From: Bacteroidia bacterium | GTDB lineage: Bacteria; Bacteroidota; Bacteroidia; J057 | Length of the DNA: 64,000 nucleotides | Direction: 5' to 3' | Assembly (NCBI GenBank): GCA_030430205.1 | Contig: JAUIGE010000014.1 | Location: 62,001-126,000 of the forward strand | Shown here: piece after piece, positions 1 to 64,000 of the stretch | Numbering within the stretch: position 1 is the first letter of the stretch | How the letters are laid out: every line of letters starts with the position of its first letter | The notes under the pieces: model-generated | The model's database searches: none | What the model saw: only the letters and a program-made list of their open reading frames with translations | Told to the model about the DNA's origin: nothing | Made by a program: the position numbers and the translations under genes

Positions 1-1389
1 GCGAGCTGCGCTTCGCGCTCACGGGCGCGCCTGCGCGCCAGAAACAGGAAGAAGCCTGCTGCTACCAGCAGCAGGATAAAGGCGGCTATGCCGCCGATGA
101 GCAGATTTTTATTCTGCTCTTCCACCACTTTCAGCTCAGAGGCAGCCAAATCCGCCTTTGTCTTTTCCGTTTCATAGCGGGCATCCGCATCTGTTACCTT
201 TTCCAATATCTCCGAGCTAAACATCTGCTCCCTGTATTCCATGGCTTTTTTGAAGTCTGCAAGCGCCTCAGTCAATTTTCCCATCTTTTCATAGGTCAGG
301 CCTCTGTTTTCATAAATCGCATTGAGGATGCGGGCATCTTCGTCTTTTTCAGCTATTTCCAGCGCTTGCTGGAAGTATGTCAGGCTTTCTTCAAAAGCTC
401 CTACTTCCGTCAGAGCGTAGCCAAAATCATGATAAGCCACAGACAGGCCATCCGTCGAGCCCATCTTTTTCATCAAAGCGATGGCCCTTTCGAAGCAATA
501 ACTTGCGCTGTCTCGCTTCCCCAACTTTTGGTACACATTTGCCAGGTTGCCCCATACGATGGCCTCCGAATTGGCGTCGCCGATTTCTGCAAAAATGCCC
601 AGGGTCTTCAGGTTGGCGCTTTTTGCCTGCTCCATATTTCCGAGCTGGTAATTGACGAGGGCAGAATTGCCCATGGGAAGGGCCATGGCGCGCTTATTTC
701 CGCTTTTCGCTGCTTCATCATAAGCCTGCCTGAAGTAGGCAAGGCATTTGTCATACTTGCCCAAAACATATTGGATGTTTCCCAGATTCAGGTAGCAGAT
801 GGACAGCTGATCCGTGTTTTTCACCTGTTCAAAATAGGCCACAGCAGCGATCAGTTCTTCTATCGCTTTTTCATTGTTCCCTTTTTCCCTGAAAGAAATG
901 CCTATTCTCAACTTATCCATAGCCTCCTCTTCCTCCAGGCCCAACCTTTGGTGAATATCCAGCGCCTGCTGGTAATACAGTATAGCTGAATCCCTGTTTC
1001 CAGCCATGGAATGGTAGTAACCCCAGGCGTGCAGGGCTTTTGCCAGTTCTTTTTCGCTGCCTTTCTCCCGCGCCATTTTTTCAGCCGATTGGTAAAAAGT
1101 AACAGCCGAGTCCAGATCACCCAAAAATGTATGAGCTGATCCCATCACATATAAGGCATATACCTGATCCTGAACGCTTCCCGCTTTTTGGGAAACTTTC
1201 AGCAAGCGTCGGGCGCTTTCCCTTGCAGCCATGCCGTCCGTTTCTTTGAGGAGATTGTACTCAGCGACAAGGCTGCGAATGCTGTCAAGAGGGGATTGCT
1301 GGGCAGGAGATGCTTGTATCAGCAGAAGGGAACACAACAGGAGGACGAGTCGGAGTGGTTTTGAACCATTTAAGATATAGAAGTTCATA
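1..1389 (-). CDS. TPR-repeat membrane protein, 3' end outside window (signal-transduction type)
   Basis: Reading leftwards from the ATG at 1389, the frame stays open for 463 codons to the window edge, so the C-terminus is missing. It begins with a hydrophobic signal sequence (LRLVLLLCSLLLIQASPAQ), followed by at least seven tandem TPR-like helix pairs (for example LGDLDSAVTFYQSAEK, LGKYDKCLAYFRQAYDEA, VGAFEESLTYFQQALEIA). A short coiled segment leads to one membrane span (LLIGGIAAFILLLVAAGFF) and a basic RRRARERE stretch. In Bacteroidota this order (secreted TPR sensor, one span, coiled coil) usually continues into a histidine kinase or a LuxR-type DNA-binding domain; that is inference, because the cytoplasmic part lies outside. 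The start is chosen because the signal peptide follows it directly. Confidence 0.85.
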
Positions 1390-1481
1390 GAAGTGTACCA
1401 TAAAAGAAATTAACCCACAGCTTATATTTCCTCAAATGCCTTATATGGTTTTTATAGAAAAGCCCTGTGAGGAACGATAAC

Positions 1482-1937
1482 TTACACATTTTTGAGAAAA
1501 TGCATCATATCGGAAAACCTGTTTTCAGCATGCATTCTACCTGTGAGTTGAAAAAGGGTGTGCCGGGCTTCCGGAAAAAGGGGGAGCGAAAAAAAGGAGA
1601 TGGGCAATTTTGCCAGTTGTGCCAGGGGGAAAAAGGGATTGAGGACGTATGGATCCTTTTTGCCCAAAAAGCCTGTTGGTTTCAGGAAAAAAAGCGGCGT
1701 AAGCATGATATCCGACTCAGGCAAAAGCAAATCTGCCAGCCCCTGGCTGGCACCAGCCTCATACTGAAAGCGCCAGCTTTCGGGGGAGGTGAAAGGCATT
1801 TCCAGCCGTTTGGACGGCAGGCCCTGCTCCAGACACTTTCGATGCAATCGAAAAAGGGTGGCCTGCGCATAGGCATTTGCCTCATATCTGCCCCATTTTT
1901 CGGACCAGCAAAGGCTGAATGTTTCCTTGTCGTGCAT
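1482..1937 (-). CDS. hypothetical protein, 151 aa
   Basis: An open frame of 151 codons fills the 650-base space between the TPR protein and the M56 peptidase, on the same strand as both. The product has no signal peptide, no clear membrane span and no motif I recognise. It is rich in Leu, Phe and Pro, and its composition reads like a real protein rather than a shadow (for instance CLEQGLPSKRLEMPF). A longer frame exists on the opposite strand, and neither has a convincing family. I prefer this one because its start falls just downstream of an AT-rich stretch and its residue mix is balanced. It could still be non-coding. Confidence 0.35.
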   Translation of the reverse strand: MHDKETFSLCWSEKWGRYEANAYAQATLFRLHRKCLEQGLPSKRLEMPFTSPESWRFQYEAGASQGLADLLLPESDIMLTPLFFLKPTGFLGKKDPYVLNPFFPLAQLAKLPISFFSLPLFPEARHTLFQLTGRMHAENRFSDMMHFLKNV

Positions 1938-2038
1938 GCAGACAAAACAAAGACAAATAGCTTTTGCCTGCCTAGCAGACAGGTTGCGCGAACTATAAGT
2001 TATGTTGTAAAGAGATTTTTAAGTCCGAAAATGACCCA

Positions 2039-3112
2039 TCACTCATCGCCAGGAAAACATACCGTATGGCAATCGGTGCAATAGTAACATTTCTCCTCCT
2101 CGGGGTGATTGAGGTAAATTTCTTCGTAGGTCTCCAACTGCTGCAAGGTATTGTTTACCTGGGCAGAAAGGGTATTTACCAGGGTGAGCTGCAAGCCCAA
2201 CACAAAGATCAGGGTCAGGAGGGGGCGCAGCGAATATGCGGGCGGATTTTTCAGAACATATTCTATCCTGCTTTTCAGCTCATTTGATCCTAAAAAATGG
2301 CTGACAACAGGGAGGCTTTGAAGCTCCTTGAGACGAAGCAACAATTGGGCGTATTGCTTGCGGCTGCCAAGCTCTTTCAAACCGCGCTGATCGGCGATCA
2401 GTTCACTGATGAGCTCCAGTTCATTTTTGAAAAAATAGAAAAAGGGATTGAGCAGCCACCAGCACTGTATGAGGCTGAGGATGGCTTTTTCAATGGTATT
2501 GTATTGCCTCAGGTGAGAAAGCTCATGTTGGATAATGGCATTCAACTCAGCCTTATTCAGGCTATTCATTTCATCCTGCCAGATGATATAGGGCTTTTCC
2601 AATTGAAATGCGCCGATGTTGTGAGGCGTAGGTGTGTGAAGCACCGTGTATTTTTTCCCTGAAAAAAGCATCTCTTCCTTTTCGGAGTGCTTCATCAGGC
2701 GGAAAAGGTAGATATATTGGAATAAAATCCGCAGCAGCACCAGCCCCATCGCAGAAAGCAGCAGCAGGGTAAAGGTCTTTTTGTTTTTGACAAAGAAGTT
2801 GTAGAGGGCGTTGGAGCGGTAGCTCACATGGTGAGCGAAATTGGGGTTTTCGCAATTGCAAAAATGCTTGAGCTGCAGCTCATTCACATTCCACTGCGCG
2901 CCAAAAGGCGTTGCGATCTCATGAATGGCGGCTGTTTTCTGGCTGATCTTGTCGGCATTTACGCTCAAAGCCGGCAGGCTCAGGCTGCTCACAACCACGA
3001 AATAAATAAAAAGCTTGCGATGCAGCGGCTGTGCATGCCGCTTCACAAATAGCAGATAGGTAGTTCCGCCTATCGCTGATAACAAAATGGACGTTATCAG
3101 GTAATTGATCAT
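2039..3112 (-). CDS. M56 family (BlaR1/MecR1-like) membrane metallopeptidase sensor
   Basis: 357 aa. Several hydrophobic spans cover the N-terminal half (about residues 3-23, 34-50, 113-137), followed by the zinc-peptidase motif HELSH at 196-200 with a downstream acidic helix (ELISELIADQ, 233-242) that supplies the third ligand in this family. A further span lies near 277-297, and then an extracytoplasmic tail of about 60 residues. The gene overlaps the upstream blaI-type repressor by 4 bases (ATGA), the usual arrangement in which the membrane peptidase senses a signal and causes cleavage of the repressor. There is no penicillin-binding sensor domain of the MecR1 type. Instead the tail ends in four closely spaced cysteines (CYYCTDCHTVC), and an N-terminal loop carries HFCNC. 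These could bind metal or sense redox state (inference). Confidence 0.9.
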   Translation of the reverse strand: MINYLITSILLSAIGGTTYLLFVKRHAQPLHRKLFIYFVVVSSLSLPALSVNADKISQKTAAIHEIATPFGAQWNVNELQLKHFCNCENPNFAHHVSYRSNALYNFFVKNKKTFTLLLLSAMGLVLLRILFQYIYLFRLMKHSEKEEMLFSGKKYTVLHTPTPHNIGAFQLEKPYIIWQDEMNSLNKAELNAIIQHELSHLRQYNTIEKAILSLIQCWWLLNPFFYFFKNELELISELIADQRGLKELGSRKQYAQLLLRLKELQSLPVVSHFLGSNELKSRIEYVLKNPPAYSLRPLLTLIFVLGLQLTLVNTLSAQVNNTLQQLETYEEIYLNHPEEEKCYYCTDCHTVCFPGDE

Positions 3113-3483
3113 GCGTCTTCGCTTTGCTCAATCAATCTTTTGAGTGCCGCCAGGTCATCCTGGCTAACAGATTTTTCACTGATCAGGGTGGAGACCAATC
3201 CCTTCATGGAGCCTGCAAACACATTGTTCAGCACATTGTGCAGATGGCGCTTCTGGTATTGCGATTTCGTAATCGCCGGGAAGTACTGATGGCTGCGGCC
3301 ATAAGCCTTGTGCTCCACAAAACCCTTTTTTTGCAACAAACGCACAATCGTGCTTACAGTATTGTATGCAGGTGGCTCTTCATCCACCCACTCTTCCATG
3401 ATCTCCTTGACAAATGCTTTGCGCAACCGCCACAAGATATTCATCACCTTCAGCTCCAGCGGGGTAAGCAGTTTCTTTTCCAT
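3109..3483 (-). CDS. BlaI/MecI/CopY family transcriptional repressor
   Basis: 124 aa, the usual length for this family. The N-terminal 75 residues form the winged-helix DNA-binding domain (LTPLELKVMNILWRL, then the recognition-helix region AYNTVSTIVRLLQKKGFV). The rest is the dimerisation and proteolysis region. The protein should bind as a dimer to the palindrome just upstream of its own start and repress itself and the overlapping M56 peptidase gene. A 4-base overlap ties the two genes translationally. No beta-lactamase or cation-transport gene is adjacent, so the regulon target is probably elsewhere. Confidence 0.92.
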   Translation of the reverse strand: MEKKLLTPLELKVMNILWRLRKAFVKEIMEEWVDEEPPAYNTVSTIVRLLQKKGFVEHKAYGRSHQYFPAITKSQYQKRHLHNVLNNVFAGSMKGLVSTLISEKSVSQDDLAALKRLIEQSEDA

Positions 3484-3501
3484 AATAATGCTGTTTGCAC
3501 A

Positions 3502-3519
3502 AAACTAAATATTTAGTTT
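3502..3519. promoter_or_regulatory. palindromic operator for the BlaI-type repressor
   Basis: AAACTAAATATTTAGTTT is a perfect 18-bp palindrome 19 bases upstream of the repressor start codon. A second, degenerate copy (ACTAA-8-TTAGT) follows at 3520-3537. Position and symmetry fit an autoregulatory operator covering the promoter. Family knowledge supports this; binding itself is inferred. Confidence 0.7.
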
Positions 3520-3565
3520 ACTAAAAACAATATTAGTTTTAGAAGAACGCGGGTCCTGGGGTGTC

Positions 3566-5095
3566 TTATTCCCCTTTCTCATAATACCCACCATAATCGT
3601 CATCATCATCGCCGCCCAGGCTATCAAGATCTAGCATACCGCTGAGCAGGTCTTTGAATTGCAAGCCTGAATCGAGCATACTTTTTCCCAATTGGGAAAA
3701 CTCTGCCAGGCCATGCAGCACAAATTCCATCAGTATAAATCGCTGTTGGCGACCGGCTTTGGGGAAGTGTTTCTTCACCAGCTCTGCCAGACCTGGCACA
3801 TTGTTCAACTGGTTTTCATAGTCCTTTTGAGGTAAATCTGACAGCAAATCCAGTTTGCTTCCGCGGCTAAACCACTGCGTGATCTCTTTGTATGGGTTCG
3901 CGGCGTCATTGCGGCGGAGGCTTTCGGGATTGGGGAAATATTCTGGAAAAAGGCCGCGCACAGCCTTGCTGATCAGCTTCTGCGCTACCAGCGCCGGCCC
4001 TTCCTGCTCGCCTTCGTAGACGAGTTCGATCTTGCCGGTGATGGCAGGCACGATGCCCGCCAGGTCCCCCAGCCTGCTGTAAGCAGAGGATTCGCCGTTG
4101 ACAAGCATGCGGCGCTCGGCAGCGCTGCTCAGGTTTTCATAAGCTGTGATCGTCATACGAGCCGAAACACCGCTTTTTTCATCCACAAACTCACTGTCTC
4201 TCGCTTCAATAGCGATTCGCTCCACCAGCCGCGCCACGATCGGATCGATCTCCACGACATCCTTTTGTCCTGCCGGAATCCGCGCTTCCTGTTGCGTGAT
4301 CTGAGCAGAGATCTCTTCGGATTTGGGATAATGCGTCAAAATTTGACTCTCGATGCGGTCTTTGAGCGGGGTAACGATGCTTCCCCGGTTGGTATAATCC
4401 TCCGGGTTAGCAGTAAATACAAACTGTATATCGAGCGGCAAACGCAGCTTAAAGCCGCGGATCTGTATGTCGCCTTCCTGCAAAATATTGAACAGGGCCA
4501 CCTGTATACGTGGCTGTAAATCAGGCAATTCGTTGATGACGAAGATGGAGCGGTGCGAACGGGGGATGATCCCAAAGTGGATCACGCGCTCATCCGAATA
4601 GGGCAACTTCAGCGTTGCGGCCTTGATCGGGTCTACGTCCCCGATGAGGTCGGCCACACTCACATCTGGCGTAGCCAGTTTTTCGGCATAGCGCTCGTCG
4701 CGATGCACCCATGCGATAGGGGTGGCATCGCCTTTTTCGGCGATGAGGTCTCGCGCGTAGCGCGAGAGCGGGGCGAAAGGGTCGTCCATCATCTCGGAGC
4801 CTGCGACGATGGGAACATACTCGTCCAGCAAGGCTGTCATCTGACGCGCTATGCGCGTTTTGGCCTGGCCTCGAAGGCCTAGCAGGATGATGTTGTGCCG
4901 CGACAGGATGGCCCGCTGCATATCCGGAATGACCGATTGCTCGTATCCGAGCACGCCTTCAAAGAGTTTGTCTTTGTTTTTCAGGGCTTTGATCAGGTTG
5001 CTGCGCAACTCATCTTTGATGCTCTTGGGTGTATAGTTAGTGGCTTTTAATTCGCCGAGTGTCTTAATTGCAATCAATGATCGTGTTTCTGGCAT
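3566..5095 (-). CDS. MoxR/magnesium-chelatase-like AAA+ ATPase
   Basis: 509 aa from the ATG at 5095. An in-frame extension to 5173 is open, but the conserved part starts at MPETRSLIAIKTLGEL. Walker A is GLRGQAKTR (residues 73-81). The Walker B position reads FVINELPDL (185-193), with Asn where most P-loop proteins have Asp; I recall this as typical of the Mg-chelatase-like subgroup. Sensor 1 is TANPEDY (228-234), followed by KDRIESQ with the arginine-finger region. The C-terminus is very acidic (five Asp in a row, then YGGYYEKGE). Such ATPases usually act with a von Willebrand A domain partner as a metal-insertion or chaperone pair, but no VWA gene is next to this one. The neighbours are the blaI/M56 pair downstream and a toxin-antitoxin remnant upstream. 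Confidence 0.88.
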   Translation of the reverse strand: MPETRSLIAIKTLGELKATNYTPKSIKDELRSNLIKALKNKDKLFEGVLGYEQSVIPDMQRAILSRHNIILLGLRGQAKTRIARQMTALLDEYVPIVAGSEMMDDPFAPLSRYARDLIAEKGDATPIAWVHRDERYAEKLATPDVSVADLIGDVDPIKAATLKLPYSDERVIHFGIIPRSHRSIFVINELPDLQPRIQVALFNILQEGDIQIRGFKLRLPLDIQFVFTANPEDYTNRGSIVTPLKDRIESQILTHYPKSEEISAQITQQEARIPAGQKDVVEIDPIVARLVERIAIEARDSEFVDEKSGVSARMTITAYENLSSAAERRMLVNGESSAYSRLGDLAGIVPAITGKIELVYEGEQEGPALVAQKLISKAVRGLFPEYFPNPESLRRNDAANPYKEITQWFSRGSKLDLLSDLPQKDYENQLNNVPGLAELVKKHFPKAGRQQRFILMEFVLHGLAEFSQLGKSMLDSGLQFKDLLSGMLDLDSLGGDDDDDYGGYYEKGE

Positions 5096-5285
5096 GTATG
5101 AATGTTTTCGAAAAAATGAAAAATGATAATGTTCCTTTAACTGAGAAGGTCCGATAAAGTTACGATGGGACAAGGTACTTTGAAACGTAAGGGGACTTCT
5201 CTTTAAAAATAAATATCATCCATGCGTATTTTACTCGTATAAAAGGTAAATTTTGGTTATTTTTAAGACTTATTAGCAGATTATT

Positions 5286-5501
5286 ATGGTTAATTTATTG
5301 ATAAAAGTTCCCATTGATAAAAAAGAGATCATCATTTCCTTTTTGAAGAAATTGGGAATCAGTTTTTCCTACGATGGCCCAGATTGGATAGAGCCTGAAC
5401 CTTCCAACCAGAAGGATATTTTTGCAGATACCTTTGGTATGTGGGCAGATTCAGACATTACATTGGAATCAATCAGGAAAAAAGCATGGCAAAGAGGGTA
5501 G
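5286..5501 (+). CDS. antitoxin-like protein of a type II (PIN) toxin-antitoxin locus
   Basis: 71 aa. The C-terminal motif FADTFGMWADSDITLESIRKKAW resembles the tails of small antitoxins paired with PIN-domain toxins (FG-W-D-DIT-E-IRKKAW). These tails wrap around the toxin active site, while the N-terminus dimerises. It overlaps by 16 bases a frame that begins exactly like a PIN toxin (5486-5560), the normal antitoxin-first order of such loci. The partner toxin is cut short, so the antitoxin is probably a relic or acts in trans. Family assignment is by motif memory only. Confidence 0.6.
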   Translation: MVNLLIKVPIDKKEIIISFLKKLGISFSYDGPDWIEPEPSNQKDIFADTFGMWADSDITLESIRKKAWQRG

Positions 5502-5560
5502 TTCTATGTGATACGGATTTCTCCAAAATTCCAGATTTGGAATTGCATTCCCCAAAATAG
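5486..5560 (+). pseudogene. remnant of a PIN-domain toxin (only the N-terminal strand left)
   Basis: The ATG at 5486 overlaps the end of the antitoxin gene. It reads MAKRVVLCDTD, which matches the first beta strand and first catalytic Asp (DTD) of PIN/VapC-type ribonucleases. The frame then changes to unrelated residues (FSKIPDLELHSPK) and stops after 24 codons, where a functional PIN toxin would continue for about 110 more. The sharp change after DTD points to a deletion or replacement of the rest of the gene. Confidence 0.6.
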
Positions 5561-5645
5561 CCCTCCCAACCCCTCCAGCAGATTCATTCTAAAGACAGCA
5601 TTTATTCCATATTTTGTATCTTTATGAAAAGATATATATATCAGA

Positions 5646-6860
5646 ATGTACAAGCTTCCGACAATTCCGCTAATATTCTTCCTTTTCTTGCCCTTTCTGG
5701 GCCTCCAGGCCCAGCCCGCAGACTGCGCACAGGCGCAGGAACTCACCCTCAGCCTCGACAAACGAATGTTTGTCCTTGAAGCGCCCGTAGGGCCGGGCGA
5801 GGTCAACGAAATCTCCGCGCCCCGGCGCGATCCTTATTTCTTCCGCGAAGAGCACTTCACGCATTGGTTTCAGTTTGAAACGCCTTTTACAGGCGTTTTG
5901 AGCCTGGAAATCCGCCCGCTTAACGGGCAGGATGATTATGACTTTCTGCTATTCAGAGATAGCACCGGGCGCATGTGTGAGCAGATCCTCAACAAAGAAA
6001 TTTTGCCTATTCGTTCCATGATCTCCCGCAACGATACCAGCATACAAAGCCGGACCGGGCTGGACGCCTATGCCCGGAAAAAGCACCAAAAGGAAGGCCC
6101 CGGCGATGCCTACACCAAAGCTATACAGGTAGAAAAAGGCAATCGCTACTACCTTGTCGTGGACAATGTATATGGCGGGGGCGCAGGCTATGAGCTGGAG
6201 TTGTTTTTCTTTTACCTGCCGGATATCCATGGAACCGTAACCGATTCCGAAACAGAAAAGCCCATCTCAGCCACCGTTTTTTTGGAACGGGTGGATTCGG
6301 GGGAAAGGGTGGATTCGGTGAATAATGATCCGCAGACAGGCGCTTATTCTTTGGACAAACCGCTGGAATATCGCCGCGATCACAGGCTTTCCTTTTATTC
6401 GGATGGCTATTTCCTCAAACACGAATCTCTCGAATACAACAAAATCCGCCGCAACCATGGCAAGCCTATAGATGCTGCGCTGGATCCCATACGCGAAGGC
6501 ATGCAGCTTACGCTGGATGATATCAACTTTCGTCCCGGCTCGCCGGAGTTTCTGCGTTCTACCTTCCCCAAACTGGATGAGACCCTTTCGCTCTTAAAGC
6601 AATATCCCAGCCTGGTGGTAGAGCTTCAGGGCCATGTGAATGGCGTGGGAGTTCACGACTGTGAAAATGACAAGTTCAGCAATGAGCTGAGCTGGGAGCG
6701 CGCCCGCGCAGTGAAACGCTATATGGTGGAACACGGCATCGCCGATGAACGGATGGAAGTGCAGGGCTTTGGCTGCACCCAGATGCTCTTTCCGAGCACG
6801 ACGAGCGAAAAGGAGATGGCCGCCAACCGGCGGGTGGAGATGAAGGTGCTGAAGTATTGA
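5646..6860 (+). CDS. OmpA-family outer-membrane-associated protein
   Basis: 404 aa. A signal peptide (PLIFFLFLPFLGLQAQ) is followed by a jelly-roll-like domain of about 170 residues (HFTHWFQFETPFTGVLSLEI), then a carboxypeptidase-regulatory-like beta sandwich near residues 195-275 (DIHGTVTDSETEKPISATVF). The last 115 residues are an OmpA C-terminal peptidoglycan-binding domain (INFRPGSPEFL, LQGHVNG, LSWERARAVKRYMVEHGI, NRRVEMKVL). This order is common in Bacteroidota, where the OmpA domain anchors a periplasmic or surface protein to the wall. The gene stands alone. A run of 7-bp repeats starts on its stop codon. Confidence 0.88.
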   Translation: MYKLPTIPLIFFLFLPFLGLQAQPADCAQAQELTLSLDKRMFVLEAPVGPGEVNEISAPRRDPYFFREEHFTHWFQFETPFTGVLSLEIRPLNGQDDYDFLLFRDSTGRMCEQILNKEILPIRSMISRNDTSIQSRTGLDAYARKKHQKEGPGDAYTKAIQVEKGNRYYLVVDNVYGGGAGYELELFFFYLPDIHGTVTDSETEKPISATVFLERVDSGERVDSVNNDPQTGAYSLDKPLEYRRDHRLSFYSDGYFLKHESLEYNKIRRNHGKPIDAALDPIREGMQLTLDDINFRPGSPEFLRSTFPKLDETLSLLKQYPSLVVELQGHVNGVGVHDCENDKFSNELSWERARAVKRYMVEHGIADERMEVQGFGCTQMLFPSTTSEKEMAANRRVEMKVLKY

Positions 6861-6885
6861 GAGCAGAGAACAGAGAGCAGAGAGC
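6860..6885. repeat. short heptamer repeat (AGAGCAG / AGAACAG)
   Basis: Directly on and after the OmpA-like stop codon lie three and a half 7-bp units: AGAGCAG, AGAACAG, AGAGCAG, AGAGC. The same 7-bp period occurs in two other sequence families in this window. Confidence 0.6.
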
Positions 6886-7045
6886 TTGTTGCTTAAACAC
6901 ATTTTGGATAGCCTTATTGAAGAAGAATTTGATCAAAAAGACCTGGATGCTTTTGGGACCGGATTACACGCAATGCCTCCCTCTTCCCCGAAATCCGGCC
7001 CAGCATCTTGCCTGAAAAGGCTAAACCTTTTTATTCACTTTCATA

Positions 7046-7077
7046 TTTGACTTATCCCCAAAATCCCCGCAACTTTG
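7046..7077 (+). promoter_or_regulatory. putative Bacteroidota-type promoter of asnS
   Basis: TTTG at 7046-7049 and CAACTTTG at 7070-7077 match the -33 TTTG and -7 TAnnTTTG boxes used by the Bacteroidota primary sigma factor, with about 20 bases between them. The -7 box sits inside a small hairpin (CCCGCAA-CT-TTGCGGG). Transcription would begin about 25 bases before the asnS ATG. Confidence 0.55.
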
Positions 7078-7110
7078 CGGGCTGAATTTTTAGTACAATT
7101 TTTCATCAAA

Positions 7111-8541
7111 ATGAAACGAACAGAGATTAAAAGCTTGCTTTCTACTGCTCCTGAGGAGCAGACGGTCACCGTCATGGGCTGGGTGCGGAACTTCCGCTCC
7201 AACCGCTTTATCATCCTCAATGATGGTTCTACCATCAATGACCTGCAAGTCGTGGTTGATTTCGAAAATTTTGACGAAAATTTGCTCCATCAGATCAAAA
7301 CGGGTTCAAGCATCAAAGCGACCGGCAAACTGGTGGCTTCACAAGGTTCAGGTCAGGCTGTTGAGCTCATTTGCGAGGAGCTGCATCTCTTTGGTGCCGC
7401 TGATGCCAGCGAGTACAAATTGCAGCCCAAGCAGCATTCGCTGGAGTTTTTGCGGGAGCAGGCGCACTTTCGGATGCGTACCAAAACCTTTGGTGCCGTT
7501 TTTCGGATTCGCCACGCCATCGCTTATGCGATCCACAAATACTACAATGATCGGGGCTACTATTATTTGCATGCGCCTATCATCACGGGCAGTGATGCCG
7601 AGGGAGCTGGGGAGATGTTTCATGTGACCACATTTGAGCCGAATGAAGCGCCCCTCAACGAGGATGGAAGCATCAACTACAAAGAAGATTTCTTTGGTAA
7701 AGCGACCAACCTGACTGTGTCAGGTCAGTTGCAGGCCGAGGCCGGGGCCCTTGCTCTGGGCAAGGTATACACCTTCGGACCGACTTTTCGGGCCGAAAAC
7801 TCCAACACCACCCGCCACCTGGCGGAATTCTGGATGATCGAGCCCGAAGTGGCTTTCTTCGACATCACAGACAATATGGACCTGGCCGAAGACTTCGTCA
7901 AGTACCTCATCAACTACGTGCTTGACAACTACCCGGACGATCTGGCCGTGCTCGACCAGCGCATACAGCAGTTGGAGAAAAACATGAAGACGGAAGATCG
8001 TCGCCCGATGGGCCTGATCGAAACGCTGCGCTTTGTGGTCGACAATGAGTTTGAACGCATTACCTATACAGAGGCTATCAACATCCTCCGCAACTCCAAG
8101 CCTTACAAAAAAGGCAAATTTCAGTATGATGTGGAGTGGGGCAAAGACCTGCAATCGGAGCATGAGCGCTACCTGGTGGAGAAAAAATTCTCCAAACCGG
8201 TGATCGTGGTTGATTATCCGAAGGATATCAAAGCCTTCTACATGCGCCTCAACGAAGACGGTAAGACCGTCGCGGCCATGGATGTGCTCTTCCCCGGTAT
8301 CGGGGAGGTGATCGGCGGCTCGCAGCGCGAGGAGCGCCTGGAGAACCTCCTTGCCCGCATGGAGGAAATGGATATTCCGGAGGAAGAGCTCTGGTGGTAC
8401 CTGGAGCTACGCAAATTTGGCTCCGTGCCACATGCCGGCTTCGGCCTGGGATTTGAGCGCATGGTGCTCTTTATCACGGGGATGGGGAACATCAGGGATG
8501 TGATCCCTTTTCCAAGAACTCCGAAAAGTGCGGAGTTTTAG
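7111..8541 (+). CDS. asnS: asparaginyl-tRNA synthetase
   Basis: 476 aa from the ATG at 7111; an upstream in-frame codon at 7075 is ignored because the OB-fold starts at MKRTEIK. It charges tRNA-Asn with asparagine in the cytoplasm. Visible parts are the N-terminal anticodon-binding OB fold ([13 protein letters not shown]), class II motif 2 ([17 protein letters not shown], with the NTTRHLAEF signature that separates AsnRS from AspRS) and motif 3 near the end ([12 protein letters not shown]). A short insertion (about residues 175-195) precedes the catalytic core, as in many AsnRS. The length is normal. A promoter-like sequence lies 34-65 bases upstream. Confidence 0.97.
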
Positions 8542-8545
8542 GAAG

Positions 8546-8573
8546 TTTTGAGTTTCGGGTTTCGGGTTTCGAG
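8546..8573. repeat. heptamer array A (TTTCGGG type), 4 units
   Basis: Four 7-bp units (TTTTGAG, TTTCGGG twice, TTTCGAG) begin 5 bases after the asnS stop and end 28 bases before the next start codon. This is the shortest of five arrays of this unit in the window. Confidence 0.8.
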
Positions 8574-8601
8574 AAATATTAGGTGCAAAAAATGAAAACC
8601 T

Positions 8602-9417
8602 ATGAGCTTTATACAAGCAAAAACCGTTTTCAATAATTTCATAGAAAAATCTCATTTCCCAGGGCCTTACGAAATCTTAAATGAAGAGAAAGTTGGGAAA
8701 TCAGATTGGATTTTTAGTTGCCTTCCTATTAGTACCATTGAGGCTAATAAGAAAGGAGTAGAAATTGATGGCGGATTTGTAAAATTTTTAATCTCTTCGC
8801 AAAATGAGGACGTGATCTTAATTAGAAGTGGGCTGACAGTAGGGTTGTATTTCAATTGGCTCAATAAAAAGCATCAAAATTTTGAGAATTTCAGAGATTT
8901 TGAAAACTATTATTGGGATAAGATTTCTAATAACACTGATGTACAAGCCCAACTCATTTATAGAAATTCTATTGTAAAAGTAAATCGAAAAAGAATTGTC
9001 CATATTATCGGTGGGAAAAAGAACTATTCAGTCAAAATTCAAAATATTAGAGCAATAGGAGAATTATGTTATTTCTATGATAAAGTTGAATACATTGATA
9101 CAATGGGAATTTTAATTTTAGAAGGTGGAGAATATTTTTACTTCTCATTATATTCAAATGGAATGTATGAATTGAATTCACAGTTGGAGAAGAAAGTGAA
9201 AAATTTTATTCCTTCTTGGGAACCAAAATTAGAATTAAAAAATAGTTCTTGGGGAATTTGGTATTCAGGTATCCAAGGCAACTTAACAGGCTGGAAAAAC
9301 TTGTTTAAAGATTTTGAGGTTTCTTTTGAGGACTCAGATAACCCAAAAAGAATCCTGTATCCTAATATAGTTGGAAGGCTTTCAGACAAAACGCTTAAAA
9401 ATATAAATTGCACCTAA
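8602..9417 (+). CDS. hypothetical protein, AT-rich orphan gene
   Basis: 271 aa with no signal peptide or membrane span. It is rich in Asn, Lys, Ile, Tyr and Phe (SDWIFSCLPISTIEANKKG, ENYYWDKISNNTD, WGIWYSGIQG). The DNA is visibly richer in A and T than the asnS gene before it and the genes after it, which suggests recent acquisition. The alternating hydrophobic pattern suggests mostly beta structure. I recognise no family. Proteins of this look are often cytoplasmic partners or immunity proteins in accessory islands, but nothing in the sequence proves that. It is bounded upstream by heptamer array A and downstream by a strong hairpin. Confidence 0.7.
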   Translation: MSFIQAKTVFNNFIEKSHFPGPYEILNEEKVGKSDWIFSCLPISTIEANKKGVEIDGGFVKFLISSQNEDVILIRSGLTVGLYFNWLNKKHQNFENFRDFENYYWDKISNNTDVQAQLIYRNSIVKVNRKRIVHIIGGKKNYSVKIQNIRAIGELCYFYDKVEYIDTMGILILEGGEYFYFSLYSNGMYELNSQLEKKVKNFIPSWEPKLELKNSSWGIWYSGIQGNLTGWKNLFKDFEVSFEDSDNPKRILYPNIVGRLSDKTLKNINCT

Positions 9418-9897
9418 CTTTTAAGGAATAACGGCTGGGACCCCAGGGGGCGTTCCGGCCGTTATTCCGGCGCCTGCCCTGAGTCCTCGAAGGGTTGTGC
9501 GATGCCCTTCGGGCTTCAGGGCGGGCCTTACGCTATGGGTATAGAAAAAAAGGAGGGGTAGTTGGCGGGCTTGTCTGCCTGGGCAACAGATAAAAACGGG
9601 CGGGATCAACAGTTTTGGTACAGCGAATACAGCTGTTAATCCAGTGACGTTCTTTTCAGAAATTTTTGCTTTCATAGTTTTGATTTTTATTTGTGAAAAT
9701 CCCTATGAAAGCATTTTTTTGATCAAAATAGTGGTACACAAGGGCGGGGGCTGCCCGAAGGGCTTTGTTCAACACTTGCCTACCCGCCCAGCCGCCAACC
9801 AGGACGTGTTATGAAAGGCTGGCGGGTAGGCGGGCGTTACCCGAAACCCGAAACCCGAAACCCAAAACCCGAAACCCAAAACCCGCCCCCCCCTCTC
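9418..9897. other. gene-poor 480-bp stretch with hairpins and a doubtful small frame
   Basis: This holds a perfect 11-bp hairpin (GGAATAACGGC 9425-9435 with GCCGTTATTCC 9458-9468) just after the orphan gene. A second stem (GCCCTGA/TCAGGGC around 9475-9525) and a third (CCTACCCGCCCAGCC 9779-9793 with GGCTGGCGGGTAGG 9817-9830) follow. The first could end transcription although it lacks a T tract. An 84-codon minus-strand frame (9421-9675) runs through the stems and is probably not a gene. Confidence 0.5.
9839..9885. repeat. heptamer array B (ACCCGAA type), 6 units
   Basis: ACCCGAA three times, ACCCAAA, ACCCGAA, ACCCAAA, then ACCCG. It ends 12 bases before the stop codon of the minus-strand four-helix-bundle gene. 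With array C it brackets that gene in the same orientation. Confidence 0.85.
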
Positions 9898-10287
9898 TTA
9901 CTTGTACTTTTTCCCAGTAAAAGGGCTGTCTTTTAGCTTCCTTATCAGACTTCCTGTCATATTTGCTAAAAGATCTGCTTCGCTATACAATTTTTGAAAC
10001 AAAGCTTCATCGATATATGAGGCATCAAAACACCTATACAATTGTGATTTGAGTTCACCGATGGATCCTTTTGAAATGGATAAAAATTGGCAAAACTCCT
10101 TGTTGCCATCTCTTTCAAATCCTTCAGCAATATTATCCATAACTGACCCCGCTGTCTTTGTAATTTGATTTTTCAGGGCAAAATCTCTCTTTAGCTGGGT
10201 TGAAGAACTAATTCTGTAAATTTCTTTACACAGATACCTTGATTTTTGCCAAACAATCAAGTCCTCAAATTTTCTAATTGTTGCCAT
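9898..10287 (-). CDS. four-helix bundle protein (23S rRNA intervening-sequence protein family)
   Basis: 129 aa. The opening RKFEDLIVWQKSRYLCKEIY, the central AGSVMDNIAEGFER and the late KGSIGELKSQLYRCFD match the S23/IVS four-helix bundle family, small all-helical proteins found as orphans, within rRNA intervening sequences, and as relatives of the accessory protein of diversity-generating retroelements. Their biochemical role is mostly unknown; some bind nucleic acid. Here no rRNA or reverse transcriptase gene is near. The gene is flanked on both sides by arrays of the same heptamer (9839-9885 and 10355-10434), which suggests that gene and repeats may travel together. Confidence 0.9.
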   Translation of the reverse strand: MATIRKFEDLIVWQKSRYLCKEIYRISSSTQLKRDFALKNQITKTAGSVMDNIAEGFERDGNKEFCQFLSISKGSIGELKSQLYRCFDASYIDEALFQKLYSEADLLANMTGSLIRKLKDSPFTGKKYK

Positions 10288-10354
10288 TTTTTTCTCATAT
10301 TAGACGTCCCAGAACAAATGGCATCAACATTTTTCGAAAGAAAAGAACTGAATA

Positions 10355-10434
10355 ACCCAAAACTCGAAACCCGAAACCCGAAACCCAAAACTCGAAACCC
10401 GAAACTCGAAACCCAAAACTCGAAACCCGAAACT
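10355..10434. repeat. heptamer array C (ACCCAAA/ACTCGAA/ACCCGAA), 11 units
   Basis: Eleven exact 7-bp steps from 10355 to 10431, in the order ACCCAAA, ACTCGAA, ACCCGAA, ACCCGAA, ACCCAAA, ACTCGAA, ACCCGAA, ACTCGAA, ACCCAAA, ACTCGAA, ACCCGAA. It ends 5 bases before the ATG of the next plus-strand gene and starts 67 bases upstream of the four-helix-bundle start codon. Confidence 0.9.
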
Positions 10435-10439
10435 ACCCT

Positions 10440-10703
10440 ATGCCAACTGAGTTAACCCTAAACCCGAGCGAAGGGCTCCCTATAACGCTAAATATAGAGC
10501 CTTTTGCTTTTGATATGCAGCTTGAGCCGGGCTATGTCTACAAACTGAGCTCCGCTGAAACGGCTTTCACCATTGAGCATACTGCCACCAGCCTCACCAT
10601 TTGTCTGGACAAAGAAGTAAAAGCGGAGCTTTTCCGCAGGCCTCAATCAGATGAAGCAGCCGATCTGGCTGAGGAGTGGGTCCTCTTCAGGCAATTTGTC
10701 TAG
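10440..10703 (+). CDS. hypothetical protein, 87 aa
   Basis: A small acidic protein, rich in Leu, Glu and Ala (LNIEPFAFDMQLEPGYVYKL, DEAADLAEEWVLFRQFV), with no signal peptide or membrane span. I do not recognise it. The residue mix and the position before the TraB-like gene on the same strand argue for a real gene. Its ATG lies only 5 bases after an 11-unit heptamer array, so its leader RNA would be almost entirely the C/A-rich repeat, with no room for a conventional ribosome-binding site. Confidence 0.55.
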   Translation: MPTELTLNPSEGLPITLNIEPFAFDMQLEPGYVYKLSSAETAFTIEHTATSLTICLDKEVKAELFRRPQSDEAADLAEEWVLFRQFV

Positions 10704-10755
10704 GGATTATCGTAAGAAAAAAACAGGTCCACCGACACATCCGAATAAAATTCAC

Positions 10756-11679
10756 ATGAAAATCCCTTCTATGATCCGTTATACCCTTGGCGTTATTTTG
10801 CTTTATCTCGCCATCACTTTTCTCATTACTTCCTGCAAATCTACCGCTGTAACGGCTTCCAAACCGGTCAAAGACCCTTATCAAACCGGCGCAAACAGCC
10901 TGCTCTGGGAGATCAGCGGCAATGGACTGACAGAATCATCTTACCTTTTTGGTACCATCCACATCATCGGTTCCAATGATTTTTTCTGGCCAACAGGCAG
11001 CCGGGAGAGCCTGGCAAAAACGGAAAGACTGGTTCTGGAAGTCAATATGGATGATTTAGGAGATGCTATGCAGATCATGCAAAAATCCAAAATGAAGGAT
11101 GGCCAAACATTGGAAAATCTTCTGGGCAAAAAGAAATATGATAAGCTCAACAGCTTCATGACCGAAAAGGTCGGTATGGGCATCAGCATGTTCAACAGCT
11201 TTCAACCTATGCTCCTGATGAGTTTGCCGATGTCAAAAATGATCGATGGAGAAACGGTTGTTTACGAACAGGAGTTCACCAAACTCGCTAAAGACAGTGA
11301 TATGGAAATTGACGCCCTGGAAAGCATTGATTTTCAAATATCTATTTTTAGCAAAATACCCTATGAAGCGCAGGCAGATATGCTGATGCAGTATGTCGAT
11401 GATTTTGAAGGACAAAAGAAACTGTTCAATGACATGATAGATGTCTACCTCTCCCAAAATATCGACAGCCTGTACAATTTTACAGCCCAATCTCCTGATA
11501 TACAGGGATTTGAAGATGAGTTATTAAATAGCCGCAACGAAGACTGGATTCCCAAAATCCAGGAGATGTCCGCTGAAAAAGCGACTTTTTATGCCGTAGG
11601 TGCTGGGCACCTGGGAGGCACGAATGGCGTGATCGCTTTGCTGCGCAAAGCGGGCTACACCCTGACAGCCGTCAACTGA
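10756..11679 (+). CDS. TraB/GumN family lipoprotein
   Basis: 307 aa from the ATG at 10756, chosen because a lipoprotein signal follows at once (GVILLYLAITFLITSC, lipid-bearing Cys27). The mature part starts with LLWEISGNGLTESSYLFGTIHI, whose GT-H motif (66-69) is the first conserved metal-site motif of the TraB/TIKI family. The second lies near the end (YAVGAGHLGG). Members are putative metallopeptidase-fold proteins; those with a lipobox sit in the cell envelope. The stop codon abuts, without a gap, the stop of the convergent cytochrome peroxidase gene. Confidence 0.88.
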   Translation: MKIPSMIRYTLGVILLYLAITFLITSCKSTAVTASKPVKDPYQTGANSLLWEISGNGLTESSYLFGTIHIIGSNDFFWPTGSRESLAKTERLVLEVNMDDLGDAMQIMQKSKMKDGQTLENLLGKKKYDKLNSFMTEKVGMGISMFNSFQPMLLMSLPMSKMIDGETVVYEQEFTKLAKDSDMEIDALESIDFQISIFSKIPYEAQADMLMQYVDDFEGQKKLFNDMIDVYLSQNIDSLYNFTAQSPDIQGFEDELLNSRNEDWIPKIQEMSAEKATFYAVGAGHLGGTNGVIALLRKAGYTLTAVN

Positions 11680-12804
11680 TCAGAAGGGATCAGCCCAACG
11701 CTCATCGCTGATCAGCGATGAATCCGTCAACGTCTCCAGAAAAGCCCGCAAAGCGGCGCTTTCAGTCACACTCAGCTTGAGCTGGCGGGGCGGCCCACTC
11801 CCCCGCCCCATCGGGCCTTCATCCCGCAAGAGCAGGTGCAGGTTTTCATGGTCTTTTACGCCATGCGCATAATGCTCTATGACCTCCTCCAGCGTAGCCA
11901 GGCTGCCATCGTGCATATAAGGCGCAGTCAACGCGATATTTCGGAGGGAAGGTATTTTAAAGGCCCCTTCATCCATCCACTCCTCCGTCACGGTGGCTTT
12001 GCCATGGTCGGTATATTCCTTGTACAGGCCATTGTTGCGGGCTTCTACGCCCACAAACATATCTGTCAGGTGACAGTGCGAACAGCCCGTGCGCTCGGTA
12101 TTGAAAAAGAGGCTTTTACCCGCATTTTCTTCCTCTGAAAAATTGCTGAAAGGCTCCCTCGCCGGGTGCATGGCGCGGCCTTCATCATAGCGTGAGCGGT
12201 AGGAAACCATGGAACGCATAAACTGCGCAAGGGCTTTGGAAATGCGCGCTGAACTGACTTCAGGACTGCCAAAGGCATCTTCAAAAAGGGGAGGATAATA
12301 GCTGATTCGCTTCAGCTTTTTCTCCAGTTTTTTCAGCTTCATCCCCATCTCGATGGGGTCCTGGATCGGTTGGAGCACCTGGGCTTCCAGCGTCTCTGCG
12401 CGTTCATCCCAGAAAAAGCTGCCGTTTTGGTAAAAACGCACATTGGCGGCGCTCATGGAGTGGCGGGCCGTAAGCCCGCCCTCAAATCCCACACTGAAAG
12501 TGCGGGGATCAGCGAAGCCGTGCTTTGCCTGGTGACAGCTGGCACAGGCTATGCCGTCATTAATGGATAGCTTTTTATCATAAAAAAGGACCCTGCCGAG
12601 TGTAGCACCCGCATCTGTGATGGGGTTGTCTGCCGGTGTATTGTCCATGGATTGGACGACATCTGCCGCGAGATGCGGCGGGAGGGGGATGTTTGCGTAG
12701 TTGAGGGCTTTGGCCGGCAGCCGGGGCGCTTGCTGGCTCAGGCGATAGCTGAACAGTAGCAAACTGAGCAGGAGAAATGTGGTAAAGAAGATGAATCGTC
12801 TCAT
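11680..12804 (-). CDS. di-haem cytochrome c peroxidase / MauG family protein
   Basis: 374 aa. A membrane anchor or signal lies at residues 4-20 (FIFFTTFLLLSLLLFSY). The first haem motif is CASCH at 87-91 (high-potential or catalytic side), the second CSHCH at 240-244, and the family motif GFADPR follows haem 1. Members reduce hydrogen peroxide with electrons from periplasmic cytochromes, or oxidise protein side chains (MauG). The N-terminal span puts it on the periplasmic side. It is convergent with the TraB-like gene with no bases between the two stop codons. A palindromic repeat lies upstream of its start. Confidence 0.93.
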   Translation of the reverse strand: MRRFIFFTTFLLLSLLLFSYRLSQQAPRLPAKALNYANIPLPPHLAADVVQSMDNTPADNPITDAGATLGRVLFYDKKLSINDGIACASCHQAKHGFADPRTFSVGFEGGLTARHSMSAANVRFYQNGSFFWDERAETLEAQVLQPIQDPIEMGMKLKKLEKKLKRISYYPPLFEDAFGSPEVSSARISKALAQFMRSMVSYRSRYDEGRAMHPAREPFSNFSEEENAGKSLFFNTERTGCSHCHLTDMFVGVEARNNGLYKEYTDHGKATVTEEWMDEGAFKIPSLRNIALTAPYMHDGSLATLEEVIEHYAHGVKDHENLHLLLRDEGPMGRGSGPPRQLKLSVTESAALRAFLETLTDSSLISDERWADPF

Positions 12805-12818
12805 GGAAAGTTGAAGAA

Positions 12819-12898
12819 GTTGACCCTGATTTTCACAGATGGGACTGATTGAAGAGGTAAATAACAGCGAAAATCAGTAAAATCCGTCTCATCTGTGT
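12819..12898. repeat. imperfect intergenic palindrome (family with 60811-60892)
   Basis: An inverted repeat of about 38-base arms between the peroxidase start and the response-regulator stop. Its core TAAATAACAGCGAAAATCA and its end ATTCTTCCTC recur in the palindrome at 60811-60900, marking them as one repeat family. Confidence 0.65.
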
Positions 12899-12908
12899 CC
12901 ATTCTTCC

Positions 12909-13550
12909 TCAAATCATCCCTTGCTGGGCAGCATATACCACAAGGCCGACGGTATTTTTCGCTCCTATCTTTTCCAAAAGGTGGTTGCGGTGCCCTTCTA
13001 CGGTGCGTTTGCTGATAAACAATTTATCCGCGATCTCCTGGGAGGTAAGCTCCTGGCAGATGAGCTTCAGGACCTCTATTTCCCGCTCAGACAATTCTGT
13101 CTGGTGGCTGAAGGTAGGTGTGATTTTTTTCTTTTGTACCAGCCCAGCCAGCATCGCTTTGGAAACGCGCTCATTAAAATAAAAGCCCTGATCCAGGATG
13201 GTGCGAATAGCGGTTTCTACCTCCTCCGGCTCCGCATCCTTGAGCAGGTAGCCATGAGCCCCCAGTTCCATCAGGTGAGCGATCATCTGGTCGTCGTCAT
13301 GCATGGATAAGATGATGATTTTGAGGTCGGGATATTGCGCTCTCAGCAAGGGCGTGGTGGCGATGCCGTCCAGTTCTGGCATTTGCAGATCGAGCAAAAC
13401 AAGGTCTACAGCTGTCTTTTTCAATTCATCCAATAATTCCTGTCCGTTACTTGCTTCAAAAAGCACTTCTATTCCTTCAAAATCTGCCAGCATGCTGTTC
13501 ATGCCCCGACGAAATAGTTTGTGGTCATCTGTTATTCCAATTCTGATCAT
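12909..13550 (-). CDS. NarL/LuxR-type response regulator
   Basis: 213 aa. The receiver domain has the acidic pair D8/D9, phospho-acceptor D54 (VLLDLQMPELDG), S82 and K104. The C-terminal LuxR helix-turn-helix is TELSEREIEVLKLICQELTS followed by EIADKLFISKRTVEGHR. It should be phosphorylated by the kinase encoded immediately upstream, whose gene it overlaps by 4 bases, and then regulate transcription. It is the last gene of a four-gene minus-strand operon in which every junction overlaps. Confidence 0.95.
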   Translation of the reverse strand: MIRIGITDDHKLFRRGMNSMLADFEGIEVLFEASNGQELLDELKKTAVDLVLLDLQMPELDGIATTPLLRAQYPDLKIIILSMHDDDQMIAHLMELGAHGYLLKDAEPEEVETAIRTILDQGFYFNERVSKAMLAGLVQKKKITPTFSHQTELSEREIEVLKLICQELTSQEIADKLFISKRTVEGHRNHLLEKIGAKNTVGLVVYAAQQGMI

Positions 13551-14365
13551 AGTAAATCCTTTGAAATCTCTAATTCAATGTGAATCTGGGTGCCCTTTCC
13601 CGGCGCAGAAATATATGTCAGTTTTCCCCCCACACTGTTGACACGACTCTCTATATTTCTGACGCCCAGTCCTTTAACGCTGTCTTTACTTTTCTTCAGG
13701 CCTTCGAGCTCAAAGCCTTTTCCATTGTCTTCGAAGGAAAGATACAAACGGTGGGGTTCAAAGCGCAAGAGGCAAGTAATGACCGAGGCTTCCGCGTGTT
13801 TGAGGCAATTGTTGAGGGATTCCTGTATGACGCGGTACAAGCCAAGAGCAGTCGCTGTGGGCAGAGAACTGGGCTTTCCTTTCAATTCGAAAGTAGCTTC
13901 AACTCCTTCCAGGCTCTCCAGCTTTTTGAAAAGATCTTCCAAAGCCGTGGGCAGGCCCAGCTTGAGCAACGCAACGGGCATCAGGTCTTTGGAGATGCGG
14001 CGGACATTGTCGATGGTCTCGGTGACCATCTCTTTGGCTTCTGCGGCAGAAGCCTGCGCTTTTTCCTGCCCTGCTACTTTTCTTTCCACCCGCTGTATGC
14101 TCATCTTGATCACCGAGAGCATAGCTCCCACCTCATCATGCAAATCCTTTGCGATGCGTTGCCGCTCCCGCTCCTGCGACTCTATGGTGGCGCTGAGCAG
14201 GTTTTTCTGGTGCTCCGTCTCCATGCGTTGCATGGCTACTTCCTGGCGGATCATTTTCTTTTGGTAGACCAAAACGAAGAAAACAATGACGCCCACAAGG
14301 GCGACCATCAGAAGCGCACTGATCAGGAAAATCTGGGAGATTTGAGTGGCTGCAAGGCAACGCAT
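13547..14365 (-). CDS. sensor histidine kinase (HisKA_3 type)
   Basis: 272 aa from the ATG at 14365; an in-frame start at 14422 would lengthen the overlap with the gene before it. One membrane span (ISQIFLISALLMVALVGVIVFFVLVY) and a short coiled coil lead to the HisKA_3 dimerisation and phospho-acceptor motif (RIAKDLHDEVGAMLS). The ATPase domain shows the N box (VIQESLNNCLKHA), G1 (EDNGKGFELEGL) and G2 (GLGVRNIESRVNSVGGKL). It has no extracellular sensing domain of its own, so sensing probably depends on the membrane protein and lipoprotein encoded just upstream in the same operon. It overlaps the membrane-protein gene by about 43 bases and the regulator gene by 4. Confidence 0.92.
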   Translation of the reverse strand: MRCLAATQISQIFLISALLMVALVGVIVFFVLVYQKKMIRQEVAMQRMETEHQKNLLSATIESQERERQRIAKDLHDEVGAMLSVIKMSIQRVERKVAGQEKAQASAAEAKEMVTETIDNVRRISKDLMPVALLKLGLPTALEDLFKKLESLEGVEATFELKGKPSSLPTATALGLYRVIQESLNNCLKHAEASVITCLLRFEPHRLYLSFEDNGKGFELEGLKKSKDSVKGLGVRNIESRVNSVGGKLTYISAPGKGTQIHIELEISKDLL

Positions 14366-14991
14366 AAGGCAACGGTATAAAGTAAATATAACAAGATATT
14401 GAGAAAGGCATGGATAGCCCATACTTCGAGAAATGTACGTGAATCCTCTCCAACAATATAATTGCTATAAATAAACAGGAGGAGGTTGGCAGAAAAATAA
14501 AGCAGAATTGCGGTGGCAAACCAAAACATAAAACTCCGCTCAATATGCGGGATTTTCAGTTCTTTCAATACCAGGTAAAAATAGCGCAACGCCAGCCCCA
14601 GCAGAAGTATTCCTTCCAGGGTTCTTGTATGACTCGGATAGCTACCCAGGGGTTGAAAAAAGAAAATATCCAGTGTTGCCAATGCCGCAAAAACAACTAT
14701 CAGCACCCGGTGATGTTTGGCTGGCAACAGGCCTTCATAACCCTGAGAAAAAACCAGGCTCAGAAGGCTGAATTCCGCAATAATGTACAAGTGGTAGAGT
14801 GGGAGGTTGTTTCCATAATAATGAGACATCATTCTTGCCCCGATTTCAGTCAAGCCTCCCACTATCACCATAGCCCACAAAGTATGCTGGGGCTGAATAA
14901 GCTTTCGCCTGAATATCAACCCTACCCCAAAAGGGATAATAGGTGAAAAAGGCGAAATCGTATTCAGAAAGATGATGACACTGTCCATCAT
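14323..14991 (-). CDS. multi-span membrane protein of the two-component operon
   Basis: 222 aa with about seven hydrophobic segments (for example HTLWAMVIVGGLTEIGARMM, LIVVFAALATLDIFFF, MFWFATAILLYFSANLLLFI, FLNILLYLLYTVALCVALQ). I do not recognise a named family. Its gene overlaps the lipoprotein gene upstream (4 bases) and the kinase gene downstream, and the kinase has no sensor region. I therefore infer that this protein supplies membrane sensing to the kinase. It could instead be a transport or assembly protein. Confidence 0.8.
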   Translation of the reverse strand: MMDSVIIFLNTISPFSPIIPFGVGLIFRRKLIQPQHTLWAMVIVGGLTEIGARMMSHYYGNNLPLYHLYIIAEFSLLSLVFSQGYEGLLPAKHHRVLIVVFAALATLDIFFFQPLGSYPSHTRTLEGILLLGLALRYFYLVLKELKIPHIERSFMFWFATAILLYFSANLLLFIYSNYIVGEDSRTFLEVWAIHAFLNILLYLLYTVALCVALQPLKSPRFS

Positions 14992-15854
14992 TCATTTGTA
15001 TTCCCATTTCCCTTCAGCATGGTATCTATCCTGCCGCAATTTTGGGGACATGGAGCCGCAAAATCCAGGTAGTCAGCCACAGGAGGTGCGCTTTCCAGGG
15101 TATCTTTGCTGCTAATGATGAGTTTGAAGCGGAAATTGATACTGTCCTCATGGTCAGAGAAGGAAACCCGCATCAGGCCGGGCTGTATCACCAACAGATC
15201 CTGAGAAATATCAATTTTTGTCAGAAAAGTATCGACTTTATAATTGAATGCCAGGGGAACCTCAAAGGTTAAGCCTCCTCTTCTCACCGTATCTTTCTCC
15301 GTCGAGACATTCATAAATGAATGCCAAAGGCTTACCCAGTTAAGCGCATCATCAAAAGAAACTTTTGCGCCCTCGCAATTCGCCGATATACATTCAGCTA
15401 CGGTATTCTCGTCTTCGTCAAATGCAAAAAGGCAGCTTTCGTTGCCAAGGACGGCATCACAATTGAGGTCCATAGGACTTAGCATCAAGCGGGTAGTAGG
15501 TTTGGCAGGATTACACATCCCATAATAAATCCTGAAGTTGATATAGGCATCTTCAATGCGGATAGCAGATAAAAACTCCTGCATTTCACTTTCAAAAGCA
15601 GAAGGCCAATCACCAAACAAATCAGGATTTGTCTCAATGATTTCGTCCCAGTTATTTTGCCAGGACAAAACCACATCTGCCGGTACATACAGGTCCTGAT
15701 GCTCCCAGCATAAATAATCAACAATTGAATTGCCGTCGCTTGGATCGGGCGCAGTGCTCTTATCTTCTCCCGCAGGTTCCTGCTGACAGGCGCTAAGAGC
15801 GATCATAAACAAGAGGGCGAGGAGTTGAGGTAGTCGAAAATAGTGAGAATTCAT
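14988..15854 (-). CDS. lipoprotein of the two-component operon
   Basis: 288 aa from the ATG at 15854, where a lipoprotein signal begins (LLALLFMIALSAC, Cys23); the frame stays open upstream but those residues are not signal-like. The mature protein has scattered cysteines (YLCWEHQDLY, YYGMCNPAKP, DLNCDAVLGNESCLF, ISANCEGAK, APCPQNCG), which suggests disulfides, and it is acidic. No family recognised. As first gene of the operon lipoprotein, membrane protein, kinase and regulator, it may be the surface or periplasmic input component (inference). Its stop overlaps the next start by 4 bases. Confidence 0.8.
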   Translation of the reverse strand: MNSHYFRLPQLLALLFMIALSACQQEPAGEDKSTAPDPSDGNSIVDYLCWEHQDLYVPADVVLSWQNNWDEIIETNPDLFGDWPSAFESEMQEFLSAIRIEDAYINFRIYYGMCNPAKPTTRLMLSPMDLNCDAVLGNESCLFAFDEDENTVAECISANCEGAKVSFDDALNWVSLWHSFMNVSTEKDTVRRGGLTFEVPLAFNYKVDTFLTKIDISQDLLVIQPGLMRVSFSDHEDSINFRFKLIISSKDTLESAPPVADYLDFAAPCPQNCGRIDTMLKGNGNTNE

Positions 15855-15970
15855 ACAAAATGAGGTTAAGAGTAAAAAGAATGGCGTTTTCTGCCCATAC
15901 AACCCTGGCGCCGTTTTCAGATAGTGCAATGAACTACTTTTTTTCAAATTTGGCCCTACATATTTCAAAA

Positions 15971-16013
15971 TCAGGTATTTACGCCTTGCTGACAGGTATA
16001 AATACCTGTTTTT
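15971..16013. promoter_or_regulatory. candidate operator with repeated CAGGTAT half-sites
   Basis: Between divergent genes, CAGGTAT occurs at 15972 and 15993, 21 bases apart. The second copy forms a perfect inverted repeat (ACAGGTAT-AA-ATACCTGT, 15992-16009) followed by TTTTT. Two direct copies about two helical turns apart plus a dyad fit a dimeric regulator site. The hairpin could alternatively attenuate or terminate a transcript. Confidence 0.45.
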
Positions 16014-16101
16014 CAGATCGCGCAACAATGCGCATAAATATTCCTCCAGATCACCCCACCTTTGGCATATATCAACAGTAAAACGCTAAAACACGATCAT
16101 C

Positions 16102-16572
16102 ATGAAAACTTTAATCATCGTACTACTCAGCCTTCTCTCTACTTCAGCCATCGCACAGACCAGCGCCATCTGGAAAGGCGGAACTCCGGGAAGAGAAACA
16201 AGTTGGAATGAAGCCAGAAACTGGAGTATCTATCAGGTACCTGATGAGAATACAGAGGTGATTATCAAGGCTTTACACACAGGCCATCATGCACAACCCG
16301 TCATCGACGGGCAGGTAGAAGTTCGCTCTATTGAGCTGCAGGCCGGCGCAACCTTAACGGTAAGCAGAGGAGGTAGCCTCCTGATCGACGGAGAAGAACA
16401 ATATACCTTTGGGATCGTCAATTATGGCGGAAAACTGGTGAATGATGGCTTAATCAAGCTCGCCCATATTGAGGATTTTCCAGGGGAAAGCGCAAAGATA
16501 AGCATAGAAGGAAATGGCATTTTCATCCTCGATAGCACCGTAACAGATACTTATTTCCTGGTTAAGAACTAA
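16102..16572 (+). CDS. small secreted beta-structured protein
   Basis: 156 aa. A clean signal peptide (LIIVLLSLLSTSAIAQ) is followed by WKGGTPGRETSWNEARNWS, a motif often seen at the start of Bacteroidota surface proteins with right-handed beta-helix or G8-like folds. Repeated short beta strands follow (VRSIELQAGATLTV, GSLLIDGEEQYTFGIV, GGKLVNDGLIKL). It lacks a T9SS sorting domain and a catalytic motif that I can see. The exact function is unknown. It is transcribed away from the two-component operon and ends at a strong hairpin. Confidence 0.75.
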   Translation: MKTLIIVLLSLLSTSAIAQTSAIWKGGTPGRETSWNEARNWSIYQVPDENTEVIIKALHTGHHAQPVIDGQVEVRSIELQAGATLTVSRGGSLLIDGEEQYTFGIVNYGGKLVNDGLIKLAHIEDFPGESAKISIEGNGIFILDSTVTDTYFLVKN

Positions 16573-16581
16573 AACCAGATA

Positions 16582-16627
16582 GATAATTCCTTGATATTTT
16601 TTTATATTAAGGAATTATCACTTTTTT
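16582..16627 (+). terminator. hairpin terminator
   Basis: GATAATTCCTT (16582-16592) pairs perfectly with AAGGAATTATC (16609-16619), with further A-T pairing in the loop and a T-rich tail (CTTTTTT). It lies 10 bases after the secreted protein's stop. Confidence 0.75.
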
Positions 16628-16639
16628 AAAGCAAAAACT

Positions 16640-18382
16640 ATGCACCTCTCCTTTACCTCCCATCCACTGGCCCGTTTTCCTTTTTTCAGCTTCCTCCTGC
16701 TTTGCAGCCTGATGCTTATGCTTTCAGGATGTAAGTCTGATCCTCAGAAGGAGCCAGATGTTGAAGAACAAGAGAGCAATTGCTCCCCCAAAATCCAATC
16801 GGATGCCGATTGGGCTTCCAATGTCTACCCCAACTGCTTCGAGAATATAGAAAGACTTGGCAGGTGGTCTGGTGGTACCCAGCTCCTTTCTCCCACTATG
16901 TCACCTGACACTTTTTTTGCATCTGTTACAAAGGGAGAAATTAAGACCGCAAAAAAGCCTATTCACCTCTATGTGGTGACTCACGGTTGGGCCCCGGGTT
17001 TCAGAGCTTCGGTCAGGAAGCAAAATTTTAACATCAAATGGTGGAGCAATACAGCCACAGATGCTGAGGGGATTTGGGCCTCAGATTGGTATTGGACGCC
17101 CACAAAGGGGGTTAGCCCGGATTTGGTAGTCAGCGAAACTGGCCTGATCCAGCAGTTGATTCTGCAGGAGCAGACAACACATCCTGATGACTCTGTCATC
17201 GTGCTGGCGTATTCCTGGATCGACAATTCGGCGACAGACTCTACCAACGGCATACATGTATTTCACAATACCGAGGTTCGTATATCGGAAGCCTATACCA
17301 ATATCAATGGGCTGAGGCTCGCTCAGGCCATTGAGCAGGTGGTAGCAACGGGCTTTATGGATTCCAGCAGCCACAATAGACTTCATATCCTGGGCCATAG
17401 CCATGGCTCCAAAGTAGCTACTGTAGCGGCCATGGAGCTGCAGAAAGCAGGATATAAAGTAGACCAGTTGACCACCATGGATCCTCCCGAATCCTATGCA
17501 ACCTTAACCTGGGATGCTGCCAATCTGCTGGGTTTTTATTTTGATTCCATGGAGATTGCTTCCCCAACAGCTCACCAACCCCTCCCTAAAGTGAATGGGA
17601 GAATCCCTCTTCTTGTAGAAAATTATATTTCAGAATTTGGTGTCGCCTACAAAGGCACACCCCAAACGGACAATATCGTGAACGTAGCCCTCTATCCGGA
17701 GAATATATTCGGCACATCTGAAACGGGAAATATTGCCGATAAACACGCCTACTCGGCTACCTGGTATGCTGGAGCGGCTGTCGGAGCCCGTGATAACGGG
17801 ACCGATTCTGTAGGCATGGATTGGCCCCCTTTTCCCGCCAATAACAATCCCGGATGGTACCAATCCTGGAAGGGAAAAACCCCTTCAGAAGAAAACCAAT
17901 GGAAATTGTCGCTGGGCCATGCCCATGATGCAGGGCTTTCAACGAGGGTTTTTGGAGGCGCTCTGGCAGTCATACACGCCGACGGCTCAACGAAAGGACA
18001 TGTATCCGGGCAACCGGATGATCGGCTCGTATTTAGAGCCGCAGCTGGAAAAGCTACGGAAAATGCCCTCTATATGGGTAAGGTTGACCTGGCTGAGTCA
18101 GGTCGTTTTGGATTGGCATTTGACATCAAATGGGATGGCCCAATGGATGGTGATTATTTTGTCGTGACAGTAGAATCTGAAGATACTTACCAGGAAGTCA
18201 TCCTGGTCCTGGACGGAAAATCCGTTACATCGGGTTGGCACCAGGTTTCATTTAATTCAGACCAAAGTGTCACAGGTCTCAGTGATACCCATTTTCAGCT
18301 ACACTTCTTTCCCATCGCAGGAAATAAGCATGGAGAAATCACCTTCAAAAACTTTCAGTACATCACCTCTACCGAGCGATAG
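16640..18382 (+). CDS. alpha/beta-hydrolase lipoprotein (lipase-like)
   Basis: 580 aa. A lipoprotein signal ends at Cys31 (LMLMLSGC). The hydrolase core contains VVTHGWAPG (113-121, oxyanion region), the nucleophile elbow GHSHG (252-256, Ser254) and TTMDPPES with a candidate catalytic Asp281. A His in the Asp-Lys-His-Ala-Tyr segment after residue 360 or in LGHAHDAG could complete the triad. The last 150 residues look like a beta-sandwich carbohydrate-binding module (GRFGLAFDIKWDG, FQLHFFPIAG, ITFKNFQYI). The protein is probably cell-surface anchored and hydrolyses an ester or lipid; the substrate is unknown. Its 3' end overlaps the convergent oxidoreductase gene by 14 bases. Confidence 0.82.
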   Translation: MHLSFTSHPLARFPFFSFLLLCSLMLMLSGCKSDPQKEPDVEEQESNCSPKIQSDADWASNVYPNCFENIERLGRWSGGTQLLSPTMSPDTFFASVTKGEIKTAKKPIHLYVVTHGWAPGFRASVRKQNFNIKWWSNTATDAEGIWASDWYWTPTKGVSPDLVVSETGLIQQLILQEQTTHPDDSVIVLAYSWIDNSATDSTNGIHVFHNTEVRISEAYTNINGLRLAQAIEQVVATGFMDSSSHNRLHILGHSHGSKVATVAAMELQKAGYKVDQLTTMDPPESYATLTWDAANLLGFYFDSMEIASPTAHQPLPKVNGRIPLLVENYISEFGVAYKGTPQTDNIVNVALYPENIFGTSETGNIADKHAYSATWYAGAAVGARDNGTDSVGMDWPPFPANNNPGWYQSWKGKTPSEENQWKLSLGHAHDAGLSTRVFGGALAVIHADGSTKGHVSGQPDDRLVFRAAAGKATENALYMGKVDLAESGRFGLAFDIKWDGPMDGDYFVVTVESEDTYQEVILVLDGKSVTSGWHQVSFNSDQSVTGLSDTHFQLHFFPIAGNKHGEITFKNFQYITSTER

Positions 18383-21317
18383 CCTCCCACAGCACCTCCA
18401 CGGGATGCTTCGCATCCCGTCCCGTGCCATCAGCGATCTGATGGCGACAGCTTGTACCCGGAGCAGCGATGATCGTCGCTGCTTCGGCTTTCCGCACCGC
18501 GGGAAAGAGCACCATCTCTCCTACTTTCATCGAAACCTCATAATGTTCCTTTTCATAGCCAAAGGAGCCCGCCATGCCGCAACAGCCCGAAGGAATCACT
18601 TCCACGCTGTAATTTGCGGGAAAAGAAAGCAATTTGACAGAAGGGTCTACAGAGGAAAGCGCCTTTTGGTGGCAATGTCCATGCAGCCTGATCTGCCTGC
18701 TTTCAGTAGTAAAAATCTCCTGTGAGATGTTTCCGGCTTCCATTTCTTTTGCCAAAAATTCCTCTATGGTAAGGGAAAAAGCAGCCAATTCTTTGGCTTT
18801 TGCCAGCAAGTCCTTTTCAACCAGGCGCGGGTATTCATCGCGAAAACTCAGGATGGCTGATGGCTCTATGCCGATCAGCGGCATTTCCGCCGATACCTTC
18901 CCGTGGAAGGTTTGCACATTGGCCGTGGCCAGTTTCTTTGCCATGGGCAGAAGGCCCTTCGAAATGGCCGCACGGCCACTTTCAGCATGCCTGAGGTGAT
19001 GCACCTCATAGCCCAGGCGATGCAGCAACTTCACGGCAGTCATGCCGATATGGGTATCGTTCAGGTCGGTAAATTCATCTATGAATAAATACACTTTGCC
19101 TTTCGCTTCGCCTGAAAGCTGAAACGCTTGCTGGTGCTTGCGAAACCATTTTTTCAGGGTGGTTTTTTGCAGGCCGGGCAGGCTGCGTTCCGGCGCTACG
19201 CCCAAAATCTTTTTCATCAGGGATGAAGAAGCTTTCCCTTTCAGCACGGCATTGGTCATGCCGGGCAGGATCGCTCCCAGGCTGTTCAGCCTGTTAAAAT
19301 TGGCGAAAACCCGCGCCCGGAAAGGCACCCCATTTTTCTGGTAGTATTGATGCAAAAACTCTGCTTTCATGCTCGCCACATCCACATTGGAGGGACATTC
19401 GCTGAGGCAGCCTTTGCAGGAGAGGCAGAGGTCCATGACCTCTTTGATTTCTTTGTGGTCAAAGCGATTTGCTTTGTTGGAGCGCGTGAGAAACTCACGC
19501 AGGATGTTGGCGCGGGCGCGGGTCGTGTCCTGCTCCCTGCGGGTCGCCATATAGCTGGGGCACATCGAGCCCCCCGAGATCGGCAGCTTGCGGCAGTCGC
19601 CGGAACCATTGCACTTCTCCGCCATGCGGAGGATGCCGCCCACTTCATCGAAGTTCAGCACCGTATCAAACTGCTCGGTTTCCTGCCCTTCGTCATAGCG
19701 CAGGGAAGCGTCCATGGGTGGCGCATCCACGATTTTACCCGGATTAAATATGTTGTTGGGGTCCCAGGCTTGTTTGAAGGCTTTGAACAGGCCGTAGACC
19801 TGCTCGCCCATCACCAGCGGAATAAATTCCGCACGCACCCGTCCATCGCCATGCTCGCCACTGAGCGAGCCTCTGTATTTTTTGACCAGCTCGGCCGTCT
19901 CACGGGCGATGTCGCGGAAGTCTTTGCGGTCTTTGGGATCTTTGAGATCCAGGAGGGGCCGCAGGTGCAGCTCCCCCGCGCCTGCGTGGGCGTAGTAGAC
20001 GGAGCGCTGCTTGTAGCGTGCCATCATCGCGCTGAATTCGCGGATGTAGGCGGGCAGCTCCCGCACGTCTACGGCGGTATCTTCGATCACAGCGACGGCC
20101 TTGGCGTCGCCGGGCACATTGGCAAGCAGGCCGAGGCCTGCCGAGCGCAGGTCCCACACCTTTTTGATGGCGGCTCCGCCATAGATGCGCGGAAAATGAT
20201 AACCATAGCCAACGGCTTTGAGATCTGCTTCCAGCTTGTCAAAAGCAGCTTCTATCTCTTCTTTATTTTGCCCGCCAAATTCAATCACCAAAATCCCCTC
20301 CGGATCGCCTTCCACAAAAAAGCGGTAATCCCGATACATGAGGCTGTCTTTGGTACAGTCCAACACGATTTTGTCCATCAGCTCGCAGGCGCGAGGCGCA
20401 TGGCCCATGGTGACAACAACCGCCTCCAGCGCTTCATTGACCGTAGGAAAGTGAACGGCCATCAGGCCGGAGAGCGGCGGTGGCAGCGGATCACAGTGGA
20501 TTTTCACTTCTGTAATGAAGCAAAGCGTGCCTTCCGATCCGCAGATCAATTTGCTGAAATTGAAGTCCTCACCGCGGCTGGTGAAGCGGTTGCTGGCGAG
20601 CAGGGCGTCGAGGGCGTAGCCCGTATTGCGGCGATGGATACTTTCTTTGGGAAAGTTTTCGCGGATGGCCAGTTGGTTGTCATTGCTGTGCAAGATCTGG
20701 CGCGCATGGCGGTAAAGCGTGCCTTCCATGCTATGAAGGCGGCTTTTTTCCTCAAATGCCTGCTTGTCCAGGCCTTTAAATACGGCTTCGGAGCCGTCGC
20801 TCAGGATGGCATGTACCTCCAGCGTATGCTCCCGGGTGGAGCCATAGACGATGGAGTATGAGCCGCAGGAATTGTTGCCTACCATGCCGCCGATCATGGC
20901 GCGGTTGGCCGTAGAGGTATTGGGACCAAAAAACAAGCCGTGAGGCTTGATGTGGTGGTTCAATTCATCCCGCACCACGCCCGGCTGCACGCGCACCCAG
21001 CCTTCTTCAGCATTGATCTCCAGGATTTGGTTGAAGGTTCGGGAAACATCCACCACGATGCCATCGCCCACACACTGGCCTGCCAGTGAGGTGCCCGCGG
21101 TACGCGGAATCAGCCCGATTTTCTCCTTATTCGCAAAGTGAATCAGCTGCCTGATGTCGTCTTTGCTTTTGGGAAAAGCCACAGCCAGCGGCAGCTCCCG
21201 GTAGACGCTTGCGTCTGTAGCATAAAGCGTCCGCATCTTGCGGTCAAAGTGCAGCTCGCCTTCAAGCGAGGCATTCAGAATTTCGAGTTTGTATTGATAA
21301 TCAATGACAGATGCCAT
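18369..21317 (-). CDS. fused FAD-binding and Fe-S oxidoreductase (D-lactate/glycolate dehydrogenase type)
   Basis: 982 aa. The N-terminal half is a PCMH-type FAD domain (IPRTAGTSLAGQCVGDG; FGPNTSTANRAMIGGMVGNN) with the associated substrate cap and a GEHGDGR motif. It is joined to a GlcF-like half with Fe-S cysteines (CNGSGDCRKL..CPSY; CLSCKGCLSECPSNVDV) and a C-terminal cysteine-rich domain (HGHCHQKAL; SGCCGMAGSFGYE). Together these oxidise a 2-hydroxy acid such as D-lactate and pass electrons to the quinone pool. In many bacteria the two halves are separate genes (glcD, glcF); the fusion is common in Bacteroidota. The start codon is only 6 bases from a 16-unit heptamer array, so the leader RNA is almost all repeat. 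Confidence 0.93.
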   Translation of the reverse strand: MASVIDYQYKLEILNASLEGELHFDRKMRTLYATDASVYRELPLAVAFPKSKDDIRQLIHFANKEKIGLIPRTAGTSLAGQCVGDGIVVDVSRTFNQILEINAEEGWVRVQPGVVRDELNHHIKPHGLFFGPNTSTANRAMIGGMVGNNSCGSYSIVYGSTREHTLEVHAILSDGSEAVFKGLDKQAFEEKSRLHSMEGTLYRHARQILHSNDNQLAIRENFPKESIHRRNTGYALDALLASNRFTSRGEDFNFSKLICGSEGTLCFITEVKIHCDPLPPPLSGLMAVHFPTVNEALEAVVVTMGHAPRACELMDKIVLDCTKDSLMYRDYRFFVEGDPEGILVIEFGGQNKEEIEAAFDKLEADLKAVGYGYHFPRIYGGAAIKKVWDLRSAGLGLLANVPGDAKAVAVIEDTAVDVRELPAYIREFSAMMARYKQRSVYYAHAGAGELHLRPLLDLKDPKDRKDFRDIARETAELVKKYRGSLSGEHGDGRVRAEFIPLVMGEQVYGLFKAFKQAWDPNNIFNPGKIVDAPPMDASLRYDEGQETEQFDTVLNFDEVGGILRMAEKCNGSGDCRKLPISGGSMCPSYMATRREQDTTRARANILREFLTRSNKANRFDHKEIKEVMDLCLSCKGCLSECPSNVDVASMKAEFLHQYYQKNGVPFRARVFANFNRLNSLGAILPGMTNAVLKGKASSSLMKKILGVAPERSLPGLQKTTLKKWFRKHQQAFQLSGEAKGKVYLFIDEFTDLNDTHIGMTAVKLLHRLGYEVHHLRHAESGRAAISKGLLPMAKKLATANVQTFHGKVSAEMPLIGIEPSAILSFRDEYPRLVEKDLLAKAKELAAFSLTIEEFLAKEMEAGNISQEIFTTESRQIRLHGHCHQKALSSVDPSVKLLSFPANYSVEVIPSGCCGMAGSFGYEKEHYEVSMKVGEMVLFPAVRKAEAATIIAAPGTSCRHQIADGTGRDAKHPVEVLWEAIAR

Positions 21318-21323
21318 GGGATG

Positions 21324-21435
21324 TTTTGGGTTTTGTGTTTTGGGTTTCGGGTTTCGGGTTTCGGGTTTCGGGTTTTGTGTTTCGGGTTTTGTGTTTCGGG
21401 TTTTGTGTTTCGGGTTTCGGGTTTTGTGTTTCGGG
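21324..21435. repeat. heptamer array D (TTTCGGG/TTTTGTG), 16 units
   Basis: Sixteen 7-bp steps with units TTTTGGG, TTTTGTG and TTTCGGG, several times alternating strictly between TTTTGTG and TTTCGGG. It lies directly upstream of the minus-strand FAD/Fe-S gene; the RNA sense is CCCGAAA/CACAAAA. It is the longest array of this type in the window. Confidence 0.9.
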
Positions 21436-21590
21436 TCCTTCCGTCTCGCCTCCCGGCGAAGTTATGAAATGGCTTTTGAAAGCTTGAAGAAAAGCGGCCA
21501 AAGATTTTGCGCCTTTAATTTTTTTGGCAAAAAGCCAGAAAAAGTATATATTTTGCTACTTTTTTTAGAACCCATTAATTCATACTCTCA

Positions 21591-22091
21591 ATGGAACTCA
21601 ACTTTTACATTTGCTTCGTAGCCGCGCTAATTCCATTAGTTATTGGTGCTGTCTACTATCACCCCAAAGTTTTGGGGGGTGTTTGGATGAAGGCATCCGG
21701 TATGACGCCTGAAAAAACACAAAGCGGAAATATGGCCCTTATTTTTGGGCTGACCTATGTGATGGGCGTCTTGATTGCCTTTAGCCTGGCGTCTTTGGTA
21801 GTGCACCAAACCAGCATCTTCTCCCTTTTTGTGACTGAGCCTGGCTTTGGAGAAGCAGGAACAGAAACCATGGTATTTTTTGAAAGCATCATGGAGCGGG
21901 TCGGAGACAAACACAGGAGCTTTGGCCATGGAATGTTCCACGGTGTTTTCAGTGGATTGATTTTCGCCACCCCCATCATTGCAATCATTGCACTATTTGA
22001 GCGCAAAGGCTTCAGGTATGTAGCAGTCCATGCCGGATACTGGATCCTCACCATTGGTCTGATGGGCGGCACGCTTGCTGCTGTTCTTTAG
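21591..22091 (+). CDS. DUF1761 family membrane protein
   Basis: 166 aa. Four hydrophobic segments (FYICFVAALIPLVIGAVYY at the start, LIFGLTYVMGVLIAFSLASL, FSGLIFATPIIAIIALF, GYWILTIGLMGGTLAAVL) and the motif YYHPKVLGGVWMKASGMT are typical of DUF1761. The function of the family is not established. It stands alone on the plus strand, with a small lipoprotein gene 36 bases downstream. Confidence 0.82.
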   Translation: MELNFYICFVAALIPLVIGAVYYHPKVLGGVWMKASGMTPEKTQSGNMALIFGLTYVMGVLIAFSLASLVVHQTSIFSLFVTEPGFGEAGTETMVFFESIMERVGDKHRSFGHGMFHGVFSGLIFATPIIAIIALFERKGFRYVAVHAGYWILTIGLMGGTLAAVL

Positions 22092-22127
22092 TAGTATTTT
22101 TACAAAATATCCAACATCTTTACGCCT

Positions 22128-22484
22128 ATGAAGCAATTCTTATTTATTGCCATAGGCGTTTTGCTATGTACAGCTTGTGGAGAGAGTACAAAAACCAGCT
22201 TTTTTGTTCAAGGCAATTGCCTCGACTGCAAGCCAATCATTGAATCGAAGATTCAGGAGCTGCCGGGCATCGACAGCGTCGGCTGGGATTTTGAAAGCAG
22301 TATGCTTACGGTAAAATATTTCGCGAGCGAAATCGCCCCTGATATGCTCCAGCAAGAGCTGGCAAAAGCAGGCTTCGACACCCAATTTTATCCCGCCGAG
22401 GCGGAAGCCCGTAAGGCATTGCCGTCTTGCTGCCAGCAGGAGATTGACCGCAAACTCAAACGCGACGAACCAGCATTTCATTAG
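22128..22484 (+). CDS. HMA-like (heavy-metal-associated fold) lipoprotein
   Basis: 118 aa. A lipoprotein signal ends at Cys17 (GVLLCTAC). The mature part reads FVQGNCLDCKPIIESKIQELPGIDSVGWDFESSMLTVKY, with the spacing of an HMA domain and C-x-x-C at 31-34 in the usual metal-binding loop. The C-terminus has a Cys-Cys pair (LPSCCQQE). It could bind a soft metal in the envelope or act as a metallochaperone. The metal is not deducible. Confidence 0.75.
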   Translation: MKQFLFIAIGVLLCTACGESTKTSFFVQGNCLDCKPIIESKIQELPGIDSVGWDFESSMLTVKYFASEIAPDMLQQELAKAGFDTQFYPAEAEARKALPSCCQQEIDRKLKRDEPAFH

Positions 22485-22512
22485 CATAGCCAACCATTTT
22501 CGCTTACCCCAA

Positions 22513-22534
22513 CTCCCCCAATCAGGGGAAAAAG
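22513..22534. promoter_or_regulatory. candidate operator (CCCCAAT-AGGGGAAAA motif) before the caspase gene
   Basis: TCCCC-CAATCA-GGGGA forms a short dyad about 52 bases before the caspase start. The same words occur three times upstream of the convergent TPR gene (25460-25519), suggesting shared control of the two genes. Confidence 0.45.
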
Positions 22535-22585
22535 TTGAGCTTAAAAGCTATTAATTTGCCTGGTAAAACGATAAGAAACAGCATC

Positions 22586-24484
22586 ATGGATGATAATCAA
22601 ATGAAAGGCAAAATATATGTACTGGCTATAGGGATCGAAAAGTACGATGTCTCTGTGAAGAAAAATCCCCTTCCGGGCTGCAAAAAAGATGTCACAGATT
22701 TTTGCGATTATCTGAAAGAAAGATTCGGAGAAGCCTCTTTGAAAATCACTCAATTACTTGATGAGCAGGCCACGCGTGCCCATATCATCGCAGCTTTTTT
22801 AGAAAAGAAAAAAGATGAGGCGGGAAAGGACATAGACTGTATAGCAAATGCGGGGGAAGATGATGCTTTTATTTTTTACTATAGCGGACATGGCTCGGAG
22901 GAAAAGGCACCGCCTGAATTTCGCATGGCCAATGGAAAAAATGAAACCCTCCTCTGTTACGACAGCCGCATGAAAGGCCAGTACGACCTGGCAGACAAGG
23001 AGCTGAACTACCTCTTGTCGACCGTGACTCAAAAGGTCAAATATTCCGTGGCTGTGGTTGACAGTTGCCATTCCGACTCGGTCATGCGCAATGAAGGGGA
23101 TATGCACAAAAAGCACAATCCTTCCGAAGGAAATGCGATCCGCCCCTTTTCCACCTACCTCCCGGAAGTAATCGCTCATTATCAAAATTCAGATGACCTT
23201 CCGGGCACACATTTTATCACCCTAAGCGCCTGTTCCAACGCTGAAAGTGCTTACTGCACCTCAAATGGAGGACATTTTACCCAAAACCTCCTCAAGGTTT
23301 TAAAGGAAAATCCCGCCAAAGTCCCCAGCTATGATGAGCTGATTTACCAGATCAAGGCCAGAATAGGTAATGCCCGCATTCCGCAGCACCCTCAGTTGGG
23401 ATGTTGGGGAGAAGTAAATCCTCATTGGGAATTTTTGACCCGAAAAATAGCTCAACAGCAGCGCATGCCTGTCATTTTTTGGGAAAAAGATCAGGCTGCC
23501 TGGTTTGTGCAGGCAGGCGCATTTCACGGCTACCGCCTGGAAAACCTCAATGCCCAGAAGATTCCCATCTATCCCAAAGGGAAAGAAGATGGTGAAGCTG
23601 CTTTTTATGCTACCATAAAAGAGCTCGGAGTGGATAAAAGCAAACTCGAATTTGAAGGAAGGCCTCCACACATGCATGAGGATGTGCTCCTGGCAGGCAT
23701 AAGCCGCCCCGCATTCCGGGTAAAATTTGTTGATCCTGATGACTTTATCCAAAAGCAGCTGTCATCTTCGGCCTACAATTTCATCAATGACCCCTACGCG
23801 CCTATCTCCCTGCAGTTGGTAGATGGCAGTTACCGCATTTACAGAAAGGGGAAAAAATGGCAATTGGTGCATGGCATCCCGGCTACGGATGAAGAGGCTG
23901 CTATATATATCCTGAATCATATCCAGGATATGGCTGATTGGCATTTTGCCATGGAGCTGGGCAGCCCTTTGAATAGCAATATAGAAGAAGAGAAAATCTG
24001 TTTCCAACTGGTGTGTAAAGCGGCCAGACGCTTGTATGCGACCGGTGACACCCAACACTATGAACTAGATTTCCATGGCTCAGAAGTGCCCTTTGAGTTG
24101 GAATTTGAAAACAAAAATCCTGAGCTTCATCTGCATTATGCCCTCTTACATTTAGACAATAAATACAATATTGATGTCTGGAATGAAGGGGGACAAACCT
24201 CTTTTCAGGGAGGTAGCACGATCAGCGAAGAGGGCGAGTTTTTTATTTCAGAAATAGATGAAATGGAAGTGCAGGACGATTTCCTGCTGATTGTTTCCCG
24301 GCAGGCTTTGCAGGCAGGAAGCTTTAAGCGTCTGCCTTTTCCTGATGGCAAGTGGGGTCGTATTTTTGATCCCTCCCAGGTAGACAGAGGTGCCAGAAAA
24401 GGCAATGAAATGAGGACGAGAAATTTGGAGCAAAACTGGTTGGTGAAGCGAATCAGGGTGACCAGTCTTCGAAAATTCCGCTAG
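22586..24484 (+). CDS. caspase-family cysteine protease (metacaspase-like)
   Basis: 632 aa from the ATG at 22586; an in-frame codon at 22535 exists, but the fold starts at MKGKIYVLAIGIEKY. The caspase p20-like domain shows the first strand YVLAIGIEKYD, catalytic His102 in YYSGHGSEE and catalytic Cys161 in VVDSCHSDS. After about residue 300 come about 330 residues without a family I know, which probably sense or regulate. No signal peptide is present, so it acts in the cytoplasm. Bacterial caspases cut after basic or acidic residues and often serve stress or conflict responses. Its 3' end overlaps by 32 bases the convergent gene for a TPR membrane protein, and both genes carry a similar motif upstream. 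Confidence 0.9.
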   Translation: MDDNQMKGKIYVLAIGIEKYDVSVKKNPLPGCKKDVTDFCDYLKERFGEASLKITQLLDEQATRAHIIAAFLEKKKDEAGKDIDCIANAGEDDAFIFYYSGHGSEEKAPPEFRMANGKNETLLCYDSRMKGQYDLADKELNYLLSTVTQKVKYSVAVVDSCHSDSVMRNEGDMHKKHNPSEGNAIRPFSTYLPEVIAHYQNSDDLPGTHFITLSACSNAESAYCTSNGGHFTQNLLKVLKENPAKVPSYDELIYQIKARIGNARIPQHPQLGCWGEVNPHWEFLTRKIAQQQRMPVIFWEKDQAAWFVQAGAFHGYRLENLNAQKIPIYPKGKEDGEAAFYATIKELGVDKSKLEFEGRPPHMHEDVLLAGISRPAFRVKFVDPDDFIQKQLSSSAYNFINDPYAPISLQLVDGSYRIYRKGKKWQLVHGIPATDEEAAIYILNHIQDMADWHFAMELGSPLNSNIEEEKICFQLVCKAARRLYATGDTQHYELDFHGSEVPFELEFENKNPELHLHYALLHLDNKYNIDVWNEGGQTSFQGGSTISEEGEFFISEIDEMEVQDDFLLIVSRQALQAGSFKRLPFPDGKWGRIFDPSQVDRGARKGNEMRTRNLEQNWLVKRIRVTSLRKFR

Positions 24485-25394
24485 TGGGATTTTGTGTATC
24501 AGAAGGAGATTGGAGCTGCTGGGAGATAAGGCGCAGGTCTTTACAAGCCTGTTCCAGCCACTGACTGACTTTGTGCAGCTCCCGGGCGGAAGCTTCATCT
24601 CTCTCCCCCCAATCACTCTCCAGTTGCTCTACATGAAGCTTGGTGGCAGATATGAGGTTGCCAAGACTGTCTTGCAGGGTTGCCGCAAGGCGTTTATTCT
24701 GTTGAATTAATTCGCTTTTTTCTATCTCTGTTTGCTGGGAGCAAAGCTGCAGGTGGGATGAAAGCTGCTTCCAGCTTGCTGCTTCCTGCCAGGCGATCTT
24801 TTCCTTTTTACCTGCTGTATACACCGTCATCCAAAAGAGCGCAAAGAGGAATATCCCCCCCACAGGCAGGCCCCATTTCCAGACTTGCAAAAGAGTCCAT
24901 TGGTAGGCATGAAAGGAAAAATTCTTTTTTTGTAATCCGATGACGGAGGCTTGTTGATGGACTGATTGCAGAGAGTCCACAGTCTGTCTGATTTTGGTTA
25001 TAAGGCTATAGGATTTTAGCTGAAAAAGACCAGATGGCTGCTGACGAAGGAGCCAGGAGGCTTCGTCTAAATGCGCATAAGCGCGTTCAAATTGATGATC
25101 AAAAGCAACTGTAACCGAGAGGTCGATCAGACATGGGACAAGGGTTTCAGGGCTGGATTCTTTCCTGTTTAGCCTCAAAACCTGCTCAAAATAGGGGATT
25201 GCCCGCTTATAAGCCTGTTGATTGAAATAGGTATTTCCAGCAAGCATCCATTTTTGAACGCAGTCGGTTTGGCAGGAAGTAAAATCTTCAATGGGAATCT
25301 TATCTTCTCGTGGCGTTGACGTTTGGGCCTGTGTGGTTTGTATTCCAAGAATTAAAAGTACAATCCACCAATGGCAGATAGTTGACAGTTTCAT
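24453..25394 (-). CDS. TPR membrane protein with a degenerate histidine-kinase dimerisation domain
   Basis: 313 aa. A signal peptide (WWIVLLILGIQTTQAQ), a TPR-like region (residues 48-120: NTYFNQQAYKRAIPYFEQVL), one membrane span (about 172-193) and a coiled coil lead to a segment that aligns by eye with HisKA_3: RLAATLQDSLGNLISATKLH. Active kinases read LHD at this place; here it is LQD, so the phospho-acceptor His is gone. The ATPase domain is missing altogether: the protein ends 70 residues later. It may be a pseudo-kinase that dimerises with a true kinase or relays a signal by conformation. It is convergent and overlapping with the caspase gene. Confidence 0.75.
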   Translation of the reverse strand: MKLSTICHWWIVLLILGIQTTQAQTSTPREDKIPIEDFTSCQTDCVQKWMLAGNTYFNQQAYKRAIPYFEQVLRLNRKESSPETLVPCLIDLSVTVAFDHQFERAYAHLDEASWLLRQQPSGLFQLKSYSLITKIRQTVDSLQSVHQQASVIGLQKKNFSFHAYQWTLLQVWKWGLPVGGIFLFALFWMTVYTAGKKEKIAWQEAASWKQLSSHLQLCSQQTEIEKSELIQQNKRLAATLQDSLGNLISATKLHVEQLESDWGERDEASARELHKVSQWLEQACKDLRLISQQLQSPSDTQNPTSGIFEDWSP

Positions 25395-25459
25395 AATTTT
25401 TCAGTTAAACACTTCCGTCTTTCCTCCCTGCAAGTATACCCAGCCACCAGCAAAAAAAC

Positions 25460-25519
25460 TTCCCCCAATTGTCAACCTCCTCCAATTAGGTGAGCATCCT
25501 ACAGCAATTAGGGGAAAAG
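25460..25519. promoter_or_regulatory. cluster of CCAATT/AGGGGAA motifs upstream of the TPR pseudo-kinase
   Basis: Three related words, TTCCCCCAATT (25460), CTCCAATTAGG (25480) and CAATTAGGGGAAAAG (25505), lie 66-125 bases upstream of the start at 25394. The CAATT cores are 17 and 22 bases apart. The same vocabulary occurs before the caspase gene at 22513-22534. Confidence 0.45.
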
Positions 25520-27043
25520 CGATTTTTTAAAATCATTAGACTCATCCCTTTCCCAGAGCCCATGGCTCCCCAGAGTGTCCTTCAGGACATATTCTTCAAA
25601 TTTCTGCCCCAAAAAAGCCCGTGGCTTTTCTGCACGCCAATCAATCACAAAGCGGACTTTGTCCGCAGCTATATCAGCAGCAAAGCTGCTGTAGTCATAA
25701 GTCCCCCGCGGAGCGGCACAGCAATAAACGATGTCGTTTTGGGGGAAAAGGCAATTTCTAAATAGAAAAATATTGATCAGAAAATCATGGGTAAACAGGT
25801 ACTCATCTGCTTGTAAGCCTCTTTTTTGGACTGCCTGCCGTATTTTTTCAGCTTGCTCAAAACTGCCTTCTTTCCCTTCCTTCCAAACCCTCCCCCACTC
25901 TTTCCCAGAGGTATGAAGCGGGATGAAAAGCAAAATAACCAGACTCATAGCCAAAGTTGTTTGTGGAGAAAAATTCAATTTCCCCGCAGCCCTCCATTCG
26001 GCCAGAGCTACAGCCAAAGCTATCAGGCTCAGGTGAACAAAATCTGTGTAATAGGAAGGGATAGAACCCCATTTGAGGGCTGTGAGAGTGGCAAAAGCAA
26101 AACTGCCAGCCAGCAGCCAACCCAAAAACCGCCGGGGGGAAGAAGCTGGGAAAAGCAGCCAAACAAGAACAAAATACAATCCCGGAACAAAAAGAGGGAA
26201 AAACTTTTTCACGCCCGCGTCATAGATCGCGCTGAAAAAGTAGGAAAATGAAATGCCGTTATCTACTCCCTGGATGACATTTGCGAGCAGCATATTTACA
26301 TTTTCTACCATCAAAAAGCCCAGCATCAATGAGGCAAAAACCATCATCAAAAAAGCCCATAGGGCCTGGATGGGCTGTTTTTTCAGGATGATCAGGTAAA
26401 AAAGCAGAAAAATAGGCAGGAGTATACCATTCTGCTTGCTCCAGCAGGCAAGCACCGCTGCCAGGGCCATCAGCAATACAAAAAGGGTCTTCCCTTTTGC
26501 TTCATGCTGCAAAGCAGCCCAGACAAATAGCAGGAAAAACAAAGCCTGCAGGCTGTCCGGCCGCGCATAATGCGCGGGTTCCAGGCACAACCAGGCGATG
26601 GCCAGCAAGGCCCATTTCATGTATCGGGGCAAAGCCAGCGGCTTCAGTATCAGACCCAGCCCCCCCAGGCTCAACAGATTGAAAATCAATCCTGCCCAGC
26701 GATTGAGCAGAAAAACCTGCATCGGCTGATCCGGATCTATGGCAAGCCATTTTCCGATGCCTCCGACCCACTCATAATAAAGGGGACTGTATTGGATAAT
26801 GGCGAAAGGAGCCTGTGCGGGATCGCTATACAGGGGCATCCCTGCCAGCACCCGCTGCAATCCATAGACGACACTCGTCTCCATAGCGCCCAGATTGGGC
26901 GAGGGGATATATAGGAAATAGAGCCGCAGGCCCAAAACAGCAAAGGCTGCTACAATGAGCAGCCCTGTACTGATATGTAAAGGTTTTTGTCCCAAAATCA
27001 GGGTCAGAAAGATCCCTCCTGAGAAGGTGGCGCAAATATCCAA
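25508..27043 (-). CDS. polytopic membrane protein, GT-C/GT39-like glycosyltransferase family
   Basis: 511 aa with ten or more hydrophobic segments. After the first span it has YIPSPNLGAMETSVVYGLQR, an acidic first extracytoplasmic loop as in GT-C enzymes, then YSDPAQAPFAIIQYSPLYY and later HYARPDSLQALFFLLFVW, a pattern common in mannosyltransferase-like proteins that use a polyprenyl-phosphate sugar. The substrate is unknown. Its start lies inside the last 40 bases of the HU/SPOR gene, so the two are probably co-transcribed. A later start would remove the overlap, but the first span would then have no leader. Confidence 0.7.
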   Translation of the reverse strand: MDICATFSGGIFLTLILGQKPLHISTGLLIVAAFAVLGLRLYFLYIPSPNLGAMETSVVYGLQRVLAGMPLYSDPAQAPFAIIQYSPLYYEWVGGIGKWLAIDPDQPMQVFLLNRWAGLIFNLLSLGGLGLILKPLALPRYMKWALLAIAWLCLEPAHYARPDSLQALFFLLFVWAALQHEAKGKTLFVLLMALAAVLACWSKQNGILLPIFLLFYLIILKKQPIQALWAFLMMVFASLMLGFLMVENVNMLLANVIQGVDNGISFSYFFSAIYDAGVKKFFPLFVPGLYFVLVWLLFPASSPRRFLGWLLAGSFAFATLTALKWGSIPSYYTDFVHLSLIALAVALAEWRAAGKLNFSPQTTLAMSLVILLFIPLHTSGKEWGRVWKEGKEGSFEQAEKIRQAVQKRGLQADEYLFTHDFLINIFLFRNCLFPQNDIVYCCAAPRGTYDYSSFAADIAADKVRFVIDWRAEKPRAFLGQKFEEYVLKDTLGSHGLWERDESNDFKKSLFP

Positions 27044-28185
27044 CCGGCTTTTTTGCCCGCATCCAGCAGGAGCTGCTTTTGCCTGGCTACCTCTTCCCGC
27101 CTGGAATGATGAAATATCGAGACACGATATTGCATATGTGTCTGCTCATTGGCAGGCAAAATAATGGCCTGGCTGCCTTGTTCTTTCATTTCCTCCACAA
27201 AATCACGCGCTGCCTGGTAATTGGCAAAGCTACCGGCGATGAGGTGAAATTGAGCGAGGGATTCGGGGCGGGTAGCAGCTGGTGCCTCTTGTCCTCGGCT
27301 GGCGATCCGCGCAGCAGGATTGCTGCTTGAAACGATGTTGCGGCCCGTATCCAATACGGTGATGTCGACGAATGATTCGTCGGCACCCTGCCCCGAACGC
27401 ATGGTAGAACTGCTTGCCACGGGCTGCTCTCCGCGGGCAGAAATCATGGAAGCAGGGCTGCTTTCAGTTTGCCGCTGAGCGATCTCCCTGTCCTGCGGAC
27501 GGGAAGTAGAGACGATCCCGGAAGGCCCCACTTTAATGGGGCTATCAACCCTGGCGGCTTCCGCCTCGTAGCTGGCGGCCCTGGCCATCTGAGGTGGCTG
27601 CTGCTCCTGTGCTACTTCTTGTGTAGAGGTTTTCAGTGCTTGTACTTCCTCCGGGGCAGCTTCGCTTTCGGTGCTTCCCCATATTCCCTGCCCCAAAATG
27701 ATGAGCCCAATCAGCGCAAAAGCGCCGATCATGACATAACTGATGATGCGATTGGAGAAAAGATTTTCTTTTTTCTCTTCCATGGGTATGATGGGAAGAG
27801 CGCTTTCTTCCTTTGCTGGAGCAGTTGGAGTAGCTGCAGCTGCCGGCACTGGCTTGGCCAGAGAGTGAAATTGTAGCTTGCCTCCCTCATATTGATGGAG
27901 GGCTCCTACTTCCGGGATGAGGAAGTGGCCGTTGGTTTTGAGGGCCCAGCGTACCGCTACGCGCAGCTCTGAAAGCCGCTGTGCGGCTTCGGAGGCTGAG
28001 ATATCCCACTCTTTTTGCCAATAGGAAGCGAGTGTAGGTGCTTTGGACGGGTCTTCATCAAAGACGATTTCCACTCCCAATTGATCGGGATGTGAACGTT
28101 GAACAAAGGACCCGATGCCGGGGATGGAAAAATTTTCTGCCTGTAAAAAGGCATCCTGGAGAAGAAGGGCAACCTGACTATGCAT
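27004..28185 (-). CDS. HU-CCDC81 and SPOR domain membrane protein
   Basis: 393 aa. An N-terminal pair of HU/CCDC81-type segments occupies residues 5-110 (LLQDAFLQAENFSIPGIGSF; GHFLIPEVGALHQYEGGKL). One membrane span follows (about 147-170), then a Ser/Gln/Ala-rich low-complexity linker of about 140 residues and a C-terminal SPOR domain from about 310 (LAQFHLIAGSFANYQAARDF). In Bacteroidota such proteins place the SPOR domain in the periplasm, where it binds denuded glycan at the division site, while the HU-like part stays in the cytoplasm. The overlapping GT-C-like gene follows. Confidence 0.9.
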   Translation of the reverse strand: MHSQVALLLQDAFLQAENFSIPGIGSFVQRSHPDQLGVEIVFDEDPSKAPTLASYWQKEWDISASEAAQRLSELRVAVRWALKTNGHFLIPEVGALHQYEGGKLQFHSLAKPVPAAAATPTAPAKEESALPIIPMEEKKENLFSNRIISYVMIGAFALIGLIILGQGIWGSTESEAAPEEVQALKTSTQEVAQEQQPPQMARAASYEAEAARVDSPIKVGPSGIVSTSRPQDREIAQRQTESSPASMISARGEQPVASSSTMRSGQGADESFVDITVLDTGRNIVSSSNPAARIASRGQEAPAATRPESLAQFHLIAGSFANYQAARDFVEEMKEQGSQAIILPANEQTHMQYRVSIFHHSRREEVARQKQLLLDAGKKAGWIFAPPSQEGSF

Positions 28186-28294
28186 GCTGTTTGAATTATA
28201 TTCGTCAGAAAGTTTACAAGAAAAATATTTATTCTGAATAAAGAAAGCAAGGAATGGACTCCCTAATATTCTTATTCCTCCTTATCTTCATCCT

Positions 28295-28837
28295 ATGGAA
28301 CGAAAACATTTCCCTTTTTCCTATCTGATCGGCGGATTTTTGCTGCTTATTTTGGCAGGAGGGGAAGCTTGTGCTTCCAGGGAAAGAAGCCAATCGCTTC
28401 TTTTTCAGGAGCTTTTCCAGAACAAAAAGGGGCTTTTTCGTGGCAACGAGCTGGGAGATGCGCTCTCAGATGTGCGCGAGAGGGAAGGTATTCCTCCCAA
28501 ACATGACGACCTGCTTGGGCTTAGCTATTATTATCCTCTGCCTGACAGCCAGCAATTATTTGTAGAATACTATACCGGTCTGCCCGAGAGCGGTTTGCGC
28601 GGAGATAGCCTGAATGCCATTACAGCGAATATTTTTTTGCAGAATGAAATTATTGCTGCGGAACTCTATCGGGAGATTCAGGGCCATTTCAGGGCCAGGA
28701 TGGGGCTCTCCATAGGAGAGTATGGGGAAGATATATGGGAGGGCGAAAGCCCCAGGGGGCGGATGGAAGCGCGTTTGCGCTTCACGGAGGGCGGGAGAGG
28801 ACTGAGTGTAAACTTTGTGAAAAAAAGCAGTTTGTGA
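28295..28837 (+). CDS. hypothetical exported protein
   Basis: 180 aa with an N-terminal signal (YLIGGFLLLILAGGEACAS), which may be a lipoprotein signal with Cys27 although the lipobox is weak. The mature part is charged and mixed alpha/beta (SLLFQELFQNKKGLFRGNEL, LRGDSLNAITANIFLQNEII). No family recognised. It precedes a run of genes on the same strand (phosphopantetheinyl transferase and two thioredoxin-like proteins), separated by 40 bases, and may share their transcript. Confidence 0.7.
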   Translation: MERKHFPFSYLIGGFLLLILAGGEACASRERSQSLLFQELFQNKKGLFRGNELGDALSDVREREGIPPKHDDLLGLSYYYPLPDSQQLFVEYYTGLPESGLRGDSLNAITANIFLQNEIIAAELYREIQGHFRARMGLSIGEYGEDIWEGESPRGRMEARLRFTEGGRGLSVNFVKKSSL

Positions 28838-28877
28838 CAGGTTTCCAAATTTCCGATTTTATCCCTAAATTTAACTT

Positions 28878-29579
28878 ATGCCATTTATCAATTACGTAAG
28901 CTTGCTTCCAGATACGGCTATTGGCCTGTGGCGAATTGAAGAGGATGAACAATTTTTCACTGAGAGGCTAAATCTTTACGAACGCGAGCTTGAGCGACTC
29001 AGCTCTATCAAACATCCCCAAAAGCGTCTGGAATGGCTTTCCAGTCGGCTTTGCCTCAAAGAATTGCTTAAGATAGATCAGCCCGTTGAGTCTCTCAACC
29101 AATGGAATGGCAAGCCTTATCTTTCGGACAACTCCCACCATATTTCCTATACTCATTCAGAAAATTATGCTGCCGTCATTGCTTCCTCTGCCGGGTCTGT
29201 GGCCATAGATATAGAAGCCCGGGCCAAAACCCGCAACCCTGAAACCCGAAGGCTTTTCATGAATCCTGCAGAAAACACCATTTATGAGAATGATCCGGAT
29301 GAAATGCTTTTTCTTACCTTGTGGAGCGCAAAAGAAACTTTATTTAAAATAGTAGGGCAAAAAGGCATTAGTTTGCGTAAACATATCGCCATTGACATCC
29401 AACATTTTGAAAACAAAAATAACGGTATGTTAACGGGGACCGTACTTAAAGACGATCTGGAACACCTGTATAATGTTTACTATGAGATTTGTCCTGACTT
29501 TGTCCTTACTTATACCAATAATGGCCTGTCAGCAATCGGGCACTGGGAAGAATACTACCCATCTCGTGCAGAAAGTTGA
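28878..29579 (+). CDS. 4'-phosphopantetheinyl transferase superfamily protein
   Basis: 233 aa, Sfp-like length. The Mg-binding motif SVAIDIE (107-113, with D111 and E113) and the second motif LWSAKETLFK (148-157, with K152/E153) are present, preceded by ISYTHSENYAAV, the usual substrate-loop motif. Members transfer the phosphopantetheine arm of CoA to a carrier-protein serine, activating fatty-acid, polyketide or nonribosomal peptide carriers. No carrier protein gene is adjacent. The 3' end overlaps the start of the next gene by 98 bases in another frame. Confidence 0.93.
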   Translation: MPFINYVSLLPDTAIGLWRIEEDEQFFTERLNLYERELERLSSIKHPQKRLEWLSSRLCLKELLKIDQPVESLNQWNGKPYLSDNSHHISYTHSENYAAVIASSAGSVAIDIEARAKTRNPETRRLFMNPAENTIYENDPDEMLFLTLWSAKETLFKIVGQKGISLRKHIAIDIQHFENKNNGMLTGTVLKDDLEHLYNVYYEICPDFVLTYTNNGLSAIGHWEEYYPSRAES

Positions 29580-30015
29580 TAATATCCAATTGCATTCTCT
29601 TATCCTGGCTTGTGAACAACCCTATGTGGTTGTTAATTTTTATGCTACTGACTGCAAACCCTGCGTCAGAGAGATTCCTGAACTCATTGCTCTTCAAAAA
29701 GAACACAGCCAGGAAGCACAGGTAATATTTGTTTCTCTTGATAAAGAAAAGCCTGATAGTCAGGAATTAAAACAACAATTATCCTCCTTTATGGATGACC
29801 TTGGCTATTTTTCCACGTCCTATTATTACAATATTGACAGCGCACATAAGTTTATACAGCAGGTTTATCCTGATTGGAACCGCAGCATACCGCTCAACTT
29901 GATTTTTGCCAATAATGGGCGTTTGGTAGACAAAACAGGTATAACCGACAAAAGCGAACTGGAACTCATCATGAATGAAGACAAGAGTTTCTTTCGCGAA
30001 GAAGCCTCTCCCTGA
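29482..30015 (+). CDS. thioredoxin-fold lipoprotein (TlpA-like)
   Basis: 177 aa from the ATG at 29482, one of two nearby starts (the other at 29473). Either choice places the lipoprotein signal (FVLTLSLLIPIMAC, Cys16) inside the last 98-107 bases of the transferase gene. The active site is CKPC (58-61) in VVNFYATDCKPCVREIP, the normal TlpA pattern, with cis-Pro in SIPLNLIF. It would be a membrane-anchored disulfide oxidoreductase in the envelope. A second thioredoxin-like gene follows, suggesting a small redox cluster. Confidence 0.88.
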   Translation: MRFVLTLSLLIPIMACQQSGTGKNTTHLVQKVDNIQLHSLILACEQPYVVVNFYATDCKPCVREIPELIALQKEHSQEAQVIFVSLDKEKPDSQELKQQLSSFMDDLGYFSTSYYYNIDSAHKFIQQVYPDWNRSIPLNLIFANNGRLVDKTGITDKSELELIMNEDKSFFREEASP

Positions 30016-30073
30016 GCAATTGTTGATCCTCCGTTCAGGGCTTGCCTTCTTCTTGAACACAACAGAAAGGATC

Positions 30074-30715
30074 ATGAAAAAAAGCACCATTTTTCTTTTG
30101 CTAGGCCTTTCCATCTCTTTTTGGGGAAAATTGAAAGCGCAGGAATCAGATACCCTCCAGCAGCTTGAAATACAGGCTTTTAGCCTACCCAACACACAGG
30201 ATAGCAGCATGCTTTCGCTTGATAGCCTGAGAGGCAGCAAAGCCATTGCTTTGATCTTTTGCAGTACCCACTGCTCCTTTTGCAACAACTATATCGACCG
30301 CCTGAATAGCATGGCGGCGGAGTTTGCGAAGCAAAATGTACACTTCATCGCCATCAATAGCGATGATCCGGGTTTGTCAGAGGAAAATACATTTGGAGGT
30401 ATGGCAGCAGCCCGCCCTTTTAACTTTCCCTACCTTCATGATTCTACCCAGATAATCGCACGGCTCCTCGAAGTCACCATCAATCCGGAAGCATTGATTT
30501 TAGTGCCAAAGGATAGTGTTTTTCGCTTGGTATATAGAGGGAAAATTGATAACATTCCGCTCAATATCCCTGGTGTTGAAGATCACCGTAAACCTTTCCT
30601 GGCAAATGCCCTGAAAGATGTTTTGAAAGCCAAAAGTCCTTTGGTTCCCAAAACGGCGCTCGGTGGTTGTCATATCCAGTTTATCGACAAGGAAGAACCC
30701 TCTAAACAAGAATAA
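30074..30715 (+). CDS. exported redoxin (AhpC/TSA-like thioredoxin fold)
   Basis: 213 aa from the ATG at 30074. A signal peptide (FLLLGLSISFWGKLKAQ) precedes the redoxin core IALIFCSTHCSFCNNYIDRL with the CSFC active site at 67-70. Later parts (FIAINSDDPGLSEENTFGG; INPEALILVPKDSVF) follow the family. A further Cys lies near the end (GGCHIQF). It follows the TlpA-like lipoprotein gene by 58 bases and precedes a nucleoid-associated protein gene by 13, so the genes probably form one transcript. Confidence 0.85.
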   Translation: MKKSTIFLLLGLSISFWGKLKAQESDTLQQLEIQAFSLPNTQDSSMLSLDSLRGSKAIALIFCSTHCSFCNNYIDRLNSMAAEFAKQNVHFIAINSDDPGLSEENTFGGMAAARPFNFPYLHDSTQIIARLLEVTINPEALILVPKDSVFRLVYRGKIDNIPLNIPGVEDHRKPFLANALKDVLKAKSPLVPKTALGGCHIQFIDKEEPSKQE

Positions 30716-30728
30716 CACACAAAAAAAC

Positions 30729-31784
30729 ATGGTCGATTTGTCTGAAGCCCAGCTGGCTGCTCTCGCCGTACACCGAGTAGGAAACAAGTTACGCGATGGG
30801 GGCATGCATATGTCTGATGAACTTTTTCACTTAAATGATGAAATCCGTCCCATTCTGGAGGATTATTTTTTCAAACCTTTCCGAAAAGGGGAGTTTTTCT
30901 GGCAGTTTGCCCATGAGACTGACCTCAGTCTCAATGAGATTTTCACTTATACCACGGCTATTTTTGATACGAAAAGAGCCGGTCTGCTGACTCACAGTAT
31001 CAGCATCGCCAAGCACCTCTATGCCCAGTCTACTCACCCCAACATCAAGCCCGGCGAGCTCTATGTCGCCTGGATCACGGGTTGTCAGGTGCAGGGTGTC
31101 ATGATGGATGCCGTGGGTATTTTCAAATCTGAAAATAAAGACACTTTTCTGCACATAGCCGAGGCCGGCGATGGCGAATCTGTCGGCGTAAAGGCAGAAC
31201 AAGGCATCAATATCAAACGCCTGGATAAGGGCGCATTGATCTTCAATACCTTCGCAGAAGACGGCTACAGCCTGCTCATGGTGGACAAAGCCCAGGAAGA
31301 AGGCCAATATTGGAAAGATGACTTTCTCCATATCAGGCGCATCCAGGATGACAGTTTTTATACTGAAGCTTATCTGGATATGTGCGGCGATTTTGTAGAA
31401 GAAGTCTACAGCCAGACCGAAAGCAAAAAAGATCAGGTTGTTTTTTTGAATGACACCATCAACTTTTTTGCTTCCAGCAAAGAGTTTGATGCGGACGCAT
31501 TCGAAAATAACGTGGCGCTCAACCATCCGGAGGTTGCTCAGGCCTTCACGATGTACAAACAAAAGTTTGAAGAAGAGCGCGAGATCACCGGCGAAGAAGG
31601 CTTCGCCGTCTCCAAACAAGCCATACGCGAAGCGAAGCGTCGCTTCAAAAGCCTCATCAAACTCGACACCGGTGTCGAGATCAAGATTGACCCCAAAAAG
31701 GGTCAGACCGAGTATGTAGAGCGTGGCTTTGACACGCAGTTACAGATGGGCTACTATAAGATTTATTTTAATCAGGAAGAGTAG
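30729..31784 (+). CDS. nucleoid-associated protein (NA37/YejK family)
   Basis: 351 aa from the ATG at 30729, which follows an A-rich leader. The sequence LAALAVHRVGNKLRDGG at the start, the central FLHIAEAGDGESVGVK and the C-terminal FKSLIKLDTGVEIKID match the NA37 family, which binds DNA and the nucleoid without a well-defined role. The protein is acidic, cytoplasmic and of normal length. It closes the gene run that begins with the phosphopantetheinyl transferase; a palindrome that may terminate transcription follows. Confidence 0.85.
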   Translation: MVDLSEAQLAALAVHRVGNKLRDGGMHMSDELFHLNDEIRPILEDYFFKPFRKGEFFWQFAHETDLSLNEIFTYTTAIFDTKRAGLLTHSISIAKHLYAQSTHPNIKPGELYVAWITGCQVQGVMMDAVGIFKSENKDTFLHIAEAGDGESVGVKAEQGINIKRLDKGALIFNTFAEDGYSLLMVDKAQEEGQYWKDDFLHIRRIQDDSFYTEAYLDMCGDFVEEVYSQTESKKDQVVFLNDTINFFASSKEFDADAFENNVALNHPEVAQAFTMYKQKFEEEREITGEEGFAVSKQAIREAKRRFKSLIKLDTGVEIKIDPKKGQTEYVERGFDTQLQMGYYKIYFNQEE

Positions 31785-31795
31785 GAGGATTAGCT

Positions 31796-31872
31796 GATTT
31801 GCAGATTTGCAGATGGAGGAGCCTTTGGGTCCATCTACAAATCTGCTCATCTCCGAATCTTCCCATCTGCTT
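31796..31872. repeat. palindromic repeat with an 8-bp direct repeat, possible terminator
   Basis: GATTTGCAGATTTGCAGATGG (an 8-bp step) pairs with CCATCTACAAATCTGC across a short loop, and a further arm CCATCTGC closes the region before TTTATTTTTG. It lies 10 bases after the nucleoid-associated gene. A similar GCAGATTTGCAGATGAGAGG is found at 52123-52142. Confidence 0.5.
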
Positions 31873-31945
31873 TATTTTTGCTAAATTCGGATACTGTATT
31901 TAACCACCACAACTGACACCCATCAGATGTGAATATGTATCCTGT

Positions 31946-34900
31946 ATGCAAAAGAGGCTGTTCATTCTGTTTCTGCTCGGGTTGCTCCTCAGCAACCTAC
32001 TTCCTGCCCAAACGCCCTTCGTCTGCGACGGCTCATTTTACCTTTCGCTCTCCAATGGCGGGACCAGCCAGTTTTACCGCGTGATCCGTGATCCTGCTTC
32101 GGGCACGATCAGCTTCAGCTCACTGCCCAATAGCGCAGGCCTTACCATCAATGCGATTGGCTATCGCGTGACAGATAATTTCATTTATGGGATGGACCCC
32201 AATAGCGGAGAGTTGTACCGAATAGACGCCTCGGGCATCGCCACTTACCTGACAGATATAGCAATCATCCCCAACAATGCCCGAACCTATGTGGGAGAAG
32301 TCACACCTGATGGCCAATTCCTGGTTTTATTGATAAAAGCGGGAAACGGCCAGCCGGATTATGCCATGGTAAAAGTAGACCTAAACAGTCCTACTTATGC
32401 TGCAACTTTAACCAATTTGCGCTCCCAATCCTCCAATGGAACCGCTGCCCCCAATATCGGTACGGCGGATATTACCATTGATCCGATTACAGGGCTGGTT
32501 TATGGATATGATGAAAGAAACCAAAAACTGGTTACGGTTGATGTCAATACAGGCCTTGTAGATGACGTGAGCTTCCCAGCCAATCAGCATGCTGATGTAT
32601 TGGGAGCCATGTTTTATGATGCTTTTGGCAATTTATATGGCTATGGCAGGCCCAATGGCGGTAATTCTCAAAATACCTTTTACACGATCAATAAAACAGC
32701 CGGTACCCTTGCCGTCCAACTCACCGGCCCCGGAGCCAGCGGCAATGATGGTTGCTCCTGTCCCTATACAGTGAAATTACAGAAGTATGCGACGCCTGAG
32801 CTTTTGAAACCCTGTGAAAAATTCACCTATACCTTTCGCATTGCCAATGTCACTGGCTTTCCGCTTCAAGACATTCGCCTGGAAGATACCCTCCCGGCAG
32901 GTATCACTTTTGGAGCTGTCCTCCGAAATCCCTTCGGCGGCACTTTCCAAAATATGGGCAATGGCGTCATTCTTTTTGACAATCTGACCATTCCTTTAGG
33001 TGTGGATTCTATCATCGTTGAAGCGGTGGTAGATACGCTTGCCCGTGGGCACTATGTCAACCAGGCCAGCCTGCATGGTCTGCCGCTTGCGTTGGGTTTT
33101 AGCACCCTTTCGGATTATCCTTTCAGTGCTGTAGAGCCTGATCCTACGCCCCTTACAGTCGATTCAGTGATCATTGATCCCCCCAATGAAAGGATAGGCA
33201 TCTGCAAAGGAGAAAGCGTGCAGATCAGTGCAGCAGATCATCCTGCTGTCTATTATGTCTGGAATGACGGATTTCAGGGACATACCCGTGCGGTGACAGA
33301 AGAGGGGGTTTACAGCGTTCGCGCACATGGTTGTGAAGTCGTGCTCGATACATTTGAAATTTATTTTCATCCCAAACCTGTGCTTCAAATCAGCCCTGAT
33401 ACCTTCATCTGTGCGGGTTCTACCATCCGGATTTCAGCTTCAGGAGCTGATAGCATATACCGCTGGGTATTTCAACCAGGGTTAACAAATGCATTTATCG
33501 CGAACCCGATCGTTGGCCCGCCCCAAAGCACGACCTTCACAGTTGTCGGTACCAATACTTATGGGTGCAAAGACACAGCTTCGGTTTTTGTAGAAGTAAA
33601 ACCACTTCCAGTAGTAGATGCAGGCCCCGACCTGACGGTCTGTCCTTCGGAAAGCATCCGCCTTCAGGCAAATCTCGCCTCCAGCGTATTTCCCTTGTGG
33701 CAACCCGCAAACGGCTTGAATGACAGCCTGGCTATACGGCCACTTTTTACCTCCTTCGGGCCAGGAACATTCAGCTACACTTTAGAAGGGACAGATATCT
33801 TTGGGTGTAAAGCTGTGGATCAAATGCGGATTACAGTCATTGATTTTTGGGCAAAAAATACAAAAACAAATATCAGTTGCTTTGGCTTCGCAAATGGTCG
33901 CATTTTTTCGGAAGTAAAAGGCATCAGTCCTTTTTCCTATAGCCTTGTGGACAATCTGGGAAATACCCTTTTGCAGCAAAGCAGCGCAAAAGACAGCCTG
34001 ACATTCAACGGATTAGCGCCCGGCGCTTACCAAATCATCATCCGCGATGCGGGCGGATGCAGCGACACCTCAGCGGTGATCACGATCACCCAACCCGCCT
34101 CACCGCTTTCAGCGGTGACCCTCTCTTTGAGCAATGTAGACTGCTTTGGCAGTACCACTGGCACGCTCAGCGTGCTGGCATCAGGCGGCAGTGCGCCTTA
34201 TCTGTATAGCCTCTTTGGCACGAGTTATGGCCCTTCAGGCAATTTTACCGGCCTGGGAGCCAGAGAATACAAGATTCGCATTCGCGATTCGCTGGGCTGT
34301 AGCCACATTCACAAAGATACCATCCGCACGCCTACGGGCTTATTTGGGGTTGTGGATCTGGAGAAATGGGCTGCCTGCTTTGGCGACAGCACAGGTGCTG
34401 TCACCCTCAGCGCCCATGGCGGCTCAGGCCCCTACACTTACAGCTATGACGGGGTCAATTTCAGCGCCAACCGCACCCTCACCGGCCTGCCGGCCGGCAC
34501 CTACTCCGCAAGCATCCGGGATGCCAATGGCTGCCTGGCAAGCTTCCCCTTCGCCATAGGCGAGCCTCCCCTGCTGCAAAGCAGCATTGCCGTGCAGAAA
34601 GACGTGGACTGCTTTGGGCAGCCTCATGGAGCCCTATGGCTCGATGTGACAGGCGGTACGCCTCTCCCACGTTATCAGTTTTACCTCAACGGCGCTTATG
34701 CCGGTGATCGCCCCTTGCTTGATAGCCTGCTTGCAGGCTCATATCGTCTGCTGATCGAAGACGACAGCCTTTGCCGCGATACCTTGCGATTTGTGATCAG
34801 CGAACCGCCAGCTTTGCTGGCAAATATTGACCAACAGGAAAATGTGCGCTGTTATGGCGAAGCCAATGGTGCTGTGCAAATCGCCGCAACGGGCGGCGTT

Positions 34901-36511
34901 CTTCCTCACCAATTCAGGCTCGATACCGCCATCTGGCAAAATACAGGCATTTTTGGTGGCCTGGCCGCGGGTAGCTATCTTGTCACAATACAGGACGATA
35001 GCCTCTGTGTGACCGAAGTTTCAGTAGTAATAAGTCAACCGGATTCACTGGTTCTCAGCCCCGGCCTCATAAAAGGCATTGCCTGCCACGGCGATACCGA
35101 TGGCTATATCCGCCTGGCGACTACAGGCGGAACTGCGCCTTTTCAATATTCCCTCCTGGCACGTCCACCACAGGCTGACAGCCTGTTTACGGACCTTGGC
35201 CCAGGGATATATCCCTTTCTGGTAGTGGATGACCATCTCTGTCAGGACAGCCTGACGGTGGTGCTGACGGAGCCCGATCCGCTGAAAGCGACGATAGCCG
35301 CGCAGCGGGATGTGGATTGCTTTGGCAATGACAATGGGTTTTTCCATCTCGCCATCAGCGGCGGCAGCTGGCCTTTTTCTTATCTTGTGAATGGCAATCC
35401 CGCTGTTCAGGATAGCATTTTCACAGGCCTTTCGCCCCAAATCTATCAGATCATCGTGCGGGATGACAGCAGCTGTACGGATAGCCTGAGCCTGGAGATA
35501 GGAGAACCGGACTTATTGACCGTTGATATCAGCAAAGAGGATTTGCGCTGCTTTGAGGACAATTCGGGCCAGGCTTTGGCGAATATTGCCGGAGGAGTCC
35601 TTCCTTATCAGGTAAATTGGAACAGCCAGCCCGGGCAGACAACTGCCCAGGCAAGCGGATTGCCGGCAGGCACTTTTATCGTGACGATCTCGGACAGCAA
35701 TGGCTGCATCGCTCGCGATACCACTACCCTCCTGCAGCCTCCCCTGCTGACGATCAGGATCGTTGAAGGCTCTATAGCGGAAGCTTTTTGCGATTGGGCA
35801 AATGGACAGGCGGTTGTTTTTGCCGAAGGAGGCGTCTTGCCTTATGGCTACCGCTGGAGCGGCCTGCCGCTCATAGAGCCAAATTCCGACAGCTTGCCAT
35901 CGGGCAGCTATACTGTAACCGTGACCGACGATCACGGCTGTCAGGACAGCCTGGAGGTTTTCATTCCGCATGTACCGCCACCTTCGCCTTCTTTTATCAC
36001 AGAACCGACATTTGAAGATTCTATTTTGCTTTCCAAAGCAAACATCCGCTTCATCAATACCAGCGAAGGGGCTGTCGCCTGGCAATGGGTTTTGGGGGAT
36101 GGAAATGGCTCTTCACTTGAAGAACCGACCCATACCTACCTGGAGCCGGGAGTCTATGCTGTGACCCTCACAGCCTATAATGAATACTTCGTTTGCCCGG
36201 TGGATACGACGCTTTTGCTACATATCATTCCCGACGGGAAGCTCTTTTTCCCCAACGCTTTCACGCCCAATGGCGATGGCTATAATGACATTTTCTACCT
36301 GAAAGGCGAAGGTATAGCAGAGATGGAATGGGCGATTTACAATCGCTGGGGCAGGCAGATCGCTCTGATCCGCGACCCCAGCCGGGGCTGGGATGGCTCG
36401 GATGAAAAGGGCCAGGCTGTGCCTGAGGGGGTGTATGTATATGCTGTGAAGCTTCGCTTCCATGATGGCAGCTCGCTAGAGCGAGCGGGGACGATCACGG
36501 TTATTCGGTAG
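31946..36511 (+). CDS. T9SS-secreted surface protein with SprB repeats and gliding-motility C-terminal domain
   Basis: 1521 aa, from a signal peptide (LFILFLLGLLLSNLLPAQ). Residues 20-275 form a beta-propeller-like region (DUF6923 type). Then a DUF11-like domain appears (KLQKYATPELLKPCEKFTYT), followed by Ig-like modules (ADHPAVYYVWNDGF). From about 635 come nine SprB-type repeats, recognisable by VDCFG..GT/GA..GG..PY (for example VDCFGSTTGTLSVLASGG). Next is a PKD domain near 1350-1420 (FINTSEGAVAWQWVLGDGNG). The last 90 residues are the gliding motility-associated type B sorting domain (LFFPNAFTPNGDGYNDIFYL, YNRWGRQI, GVYVYAVKLRF). Known relatives are surface adhesins moved by the gliding machinery. 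Confidence 0.93.
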   Translation: MQKRLFILFLLGLLLSNLLPAQTPFVCDGSFYLSLSNGGTSQFYRVIRDPASGTISFSSLPNSAGLTINAIGYRVTDNFIYGMDPNSGELYRIDASGIATYLTDIAIIPNNARTYVGEVTPDGQFLVLLIKAGNGQPDYAMVKVDLNSPTYAATLTNLRSQSSNGTAAPNIGTADITIDPITGLVYGYDERNQKLVTVDVNTGLVDDVSFPANQHADVLGAMFYDAFGNLYGYGRPNGGNSQNTFYTINKTAGTLAVQLTGPGASGNDGCSCPYTVKLQKYATPELLKPCEKFTYTFRIANVTGFPLQDIRLEDTLPAGITFGAVLRNPFGGTFQNMGNGVILFDNLTIPLGVDSIIVEAVVDTLARGHYVNQASLHGLPLALGFSTLSDYPFSAVEPDPTPLTVDSVIIDPPNERIGICKGESVQISAADHPAVYYVWNDGFQGHTRAVTEEGVYSVRAHGCEVVLDTFEIYFHPKPVLQISPDTFICAGSTIRISASGADSIYRWVFQPGLTNAFIANPIVGPPQSTTFTVVGTNTYGCKDTASVFVEVKPLPVVDAGPDLTVCPSESIRLQANLASSVFPLWQPANGLNDSLAIRPLFTSFGPGTFSYTLEGTDIFGCKAVDQMRITVIDFWAKNTKTNISCFGFANGRIFSEVKGISPFSYSLVDNLGNTLLQQSSAKDSLTFNGLAPGAYQIIIRDAGGCSDTSAVITITQPASPLSAVTLSLSNVDCFGSTTGTLSVLASGGSAPYLYSLFGTSYGPSGNFTGLGAREYKIRIRDSLGCSHIHKDTIRTPTGLFGVVDLEKWAACFGDSTGAVTLSAHGGSGPYTYSYDGVNFSANRTLTGLPAGTYSASIRDANGCLASFPFAIGEPPLLQSSIAVQKDVDCFGQPHGALWLDVTGGTPLPRYQFYLNGAYAGDRPLLDSLLAGSYRLLIEDDSLCRDTLRFVISEPPALLANIDQQENVRCYGEANGAVQIAATGGVLPHQFRLDTAIWQNTGIFGGLAAGSYLVTIQDDSLCVTEVSVVISQPDSLVLSPGLIKGIACHGDTDGYIRLATTGGTAPFQYSLLARPPQADSLFTDLGPGIYPFLVVDDHLCQDSLTVVLTEPDPLKATIAAQRDVDCFGNDNGFFHLAISGGSWPFSYLVNGNPAVQDSIFTGLSPQIYQIIVRDDSSCTDSLSLEIGEPDLLTVDISKEDLRCFEDNSGQALANIAGGVLPYQVNWNSQPGQTTAQASGLPAGTFIVTISDSNGCIARDTTTLLQPPLLTIRIVEGSIAEAFCDWANGQAVVFAEGGVLPYGYRWSGLPLIEPNSDSLPSGSYTVTVTDDHGCQDSLEVFIPHVPPPSPSFITEPTFEDSILLSKANIRFINTSEGAVAWQWVLGDGNGSSLEEPTHTYLEPGVYAVTLTAYNEYFVCPVDTTLLLHIIPDGKLFFPNAFTPNGDGYNDIFYLKGEGIAEMEWAIYNRWGRQIALIRDPSRGWDGSDEKGQAVPEGVYVYAVKLRFHDGSSLERAGTITVIR

Positions 36512-36654
36512 AAACCCTTCCATTCACCTAGTCTTGCGGTAATCCAAGCAGCCCATTTGAGGCCCTGTGGGTCATAGGGAGATTGCTCGCCTTATTTCTG
36601 TTGGTTTGAAAAGTTGTTCAAAAATCAAGAAGCCACATCCTCCTGGTGATCCTG

Positions 36655-38397
36655 ATGGCTGAATACCCTATATTTGCCCTTCCCATTTTTGGGACCAGCA
36701 AAAATAACTCAAACATCAAAAAATTGTCCCATTTTCAATATTTCAAAGAAGATGTCTCCGGGATAGCGCTTCCCGGAAAATTTACTTTCCCGTTTTATTA
36801 CGAACCGCATCCGCTTGCCGTCCTTGCGGCCAGGGAAGTACAGGCATATTTGGAAAATCAAGCTGATTTTGAGCACGATTTTGGGCTGGATAGCAAGCCC
36901 GAGGATTCGGCAAGGGGGAAGATGTTTGGGGTTTTGGTGGTAAAAAATGCCCAGGGGGAAGTGGGCTATCTGGCGGCTTTTTCCGGCAATCTGGCAGACA
37001 AAAGTCTGCCGGACAAATTTGTCCCCCCGCTTTTTGACCTGCACAGACCGGGGAGTTTTTTTCGGGAAGGAGAAGATGAGTTAAACGCCATCAACCTGCA
37101 AATCAAAAAGCTGGAGGAAAACCCGCTTTTTATTGAATTACAAAAAACGGTCGAAGCGAAAACGCTTTCCGTAGAGGCAGAATTACAAGAACAAAAAGAG
37201 GCACTGAAACTGGCGAAAAAAGCCAGAAAGCTTAAGCGCAAAGAGGCTGAGATCAGCCTCAGCCCGGAAGCCTTTCTTACCTTCAATGAAAGCCTGAGGC
37301 AGGAGAGCCTGAAAGGTCAATTTTTGTATAAAAAACTCACCGCAGATCGCAGGGAAGAACTCCTGCCCTACCAGCAGGAGCTGGAAGTTTTTACGGATAA
37401 AATAGCTGAGCTGAAAGCCGAAAGGAAAAGCAAATCAGGGAAGCTGCAACAGAAATTATTTGACCAATACCAGTTTTTAAATCAGCAAAAAACAGCGAAA
37501 GGCTTAACGGAAATTTTTCCCCATACCGAAGAGCAAAAGCCACCAGCCGGAGCGGGGGATTGTTCTGCGCCCAAATTATTGCAGTATGCCTTTTACAATG
37601 AGCTAAAGCCCCTGGCCATGGCTGAATTTTGGTGGGGCATCTCCCCCAAAACAGAAGTCAGAAAGCACCAGCATTACTACCCTGCCTGCTACGGCAGATG
37701 CAAACCTATCCTGGAGCACATGCTGGATGGCATTGAAATGGATGAAAGTCCGCTCGCGCAAAAGCCCGAAAGCAGCATCCGAATAGAGATCGTCTTTGAA
37801 GATGATGCACTGCTTGTCATCAACAAACCCCCGGAATTACTGTCCATTCCCGGGAAAGACGTTTCTGATTCGGTTTTTACACGCATGAAAAGCATGTTTC
37901 CTCAGGCTACGGGCCCTTTACTTGTGCATCGCCTGGATATGTCTACTTCGGGCATTTTACTGATAGCCAAGACCAAAGAAGCCCACAAAAAAATACAAAG
38001 CCAGTTTATAAGAAGGACGATTAAAAAGCGCTATGTAGCTCTGCTGGATGGCATCATCGAGCAAAATGAAGGCGAGATCGACCTACCCCTGCGGGTAGAT
38101 TTGGATGACCGCCCCAGGCAATTGGTTTGTCATGAGCATGGGAAAAAAGCAAAAACGAAATGGAAAAAGGTCGGGCAATCTGATGGCAAGACAAAAGTCC
38201 ATCTGTATCCCATTACAGGCAGAACGCACCAATTAAGGATACATGCTTCGCATCCCATGGGCTTAAATACCCCCATTTTGGGAGATGATCTCTATGGCAA
38301 AAGAGCTGACAGATTGCATCTGCATGCAGAGTTTATTGAATTTTACCATCCCTCGACGCGGGAGAAAATGAGTTTTACGGTTGAAGCTGAATTCTAA
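36655..38397 (+). CDS. RluA-family RNA pseudouridine synthase with a long N-terminal extension
   Basis: 580 aa from the ATG at 36655 (an in-frame GTG lies at 36646). The C-terminal 210 residues are the catalytic domain: LLVHRLDMSTSGILLIAKT with catalytic Asp428 in HRLD, then KKRYVALLDG and GRTHQLRIHASHP. The first 370 residues are not part of the core. They include a charged coiled coil (about 140-275: EENPLFIELQKTVEAKTLSV, KKARKLKRKEAEISL) and a small domain before the catalytic part that ends HQHYYPACYGRCKPILEHML. The enzyme converts uridine to pseudouridine in rRNA or tRNA; the target is not deducible. Long forms of this kind are seen in several gammaproteobacteria and Bacteroidota. Confidence 0.9.
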   Translation: MAEYPIFALPIFGTSKNNSNIKKLSHFQYFKEDVSGIALPGKFTFPFYYEPHPLAVLAAREVQAYLENQADFEHDFGLDSKPEDSARGKMFGVLVVKNAQGEVGYLAAFSGNLADKSLPDKFVPPLFDLHRPGSFFREGEDELNAINLQIKKLEENPLFIELQKTVEAKTLSVEAELQEQKEALKLAKKARKLKRKEAEISLSPEAFLTFNESLRQESLKGQFLYKKLTADRREELLPYQQELEVFTDKIAELKAERKSKSGKLQQKLFDQYQFLNQQKTAKGLTEIFPHTEEQKPPAGAGDCSAPKLLQYAFYNELKPLAMAEFWWGISPKTEVRKHQHYYPACYGRCKPILEHMLDGIEMDESPLAQKPESSIRIEIVFEDDALLVINKPPELLSIPGKDVSDSVFTRMKSMFPQATGPLLVHRLDMSTSGILLIAKTKEAHKKIQSQFIRRTIKKRYVALLDGIIEQNEGEIDLPLRVDLDDRPRQLVCHEHGKKAKTKWKKVGQSDGKTKVHLYPITGRTHQLRIHASHPMGLNTPILGDDLYGKRADRLHLHAEFIEFYHPSTREKMSFTVEAEF

Positions 38398-38471
38398 TTC
38401 GTTCAATAAATCTCAAATCAGAACATTTTCGCTATTTTGAGGACTTTTCACTCCAAACAATTGTAGCGGGA

Positions 38472-40700
38472 ATGGATTTACACGAAATACCACAGAATGG
38501 GTGGAAAGGGATTATCTCAAATTGGCGATCGGATTTTCTGGCGGCAATTAGTGTCTCTCTGGTGGCCTTGCCCCTGGGCTTAGGGGTCGCAGCAGCTTCA
38601 GGCGCTGAACCCATTGCGGGCTTAATCTCCGCCATTATTGGCGGCCTTATAGCAACCCCTTTCAGGGGGAGTCATCTCGCTATCAATGGCCCCGCAGCGG
38701 GCCTGATCGCAGTCATACTTTCAGCCATTTATTCGCTAAATGATGGAACTGGCCAGACGCTCAATTATGTATTTGCAGCAGTCTGCATTGCCGGACTCAT
38801 CCAGGTCATCCTGGGTATCTCAAAACTCGGCCGTATAGCAGAGAGCATCCCTTCCTCTGTCATACAAGGTATCATGGTGGCCATTGGTATCATCATTTTT
38901 TCTACCCAGATACATGTCGCCATGGGTACCCACCCCATAGAAAAAGACACCATCGGGCTTCTGAAAGCCATCGCGAAACAGATCCCGAATATTCACCCGG
39001 TGATACTGGGGATCTCAGTGCTTGGAGTTATACTGCTGGTTGTCATTCCCAAAATACAATCCAGGCTGTTGCATTATTTCCCGGCTTCTCTCTGGGTATT
39101 GGTTATGTCTATTATCGCGGCCTACGCCTTCAATTTTTTTGAAGCGCACAGCCTTCAGATTGGCAGCAAAACCTATGAGCTTGGGCCTCAACAACTGATC
39201 AGGATTCCTGACAATCTGCTTGACGCCTTCGTATATCCCAATTTCAGCAGAATCGGTGACTACAGATTTTGGCTGGTGGTCCTGTCGATTTGCCTGATCG
39301 CTTCCATCCAGACTTTAGCCATGGCCAAAGCAGTTGATAAACTCGATCCCTACAAGCGGAAGACAAATCTGAACAAAGATTTGATCGGGGTAGGACTGGC
39401 CACTGCCGTGGCAGGTGCTATAGGCGGCCTGCCGATCATCACCGTCATCGTGCGCAGCACCGTCAACGTTAACAACAATGCGAAGACCAAATGGTCTAAT
39501 TTTTACCACAGCATCCTGATTATTGTCTTCCTGCTGGCTTTGGCGCCAGTCATACAAAAAATCCCTCTTGCAGCCCTGGCTGCGATCCTGGTGTATATCG
39601 GGTTTAGGCTGGCTTCTCCAGTCGTCTTCAGGAAAATCTATGAAATGGGACTGGAGCAACTCATCTTCATGGTCGTGACCATTGTTATCACCCTCTATTC
39701 AGATTTATTGATGGGGATAATCGGCGGGACATTGTTCACTTTGCTTGTGCATATTTTGCTGTCAAGAATGCCCGTGGGGGAGTTTTTTAAGGAGACCTTT
39801 TCCAATAAAACCAATGTTTTTGTCACCAAAGAAGGGAATTATACTTTGCAGATAGAAGGCATTGCCAGCTTTCTAAATATCCCACGGATCGGCAAACTGA
39901 CCAGCAATATCCCCGCCGGTGCGAGTGTAAATATTGATTTATCCAAAACGAGACTTGTCGGCACTACCTTTTTGGAATACCTCCTGGATTATGTAAAAAT
40001 GCAACAGGATACCGGAGGTGAGGTAACGATAAGGGGATTGGAATCTCATGTATCTTCTTCTCAGCACAACAGAGCCCTGAAAATTTCCCTCAACACTTTT
40101 GCGGCCAAACTGTCTCCCCGACAAATCCGGCTCCAAAATCTGGTGGAAGAGAAGGGTTACCAATATGCAAACCAGGTAGATTGGAATACCTCCTACCTGA
40201 GAAATTTTCACTTTTTTGAAATCAGACCGATAGAACGAAAATCAAATTGTATAAAAGGAAGATTTAAGGAGCTGAACATCGACTGGGAAATAGCCGATGT
40301 GACTTTCAGCGAAGGAGCAGGTTTTACCGCTGAAGTATTCAATACTACCGTGATGGTATTAAGATTGAATAAAAAAATTCCTATATTCTCTCTTGAAAAG
40401 GAAGGCCTTTTTGAGAAAATCTTTGACAGAGTCATGGCCTTTACGGGATACAAAGACATTGACTTTAAGATGTACTCTGATTTCTCCAAAAAATTCCTGC
40501 TTATGGGAAAAGATGAACAGGAAATCAGGGAATTTTTTAGCAGCAAAGTCATTCGTTTCTTCGAAAACCACCAGATCTATCATTTAGAAAGCAATGGAGA
40601 GGCCATTGTGATTTTTGATAGAATCAAATTGGCCAGAACAGATGAGACCATCGCATTAATCGATTACGGAGAGGAGCTTGCCCATTTATTGGATAAATAG
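38472..40700 (+). CDS. SulP/SLC26-family anion transporter with STAS and extra C-terminal domain
   Basis: 742 aa. The membrane part has the family signature near the start (FLAAISVSLVALPLGLGVAAASGAEP) and a total of 10-14 spans to about residue 430. Then comes a STAS-like domain (about 455-540: VNIDLSKTRLVGTTFLEYLL). About 190 further residues follow that are not usual for the family (FHFFEIRPIERKSNCIKGRF to LIDYGEELAHLLDK). SulP proteins move sulfate, bicarbonate or other anions. The next gene is an AraC regulator only 15 bases downstream, which probably belongs to the same transcript. No carbonic anhydrase gene is adjacent. Confidence 0.9.
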   Translation: MDLHEIPQNGWKGIISNWRSDFLAAISVSLVALPLGLGVAAASGAEPIAGLISAIIGGLIATPFRGSHLAINGPAAGLIAVILSAIYSLNDGTGQTLNYVFAAVCIAGLIQVILGISKLGRIAESIPSSVIQGIMVAIGIIIFSTQIHVAMGTHPIEKDTIGLLKAIAKQIPNIHPVILGISVLGVILLVVIPKIQSRLLHYFPASLWVLVMSIIAAYAFNFFEAHSLQIGSKTYELGPQQLIRIPDNLLDAFVYPNFSRIGDYRFWLVVLSICLIASIQTLAMAKAVDKLDPYKRKTNLNKDLIGVGLATAVAGAIGGLPIITVIVRSTVNVNNNAKTKWSNFYHSILIIVFLLALAPVIQKIPLAALAAILVYIGFRLASPVVFRKIYEMGLEQLIFMVVTIVITLYSDLLMGIIGGTLFTLLVHILLSRMPVGEFFKETFSNKTNVFVTKEGNYTLQIEGIASFLNIPRIGKLTSNIPAGASVNIDLSKTRLVGTTFLEYLLDYVKMQQDTGGEVTIRGLESHVSSSQHNRALKISLNTFAAKLSPRQIRLQNLVEEKGYQYANQVDWNTSYLRNFHFFEIRPIERKSNCIKGRFKELNIDWEIADVTFSEGAGFTAEVFNTTVMVLRLNKKIPIFSLEKEGLFEKIFDRVMAFTGYKDIDFKMYSDFSKKFLLMGKDEQEIREFFSSKVIRFFENHQIYHLESNGEAIVIFDRIKLARTDETIALIDYGEELAHLLDK

Positions 40701-40715
40701 CAAAAAGTACCGCTC

Positions 40716-41519
40716 ATGGAATTCAGAGAATATATACCGACCAAACTCAATCATCTGGTTTATTCGATCTTCGAAAGAAAGGTATCTGCTCCCATGAAAA
40801 TACAGATGCTGCCTGATGCTACGGTCTCTTTGATTTTTTATCTCGGCGACAAAATAGAAAGTGCGATAGGGAAAAATATGGATTCCAATAAATTTAATCC
40901 CACCGAGAGGTTTTGCTTTTTCACCGGTTTACACACCGAGCCTCTGTATTTTCAGATGGGAGGCCTTCACTCCATTGGGCTCAATATGCATCCTTCTGCA
41001 ATCAAGACATTTTGGGGCATGCCTGTAAAGGAGTTTCAGGATGTCGTGGTGGGTTGGGAATTGGAAAAGGAGCTCTCTTATATCGAAGACCATATCAAAA
41101 GCATGAATGGTTTTCTGGAAAGGGCATATTGGCTGGAAAACTATTTTTCCAATAAACTAAAAGGTATTGACACCTCTTATTCCCTCAATCTGAATAAGAT
41201 CATGGTTCAGATGGAAAAAGATGTTATCAGGGGAAAAAGGGCGAATATAGATGCCTATTCAGGCTATAGCAAGATGCACACGCATCGGATTTTTAAGGAG
41301 TGGATGGGCTTGACGCCCGGCAAATTGTTGCGCTACAGGCAGTTTCTCCATGCCATTCAACTCATGCATCAAAGCGATATGAGCCTTACCCAGATCGCCT
41401 ATGAGTGTGGTTTTTACGATCAATCGCATTTTATCAATGTCTTTGAAGAGTTTGCCCACATGACCCCAGGCACCTATCAAAAGAACAAATCCCCCATACC
41501 CGGCATACTCCCCTGGTGA
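40716..41519 (+). CDS. AraC-family transcriptional regulator
   Basis: 267 aa. The C-terminal 90 residues hold the two helix-turn-helix units: YSGYSKMHTHRIFKEWMGLT, and SLTQIAYECGFYDQSHFINV with the family signature GFYDQSHF. The N-terminal 170 residues form a DUF6597-like ligand or signal domain (FREYIPTKLNHLVYSIFERK; HSIGLNMHPSAIKTFWGMPV). It follows the SulP gene by 15 bases and is likely co-expressed. A di-haem cytochrome gene follows 77 bases later and could be under its control. Confidence 0.92.
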   Translation: MEFREYIPTKLNHLVYSIFERKVSAPMKIQMLPDATVSLIFYLGDKIESAIGKNMDSNKFNPTERFCFFTGLHTEPLYFQMGGLHSIGLNMHPSAIKTFWGMPVKEFQDVVVGWELEKELSYIEDHIKSMNGFLERAYWLENYFSNKLKGIDTSYSLNLNKIMVQMEKDVIRGKRANIDAYSGYSKMHTHRIFKEWMGLTPGKLLRYRQFLHAIQLMHQSDMSLTQIAYECGFYDQSHFINVFEEFAHMTPGTYQKNKSPIPGILPW

Positions 41520-41596
41520 GATGTTACTTCTGTACAATTTCCGGCAGATCGAGTCAGCTACTTTTGTCTATCATTCACTGACAAAATGTAGCACTC

Positions 41597-42580
41597 ATGA
41601 AAAAAAAATGGTTAAAAATCCTGCTTTATGTCCTCAGTGGCATCGCCTTATTCATCGTAGGTGCACTTAGCTATGTTAAAGTAGCCTTACCGAATGTGGG
41701 TCCGCCTCCTGTCTGGCAAGTAGAAGGCACCCCAGCGCAAATAGAACGCGGTGCTTACCTGGCAAATGGTGTCATGGTATGCATGCAATGTCACTCCCAG
41801 CGTGACTTTGGGCTATTTGCAGCGCCCAGCAAGGCGGGCACAAGCGGCATGGGCGGAGAAGTCCACGACCAGCGCCTGGGTTTTCCGGGAAGGTATATTT
41901 CCACCAACCTAAGCCCTTATCATCTGGGAGAATGGACGGATGGCGAAATATTCAGGGCAATCACCAGCGGTGTCAGCCGGGATGGCAAAGCCCTCTTTCC
42001 GATTATGCCTCATCCTAATTTTGGGCAACTCGATGAAAAAGACATCAAATCGGTCATCGCTTACCTGCGAACATTGGAGCCGATAGAATATGACCCGGAG
42101 CCTTCCGAATCTGACTTTCCGATGAACTTCATCATCAACCTCATTCCTCAAAAAGCCAACCCCCAAGCCATGCCCTCCAAAAGCGACAAAGTCGCTTACG
42201 GAAAATACCTCATCACCGCAGGTTCCTGCAGCAGTTGTCACACGCTACAAGATGAGCAGGGCTCAGCTATAGGTCCTGAATTTGGCGGGGGAATGGCATT
42301 CCCCCTGGCGGATGGTTCCACTGTAAGGGCTTCCAACCTTACTCCTCATGCCACAGGCATCGGAAGCTGGTCTGCGCAGCAATTTGTCCAACGCTTTAAA
42401 GCGTTTTCCGACAGCAGCTATGTCCCGCACAAAGTAAAACCGGGAGGTTTTCAGACGGTTATGCCCTGGTATAGCTATGCGGAAATGACTGAGGAAGATT
42501 TATCGGCCATATATGAATTCCTGCGATCCGTGCCACCTGCAGATGTGGTCGTGGAAAAATTTACCCCCTCTCTTTTTTAA
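41597..42580 (+). CDS. membrane-anchored di-haem cytochrome c
   Basis: 327 aa. One N-terminal membrane anchor (ILLYVLSGIALFIVGALSYV) and two class I cytochrome c domains: CMQCH at 62-66 and CSSCH at 211-215, with candidate Met axial ligands in FPIMPHPNF and TVMPWYSY. It should sit on the periplasmic side and carry electrons between a dehydrogenase and a terminal oxidase. It is the second protein of this type in the window after the MauG-like one. A membrane protein gene follows by 23 bases. Confidence 0.92.
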   Translation: MKKKWLKILLYVLSGIALFIVGALSYVKVALPNVGPPPVWQVEGTPAQIERGAYLANGVMVCMQCHSQRDFGLFAAPSKAGTSGMGGEVHDQRLGFPGRYISTNLSPYHLGEWTDGEIFRAITSGVSRDGKALFPIMPHPNFGQLDEKDIKSVIAYLRTLEPIEYDPEPSESDFPMNFIINLIPQKANPQAMPSKSDKVAYGKYLITAGSCSSCHTLQDEQGSAIGPEFGGGMAFPLADGSTVRASNLTPHATGIGSWSAQQFVQRFKAFSDSSYVPHKVKPGGFQTVMPWYSYAEMTEEDLSAIYEFLRSVPPADVVVEKFTPSLF

Positions 42581-42603
42581 CCCCTTAACATTTACCATAA
42601 ATT

Positions 42604-43128
42604 ATGAAAACTCAATCCAATCTTATCGCTTCCATCGGCCTGGGAATAGGCGTCATTCTCGGAATGTCCGGCCTTGCTTTTACAGCCCCTACTACTCAAT
42701 TATGCTTATTTGTAATAAGCGGCATAGGCTTCACCACCGGTCTCGCTTTACTCGCCTTCAAATTTTCGAAAGAAAAACAGGAAATCCTGGCCACTGGATT
42801 TTTATTATTCGCCATCGGCGAAGCCATCTCAACCCTGAACGCAGCAGCAGATGAGAAAACAGCAAACGCTGCTTTTGCAGGATGCATGTTGTTCTATTTT
42901 GTAGGCTATCTGTTTATTTGCCTCACGCCTAAATTCCCGCTGTGGACCCGAATAAGTGGGATGGCATCAGCCCTTATTTTTGTGGTAGCTGCCAGCAGAT
43001 TTTACCTCGGATATGGGATTAATTCAGCGGACACCCTGCCCGGCATAGGCTATGGCCTGCTGACCCTTACGATTGTCGGATGGATCGTCTATTTGCTGAG
43101 AGAGCGTCCCATCCTCACTTCCGAATGA
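42604..43128 (+). CDS. hypothetical membrane protein
   Basis: 174 aa with four to six hydrophobic segments (IASIGLGIGVILGMSGLAFT, LCLFVISGIGFTTGLALLAF, MLFYFVGYLFICLTPKF, ISGMASALIFVVAASRFYL, YGLLTLTIVGWIVYLL). No family recognised. It lies 23 bases after the cytochrome gene on the same strand and may be co-transcribed. Its 3' end overlaps the convergent rapA-type gene by 14 bases. Confidence 0.75.
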   Translation: MKTQSNLIASIGLGIGVILGMSGLAFTAPTTQLCLFVISGIGFTTGLALLAFKFSKEKQEILATGFLLFAIGEAISTLNAAADEKTANAAFAGCMLFYFVGYLFICLTPKFPLWTRISGMASALIFVVAASRFYLGYGINSADTLPGIGYGLLTLTIVGWIVYLLRERPILTSE

Positions 43129-45844
43129 GCCGAAGGGCATCCAACCTGATGCGCGCATCTTTCATCAAAGCAGCAAGCTTCGCCTGCTCTTCTACCGCAA
43201 TCTGAATCTCTTCCGAACGAATATGCTTGTTTTTTTGCTGCAGGCTTTTCAACCTTCCGATTTCATGATCCAGGCTGAGGCGCATCCTTTCCAATCCACG
43301 GGAAATTTCCGTCACAGCCTGGGCTTCTGAAAATTCAGAGGCGGCGGCGATCATGTCCGGAATGATGGTTTCCACCAGACTTTCATTCCGGATGAGTTCG
43401 TCTATCTGTCCAGGGATCAACTGCTGATCGAAGACTTCAACAGGATATAAATCTGTCACATCTTCGCCGCTGTGATCCACCACCACCCTCAGGGGAGTAT
43501 GGGGGAGAAAACGATCCACATCTATGTTTTGCCCGCCTGCGGTTTCCAGCACAAAAAGGGCTTCCATCAGTATCCCCGGGCTACCGCCCGCCCGAAAAAC
43601 GCCAAAGCTTGCGCTTCCTGTCCCCAAACTCAGGACCATATCTATGGCCCCCGTGACCATGGGATGATCCCAGCTCAGGAAGCTCATATCTTCCCTGCTC
43701 AGGGCGCGTTTGCGGTCAAAGGTGATCGACATCCCCTCATCCGGAATATTCGGAAATGCCTCTTTGTTTTGGGTGGAAGGATGCAGCAGATAGGTGCGCG
43801 GAGCCAGGTCTTCCATCTCGACGCCAAAGTTGGTAAAAACTTCAGTCATATAGTTTTCCAGGCTAATATCCAGGTCTTCTGCCCTGATTTGGGCGACCAG
43901 TTTTTGGGCGATTTCAGGGCGAAATGAGTTCATTTCGAGCAGGCGATCGCGCCCATTGGCGAGCCTTGCCTTGAGCTCCTGCTGGAAAGCAGCGGTATCG
44001 GCGATCAGGGATTCGAGCTGCTTGTCGGCATCTGTAGTTGAGGCAGCAAGAGAGGCGCTGCGCAGGCGATCGCCAAACACATGGGAAATCTTATTTCCGC
44101 CCTCCAGGTTTTCCTCAAAAGCATTCAGGCCTTCGTGATACCACCTGACCAGGACTTCCTCGGGACTAGCGAGGAGGTAAGGCACATGGATCTGTATATC
44201 TGCTGACTGCCCGATCCGGTCGAGGCGGCCGATGCGCTGTTCCAATAATTCAGGATGAAAGGGCAAATCGAAAAGCACAAGGTGATGGGCGAATTGAAAA
44301 TTCCGTCCCTCACTGCCTATTTCAGAACACAGGAGCAGGCGCGCTCCATCTGATTCTGCAAACCAGGCTGCATTCCGATCGCGTTGTACGATCGTCAGCT
44401 CCTCGTGAAAAACGCCTACATTCAGGCTGACTCGTTGACGCAAGGCCTCCTCCAATTCGAGGACTTTTTCTTTGGTTTTGCAAATAAGCAGGACTTTGGC
44501 AGGATCTATCAGCTCCATCTGGCCTACGAGCCAGTCAACTTTTGCATCCAGCTCCTCTGATGCCTTCAGAGGCACCAAATGGGCTTTTCGCCTGGGAAAT
44601 CCGCTCATGGCGGATCGGGTATTGCGAAAAACCACCCGGCCCGGGCCATGCTGGTCAAGCAAATCCTCGATGAGGTTATTGCGGGCAGCATCGCCTCCTT
44701 TTGCCAGAGCGTCCAGTCTTTTCTTGCCAAAAAGTGATTCCAATACGCTTTTTTCGGAGGCTCCCAGGGCTTTCCCCAGAGACAGGCTTTCGACTAAATC
44801 TGCGATCTCTTGGTGGTCCTGGTTCTCGTTTTGGAATGCCTCATAGTCAGGGTATCTGTCCGGGTCGAGCAGCCGAAGCCGTGCGAAATGACTTTCCAGG
44901 CCCAATTGCTCAGGCGTAGCAGTGAGCAGCAGCAATCCTTTTGCCACCCTGCTCAATAGCTCGACTACCGCATAGGCGGGGCTCACCTGCTCCACAGACC
45001 ACTCCAGGTGGTGTGCCTCATCCACTACCAGCATATCCCAACTCGCTGAAAGCGCTTGCCGGGTCCGGTTTGCCGAACCCGCCAAAAAGGCCGTGCTGCA
45101 GATGATGAGTTGGTCATCCAGGAAAGGATTTCCCTCCGGAGCGCTCTCATCGAGAGCGGCACAGCGCTCCTCATCAAAAATGTGAAACCACATATTAAAC
45201 CGCCGCAAAATCTCCACAAACCACTGGTGAACCAGTGACTCAGGTACGAGGATCAATACCCGCGAAACCCGCCCGCTGAGCAGCAGGCGATGCAAAATCA
45301 GGCAGGCCTCGATCGTTTTTCCCAGGCCCACTTCATCTGAGAGCAATACGCGTGGCGCATAGCGGGTACTCACTTCGTGGGCAATATAAAGCTGATGCGG
45401 GATGAGGTCGATCCGGCCACCGACAAACCCGTTGATGGGCGATATTTTTCGGCGATGGTCGTATTGCAGGGTCTTTCTGCGCAGGGCAAATAGCTCAGGG
45501 GGATCTACATCCCCCATGACGAGTTTGTCATCTACGCCATGCCTGACCGTCACATCTCCCAGCTCTGCCTCAGACAAGACCCTGTCTTTTCCTATATACA
45601 AAATGAGTTCGCCCTCCTGCACACGCTCTATGAGCAAAGGGCGTTTTTGGTCATCGACTATCGTATCTCCTGGCTTGAAGAGCACCCTGCGCAAGGGCGC
45701 ATTTTCCGCCGAATACAGGCGTGTCTCTCCCGCTAAGGGAAAAAATATTTGTACCCGACCTTTGCTGGTCTCCTGTACAATACCCAGGCCGAGCTCAGGC
45801 TCCCCTTCACTGATCCATCTTTGATCCGGATAGAATATTTCCAT
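43115..45844 (-). CDS. rapA: RapA/HepA-type SNF2 helicase
   Basis: 909 aa. An N-terminal Tudor-like region (WISEGEPELGLGIVQETSKG) precedes the SNF2 motor: motif I DEVGLGKTIEACL (about 169-181), motif II VDEAHHLEW, motif III LLLTATPEQL; the second RecA fold has VLLICKTKEKVLELEEAL and LLCSEIGSEGRNFQ. The C-terminal part resembles RapA. In Escherichia coli RapA binds RNA polymerase and uses ATP hydrolysis to recycle it. An E. coli-like role is likely from the shared architecture. The gene is alone on the minus strand. Confidence 0.88.
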   Translation of the reverse strand: MEIFYPDQRWISEGEPELGLGIVQETSKGRVQIFFPLAGETRLYSAENAPLRRVLFKPGDTIVDDQKRPLLIERVQEGELILYIGKDRVLSEAELGDVTVRHGVDDKLVMGDVDPPELFALRRKTLQYDHRRKISPINGFVGGRIDLIPHQLYIAHEVSTRYAPRVLLSDEVGLGKTIEACLILHRLLLSGRVSRVLILVPESLVHQWFVEILRRFNMWFHIFDEERCAALDESAPEGNPFLDDQLIICSTAFLAGSANRTRQALSASWDMLVVDEAHHLEWSVEQVSPAYAVVELLSRVAKGLLLLTATPEQLGLESHFARLRLLDPDRYPDYEAFQNENQDHQEIADLVESLSLGKALGASEKSVLESLFGKKRLDALAKGGDAARNNLIEDLLDQHGPGRVVFRNTRSAMSGFPRRKAHLVPLKASEELDAKVDWLVGQMELIDPAKVLLICKTKEKVLELEEALRQRVSLNVGVFHEELTIVQRDRNAAWFAESDGARLLLCSEIGSEGRNFQFAHHLVLFDLPFHPELLEQRIGRLDRIGQSADIQIHVPYLLASPEEVLVRWYHEGLNAFEENLEGGNKISHVFGDRLRSASLAASTTDADKQLESLIADTAAFQQELKARLANGRDRLLEMNSFRPEIAQKLVAQIRAEDLDISLENYMTEVFTNFGVEMEDLAPRTYLLHPSTQNKEAFPNIPDEGMSITFDRKRALSREDMSFLSWDHPMVTGAIDMVLSLGTGSASFGVFRAGGSPGILMEALFVLETAGGQNIDVDRFLPHTPLRVVVDHSGEDVTDLYPVEVFDQQLIPGQIDELIRNESLVETIIPDMIAAASEFSEAQAVTEISRGLERMRLSLDHEIGRLKSLQQKNKHIRSEEIQIAVEEQAKLAALMKDARIRLDALRLIRK

Positions 45845-45921
45845 ATAACTTTTTCAATTGGCGCGAAGAAAGAAAAAGTAGCCGGGATAACAAAGGCCAG
45901 GATCAATGAAAGGGTGAGCCG

Positions 45922-46491
45922 TCAGGGACGAGCTATCTTTTGCCCGCTTTTATCAATAAAAAACCAGCTGTCACTTTTCATCACATGGTATTCACCATCC
46001 TGTTCCAACTTGCAGTCGAGCGCAACTTTTGCTTTGCCCGCTGAAAAGGGATGCGCACACGCAAACTGCGGTTCGATCACTATTTTTCCTGTAGCGTCCG
46101 CAAAACCGATTTTGCCATTTTTGATAATCCGGAACAGGCCGTCTTCCAGGTAGTCAGGACCATTGTCAAACCAATACACTTCAAAAAGGGTCTCCCCTTT
46201 CGGATTGATAGCTACCGGCACATCTTTTTCTCCTGAAGTGGAGATTACCACGCCATAGGTGGTGATGGTATCGCTAAAGCTAAGAGCGTATTTCCCAAAA
46301 GGTATGACGGTATCTCCCTTTTGATCGATAAAGCAGAATATATCATCCGCATCAAGGGGTATTTTGAAAAGGGTATCCTGAGCCGGGGAATCCGTGATTT
46401 CAGCTTCTACCTCCGTGTTTTGGGGAGGCTGTGGCTCATTTGAGCAGGCCAGCATGAGCAGGCAGCTCAGAACGATCAGTAGGTATTTCAT
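45922..46491 (-). CDS. WG-repeat lipoprotein
   Basis: 189 aa. A lipoprotein signal ends at Cys16 (IVLSCLLMLAC). The mature part has WG-repeat-like beta units: DDIFCFIDQKGDTVIPFGKY, then IKNGKIGFADATGKIVIEPQ and SDSWFFIDKSGQKIARP. WG (KWG) repeat proteins of Bacteroidota are cell-envelope proteins of unknown function. The gene lies between the rapA-type and katG genes on the same strand, with no close partner. Confidence 0.75.
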   Translation of the reverse strand: MKYLLIVLSCLLMLACSNEPQPPQNTEVEAEITDSPAQDTLFKIPLDADDIFCFIDQKGDTVIPFGKYALSFSDTITTYGVVISTSGEKDVPVAINPKGETLFEVYWFDNGPDYLEDGLFRIIKNGKIGFADATGKIVIEPQFACAHPFSAGKAKVALDCKLEQDGEYHVMKSDSWFFIDKSGQKIARP

Positions 46492-46530
46492 AGGTTATAT
46501 AGCTTTTCAAGCTGTTAAACAGCCTTAAAA

Positions 46531-48801
<2,271 letters not shown>

Positions 48802-48809
48802 TTAAAGGA

Positions 48810-48817
48810 CAAATTTA
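48810..48817 (-). promoter_or_regulatory. putative -7 box of katG
   Basis: Read on the minus strand, TAAATTTG matches the Bacteroidota TAnnTTTG box exactly, 30 bases upstream of the katG start. No clear TTTG is seen about 20 bases further upstream. Confidence 0.45.
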
Positions 48818-48871
48818 TAATAATCTTTACTTATTGGTTGTATTTACTTGTTAACACTTTGAATGACTTTA

Positions 48872-48961
48872 GGACAGTGGACAGTGGACAGTGGACAGTG
48901 GGCAGTGGGCAGTGGGCAGTGGGCAGTGGGCAGTGGACAGTGGACAGTTAACCGTTAACTG
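48872..48961. repeat. heptamer array GGACAGT/GGGCAGT (11 units) plus palindrome
   Basis: Eleven 7-bp units: GGACAGT four times, GGGCAGT five times, GGACAGT twice (48872-48948). The last unit runs into the perfect dyad CAGTTAAC-C-GTTAACTG (48945-48961). It lies 92 bases upstream of the katG start. Confidence 0.85.
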
Positions 48962-49048
48962 CATGAGATGTTTGAGCGCTCTCTAATACTATACCCGATC
49001 ATCCTACTAGACATTTTGCCTGCTTAGCCAAGCTGAAGAGAAGATTTA

Positions 49049-49128
49049 GACAGGATAAACATGGTTTTCAGGATTTAGAAGAAAAACAAATGGCATCCTG
49101 TTAATCCTGAAAATCCTGTATTCCTGTC
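49049..49128. repeat. imperfect palindrome (GACAGGAT...) between katG and argE
   Basis: GACAGGATAAACATGG..TTTTCAGGATT pairs with AATCCTGAAAATCCTG..TCCTGTC; arms of about 26 bases with a 27-base loop. The rest of 48962-49268 shows no gene and no other structure. Confidence 0.55.
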
Positions 49129-49268
49129 AAAAAAGGAGGTATGACAATTTTGTTTAGTGGTATGATACCCGATCTAATCGCTGCTGCCGAAGTACGCCTG
49201 ACCGGGCGTAAAGCTTTGCGAGAAAAGGCCGTAGGCAGACAGGAAGAAAAGCAGGAAAAATGTTTTTT

Positions 49269-50429
49269 TCATCTTAAGCCCGTTAATTCCTCCACCAATC
49301 GCTGCACAAATGCCACGCCCGCCTCCAGCTGCTCCGCAGCTATAAACTCATCGGCGCGATGCGCCTGGGCGATAGAGCCCGGGCCGCAGATCACGGCCTC
49401 AAAACCGCCTTCGGCAAACTGCCCCGCTTCGGCCGCATAGGCGACCGTGTCGAGCTTATCTATGCCGCTCAGGCGGCGAATCAGCGCCACAATCGACAGA
49501 TGCTCCGGCGTATCCAGCGGCGGCACCGCAGGATGATGCTCCGATGTCTGTATCCGAAAATCGGGAAATTTCTGGCGGACCACCGCCTCCCGCTCCCGAC
49601 AATGCGCCTCAAAATCAGCGCGGATATCTCCGACTTTGTCCTGTGGGATCACCCGCACATCCCAGTGAAAACTGCATGAATCGGAGATGACATTGGGGGC
49701 GATGCCGCCCTTGACTGTGCCTATATGGATAGAAGTATGTGGGGGCGAAAAGCGATCATCCAGATGGCCGGCGGCCACCAATGCGTCCATTTTGGCTTCC
49801 AGCCAGAGGATGAGGCGTGCCGCCTCGTGGATGGCACTCACCTCCTGCCGGATGCGGCTGGAGTGCCCGGCGGAGCCGTTGACGGTCGTTTCAAAAATGC
49901 AGATGCCCTTTTGCCCAACGATGGGCTGCATCAGGCTCGGCTCGCCGATGATGGCGAATTGGGGTTTTTCTGTATAGAAATCGTTGATGGCCTGAACCAG
50001 CTCTGGCGCAGCCAGACAGCCGATTTCCTCATCATAGGAAAAGGCAAAGTAAATCGGCTTTTTCAAATCCGCCTTCACCATCTCCGGCAGCACCGCCAGA
50101 CAACAGGCCAAAAAGCCTTTCATATCGCAGCTGCCGCGCGCATACAGCTTTCCCTCCTTTTCTGTCAATACAAAAGGGTCCGTATGCCAATCCTGTCCCG
50201 CGACAGGCACCACATCGGTGTGGCCCGACAGGATCACACCTCCATCGACCGCCGGACCGATCCGGCAGTGAAGCGAGGCTTTGCTGCCTTCCTCATTGGG
50301 CACAAATTGATAGGCGACGCCATAGGATTCCAGGTAATCGCCGATCCATCGGATGATGGAGAGGTTGCTTTGCCCGCCGAGTACGGGGAAGGCGACGAGT
50401 TTTGCAAGAATTTCTTTAGCTACATTCAT
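49269..50429 (-). CDS. argE: acetylornithine deacetylase / M20 peptidase
   Basis: 386 aa. The two-zinc site motifs of the M20 family are visible: SGHTDVVPVAG (first His and Asp), GSCDMKGFLA (bridging Asp), and SYDEEIGCLAAPEL (the Glu base and next ligand). The dimerisation domain carries HTSIHIGTVKGGIAPNVIS, typical of ArgE. ArgE removes the acetyl group from N-acetylornithine in arginine synthesis, but some homologues cleave other N-acyl amino acids. The upstream gene is a YfcC-like carrier, so substrate uptake and deacylation may be linked. A MITE-like element sits 25 bases upstream and may supply or disturb its promoter. Confidence 0.88.
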   Translation of the reverse strand: MNVAKEILAKLVAFPVLGGQSNLSIIRWIGDYLESYGVAYQFVPNEEGSKASLHCRIGPAVDGGVILSGHTDVVPVAGQDWHTDPFVLTEKEGKLYARGSCDMKGFLACCLAVLPEMVKADLKKPIYFAFSYDEEIGCLAAPELVQAINDFYTEKPQFAIIGEPSLMQPIVGQKGICIFETTVNGSAGHSSRIRQEVSAIHEAARLILWLEAKMDALVAAGHLDDRFSPPHTSIHIGTVKGGIAPNVISDSCSFHWDVRVIPQDKVGDIRADFEAHCREREAVVRQKFPDFRIQTSEHHPAVPPLDTPEHLSIVALIRRLSGIDKLDTVAYAAEAGQFAEGGFEAVICGPGSIAQAHRADEFIAAEQLEAGVAFVQRLVEELTGLR

Positions 50430-50454
50430 AACACAAAAATGAATATTTATGGTT

Positions 50455-50696
50455 CTTTGACAATTTCAGTTAACTGAGTCGCCTTGATAATATTCAATGT
50501 CTTTTATGAAAAAGTTTTTGCTTTTGACTCAGAACATCCCCCGTCCGAGACGGCCCCTTGAAAGGGGCCTGACGTAAGTTTTGGAGGGATTTTATCCCTC
50601 CTTCTCACCATTAGCCCCTTTTGAAGGGGCGATTACGGAAGGGGATGTTCCAACAAAAAAACATTCGTTTTTAAGACTACACTAACATTGTCAAAG
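50455..50696. mobile_element. MITE-like element, copy 1 (TTTGACAAT termini)
   Basis: Perfect 10-base terminal inverted repeats (CTTTGACAAT at 50455-50464 and ATTGTCAAAG at 50687-50696) enclose 242 bases without a gene. The middle is two hairpins of GGCCCCTT..AAGGGGCC type. A second copy in the opposite orientation lies at 62130-62374. It occupies most of the 300-base gap between the YfcC-like gene and argE. No transposase is present, so it is non-autonomous. Confidence 0.7.
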
Positions 50697-50729
50697 CCCC
50701 AAATTTACTTTTTTACCCTCATCTGCTAA

Positions 50730-52112
50730 TCAGCCCCACCCAATCGCCACACTCAGCAGCAGCGCCGCCCACGACACCAATAACACCCAGCCCACCAGCG
50801 GAAATATAAACCGCAGCCAGCGGTCAAATGGCACCCTACACATCGCCAGCATGGCGATCAGGCCACCCAGAGAGGGGTTGAAGAGGTTGGTGACGCCGTC
50901 ACCGATCTGAAAGGCCAGAATGGTCGTCTGGCGGGTGAGGCCGAGCAGCTCGCCCAGCGGCACCATGATCGGCAGGGTGGCCAGCGCCTGCCCGCTACCT
51001 GAAGGGATAAACATATTGGTGATGGACTGGGTCACCGACATCAGGAAAGCGGAAACATAGGTAGGGAAATGCGTGAGCATGGCAGCCAGCTCATGGGTGA
51101 CGGTATCGGAAATGTGGCCCATTTCCATGATCTCCCGGATGGAGGTGGCGTAGCCTACCATAAAGGCGCCGGGGGCGACTACAGCAATGGCCTTCAGGGC
51201 CGTTTCACTCAACCTTTTCCCATTCATCCGCGCGGCGAGGCCCGCCGCGATGGCGATCATCATGAAGATGGCGGAGATCTCTGTGAAAAACCATTTTTTC
51301 TCAAAAATCCCATAAATCATGGCGCTGAGGCCAAAGAGAAAAATAAACAACACCAGCAGGTTGTTGCGGCTCAGGCGGTAGTCCTGCAGGGGTTGAGAAA
51401 GGGTCAGCCCTTCCTGATTCAGGCCTTCGGCCAGGCTTTTGCTTTTGTCTTTCAGGATTTTTTTGAAATAGCGCAGGTTATACCAGGCCATGATCCCCAG
51501 GGCCGAAAAACACAAAAGCGAGCGCAGCAATGCGCCCGAGAACATCGGCAATTGGGCGATCTTGTGGCCCGTGCCCACGGTATAGGGATTGATGGGCGAA
51601 AGCCCAAAACCGACGGTGATGGCACCCACCGAGATGCCGGCAGCCAGCATCAGGTCCCCGCCGATGGCGAGGCTGACTACCGCTGCGATCGGTATGAGCG
51701 CGATATTGTTTTCGTAGCCGACGGCTACGCCCAGCATGCCAAAAAGGAAGGTCGTCAACACGACGATGAGGTACCTGCGCTTCAGCCCCAGCTTTTTAAT
51801 CAGCGTGCCTACGCTGTTTTCGATCACCCGGGATTCTTCCAGTATCCCAAACATGATGCCGCTGGCAAGCACCACAAAGATGATCGGCGCAGCCGTGGCG
51901 AAGCCCATAGGGAAGGCTTTGAATAAGCCCAGCAAGCCCACTGGCGAGGATTCGATCTTCTGATAGGAACCCGGAATCACCCGGTTTCGTCCCTCTACCA
52001 GCTCGGTCTGGTATTCACCGGCAGGTAGCAGCCATGTCAGCAGCATGGCAAATACCATGATGCAGAAGAGTAGGACGACGGGGTGCGGGATGCGTTCGTA
52101 CCAGGATTTCAT
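50730..52112 (-). CDS. YfcC-family carboxylate/amino-acid carrier
   Basis: 460 aa, about 12 membrane spans. It opens with YERIPHPVVLLFCIMVFAML and LLPAGEYQTE, and the carrier signature GLSPINPYTVGTGHKIAQLP and later FIPSGSGQALATLPIMVPLG match the YfcC/anaerobic C4-dicarboxylate and arginine-ornithine antiporter group. The substrate is a carboxylate or basic amino acid (inference). The M20 deacylase gene is next on the same strand, which suggests uptake of an N-acyl amino acid or peptide. The two genes are separated by a MITE-like insertion. Confidence 0.85.
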   Translation of the reverse strand: MKSWYERIPHPVVLLFCIMVFAMLLTWLLPAGEYQTELVEGRNRVIPGSYQKIESSPVGLLGLFKAFPMGFATAAPIIFVVLASGIMFGILEESRVIENSVGTLIKKLGLKRRYLIVVLTTFLFGMLGVAVGYENNIALIPIAAVVSLAIGGDLMLAAGISVGAITVGFGLSPINPYTVGTGHKIAQLPMFSGALLRSLLCFSALGIMAWYNLRYFKKILKDKSKSLAEGLNQEGLTLSQPLQDYRLSRNNLLVLFIFLFGLSAMIYGIFEKKWFFTEISAIFMMIAIAAGLAARMNGKRLSETALKAIAVVAPGAFMVGYATSIREIMEMGHISDTVTHELAAMLTHFPTYVSAFLMSVTQSITNMFIPSGSGQALATLPIMVPLGELLGLTRQTTILAFQIGDGVTNLFNPSLGGLIAMLAMCRVPFDRWLRFIFPLVGWVLLVSWAALLLSVAIGWG

Positions 52113-52143
52113 AAGAGGATGTGCAGATTTGCAGATGAGAGGA

Positions 52144-53409
52144 TCAGGAAGCTGAGAAGTAGTTTTCTGTGATGAGTTTATGGTATGGGATGATGTGTAT
52201 TTCTGTGGAATTCAGGATCATTTTTTCATCCATTTCCAAATTAATCAAAAATGCTTTTTCAGGTTTGTACCTGTCGATGAAAGATCTAAAAGATCTTGAA
52301 ATCTGAGCTTTGCCAAGCTTTTGGTATTTCACCTCAATGGGAATGCGGGTTCTCCCATTATCCAACACGAAATCAACTTCTGCTTTATCTTTGCTCCGCC
52401 AAAATTTGGTTTGCCAGCCATGGGGAGCGGCCTGCTGTTCAAGCAATTGGAAAATGAAATTTTGAAAAATAAAACCGCTATTATGAGATTCTCCGACCTG
52501 GCCTACAAGGTTCAGGCTGTAATTTCTTAAGCCTAAATCCATAAAATAAAGCTGTGGGCTCTTGGTCAGCTCTTTGTTGAAATTATTAAAAAAGGGGGTA
52601 ATTTGTTTTATAATGTAGGTTTTCTCAGCATACCAAAGGTATTTTTTCAGGGTAGGAGTGGATAAGCCCGCCTCTGTGGAAAGTTGAGAATAGTTGATCG
52701 GTTTTCCCGCCCGATCTGCTAATAGCTTAACCAATAATACAAAGGCTTCGGGTCGGGATATATTAAGCAAGCTTGTTACATCTTTTTCAATATAGCTTCT
52801 AAAAATCTCATCAATCAACGCCCGTTTTTCTGTAGCCTTTTTCTCCATAATTATGCGGGGATATCCCCCAAAATTCAAATACTCAAAGAGCAATCCTGCT
52901 AGTTGCTGTTTCTCTATGGCAAAAAATTGGGAAAGTTTATTTTCATATTTATAGGCTGTCCGATGGTTTACAAACTCTAAAAAAGAAACGGGTCCCAGCT
53001 CAAATATTCTTTTTCGGCCTGATAAAGATTCCTGAATCTTTTCCTTTAATTCGAGGCTTCCAGAACCTGAAACCACATATTTATACGGCAAATTTCTATC
53101 ATAAAGGCCTTTCAAAAATAAACCGGCATCTTCCTTCCGTTGAATTTCATCGATGAAAACATAAGCCTTTTTTTCCCCGAATTCCAATTGAAGCTTTTGA
53201 ACCAGGCTGGATTGGCTGGCGAAATAAAGCTGATCTCTGTCGATATCCAGGTTCAAGGAAATGCAAGCTTCGCCCCTTCTTTCCAATTCTTCCTTCAACT
53301 TCATGAGCAAAGTGGTTTTACCCACCTGACGGGCTCCTACAAGTAGGCTTATTTCTTTTGCAATCAAATGCGATTTCAGGTCCTGATAGAGTTCCCGCTT
53401 GATTTCCAT
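52144..53409 (-). CDS. AAA_14/DUF4143 ATP-binding protein
   Basis: 421 aa. Walker A is GARQVGKTT (25-33), Walker B KAYVFIDEIQ (about 85-95), and the middle contains an AAA_14 sensor region (YKYVVSGSGSLELKEKIQES). The C-terminal part is DUF4143 (FIFQNFIFQLLEQQ; KFWRSKDKAEVDFVLDNGRT; IPIEVKYQK), which resembles a PD-(D/E)XK nuclease-like fold with the D...E-x-K spacing DFVLD..PIEVK. The cellular role of the family is unknown. It stands alone. Upstream lies a series of three TTTAGCCCGAG motifs spaced 33 bases apart. Confidence 0.93.
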   Translation of the reverse strand: MEIKRELYQDLKSHLIAKEISLLVGARQVGKTTLLMKLKEELERRGEACISLNLDIDRDQLYFASQSSLVQKLQLEFGEKKAYVFIDEIQRKEDAGLFLKGLYDRNLPYKYVVSGSGSLELKEKIQESLSGRKRIFELGPVSFLEFVNHRTAYKYENKLSQFFAIEKQQLAGLLFEYLNFGGYPRIIMEKKATEKRALIDEIFRSYIEKDVTSLLNISRPEAFVLLVKLLADRAGKPINYSQLSTEAGLSTPTLKKYLWYAEKTYIIKQITPFFNNFNKELTKSPQLYFMDLGLRNYSLNLVGQVGESHNSGFIFQNFIFQLLEQQAAPHGWQTKFWRSKDKAEVDFVLDNGRTRIPIEVKYQKLGKAQISRSFRSFIDRYKPEKAFLINLEMDEKMILNSTEIHIIPYHKLITENYFSAS

Positions 53410-53435
53410 GATGCTGATTTTACACCAATTTACAA

Positions 53436-53512
53436 TTTAGCCCGAGAAAATCAAAAATGAATTTATTATTTAGCCCGAGTATTTTGTAAGTCCATTTACA
53501 AATTAGCCCGAG
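53436..53512. repeat. three TTTAGCCCGAG motifs at exact 33-bp spacing
   Basis: TTTAGCCCGAG at 53436 and 53469 and ATTAGCCCGAG at 53502, upstream of the DUF4143 ATPase start (53409). Two copies are preceded by TTTACAA and two are followed by TATTTTG; the remaining spacer bases differ. A 33-bp step is about three helical turns, so bound proteins would sit on one face. Confidence 0.75.
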
Positions 53513-53530
53513 TATTTTGAAAATGCTCTT

Positions 53531-55147
53531 TTAACCCTTCATCCATTTCCCCCGAAACAAGGCCTCTCCCCTCCGTTCCAATCTATAGAAATAGATGCCA
53601 GGTGCCAGATGCTCCACAGGAATTCTCAATTCGCCTGCTTTTGCATCCATGCTATGCACCCGCTGTCCGAGGGAATTGAAGAGAATCAATTGTTCATTGC
53701 CTTTCAGGCCACTTAGCTCAAACACCAGGGTGTTTTTAACGGGATTGGGATAAAAGGACAGGCCTAAGAGGATTTCAGGCCGATCTATCGGAACCATTGC
53801 TTCGCAAGTGCCAAACATATTGGCATCCAGCCAGGTCATGCGGTTGCGGATCCAGTTTTTGAGGTAGTTGATTTCGTCGGCATAGGTATTCCCGACAAAA
53901 TTATTGGGCCAGACATGGGTGCCGAGGATGGGCCAGCGCTGAAAATTGCGCTGCTCGGCTTCAGCCAAAAGGCTGACCTGCGCATCCACAAATGCCAACA
54001 TACTGTCAGTATGCAAAGGGCCCATTCGCAGCGCTTCCCAACGGCATTTCAGGTCATTGGCAAAGCGGGGGTCCTGGCGTACCATGCGGTCCCACCAAAA
54101 GGGGTTTACCCATTGGTCTCCTCCACAATAGAGGTTGAAATCCATTTCCCAGCCCGTAGTCAGGCCGCCCTGGCAATAGTCAGCATTGCCCCAGGCCAGG
54201 TTGAAGTCCCATAAGGGACCCATCACCAGTTTTCCGCCATCGCTGTCTCTTTCTTTGTAAAAAAAGGTACTCAGCCGATAGCCATCCACGTTTTTGCTGA
54301 TTTCATTGGAAATGAAAAAATCCATAAACGACCTTCTGTCAATGAAGGGGGAATAGCCCGTAACCGTATCCCGAAAGGATACCCGTTTCAGCGCATTTTC
54401 AAAATTCGTGACATGGGTTTGGATATAGCTCCGCTGGCTGGGCTCCAGCTCATGCCACTCAGGATCGTGCAGCTGAAAGTCTGTAACAGCCCCCCCTCCC
54501 ACGATGGGGCGATAGGGCGAAACCCATGAAATGGGCGTGCCGCCCGTGGTTTTATCTATTTTGATGATATAGCCGCCCGTCAGCGCATCTCCCTGGGTAT
54601 CCGCAGCTGTCAATTCCGCGATGTCTACGCGCCCTTTATCCTGCTTGATTTTTTCCATAAAAACATAGACGCCCATATACTCGCCATTCAGAACCACCTC
54701 ACAGAACTGTGTTCGGGGTGCCCAATGGCCCATTTTGCGGGAAAACCCATAGCTCAACACATTGCGCATCAGGGACTTATCGGAATAGGGGGCGTAGAGC
54801 ACCCAATCATTTTCTTTGCGCCAGCCAAAGAGAGGCACATTGTTGTTATTGCCGCTGCTGTCGCGGGTTTCTATGCCGTATTGTTTTTTGGGAAACCAGG
54901 CGGAAGTGGAGCCTCTTTCTTCTATCCCGATGAAGCCGTCATATTCATTGAAAGCATCGCTGAGGGAATTGCGCTGGCTGCCCGGATTATGGATAATGCC
55001 CATGCGGGCTGTAATTTTGGGTTCGTTGGGAATGGGTCGCCCCATGGTTTCTATAACAACGATGGGCAGGTTGGAACTGCTAAAAGTTACCTGAGCAAAG
55101 GTATTCAGACATGCTAACAGGGCAAGAAAGAAGAAAAAATGCTTCAT
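53531..55147 (-). CDS. CotH kinase family protein with T9SS type A sorting domain
   Basis: 538 aa. After a signal peptide (FFFFLALLACLNTFAQ) comes the CotH kinase domain: SAWFPKKQYGIETRDSSGNN, WVLYAPYSDKSLMRNVLSY, LNGEYMGVYVFMEKIKQDKG and LMGPLWDFNLAWGNA with the DFN-like metal motif. CotH proteins phosphorylate serine residues of secreted or spore-coat proteins in known members. The last 75 residues are a type A T9SS sorting domain (LSFYPNPVKNTLVFEL; LAPGIYFYRLE), so the protein is exported and probably surface-bound. Confidence 0.93.
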   Translation of the reverse strand: MKHFFFFLALLACLNTFAQVTFSSSNLPIVVIETMGRPIPNEPKITARMGIIHNPGSQRNSLSDAFNEYDGFIGIEERGSTSAWFPKKQYGIETRDSSGNNNNVPLFGWRKENDWVLYAPYSDKSLMRNVLSYGFSRKMGHWAPRTQFCEVVLNGEYMGVYVFMEKIKQDKGRVDIAELTAADTQGDALTGGYIIKIDKTTGGTPISWVSPYRPIVGGGAVTDFQLHDPEWHELEPSQRSYIQTHVTNFENALKRVSFRDTVTGYSPFIDRRSFMDFFISNEISKNVDGYRLSTFFYKERDSDGGKLVMGPLWDFNLAWGNADYCQGGLTTGWEMDFNLYCGGDQWVNPFWWDRMVRQDPRFANDLKCRWEALRMGPLHTDSMLAFVDAQVSLLAEAEQRNFQRWPILGTHVWPNNFVGNTYADEINYLKNWIRNRMTWLDANMFGTCEAMVPIDRPEILLGLSFYPNPVKNTLVFELSGLKGNEQLILFNSLGQRVHSMDAKAGELRIPVEHLAPGIYFYRLERRGEALFRGKWMKG

Positions 55148-55336
55148 GTGGATCTAAGATTTTTGTTCGGGTAAATTAAAGCAATTAAGCCGAAAAGGGC
55201 CCGATCCCCAAAAGTATGTGCAGATATTGGCCATCGATGATTTTCGTTTTGTCAAAATTGACTATTACTGCTTAAACATGTATATTTTAGCTTGTATGTA
55301 AAAAGCCCCCTATTTTAACCTGTAATCCTTCTTGCC

Positions 55337-56530
55337 ATGAGAAACCATTTTTTTCTCTCCCTGCTCCTTTCCCTGGCCCTCCTTTGGACCGCCTGCGAAC
55401 CTGACGAACCCGTCCTCTGCGATCCTACCCCCCAATTTGACATCGATATTTTTATCCAAAATATAAAGGCAGAACTTGACGATGTCTCAGCGTATCAACT
55501 GGTAGTCAATCAAAATGGCAACCTCTACCAGGCCGCTGACAGCGGCAATTCCATCTTCGCCGGAGATCCCGGCGGCGAGATCGCCATGACTGTCGACACG
55601 CGCATGAATGTCGCCAGCGTGAGCAAATTCATCGGCACCATCGCCATGATGCAGGTGCTTGAAAAGCATGGCATCGGCATAGAACAGCCGATATACAACT
55701 ACCTGCCTGACAGCTGGAAGGCCGCTGTACATGCAGATCATTTTGATCCGGGTTCCAATTATTGGGTGAGTTTCAGGAATATGATGCGGATGGAATCCGG
55801 CATTCAATTTACGGCGAACAACTGGTCGCCGGGACCTATGCCCAATACGACGCAAATGCGTCAGGCATTTCGGTCACCGGCCGATCCGGCCCGCTGGGGT
55901 GTATATCAGAATGGCAATTTTACGCTCATCCGTGTGCTGATCGGAGAGATTGAATTCAATCTTGATGAGAATGATGCCAATTATGATTTGAATTGTGCCA
56001 ATTCGTATTTCAACTATATCAAAGCAAATATTTTTGATCCGCTCAATCTCAGTCCGCCGATGAGCATCGCAGAGGTGAATACCTACTATACGGGCAATTT
56101 TACCCGCGGCCATCAATGGCCATTCAATCCTGCTTTCCAGGATGGCAATGGCAATGTAGGCTGGGGTGCGACCAGCGATCCCCAAACGAATGGCGGCTCC
56201 GGCGGACTCGTTTTGTCCGCCATGGACCTGGCCAAGATCCTGGCCTATTTCCGCCATGATGATACGGAAACGATCATCTCTGAAAGTCAGCGAATAAGCA
56301 TTTTGGATCATGAACTGGGTTTAACAGAATCTACTGATGGCGTGCACGGCCGCTATCAGAGCAAAGGCGGCACCCGCGGCCCGGAGACAGGGACTTCGCG
56401 AGCGCTGCGAAGCAGGATCATGTTCTTTCCGGGAGGCATAGAAGCGGTGCTACTCTCCAATTGCAATATCACGACCATGGGGTCGATTTTGAGGGATGCC
56501 TATGATGATGCCTGGGTGAATCCCTGCTAA
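55337..56530 (+). CDS. serine hydrolase of the class C beta-lactamase family, lipoprotein
   Basis: 397 aa. A lipoprotein signal ends at Cys20 (LLSLALLWTAC). The SxxK motif is Ser94-Val-Ser-Lys97 in NVASVSKFIG and the Y-x-N motif is Tyr190-Gln-Asn192 (GVYQNGNFTLIR). A TSGI-like segment (MRMESGIQFTANNW) precedes it. The third (K/H-x-G) motif is less clear; SKGGTRGPE near 340 is a candidate. Family members are DD-peptidases, esterases or lactamases, and being lipid-anchored it probably acts on peptidoglycan or a small ester. It is convergent with the STAND NTPase gene, 3 bases apart. Confidence 0.88.
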   Translation: MRNHFFLSLLLSLALLWTACEPDEPVLCDPTPQFDIDIFIQNIKAELDDVSAYQLVVNQNGNLYQAADSGNSIFAGDPGGEIAMTVDTRMNVASVSKFIGTIAMMQVLEKHGIGIEQPIYNYLPDSWKAAVHADHFDPGSNYWVSFRNMMRMESGIQFTANNWSPGPMPNTTQMRQAFRSPADPARWGVYQNGNFTLIRVLIGEIEFNLDENDANYDLNCANSYFNYIKANIFDPLNLSPPMSIAEVNTYYTGNFTRGHQWPFNPAFQDGNGNVGWGATSDPQTNGGSGGLVLSAMDLAKILAYFRHDDTETIISESQRISILDHELGLTESTDGVHGRYQSKGGTRGPETGTSRALRSRIMFFPGGIEAVLLSNCNITTMGSILRDAYDDAWVNPC

Positions 56531-56533
56531 GCA

Positions 56534-59500
56534 TCAGGCAGATAATCCCTCCATATCCGACAACATGTCCAGCAGATTGTACCGAATGCGGTTCAGAGAA
56601 AGCTGCTCATCCTGATTGGAGATAATCCCTTTGCGGGATTCGTTTTTGGTGCGGTTGTACCTGCTTTCCAGCAGGATGATGTCATTTTCGAGTTCGGGAT
56701 TTACTTTTTTCAACATAGTGCGCGTCATGTCGATGGCCTTTTGCAGTTCGTCTTTGGCGACCATCTGCCGGATATCATCCACCGAAAAGCCTGGCTCGTC
56801 GTCCGGGGCAGAGCTTTCAGACGCGCTGTCTTCCTCTTTTGCAAAAAGATCATCATACTCCCTGCGGTCCCGCTGCTCCAGAAATTTTGCCAGGTCGAGC
56901 AGGTTCAGCTCAAAGGTACCAGCCTCGCTGATGTCATTGAGCTGGAGGTTGAAGCGGTTGAAGAGAAATTGTTCGATTTCGCCTTTGGTCGTGAAGACCT
57001 TTTTCAAGCTGTCATGCAGATCATGGAAGAATTCTCCGAGAAGGGCTTTTTCATCTATTTCATTTAGAAATACTTCAAAATCACGACGCTTGATCTCATT
57101 TTGATCTCCATTTAGTGGTTTTTTCAGGTTTTGGTTTTTGAAACGAAAAGGTCTGGGAATGTCCATTTGAAAAAAGGCCTCTCCCTTTTCTTCCTTTTCC
57201 ATTTCCCTGAAAAAACTTTTTTTACCCAAACGACTTTCCAGGATGAGATGCAGGATGATTCGCTCATGGTTCCACAAAAAAACAGGACTGGGGTGTTTTT
57301 GATGGATTACGGAAGCTTCTTCAATCGCTTTCAGCGCCTTCGGATAATCGCGCTGAGCCTCATAGACCCGAGCCTCCAATATCCGGGACCTGAGGTCGGG
57401 TGGCCACAGACTTCGGATGTTGGCGAGCTGCCTGCTTAGCTCTCTGTCATTGCCCAGACGAAAATGCATTTTCGCTTCATGGTACATCAGGCTGCTCGGT
57501 TCTGTCCGCTGCGGATAGCGGGCGAGAAGTTTGGCGATTTCCTGCAGGCTCAGCTCATCCCCTTCTTCTATTGTTTTATCTATTTGAAGGGAAAGGTAAA
57601 ATTCCAACTCCCGCGCAGGCGCTTTTTCCATCACATCTCCCGCCACGGTGATGCCCAGGCGGGTCGCAAGTGCCATATAGATGGCCAGTGGCAATTCTGT
57701 GAGCGATGACTCAAGATAAGGTCGCATATCTTCCTGGAAATACTGATCAATCAGATAGGGACTTTCTTCCAGTTTGAGCCTGTGATACAGGTACTCCGCC
57801 CGATCCTCGGGCGTCTTTGCCCCTTCATAAAATGCGATGGCATTTTCATGGATAAGCTTCGCTTTTTCCCTATCCTCCTGCACGATCAGCTCATAGAGCG
57901 CTACGCGCAAATCCTGCCTGAAAGTCAGGCTGCCATGGCTCTCACTCAGCAGAAAAGTCTCTTTCTGCAAGCGCTCATAAATGGCTTCCGCCTGCAAGGC
58001 ATTGATCTCACCCAGGCTACAGGGGCCTGCCAGCACATGCTGTATGACAGCGGGATTGATCTTGCGAACCAGCATGCCGGGCACGGCCATTTTGCGCACT
58101 TCCTCATCATGGATATGATCCAGGTTGCGGCGCACCAGCTGGCCCTGTATGCGTTTTTCGTCTATGCGCGAAAAAAGGTGGCGGGTCTGCACGCCGCCAA
58201 TTCCCTCACCATCAGCGTCATTCTGCTTCACGACTTCTGCCGCCAGCTGCAAGGTGAGCGGATTCCCCCCGAGTTTGCGGGCGATCTGCGCGGCAAGGGC
58301 ATCGTCTTTCACGCCCTTGGCTTTGAGGTAGCCCCGTGCAGCCTGCTCATCGAAAGTGGTGAGGTGCATTTTCTCAAATTTGAGAGAGGTAGCCACCAGG
58401 TCTGAGCGCCCCACCACAATGGGGCGGAAGCGCGGCACTGCCTCGCCGACCTCCTGTAAAAATTGAAAGAGGTTGTTCAATTCGGAGAAGGTCGCCCGAT
58501 ACTGAGCTTCCTCAAAGGAATCCAGCACCAGCAAAACAGGGATGTCAATTCTGCTGAGATCTTCCTCAAAACGGGAGAGGTATTGGCGATGAATCGCTTC
58601 CAGGATGATCCCCCGCGAAGAGCCCCGGGACTTGGTCTTTGCGCCTCTGTCTGCACGGCTTTCACCTGTCTCCAGGTAGGTGAGGATGTCATAGCGAATA
58701 TCGTCAAAGAGGCCCGCATGTTGCGGAAACTGTATTTTCAATTGGTGAAGGCCTTCAGCGGCGAGCTGCAAGGGCTCGGAGATGGAGAGGCCGGGCCTGT
58801 CAAAATCGAGGTAAATGAAGGGGATTTTGCGGGCAACATCCTGCTCTGCATGTTGCAAAATGAATTTTGCGATGAGGGTGGATTTGCCGATGCCGCCGAT
58901 GCCGGAGAGCAGCAGGGGCGGCTTCTCGCGCCAGTTGATGACCTGGCGAAAAAGCTTTTCGGCTTTGCCGATCAGGGTGCGCTGCGGCAGCCAGTCGATG
59001 TACTTGGTGATGCGGTCGAGTTCGCTGGCGCGTCCCTGGAAGTTTTCTGTCAGCTTGCGGAAAGGGCGCAGCAGTTCTTCGCGCTTGATGAGGCTGTTGA
59101 TTTCTTCTTTGTCGGGGAGCGACAAATCCGTGACGGAAAGCCATTCCACCAGCCGGTAAATCAGCACGAGCTGTGAGAGATCCTGCTTGCTCAGCTCCGG
59201 CATGTTGCCGTTTATCATGCTTTCATAAAGCCGCTGGCTGTCATCTGAAGGCCTGGCCTTGCGTTTTTGGAGTGTAGGCAAAAGCAGCTTTTGCGAAGAG
59301 AGGAAAGCCAGGCTTTCCTGGCGCTGGTGGTCTCTCAGGCTGTAAAGGCCTGTTTTCTTATTCTGGAAGCATTTTTCCAGTAAAAAAGCGACATCCTCTT
59401 CCTCCATTTTGTAGCCCAAAACAGCCTGCGTTTCCGCGACTATATCTTCTATGCGAAACTGAATCTGCAGCGCTGCCAGGCCCAGAAAAGGCTTTTCCGG

Positions 59501-59572
59501 GCGTTTTTCTTTGGATTCGTTCAGGATGTCCTGAATCAACTGGTCCAGATCTATTTTTTCTTGTTCCATCAT
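56534..59572 (-). CDS. STAND-type NTPase with N-terminal regulatory region and C-terminal TPR-like helices
   Basis: 1012 aa. Residues 1-175 are helical and unassigned. The NTPase core begins NFQGRASELDRITKYID (177-193), with Walker A GIGGIGKST (224-232) and Walker B PVLLVLDSFEEAQ (Asp351 followed by acidic residues). An AAA-lid and winged-helix region follow (RKLGGNPLTLQLAAEVV), and then TPR-like helices (about 680-800: FRLGNDRELSRQLANIR, AQRDYPKALKAIEEASVI). STAND proteins switch from a closed ADP state to an oligomer when the C-terminal sensor binds a signal. This gene is 5 bases after the degenerate ATPase gene and about 1.3 kb after the effector-associated-domain trypsin, forming a likely conflict cassette. 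Confidence 0.85.
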   Translation of the reverse strand: MMEQEKIDLDQLIQDILNESKEKRPEKPFLGLAALQIQFRIEDIVAETQAVLGYKMEEEDVAFLLEKCFQNKKTGLYSLRDHQRQESLAFLSSQKLLLPTLQKRKARPSDDSQRLYESMINGNMPELSKQDLSQLVLIYRLVEWLSVTDLSLPDKEEINSLIKREELLRPFRKLTENFQGRASELDRITKYIDWLPQRTLIGKAEKLFRQVINWREKPPLLLSGIGGIGKSTLIAKFILQHAEQDVARKIPFIYLDFDRPGLSISEPLQLAAEGLHQLKIQFPQHAGLFDDIRYDILTYLETGESRADRGAKTKSRGSSRGIILEAIHRQYLSRFEEDLSRIDIPVLLVLDSFEEAQYRATFSELNNLFQFLQEVGEAVPRFRPIVVGRSDLVATSLKFEKMHLTTFDEQAARGYLKAKGVKDDALAAQIARKLGGNPLTLQLAAEVVKQNDADGEGIGGVQTRHLFSRIDEKRIQGQLVRRNLDHIHDEEVRKMAVPGMLVRKINPAVIQHVLAGPCSLGEINALQAEAIYERLQKETFLLSESHGSLTFRQDLRVALYELIVQEDREKAKLIHENAIAFYEGAKTPEDRAEYLYHRLKLEESPYLIDQYFQEDMRPYLESSLTELPLAIYMALATRLGITVAGDVMEKAPARELEFYLSLQIDKTIEEGDELSLQEIAKLLARYPQRTEPSSLMYHEAKMHFRLGNDRELSRQLANIRSLWPPDLRSRILEARVYEAQRDYPKALKAIEEASVIHQKHPSPVFLWNHERIILHLILESRLGKKSFFREMEKEEKGEAFFQMDIPRPFRFKNQNLKKPLNGDQNEIKRRDFEVFLNEIDEKALLGEFFHDLHDSLKKVFTTKGEIEQFLFNRFNLQLNDISEAGTFELNLLDLAKFLEQRDRREYDDLFAKEEDSASESSAPDDEPGFSVDDIRQMVAKDELQKAIDMTRTMLKKVNPELENDIILLESRYNRTKNESRKGIISNQDEQLSLNRIRYNLLDMLSDMEGLSA

Positions 59573-59577
59573 CTTCT

Positions 59578-60714
59578 TCAGAATTCGCTTTCAATGATTT
59601 TTTTTGTCAGCTTCTGCCGCACGCCTTTATACAGTTTTTCTGCATTATCGCCCACCTTTTCCACATTTTCATCATTATCTACAAAAAGCAACATGCCTTT
59701 GGTGACAAATGCATCTTCCGGCTCCAGCCAATCCTGGTAGCGGGGATCTTCAGCCATGATAGAAGCGTGGAGCTTGGATAAAAACTGCCGAAAGCCCTCT
59801 TCATCAAATGCAGAGAGGGTATTTTCCTCAAAAGGAATATTGGCCGTATTGAGTTGCTCTATGCCTTCTTTTCGGTAGCCTGCCAGCAGCAAAAAACCCG
59901 GCGCATTTTCTATGGTGAGTTTTCCGGCAAGGCCGGTGATAAAGTCAAAGACCTGATCTGAAACCGTTTTGTCAAAGTGGTCTATAAAAAATAAAAATAC
60001 CTGGCCTTTTTCTTCCAAATGCACCTTCAGGCTCGTCAGAAAGGACTGATATTTAAAGTCTTTGCCGAGCTTCACATCCAGCTCGCGATAATGCGGGGCC
60101 ATGCCCAGAGCGATCGCCAGGTGCTTGGCGATGTGTACCGGAAAGACCATTTCGTCTTCATTTCGTTCCAAATCCTCCCTCAGATCAATTTTTTCAAAAG
60201 TAAAAATCCTGGATTCCGTGGCCAGGTGGCTGAAATAATTTTTCAGGTAGGACAGGCCCGAGCGGGATTTGCCATGCAAAATCAGCACCTCAGAACGCTG
60301 CCCATGCAGCATCTGGTAAAAGTAAAATTTGGTTTCCCTCCGATTGATAAAAAGCTTATTCCTTTTCTGTACCAGGACATGGTCAAAAAGGGATTTTTTG
60401 AGCTGGAAATCGCCATTGGCGCTCTGCTCTACGACCTCATTGAATCGCTGAAACAAGCGCTTCACCGCATCATTCAGCGGAAATTGCTGGTGATAGGTCA
60501 TCACAAAATAGGGCAGGCTTCCCCGCACATTGAGGGCTTGCAGGAAATGCCATTTCCCATCTTCAAATGCGGTAGTAGGCGCATTGACTTCGTTGTATCC
60601 GACCTGCAATTGGGCGGCATCCATCATGCCGATAAATGCCATGAATGGCCCGGGATCGGGATGGGTTTGCAGCAGGGCTGCTTTGAGTTCGAGGAGGAGG
60701 TCGTGGGGTATCAT
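59578..60714 (-). CDS. degenerate P-loop ATPase of the trypsin-STAND cassette
   Basis: 378 aa. An N-terminal helical region of about 95 residues (ELKAALLQTHPDPGPFMAFI) may be an effector-associated domain. The P-loop-like motif GKSRSGLS (148-155) matches the Walker A glycine spacing but has Leu where Lys is required. The Walker B position is VFLFFIDHFDK with Asp245. The overall order resembles the NTPase of a STAND or AAA protein that may be inactive and serve as an adaptor. Its start lies 11 bases from heptamer array E, and the STAND gene follows 5 bases after its stop. Confidence 0.7.
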   Translation of the reverse strand: MIPHDLLLELKAALLQTHPDPGPFMAFIGMMDAAQLQVGYNEVNAPTTAFEDGKWHFLQALNVRGSLPYFVMTYHQQFPLNDAVKRLFQRFNEVVEQSANGDFQLKKSLFDHVLVQKRNKLFINRRETKFYFYQMLHGQRSEVLILHGKSRSGLSYLKNYFSHLATESRIFTFEKIDLREDLERNEDEMVFPVHIAKHLAIALGMAPHYRELDVKLGKDFKYQSFLTSLKVHLEEKGQVFLFFIDHFDKTVSDQVFDFITGLAGKLTIENAPGFLLLAGYRKEGIEQLNTANIPFEENTLSAFDEEGFRQFLSKLHASIMAEDPRYQDWLEPEDAFVTKGMLLFVDNDENVEKVGDNAEKLYKGVRQKLTKKIIESEF

Positions 60715-60725
60715 GGGGAAGGTGG

Positions 60726-60802
60726 TTTGGGGTTTCGGGTTTTGAGTTTTGGGTTTCGAGTTTTGGGTTTCGGGTTTCGGGTTTTGGGTTTTGAGTTTTG
60801 GG
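60726..60802. repeat. heptamer array E (TTTCGGG/TTTTGGG/TTTTGAG), 11 units
   Basis: Eleven 7-bp steps from 60726 to 60802, units TTTGGGG, TTTCGGG, TTTTGAG, TTTTGGG and TTTCGAG. It starts 12 bases upstream of the minus-strand start codon at 60714, so on that strand the leader RNA is CCCAAAA/CTCAAAA-rich. Array C also has 11 units. Confidence 0.9.
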
Positions 60803-60810
60803 GGGGAGTG

Positions 60811-60892
60811 GACGCAGATTAGTTATGATTATTATGATAAAGATTATGTTTAAATACAGCGAAAATCATAATGATCATAATAAATCTGCGTC
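60811..60892. repeat. intact GACGCAGAT palindrome
   Basis: Two 28-base arms (GACGCAGATT..TTATGAT..ATTATGAT) differ at three positions and enclose a core TTTAAATACAGCGAAA shared with the palindrome at 12858. A second copy, interrupted by a MITE-like insertion, is at 62053-62416. Confidence 0.7.
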
Positions 60893-60905
60893 AATTCTTC
60901 CTCTT

Positions 60906-62009
60906 CTAAAGCGTAATTCCCTTCAATTTCAAATCATCAGCAATCCGCCGAGCCACAACCCCCTGGTTGTACTTCGGATTCCAGTTGGGGTCGCCCATAT
61001 TGTGCAGGGCGATCCACTCAAATTTTTCATTGAAGCAAGGCGAGCCTGAGGAGCCCTTGAGGGTATTGACTTTATATCGCAAGCGGATTTTTTTGCTGTC
61101 GGTGCCTTCGCTTTGGCTGAAGCCAAAGGCTACTTTCTGGGGGCTGCCTTCGGGATGTTGCACGATGATGATGTGCCCGGCTTTGAAGAGCTGTGCCGGG
61201 GAATCCGGCAGCTTGATCCAGCCGCGCGTCGCGGCGCCCATGGGCGTACCGCCCGGCATGGGGCCAAAGGCCTCCTCCCCTATCGGGCGCGCCAGGCGCA
61301 GCAGCGCATAGTCCAGCCTGTCCTGCGGCCAGGCGATATCCAGCTCATCAGAGCCCTGCACATCCCAATCGCTGTATTTGCTGCTGGCCAGCAAGGCATC
61401 ATCGGCCAGGCCGACGCGCAGGCCCGCATGGATGCTGCTGCCATCAGGCAGCACTTTGTAATCAAACAGGCAGTTGATTGTCGTCACGCTTTGGGGAGCC
61501 TTGATCCAGGCTTCCACCACATGGTAATTTGTCAACAACAAATCCGGCCCCACCAGGAAGCCTGTTCCCCAGGCAGAGCCTGTGTCTCTTTCCACCTCGA
61601 TGCGGCAGACGCATCTTTCGATTTTGGCCATTTCGCGCAGCATGACTGCGATATCCATAAAGGGATTGGCGTTGACGAGCTGCTGTAAGGCGCTCATATC
61701 CAGGGAAGTGGCTTCTTTCTCCTGGTAGCCCTGGCTACCGATGCCCAGGGTATATGCCAGTTTGAGGACGGCCTCATGATCGGGATGCTCCGCCAAAAAG
61801 GCGTCTATCAGCTGGCCTTGCCAGCCCTGCTGGTTGGCAGCTTTGACAAACTCAAAGGTCTGCACCGTGAAAGGCGAAAGAAAAGACACATGGCTCAGGA
61901 ACTTTTTATCCAGCCTGATTTCCGTAAATGGCCGGATCGTCATGATGTCATAATGATCCTCGAGTGCGGTTTTGAGTATGCCTTTTTCAGGTCCGGTGAG
62001 TTGTCGCAT
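60906..62009 (-). CDS. effector-associated-domain trypsin-like serine protease
   Basis: 367 aa. Residues 1-90 fit effector-associated domain 1 (LTGPEKGILKTALEDHY; FEFVKAANQQGWQGQLIDAF; AEHPDHEAVLKLAYTLGI), an adaptor domain that lets an effector join an NTPase or other receptor. From about 135 comes a trypsin-like peptidase with the triad His163 (LLTNYHVV), Asp233 (DRLDYALLRL) and Ser321 (KGSSGSPCF, the S of G-x-S-G). No signal peptide is present, so it is cytoplasmic. The triad is intact, so it should be active. The degenerate ATPase and STAND genes lie downstream on the same strand, with array E and a palindrome between. Confidence 0.9.
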   Translation of the reverse strand: MRQLTGPEKGILKTALEDHYDIMTIRPFTEIRLDKKFLSHVSFLSPFTVQTFEFVKAANQQGWQGQLIDAFLAEHPDHEAVLKLAYTLGIGSQGYQEKEATSLDMSALQQLVNANPFMDIAVMLREMAKIERCVCRIEVERDTGSAWGTGFLVGPDLLLTNYHVVEAWIKAPQSVTTINCLFDYKVLPDGSSIHAGLRVGLADDALLASSKYSDWDVQGSDELDIAWPQDRLDYALLRLARPIGEEAFGPMPGGTPMGAATRGWIKLPDSPAQLFKAGHIIIVQHPEGSPQKVAFGFSQSEGTDSKKIRLRYKVNTLKGSSGSPCFNEKFEWIALHNMGDPNWNPKYNQGVVARRIADDLKLKGITL

Positions 62010-62052
62010 GGTGGAAGGCGTAAAATTATATTCGGAAAAATAATGAAGAATA

Positions 62053-62416
62053 GACGCAGATAACGCGGGTTGTTATGATAAGAAAGGCAGGCATGCTTAA
62101 ATGATCGGCATTGTGTAAAACATCTGGTTCTCTGACAATTTTAGTGGAAGAAGCTTAAAGCGTTCTCTTGTGACATCCCCCGCCCTAGACGGCCCCTTCA
62201 AAAGGGGCCTGGCGTAGTCCTGAGAGGAATTTTATTCCTCTATGTGATACCGTCAGCCCCCTTTTGAAGGGGGCGTCCAGGACGAGGGGATGTAATAAAT
62301 CAAAAGCAAAAGCTTTTTCATAAAAGAAATTGAATATGCTCAGTGAATGACTTATTCCACTAAAATTGTCAAAAACCCAAACATCTTTAATCATAAAAAT
62401 CAGTGTTATCCGCGTC
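62053..62416. repeat. GACGCAGAT palindrome interrupted by a MITE-like element
   Basis: The left arm (62053-62087, GACGCAGATAACGCGGG..TTATGAT) pairs with the right arm (62382-62416, ATCATAAAAATCAGTGTTAT..GTC) with about three quarters of positions matching. The intervening 294 bases contain the MITE-like copy. The intact relative is at 60811-60892. Confidence 0.55.
62130..62374. mobile_element. MITE-like element, copy 2 (inverted relative to copy 1)
   Basis: Termini CTCTGACAATTTTAGTGGAA and TTCCACTAAAATTGTCAAAA enclose 245 bases. Reverse-complemented, it follows copy 1 (50455-50696) closely: TATTCAATTTCTTTTATGAA, then GCTTTTGCTTTTGA, then ACATCCCC..GGACG and the same pair of GGGGCC hairpins. 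It lies inside a GACGCAGAT palindrome. Confidence 0.7.
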
Positions 62417-62500
62417 AAACTCTTCCAAATTAAAGCACCTCAGCTAAATTAAGGGAAAAAGCGGATTTATGTGTGGGTTGGCGGTTTTTGATTTTATGTT

Positions 62501-62729
62501 ATCCCTGTCAAGAGGGATAAGATTGGCCAATAGTGTCCTTGTTAAGGAAAGCCGATAAAATAAATCATCTGTTTGCAAACCTTTCTCTCCGCCTCCGCGC
62601 CTCTCCGTTCAATCAGAGAGTCCCAAAATTGAACGGAGAGGTGGAGTGGCGGAGAGAAAAAATGATAAAGTTTATTGATTTATTTCGTCAGCGTTCCTAA
62701 GAGGGATACCATTTGGTGTTTGTATCCCT
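62501..62729. mobile_element. second palindromic element (AGGGAT ends)
   Basis: The outer ends carry ATCCCT..AGGGAT and AGGGATAC..GTATCCCT. Inner arms TCCTTGTTAAGGAAAGCCGA (62536) and their inverted counterpart (62672-62702) share the AAATAAATCA end, and the centre is a 31-base-arm hairpin (62582-62612 with 62629-62659, four mismatches). No coding capacity. Only one copy in the window. Confidence 0.5.
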
Positions 62730-62809
62730 GTATATGGTAGCAGATGATGGGACCCGGATTGTGTTGAGCCGGAGGTAGGGGAAAGATATGATCAACTTCT
62801 CAAGGTTTT

Positions 62810-63718
62810 TTAGAGGGCTTCTATCTCTGATTGGGAGAGAGAGGTATATTTTGCAATTACTTCAATAGATTGACCATCTTCCTTCATGGCTTTGGCCATG
62901 GTTAACGCTTTTTGGTATGCGCCCTGTTCTTTACCTTGCTCAATGCCTTGCTCAATGCCTTGCTCAATGCCTTGCTCAAATCCATCCTCATATCCCTCTT
63001 CAAAATATGTATCCATAGAGCTTTTCAAGTCACGGTAATCCTTCAAACTATCCTCATAAGCGACTCGTTCCTTTTTATCGAATCTGGCGATTTCAGCAAG
63101 TTCAAAAAGGCGCAAGAATATTCTTTCCTGCAATCTTTCAGGGACACGGTCCAGCCGATGCAGGTTTTTAAGCAAAAACATCCATTTATCATGATGGCTT
63201 GCGAGTTCATCTACTGATTTTGAAAACTTGGGGATTTCCAGGAAAATAAAGGTCAGTTTATCATAAAAAACTTCCAGGGTTTCTGTTTCCATCAATTGGA
63301 CATGATGGCTTACTTTATCGGCATATTCTTTTCTTTCATCGAAAGTGAAATCCATAATACCGATGGTATAAACCCCTTTCAATTCATATTGCCACTCCTT
63401 GCCGCGCAGTGCCTGTTCCTGAATAGCAAAGGTTGAATAATACAGACTTCTGTCTTTGAAGAATTTTTGTTTTACCCGTTGAACTTCAACAATGAATTTT
63501 TCCCCCTTTTCATTCTCACAATATAAATCAAAAACAGCTTTTCGGTCGATCTCACTCTGGCCTGCGTGCTCGTTTTTTAAATAAGTCAAATCTTTGATTT
63601 CTTCCTTTCCCTTCAATAATTCATTCAGAAAGTCAATCATTAAATCTTTATTGACTTCCTCGCCAAAGATTTTCTTAAAACCAAAGTCTGTGAATAAATT
63701 GATATATCTTTCGGACAT
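62810..63718 (-). CDS. Rpn family recombination-promoting nuclease/putative transposase
   Basis: 302 aa from the ATG at 63718; the frame is open upstream but the family begins at MSERYINLFTDFGFKKIFGE. The PD-(D/E)XK-like nuclease core shows Asp64 in KAVFDLYCENEKGE and Glu78-x-Gln80 in FIVEVQR, the E-x-Q variant usual in Rpn proteins. The C-terminal half is helical and ends in a tandem GIEQ repeat (YEDGFEQGIEQGIEQGIEQG, residues about 277-300), also typical of the family. Rpn proteins make DNA double-strand breaks and promote recombination in known members. The gene lies beside a cluster of palindromic elements, a setting often seen for these genes. Confidence 0.92.
   Translation of the reverse strand: MSERYINLFTDFGFKKIFGEEVNKDLMIDFLNELLKGKEEIKDLTYLKNEHAGQSEIDRKAVFDLYCENEKGEKFIVEVQRVKQKFFKDRSLYYSTFAIQEQALRGKEWQYELKGVYTIGIMDFTFDERKEYADKVSHHVQLMETETLEVFYDKLTFIFLEIPKFSKSVDELASHHDKWMFLLKNLHRLDRVPERLQERIFLRLFELAEIARFDKKERVAYEDSLKDYRDLKSSMDTYFEEGYEDGFEQGIEQGIEQGIEQGKEQGAYQKALTMAKAMKEDGQSIEVIAKYTSLSQSEIEAL
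62934..62981. repeat. 12-bp tandem repeat inside the Rpn gene
   Basis: CCTTGCTCAATG occurs three times in a row plus a fourth unit ending AAAT. It encodes the GIEQ repeat of the Rpn protein on the minus strand. Copy number can change by slippage without loss of frame. Confidence 0.85.
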
Positions 63719-63950
63719 AAAGCAGTCGTTTTTTCTTTCAAATTTAAGAAAAAATCGGCATCCTTCATATTGTCTCAAAGTGGTTGACACTTTCGCCACA
63801 AAAGAAATAAGCCACAGCTTACACACATAGAAGAAAAAGAGGTGTGATGAGCGATATGATCTGTGAAAATCGGTGTAATTTGTAGCAATTTCTAACCCAT
63901 TTCTGACAGAATTTCCCTAACTTCACTTAGCCCATCAACCCTCAAGGCTT
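63719..63950. other. intergenic region with a repeat-like motif
   Basis: Holds AAAAGAAATAAGCCACAGCTTA (63801-63822), nearly the same as 1403-1425, and a loose inverted repeat (CACAGCTTACACAC with GTGTGATGAG..GATCTGTG). Nothing else is recognised. Confidence 0.4.
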
Positions 63951-64000
63951 ATGTTTCGATCACTTCTTCCTTCTATCTATGATGATATGTGCTGGCTGGC
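63951..64000 (+). CDS. start of an unidentified gene, cut by the window end
   Basis: An ATG at 63951 opens a frame (MFRSLLPSIYDDMCWL) that runs to the window end. The leader upstream (ACTTCACTTAGCCCATCAACC) is typical of the space before genes here. Sixteen codons are too few for a family call. Confidence 0.4.
   Translation, partial: MFRSLLPSIYDDMCWL

Follow-up and report, generated by a model that had tools for sequence, protein, structure and literature searches.

A gene for a small four-helix-bundle (FHB) protein lies between two arrays of the tandem heptamer AAACYCR in the window, a 64,000-nucleotide stretch of Bacteroidia contig JAUIGE010000014.1, and the question that this locus raises is whether the gene and its arrays belong together as one genetic unit. 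The original prediction, made from the window alone, was that the gene and the direct arrays bracketing it form a unit of about 600 bp that may move or be maintained with its repeats.

The FHB gene and its arrays in the window

The presence of an intact 129-residue IVS-type gene between direct arrays B and C was confirmed by the array coordinates, the open reading frame, the family profiles and the protein fold (Table 1). The protein scores 115.7 bits against PF05635 (cut-off 33.8) and 106.7 bits against TIGR02436 (cut-off 24). Its AlphaFold model has a pLDDT of 93, and the best structure matches of this model are the S23/IVS-family four-helix bundles 2gsc (Xanthomonas XCC0516) and 2rld, with rmsd values of 1.5-2.1. 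The gene is one of four FHB genes in the window genome (7.24 Mb). Avd of diversity-generating retroelements (4dwl, 8ub7) has the same four-helix-bundle fold (TM about 0.7-0.87), but its sequence identity to the window protein is only about 10%, and neither a reverse transcriptase nor a template/variable repeat was noted next to the FHB gene of the window.

The genes adjoining the FHB gene are asnS, ORF271, an 87-aa ORF, and genes resembling TraB and cytochrome c peroxidase (the last two named from a reading of the sequence rather than from a profile match). As anticipated, none of these adjacent genes encodes a reverse transcriptase. No empty site was identified for the window locus, as asnS and the TraB-like gene are not adjacent in relatives, being found there on separate contigs or far apart. 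The unit is situated in protein-coding surroundings, outside a 23S rRNA helix. We class the protein in PF05635 and the unit as IVS-like rather than as a true IVS, because it is not located in rRNA. Phage or viral carriage of FHB genes was considered and dropped: there were no FHB matches in 50,697 phage records and no match in viral contigs scanned with the window FHB protein, and PHROGs and PADLOC searches were empty.

Table 1. Features of the FHB locus and dispersed AAACYCR arrays in the window (positions in the window)
Feature	Position	Strand	Remarks
Array A	about 8544..8573	-	Right after asnS stop; candidate displaced downstream arm
ORF271, 271 aa, no known family	8602..9417	+	Flanked by arrays A and B; may be a nested insert or cargo
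Array B, AAACYCR x5-6	9839..9884	+	14 bp past FHB stop codon
FHB gene, S23 family/"23S rRNA IVS protein"	9898..10287	-	Intact, 129 aa; PF05635/TIGR02436 profiles
Array C, AAACYCR x10	10360..10433	+	Upstream arm of FHB gene; G-rich in gene orientation, like most FHB units
Dispersed ORF-less array, AAACYCR family	21323..21431	-	
Dispersed ORF-less array, AAACYCR family	60724..60800	-	

Repeat calling placed 11.4 copies of AACCCGA at array C (10354-10434) and 6.7 copies of ACCCGAA at array B (9839-9885). Both arrays read CCCGAAA on the + strand and are therefore direct, with B opposite to the usual orientation of a downstream arm. Array A has the opposite orientation, and its complementarity is 97% with C over 30 nt and 91% with B. 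In the direction of the gene, the order is C (G-rich), FHB gene, B (G-rich), ORF271 stretch and A (C-rich). The window copy is thus atypical in that its adjoining arrays are direct, while its complementary arm lies 1.3 kb farther out. A hairpin formed by the B-FHB-C segment was dropped from consideration, as folding gave no stability above that of shuffled sequence (z 0.0). B and C are within approximately 75 bp of the gene on each side; from the density of period-7 arrays in the window genome (38 in 460 kb), we infer that such a bracket is very unlikely to be due to chance, even when intergenic clustering is allowed for.

The explanation that we prefer for this arrangement is that the window unit is a derived copy, in which C would be the proper upstream arm, A its complementary partner, which an insert with ORF271 would have moved approximately 1.3 kb outwards, and B an extra direct array. 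An alternative that may apply to the window copy is that the FHB gene dropped into a single pre-existing array whose two parts are now B and C. No family match was found for ORF271 with PF and TIGR profiles, PHROGs or PADLOC, and no homologues were found at the other loci checked. ORF271 is surrounded by an inverted repeat just inside A, with 15-nt arms at 8574-8588 and 9408-9422 that are 87% complementary. The core of this repeat is TTAGGTGCAA / TTGCACCTAA, and the ORF with its repeat (8574-9422) could represent a separate small insertion. Two GC-rich hairpins are located between ORF271 and array B, at 9425-9468 (GGAATAACGGC..GCCGTTATTCC) and at 9760-9849 (TGCCTACCCGCC..GGCGGGTAGGCG), with no second copy of either in the sampled part of the genome.

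Period-7 arrays beside other FHB genes

The predicted link between gene and heptamer was assessed using other copies of the gene. AAACYCR itself was absent near the remaining FHB genes in the genus and family, and an association with this one heptamer looked refuted until those genes were searched for arrays of any 7-bp unit. Several of them were then found to have a 7-bp array, but with a heptamer that differs per locus, so that the link held for the period and not for the sequence. A test limited to AAACYCR would have failed wrongly, because FHB genes elsewhere in this genome have arrays of TCCATTR or GACGAAT. Heptamers found directly against FHB genes include TCCATTR on both sides (L002), TTCGTCA (L003), ACCTAGA (L035), ATTCAAA (L039), TCTGACA (L042) and TTATCAG/TAACTGA (L043).

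The array detector used for these surveys scores self-similarity at a chosen lag only and assumes no fixed heptamer. Among 116 FHB genes (from the class of the window genome, plus five plasmid loci), period-7 arrays were found upstream of 22, downstream of 32 and on both sides of 15, compared to 0-4 per side for other periods; the far flanks of this set contained 19 period-7 arrays in 256 kb. The corresponding counts (upstream/downstream/both) were 19/17/10 for the 86 genes of an 80-locus scan spanning many phyla, 22/17/12 for 32 gammaproteobacterial genes (with zero adjoining arrays of periods 5, 6, 8, 9, 10 or 11) and 9/11/7 for a further set of 32 FHB genes. Upstream as well as downstream of the gene, summed self-similarity peaks at lags of 7, 14, 21 and 28; these peaks are absent 750-900 bp away. 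When each site was counted once (n=153, several phyla), a clear period-7 array was found within 150 bp in 64 cases, compared to 0-13 for other periods. Positive loci from outside the Bacteroidota include those of Acidobacteria, Planctomycetota, Chloroflexi, deltaproteobacteria and cyanobacteria. We consider it virtually certain that FHB genes are associated with 7-bp arrays.

In plasmid pANA02 of Anabaena sp. 90 (L092), a type I-D CRISPR-Cas operon contains an FHB gene with heptamer arrays, which separates cas6 from cas4. In a Riemerella record annotated as a plasmid (L090, NZ_CP081938.1), lepA and an iron-sulfur assembly gene are beside the FHB gene, and this record is possibly a piece of the chromosome.

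Anatomy and inheritance of the unit

The flanks of FHB genes were scored for complementarity at 153 sites with enough flanking sequence, counting each genomic site once and calling inverted flanks at a score of at least 18. Upstream and downstream flanks were complementary at 99 sites, while 2.4 were expected from mismatched flanks and 7 of 117 control small genes had inverted flanks; about a third of the FHB sites fell under the threshold. Direct flanks were found at 20 of the 153 sites. The upstream arm contains more G than C at 89 sites and less at eight. Where arrays are found on both sides of the gene, the two arms have a matching unit (at most one mismatch, on the same or the reverse-complement strand) in 16 of 18 loci; shuffling of the sides among loci gave 1.6 on average and 7 at most. 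The arms are located a median of 25 bp before the ATG and 9 bp after the stop codon. Based on these results, the usual unit very probably consists of arm, ORF and arm, is about 420-630 bp in length, and has a locus-specific heptamer in both arms with the G-rich arm upstream. The L134 unit of genome G049 was predicted to form a 28-bp terminal stem on folding (z -5.7).

The order of unit variants showed no correspondence between arms beyond chance (22 loci, a comparison of low power). The possibility that the arms are simple recent fold-back copies of each other is disfavoured, as variant order differs between them, with the same low power. In four sets of loci where the FHB ORFs are 64-77% identical and occupy common sites, the heptamers differ, yet complementarity is high within each locus and, in most sets, above that between loci. 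With sites shared among related species and heptamers that differ between them, the units are generally long-lived, and the heptamers change faster than the genes do.

This anatomy matches that of the 23S rRNA IVS of Coxiella burnetii, which has a different genomic setting: the Coxiella IVS is 428 nt in length, contains an S23 ORF and forms a 28-bp stem from its terminal inverted repeats (PMC4990558). Three tandem heptamers (GACAGAT), with a copy number that varies among strains, are found just upstream of the ORF, and the IVS is cleaved by RNase III (PMC4990558). In that study, the heptamers are not treated as part of any wider pattern (PMC4990558). The likeness extends to the 23S rRNA IVSs of Leptospira and Coxiella in general, which have an FHB/S23 ORF of approximately 120-130 aa, stem-forming complementary ends, a length of approximately 430 nt and a sporadic distribution. 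In contrast, the units described here are found in intergenic DNA and operons, their arms are arrays of a locus-specific heptamer, and some genomes hold many copies that lack the ORF.

RNase III cleavage, the placement of the arms right at the ends of the ORF, and heptamers that change at orthologous sites while (in most sets) pairing best within a locus would all fit a different explanation, namely that the arms are only a conserved RNA element (involved in RNase III processing, translation control or termination), that the gene is vertically inherited and that dispersed heptamers are unrelated or secondary. Reciprocal empty sites are evidence against this. In two Nostoc plasmids with backbones of 89-99% DNA identity, the FHB unit is found at two different sites and each plasmid is empty at the site occupied in the other. 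No array is present at either empty site, and both arms were gained together with the ORF. At one of these junctions, the unit is approximately 420 bp in length, has the ends AATCAG...CTGATT and replaces 2-4 bp of the empty site; no clear target-site duplication was found at the two junctions. Similarly, three congeners of G049 have no unit between the two genes that flank L134, a fourth has another gene at this position, and a fifth (G239) has an FHB gene with a different heptamer. Because several units may also be found in one genome, along with ORF-less copies of the same heptamer and polarity (see below), we consider an RNA element alone to be an unlikely explanation.

The evidence supports that the FHB gene and its arrays behave as a unit of approximately 0.4-0.6 kb that is present or absent at orthologous sites. 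The prediction of a mobile or maintained unit was therefore upheld with respect to size and to presence and absence between relatives (Nostoc and the G049 congeners), but not with respect to the bracket, which is typically inverted rather than direct (99 versus 20 of the 153 sites). A mobile origin of FHB units is probable. The 266 FHB genes fall into 160 site clusters and many sites are common to related species, which indicates that most units have been inherited and not freshly inserted.

In Flavobacterium-like genomes (L060, L061, L071, L288, L290 and L294), the FHB gene is found at one common site. The F. columnare FHB gene has been listed between the genes for guanylate kinase and nicotinate-nucleotide adenylyltransferase (PMC5524665). 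Such long retention hints that the gene may be of use to the host.

Dispersed heptamers and the possible origin of the units

In the window genome, 38 period-7 arrays were found in 460 kb, compared to 0-1 for periods 5, 6, 8, 9 and 10. AAACYCR accounts for approximately half of these 38 arrays, and most of the arrays are not accompanied by an FHB gene. There are 1,095 exact 20-mer matches to three AAACYCR units in this genome, while in the family the heptamer was found only in two genomes of the window genus (13 genomes searched). Period-7 arrays in the window are mostly a few to approximately 100 bases from gene ends. Arrays of other heptamers are also found there, at 48872-48959 and 6859-6885 (GGACAGT, with 11 copies, and GAGAGCA), and the genome sample contains the further families AATCTCT, AACTGCC and AAGACTG, so several heptamers coexist. 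For most of these, no FHB gene with the same unit is known in the window genome. Window-like AAACCCG/AAACTCG arrays are found in a Bacteroidales contig, where they adjoin an FHB gene, and also in G224 (L247 and L323); as they are absent from the other members of the window's family, this suggests either convergence or transfer.

ORF-less copies of the flanking repeat are dispersed in the window genome, G049, G673 and others, though not in every genome. In G049, where a few of the stretches sampled had been selected for a match, the commonest array unit is AATACTC, which is the arm unit of L134, and its copies include ORF-less hairpins of the same polarity. Among arrays found 0.4-2.5 kb from FHB loci, 22 of 42 have the unit of the FHB arm, compared to 2.9 (maximum 9) after shuffling. 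Two predictions recorded beforehand also proved correct: G673 and G461, the sole gammaproteobacterial genomes (of 369) with GGGAATC and CTAAGGG arrays, respectively, carry FHB units with those arms. The FHB gene of G673 contains a frameshift, with a match to XCC0516 in the first half of the gene. Sampling of 400 kb away from FHB genes in FHB-rich genomes identified 12 arrays, eight of them in one genome, and no arrays were found in 312 kb sampled from FHB-free genomes. Universal dispersal in FHB-rich genomes is ruled out, as most of those sampled have few or no arrays, and ORF-less heptamer dispersal is therefore lineage-specific. It is possible, though we hold this with some reserve, that FHB units are the source of dispersed heptamers.

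The second explanation to be weighed is that the arrays came first and that FHB genes insert into or beside them as preferred targets, the window bracket being one split array. The direct orientation and common family of B and C are as expected from such a split, and AAACYCR 20-mers are abundant in the window genome. We nevertheless consider this explanation improbable for three reasons. First, both Nostoc empty sites are without an array and the arms were gained with the ORF. Second, other arrays are almost absent from many of the genomes that contain FHB units. Third, the arms are usually inverted, an arrangement that the splitting of one array cannot yield. Finally, the bracket might be a mere coincidence in a genome rich in slippage-made arrays, since period-7 arrays occur about once every 12 kb in the window genome and mostly lack an FHB gene. 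This is highly improbable, as the association extends across phyla, to other heptamers and to genomes that have no dispersed arrays, and slippage accounts for neither the restriction to period 7, inversion nor fixed polarity.

We therefore return to an insertion unit, and consider it fairly likely that the window gene belongs to a widespread IVS-like class of such units which, together with their ORF-less derivatives, seed heptamer repeats. The proposed unit is a single FHB ORF flanked by two heptamer arrays, usually inverted, which would place the ORF in the loop of a long hairpin. The Avd-like FHB protein may recognise the heptamer arms as an RNA stem or DNA hairpin. As the unit encodes no enzymes for its own movement, enzymes acting in trans may copy it and its ORF-less derivatives into further intergenic sites, in the manner of RAYT/REP or MITE pairs. 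By analogy with the 23S rRNA IVSs, a transcribed stem might allow RNase III to cut the unit out, which would explain its tolerance next to and inside operons. The window genome would have gathered its many ORF-less AAACYCR arrays afterwards.

RAYTs are Y1 HuH enzymes. FHB units resemble RAYT/REP and BIME systems in having a single gene, flanking (usually inverted) repeats and dispersed ORF-less palindromic copies, but differ in that they encode only the FHB fold and no transposase, and in that their arms are tandem 7-bp arrays. Intergenic 7-bp tandem arrays resembling those described here include the GGGNATC repeats of Xanthomonas and Nostoc, the TAACTGA repeats of Beggiatoaceae and the cyanobacterial STRRs, all reported as repeats alone, without an FHB gene. 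GGGNATC is a quadruplex-forming repeat with 70-75 convergent pairs per Xanthomonas genome and no source given (PMC4692102), and TAACTGA belongs to a known heptamer family, again with no source named (PMC4679880). Arrays of both GGGAATC and TAACTGA were found here beside FHB genes (L404 and L043, respectively). A literature search limited to open-licence papers found no published link between FHB genes and heptamer repeats.

An excess of heptamer repeats has been reported for many bacterial genomes, and single-family studies such as those of TAACTGA and GGGNATC name no source. Structures of the four-helix-bundle protein have been solved, but no function has been assigned to it; a tie between the repeats and the protein gives both a testable origin. 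More tentatively still, FHB genes with heptamer arms may be an unrecognised class of mobile element that crosses phyla, in which the FHB protein is the specificity factor that sets the 7-mer, the units and their ORF-less hairpins are the source of the repeats, and the 23S rRNA IVSs are those members that landed in rRNA. The 23S rRNA IVS would then belong to a much broader class, and each dispersed heptamer family would be expected to have the same unit as the arms of an FHB gene from its own lineage. This raises the questions of why the repeat is seven bases in length and how the 7-mer changes while the arms keep matching.

In G631, a gammaproteobacterium with a genome of 1.5 Mb, a divergent FHB-like gene is carried by a segment of approximately 2-3.3 kb that is present in at least 10 near-identical copies (L376-L385). 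Most of these copies also have an ATTAACG array approximately 550 bp downstream, with array length ranging from 0 to approximately 17 units.

What the first reader, a model, noticed from the sequence alone, without database searches (positions are those of the whole stretch)
56534..62009. Candidate conflict system: effector-associated-domain trypsin, degenerate P-loop ATPase and STAND-TPR NTPase
Three minus-strand genes form one cassette. The first encodes an effector-associated-domain-1-like domain fused to an intact trypsin triad (His163, Asp233, Ser321). The second has a P-loop in which the essential Lys is Leu (GKSRSGLS). The third is a 1012-residue STAND NTPase with intact Walker A/B and TPR-like C-terminus, 5 bases after the second. 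The combination of effector-associated domain, peptidase and STAND is known from NTPase-regulated biological conflict systems in multicellular-type bacteria. A pseudo-ATPase as middle partner is unusual and could be an adaptor between receptor and protease. Such a system may trigger cell death or phage defence.
Basis: partly seen in the sequence, partly recalled or inferred. Interest (0 to 1): 0.78.

Follow-up and report, generated by a model that had tools for sequence, protein, structure and literature searches.

The report
Three-gene alarm-and-protease immune cassette
This is a rare three-gene bacterial module, related to the CARD-NLR (inflammasome-like) defence systems, in which a sensor ATPase probably switches on a protein-cutting enzyme through small adaptor domains, but which carries no recognisable killer gene of its own and so probably borrows one from elsewhere in the genome.

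Summary
In detail: A, an EAD1-trypsin with intact triad; B, a P-loop protein whose Walker A lysine is Leu154; C, a STAND NTPase with intact Walker motifs. The operon recurs, in other surroundings, in one other genome of the family, and in no other of the 198 relatives searched. In 10 of 10 further loci read (8 plasmid loci, G005, G543) a trypsin plus a P-loop domain, often fused, precede C. That is the layout of the published CARD-NLR family (LypABC of Caulobacter), whose LypA also has an ATPase domain without Walker residues, so the pseudo-ATPase is ordinary there. Unusual here: LypA is split into two genes; EAD1 stands in the CARD position of A, and B has a divergent EAD1-like domain; C ends in EAD1-like plus EAD11; no effector was recognised in the operon. 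A LypC-type endonuclease is encoded elsewhere in both carrier genomes and in none of the 11 other family genomes searched, so an effector in trans is plausible but unproven. A new variant of a known kind; protease-triggered cell death or phage defence is inferred, not tested.

The parts
60906..62009 (-). Gene A: EAD1-trypsin, 367 aa, His163/Asp233/Ser321
61752..62003 (-). EAD1 domain of A (residues 3-86); the only place over the EAD1 cut-off in the genome search
61005..61568 (-). Trypsin_2 peptidase domain of A (residues 148-335); nearest solved relatives by sequence are V8/glutamyl endopeptidases
59578..60714 (-). Gene B: degenerate P-loop protein, 378 aa
60430..60714 (-). Divergent EAD1-like domain at the N-terminus of B (about residues 1-95)
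   Evidence: hhalign score 26.6, best of 200 column shuffles 18.9; not found by Pfam
60250..60273 (-). Degenerate Walker A of B, residues 148-155 (GKSRSGLS, Lys to Leu154; Ser155-Tyr156 kept)
56534..59572 (-). Gene C: STAND NTPase, 1012 aa (LypB-like)
59048..59572 (-). N-terminal domain of C (residues 1-175), weakly alike across the family
   Evidence: score 26.6, best of 100 shuffles 16.9, but 14% probability, and two of four subgroups alone did not match
58880..58903 (-). Walker A of C, GIGGIGKS, K230
56858..57049 (-). EAD1-like domain of C (about residues 842-905)
   Evidence: score 34.9, best of 200 shuffles 16.2; separate helical bundle in the AF2 model; not found by Pfam
56549..56779 (-). 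EAD11 domain of C (residues 932-1008)
60806..60897 (.). Inverted repeat (33-nt arms) in the A-B gap, next to a GGGTTT-type repeat at 60711-60808; G005 has no such gap, its A stop and B start overlap

Best explanation
The cassette is an EAD-type, split variant of the CARD-NLR (LypAB-like) protease-activating immune module. SHOWN by sequence: A is an EAD1-peptidase, B a P-loop domain without the Walker lysine that in relatives is fused to the peptidase, C a STAND switch of the family that follows such peptidases; EAD1-type domains are clear on A and divergent on B and C; C also has EAD11; no nuclease, subtilase, second trypsin or gasdermin was recognised in the flanking genes scanned. INFERRED: that A+B and C equal LypA and LypB (by described layout); that C senses invasion or stress and assembles with ATP; that A and B gather on it through EAD1 and N-terminal-domain contacts; that B is a non-hydrolysing scaffold or nucleotide-sensing partner; that clustered A is switched on and cuts a pro-effector supplied in trans. 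The best single candidate substrate is the unlinked LypC-type endonuclease of the same genome (C23:171675-172625; about 35% likely); EAD11 proteins (TIR, CHAT) may be gathered by the EAD11 tail. The outcome would be cell death or growth arrest that stops a phage.
For: Gene order kept in G005 with different flanks. C homologues follow a trypsin gene plus P-loop domain in 8 of 8 plasmid loci read, and in G543. Fused trypsin-P-loop proteins (601-690 aa; the annotated 486-aa Ruegeria protein starts inside its peptidase domain), C and trypsin-endonuclease match the LypA/LypB/LypC layout: the Paraburkholderia trypsin-endonuclease is 662 aa with DRGH His470, the LypC endonuclease domain ends at 662 with H471. 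The P-loop domain of B aligns with the Paracoccus/Caulobacter B (score 45-51, best of 100 shuffles 21). EAD1 profile on A, B, C: 0 of 200 shuffles reach each score; 22 negative windows reach at most 15.0. EAD1 over the cut-off occurs in 2 of 198 relatives, the two cassette carriers. Endonuclease: of 13 family genomes (G000-G012) only G000 and G005 have it at E 1e-10; it is nearer to cassette-linked nucleases than to the genome's other nuclease.
Against: EAD1 on B and C is missed by Pfam, and direct comparisons are weak (A-B P 0.004, A-C 0.25, B-C 0.19). The N-terminus of the Caulobacter B shows no EAD1. CARD position versus EAD1 is unresolved. The N-terminal domain of C is only weakly shared. 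In LypABC endonuclease residues were dispensable for lysis, which weakens the endonuclease as killer; a trypsin-endonuclease also sits beside an unrelated TrwB/HerA-like gene in G152. The co-occurrence rests on two genomes and was looked for after linked nucleases were seen. The 191-base insertion could uncouple A from B. AF2 of B was too poor to use (pLDDT 45).
Confidence: 0.7

Rival explanations
1. A self-contained EAD conflict core (Kaur et al. type) whose effector is the trypsin itself: activated A degrades host or phage proteins directly.
For: No effector recognised beside the genes in the window, G005 or Paracoccus SMMA_5_TC; A has an intact triad; EAD1-peptidases are described in EAD systems (PMC7159879, passages).
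Against: Seven of seven related loci without a detected EAD1 carry an added nuclease, subtilase or second trypsin, and nuclease-protease systems described in print act by cutting a pro-nuclease.
Confidence: 0.2
2. C drives EAD11 effectors (TIR, CHAT, others) by homotypic EAD11 contact, and the trypsin is a regulator that releases or silences them.
For: Ten EAD11 places in the genome, C's own included; others are fused to TIR (two), to CHAT, to a response-regulator protein beside a caspase-iSTAND, and one lies in a type III CRISPR operon. EADs are proposed as homotypic adaptors (PMC7159879).
Against: EAD11 also occurs in 6 of the 11 other family genomes, which lack the cassette, so it is not specific to it; the contact is untested.
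Confidence: 0.2
3. A domesticated lysis or development switch, as LypABC is for gene transfer agents, rather than a phage defence.
For: LypABC is needed for gene-transfer-agent release (PMC13236601).
Against: Patchy presence (2 of 22 genomes of the order) and different flanks suggest a mobile accessory cassette. Gene-transfer-agent genes were not looked for.
Confidence: 0.12
4. A decaying cassette: the repeat insertion between A and B and the lost lysine show loss of function.
For: 191-base gap with an inverted and a tandem repeat in the window; no gap in G005.
Against: All three frames are intact, the triad and the Walker motifs of C are kept, and the lysine is also lost in G005 and in 4 other loci.
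Confidence: 0.08

Closest known systems
CARD-NLR systems, LypABC of Caulobacter crescentus (PMC13236601: parts 1-2 of 15, section 9 and passages read)
   Same: Trypsin-like peptidase, an ATPase domain lacking Walker residues, and a separate STAND/NLR-like ATPase with an N-terminal domain, Gx4GKS and TPR-like repeats.
   Different: Here the LypA parts are two genes; EAD1 stands in the CARD position of A, and B has its own EAD1-like domain; the STAND ends in EAD1-like plus EAD11; no LypC, gasdermin or other effector recognised in the operon.
NucA-trypsin 'System 3' with STAND (Kaur et al. 2020, PMC7159879: passages read)
   Same: Trypsin, STAND, some EAD1 copies, NucA-type endonuclease as the likely output.
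   Different: No NucA in the operon here; a separate pseudo-ATPase gene; EAD11 on the STAND.
iSTAND / iSTAND2 MoxR-vWA ternary systems (PMC7159879 passages; PMC8195603 passages and section 15 read)
   Same: EAD1-trypsin beside an EAD-tagged inactive P-loop protein.
   Different: No MoxR or vWA among the flanking genes scanned; B does not match Pfam iSTAND, nor the part after EAD1 of the EAD1 protein in the Nostoc MoxR-vWA locus.
Nuclease-protease pairs in AVAST, Hachiman and others (PMC12799240: part 1 of 6 read)
   Same: Trypsin-like protease tied to a sensor ATPase; protease-activated nuclease as output.
   Different: Their nuclease is of the metallo-beta-lactamase fold and lies beside the protease gene; none was found here.

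Membership tests
CARD-NLR (LypABC-like) | Trypsin-like peptidase gene upstream of the STAND gene in one operon | tested here: met
   Window and G005, with B in between
CARD-NLR (LypABC-like) | ATPase domain without Walker lysine belonging to the peptidase component | tested here: met
   As separate gene B; it aligns with the Paracoccus/Caulobacter B and, with them, with the first fused group (97%); alone it scores 32-34 with that group and not at all with the Paraburkholderia group
CARD-NLR (LypABC-like) | STAND ATPase with own N-terminal domain, Gx4GKS, Walker B, repeats | tested here: met
   Walker motifs clear; N-terminal domain and repeats weak
CARD-NLR (LypABC-like) | CARD at the N-terminus of the peptidase | tested here: inconclusive
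   EAD1 sits there; CARD-position profile of relatives against EAD1 P 0.002
CARD-NLR (LypABC-like) | Effector (LypC, gasdermin, phospholipase, endonuclease) in the operon | tested here: not met
   Window flanks are beta-lactamase-like, CotH and PDDEXK_2; four G005 flanking genes are an outer-membrane barrel, a dehydrogenase, a Crp-like regulator and a glycosyltransferase
CARD-NLR (LypABC-like) | Place in the published CARD-NLR ATPase clade / DefenseFinder model | not tested
PADLOC 2023 gave only weak hits for C (mad8 E 5e-4, Avs2 0.025); A hit RT-Protease_XI (4e-6) and a 611-aa 'trypsin-like' model (1.6e-5), which also matches the fused G543 protein (6e-17)
CARD-NLR (LypABC-like) | Phage defence or lysis activity | not testable with these tools
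   needs an experiment
EAD conflict systems | Same EAD on a core component and on an effector/signalling enzyme | tested here: met
   EAD1 on A by Pfam; EAD1-like on B and C by profile only
MoxR-vWA iSTAND ternary system | MoxR and vWA genes beside it | tested here: not met
   three flanking genes of the window and four of G005 scanned, none is MoxR or vWA
iSTAND (PF19995) | B matches the iSTAND model | tested here: not met
   no match at E 1 for B, none at E 10 for G005 B; the model does find a protein of this genome
AVAST type 1 | Metallo-beta-lactamase-type nuclease beside a protease-STAND pair | tested here: not met
   Avs1b model E 0.007 over the peptidase only; no such nuclease among the flanking genes scanned

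The most novel reading that the evidence does not exclude
A dispersed, hub-and-spoke inflammasome: the EAD1-EAD11 tail of the STAND protein couples one protease module to the genome's pool of EAD11 proteins (TIR, CHAT, a caspase-iSTAND neighbourhood, a type III CRISPR operon) while the EAD1 protease activates an unlinked pro-nuclease, so that the effector repertoire of a CARD-NLR-like alarm is spread over the genome instead of being fixed in the operon.
Probability: 0.25. Interest if true: 0.75.

Novelty: new variant of a known kind. Interest (0 to 1): 0.52.

Why it matters
The LypABC paper says that the lytic effector downstream of LypABC is unknown (PMC13236601, Discussion passage). A variant with no recognised effector in cis, EAD1 in the CARD position and a co-occurring unlinked endonuclease gives a concrete, testable candidate for how such protease modules reach effectors in trans. 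It also joins two literatures that name similar parts differently (EAD/iSTAND and CARD-NLR), and it suggests that the Walker-less ATPase domain is a recurrent part rather than decay.

Tried and rejected
Reading B as a lone odd pseudo-ATPase: rejected, since a P-loop domain stands in that place in all 11 loci and the lysine is lost in 6. Reading B as iSTAND, or as the Nostoc EAD1 protein beside MoxR-vWA: no match. AF2 of B from two rows: pLDDT 45, not used. AF2 of the C tail: two helical bundles, mean pLDDT 68.5; Foldseek's best E was 1.0 and the second look gave only helical bundles, nearly all over the EAD11 half, so no Death-fold claim is made. Scans of genome contigs with B alone and with A1 gave no relative, nor did viral contigs with A1 and A2 or plasmids with B. 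Three weak phylum hits of B (E 0.001-0.008): two were read and judged chance, the third not read. In one search the EAD1 reference held one wrong row (Nos_E3, whose first residues are not EAD1); it was dropped and the test of A, B and C repeated with ten rows; the other N-termini (Caulobacter B and others) were not repeated. No solved CARD was among the hits of a fused Polaromonas protein or of a profile of six peptidases (60 of 69 rows shown). Wein et al. 2025 (Nature, CARD domains in gasdermin systems) is not held and is known only through PMC13236601.

Searches for print. One search (EAD11, effector-associated domain, EAD1-containing) listed 15 papers; PMC7159879 and PMC8195603 are on these systems, PMC10910872 and PMC12136450 hold the phrase once and were not read, the rest look unrelated by title. 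One search (CARD-NLR, LypABC; from 2023) listed one. I saw no paper describing an EAD1/EAD11 CARD-NLR variant; most subscription papers are not held.
Full report
1. What is there. Three minus-strand genes lie at 62009-56534. A (367 aa) is EAD1 plus Trypsin_2 with His163, Asp233, Ser321. B (378 aa) has no Pfam match but one chance-level hit. C (1012 aa) has an intact STAND core and a C-terminal EAD11 domain, 69 bits. B and C are 5 bases apart; A and B 191, the gap holding a tandem repeat and an inverted repeat with 33-nt arms.

2. Is it one unit? In a search of 198 relatives, own genome included, A and B occur in 2, own and G005, and full-length C in the same 2 (the other 6 genomes with a hit matched in or near the EAD11 region only, as did 3 further places in G000 and 1 in G005; one more place in G005 matched residues 178-238 of the STAND region). 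In the order it is 2 of 22 genomes. In G005 the genes stand in the same order, A stop and B start overlap (TGATG), B and C are again 5 bases apart, and the flanking genes differ. Identity is 68% (A), 48% (B), 47% (C). A phylum sample gave C in 2 of 395 genomes, own and G543.

3. Wider relatives. Plasmid records with C homologues: 18. I read 8 loci; the 10 records not read are a second Paracoccus record and nine Rhizobium records whose listing names a AAA ATPase and a trypsin-like gene under the match. In 8 of 8 loci a trypsin gene and a P-loop domain precede C; with G543 and G005 it is 10 of 10 besides the window. Split: Paracoccus SMMA_5_TC, Caulobacter rhizosphaerae, Hymenobacter. Fused: Polaromonas, Paraburkholderia, Paracoccus MA, Ruegeria, Rhizobium, G543. 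In the tree of C the window pair groups with Paracoccus SMMA_5_TC (93/95). In the tree of peptidases it groups with the EAD1-trypsins of Nostoc, Fischerella and a Bradyrhizobium peptidase (93/92), two of which, Nostoc and Fischerella, stand near MoxR-vWA type genes (for Fischerella by eye).

4. The P-loop domain of B. By profile it aligns with the Paracoccus/Caulobacter B (scores 45 and 51 in the two directions, best of 100 shuffles 21). Alone it scores 32-34 with the first fused group (best of 100 shuffles 22.7) and does not match the Paraburkholderia/Paracoccus MA group; those two fused groups match each other (90%). The four split rows together match the first fused group (97%) but not the second (6%). 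Walker A over 11 loci: canonical in 3 (Paracoccus SMMA_5_TC, Hymenobacter, G543), GKS kept with an altered loop in 2 (Rhizobium, Ruegeria), lysine lost in 6 (window Leu, G005 Thr, Caulobacter Arg, Polaromonas Arg, Paraburkholderia and Paracoccus MA eroded). The pair after the lysine position, Ser/Thr followed by Phe/Tyr/His, is kept in all nine rows aligned. In LypA a T356A/S360A/F361A triple mutant fails; that S155-Y156 of B correspond to S360-F361 is my inference, without the LypA sequence.

5. EAD domains. A: Pfam EAD1 just over the cut-off; it is the only place over the cut-off in the genome search, and EAD1 occurs in 2 of 198 relatives, the cassette carriers. (A TPR protein, L035:4290-6782, reaches 34.3 bits for EAD1 as a whole protein but with no stretch that passes alone; I take it as a repeat artefact.) Against a ten-row EAD1 profile: A 45.9, C residues 842-905 34.9, B residues 1-95 26.6; best of 200 column shuffles 19.0, 16.2 and 18.9; best of 22 negative windows 15.0; EAD11 of C 9.5. 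Probabilities by hhalign were 95, 86 and 42%. Against: Pfam does not find the B and C copies, direct comparisons A-B, A-C and B-C are weak (P 0.004, 0.25, 0.19), and the Caulobacter B shows no EAD1. For: in Paracoccus both A (42.6 bits) and B (50.7 bits) have clear EAD1 domains, 39% identical to each other. AF2 draws the C tail as two separate helical bundles.

6. What it is closest to. PMC13236601 (parts 1-2, section 9 and passages) describes LypABC: LypA is CARD, trypsin and an ATPase domain lacking Walker A/B residues; LypB an N-terminal domain, an Orc1-like AAA+ domain with Gx4GKS and TPR-like repeats; LypC trypsin plus endonuclease. My profile of C finds Cdc6/Orc1 chains first among solved structures. 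The Paraburkholderia operon (603, 1031 and 662 aa; DRGH His470) matches LypABC in layout. So the window cassette reads as a LypAB-type module in which LypA is two genes and EAD1 stands in the CARD position. Kaur et al. 2020 (PMC7159879, passages) describe similar parts as a NucA-trypsin system with STAND.

7. The missing effector. Seven loci have a peptidase without a detected EAD1 (Pfam; the Ruegeria protein lacks its N-terminus as annotated; a CARD-position profile of four of them gave P 0.002 with EAD1, so distant kinship is open). All seven carry an added peptidase or nuclease: Polaromonas endonuclease; Paraburkholderia trypsin-endonuclease; Paracoccus MA subtilase-like gene and trypsin-endonuclease (39 bits, DRGH motif not seen); Ruegeria and Rhizobium subtilase-trypsin; Hymenobacter second trypsin, in which no catalytic Ser motif was found; G543 second trypsin and endonuclease. 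In the four loci with EAD1 or an EAD1-like N-terminus (window, G005, Paracoccus SMMA_5_TC, Caulobacter, the last only 13.4 bits) I recognised none beside the genes: 0 of 4. Limits: two Paracoccus genes downstream (the second cut) and the gene before the Caulobacter trypsin have no Pfam match and could be effectors; Caulobacter has another EAD1-trypsin about 5 kb upstream. The pattern is post hoc.

8. A candidate in trans. The own genome has two Endonuclease_NS proteins. The C5 protein looks secreted from its first residues, by eye. The other (C23:171675-172625, 317 aa) shows no such start and is nearest to cassette-linked nucleases (39% to G543, 32% to Polaromonas, 30% to Paraburkholderia, against 26% to the C5 protein). 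A tree of 8 rows agrees, but with open forks and a very long C5 branch. Of 198 relatives 13 have a hit at E 1e-10, own included; the strong ones are G005 (54%, E 1e-103) and G152 (44%, E 2e-38, a trypsin-endonuclease fusion); none of the other 11 family genomes has one. Exact coincidence of 2 in 13 has chance 1/78, ignoring kinship. It lies on another contig from the cassette in both genomes, in different surroundings. In G152 the fusion stands beside a TrwB/HerA-like gene, and in LypABC endonuclease residues were dispensable, so this stays a candidate.

9. EAD11 network. Ten places over the cut-off in the genome, C's own included: two LRR-Roc-COR-EAD11-TIR proteins, EAD11-CHAT beside an NB-ARC-TPR protein, a response-regulator protein near a caspase-iSTAND, one in a type III CRISPR operon, and four others of unknown partner. 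C may join this pool through its tail; untested.

10. Verdict. A real, rare cassette kept in two genera of one family; a new variant of the CARD-NLR / EAD kind. The mechanism (STAND-gated protease activation, effector in trans) is inferred.

Noticed in passing
L041:5536-12281 (own genome, contig C31): An EAD11 protein (27.3 bits in the genome search, 25.4 with cut-off 26 in the protein scan) is encoded in a type III CRISPR operon: Cas10, a Csm4-type and two further RAMP proteins.
   Followed up: partly
L035:4290-7780 (own genome, contig C20): EAD11-CHAT protein directly before an NB-ARC-TPR protein; both share a similar GRDKI-RQINIGQGNYIE stretch.
   Followed up: no
L034:5997-9344 and L037:4756-8004 (own genome): Two LRR-Roc-COR-EAD11-TIR proteins with the same domain order.
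   Followed up: no
L036:6230-13025 (own genome, contig C17): Caspase-iSTAND (PF19995, 24.2 bits, cut-off 24) protein near a protein with response-regulator, LuxR-type and EAD11 domains.
   Followed up: no
window 60711-60897: GGGTTT-type tandem repeat and an inverted repeat with 33-nt arms between genes A and B; G005 has no gap there.
   Followed up: partly
window 62810-63826: PD-(D/E)XK family transposase (PDDEXK_2) upstream of the cassette; its tail repeats GIEQ.
   Followed up: no
L091:4710-10600 (G152): Trypsin-endonuclease fusion (LypC-like) beside a TrwB/HerA-like gene instead of a STAND cassette.
   Followed up: partly
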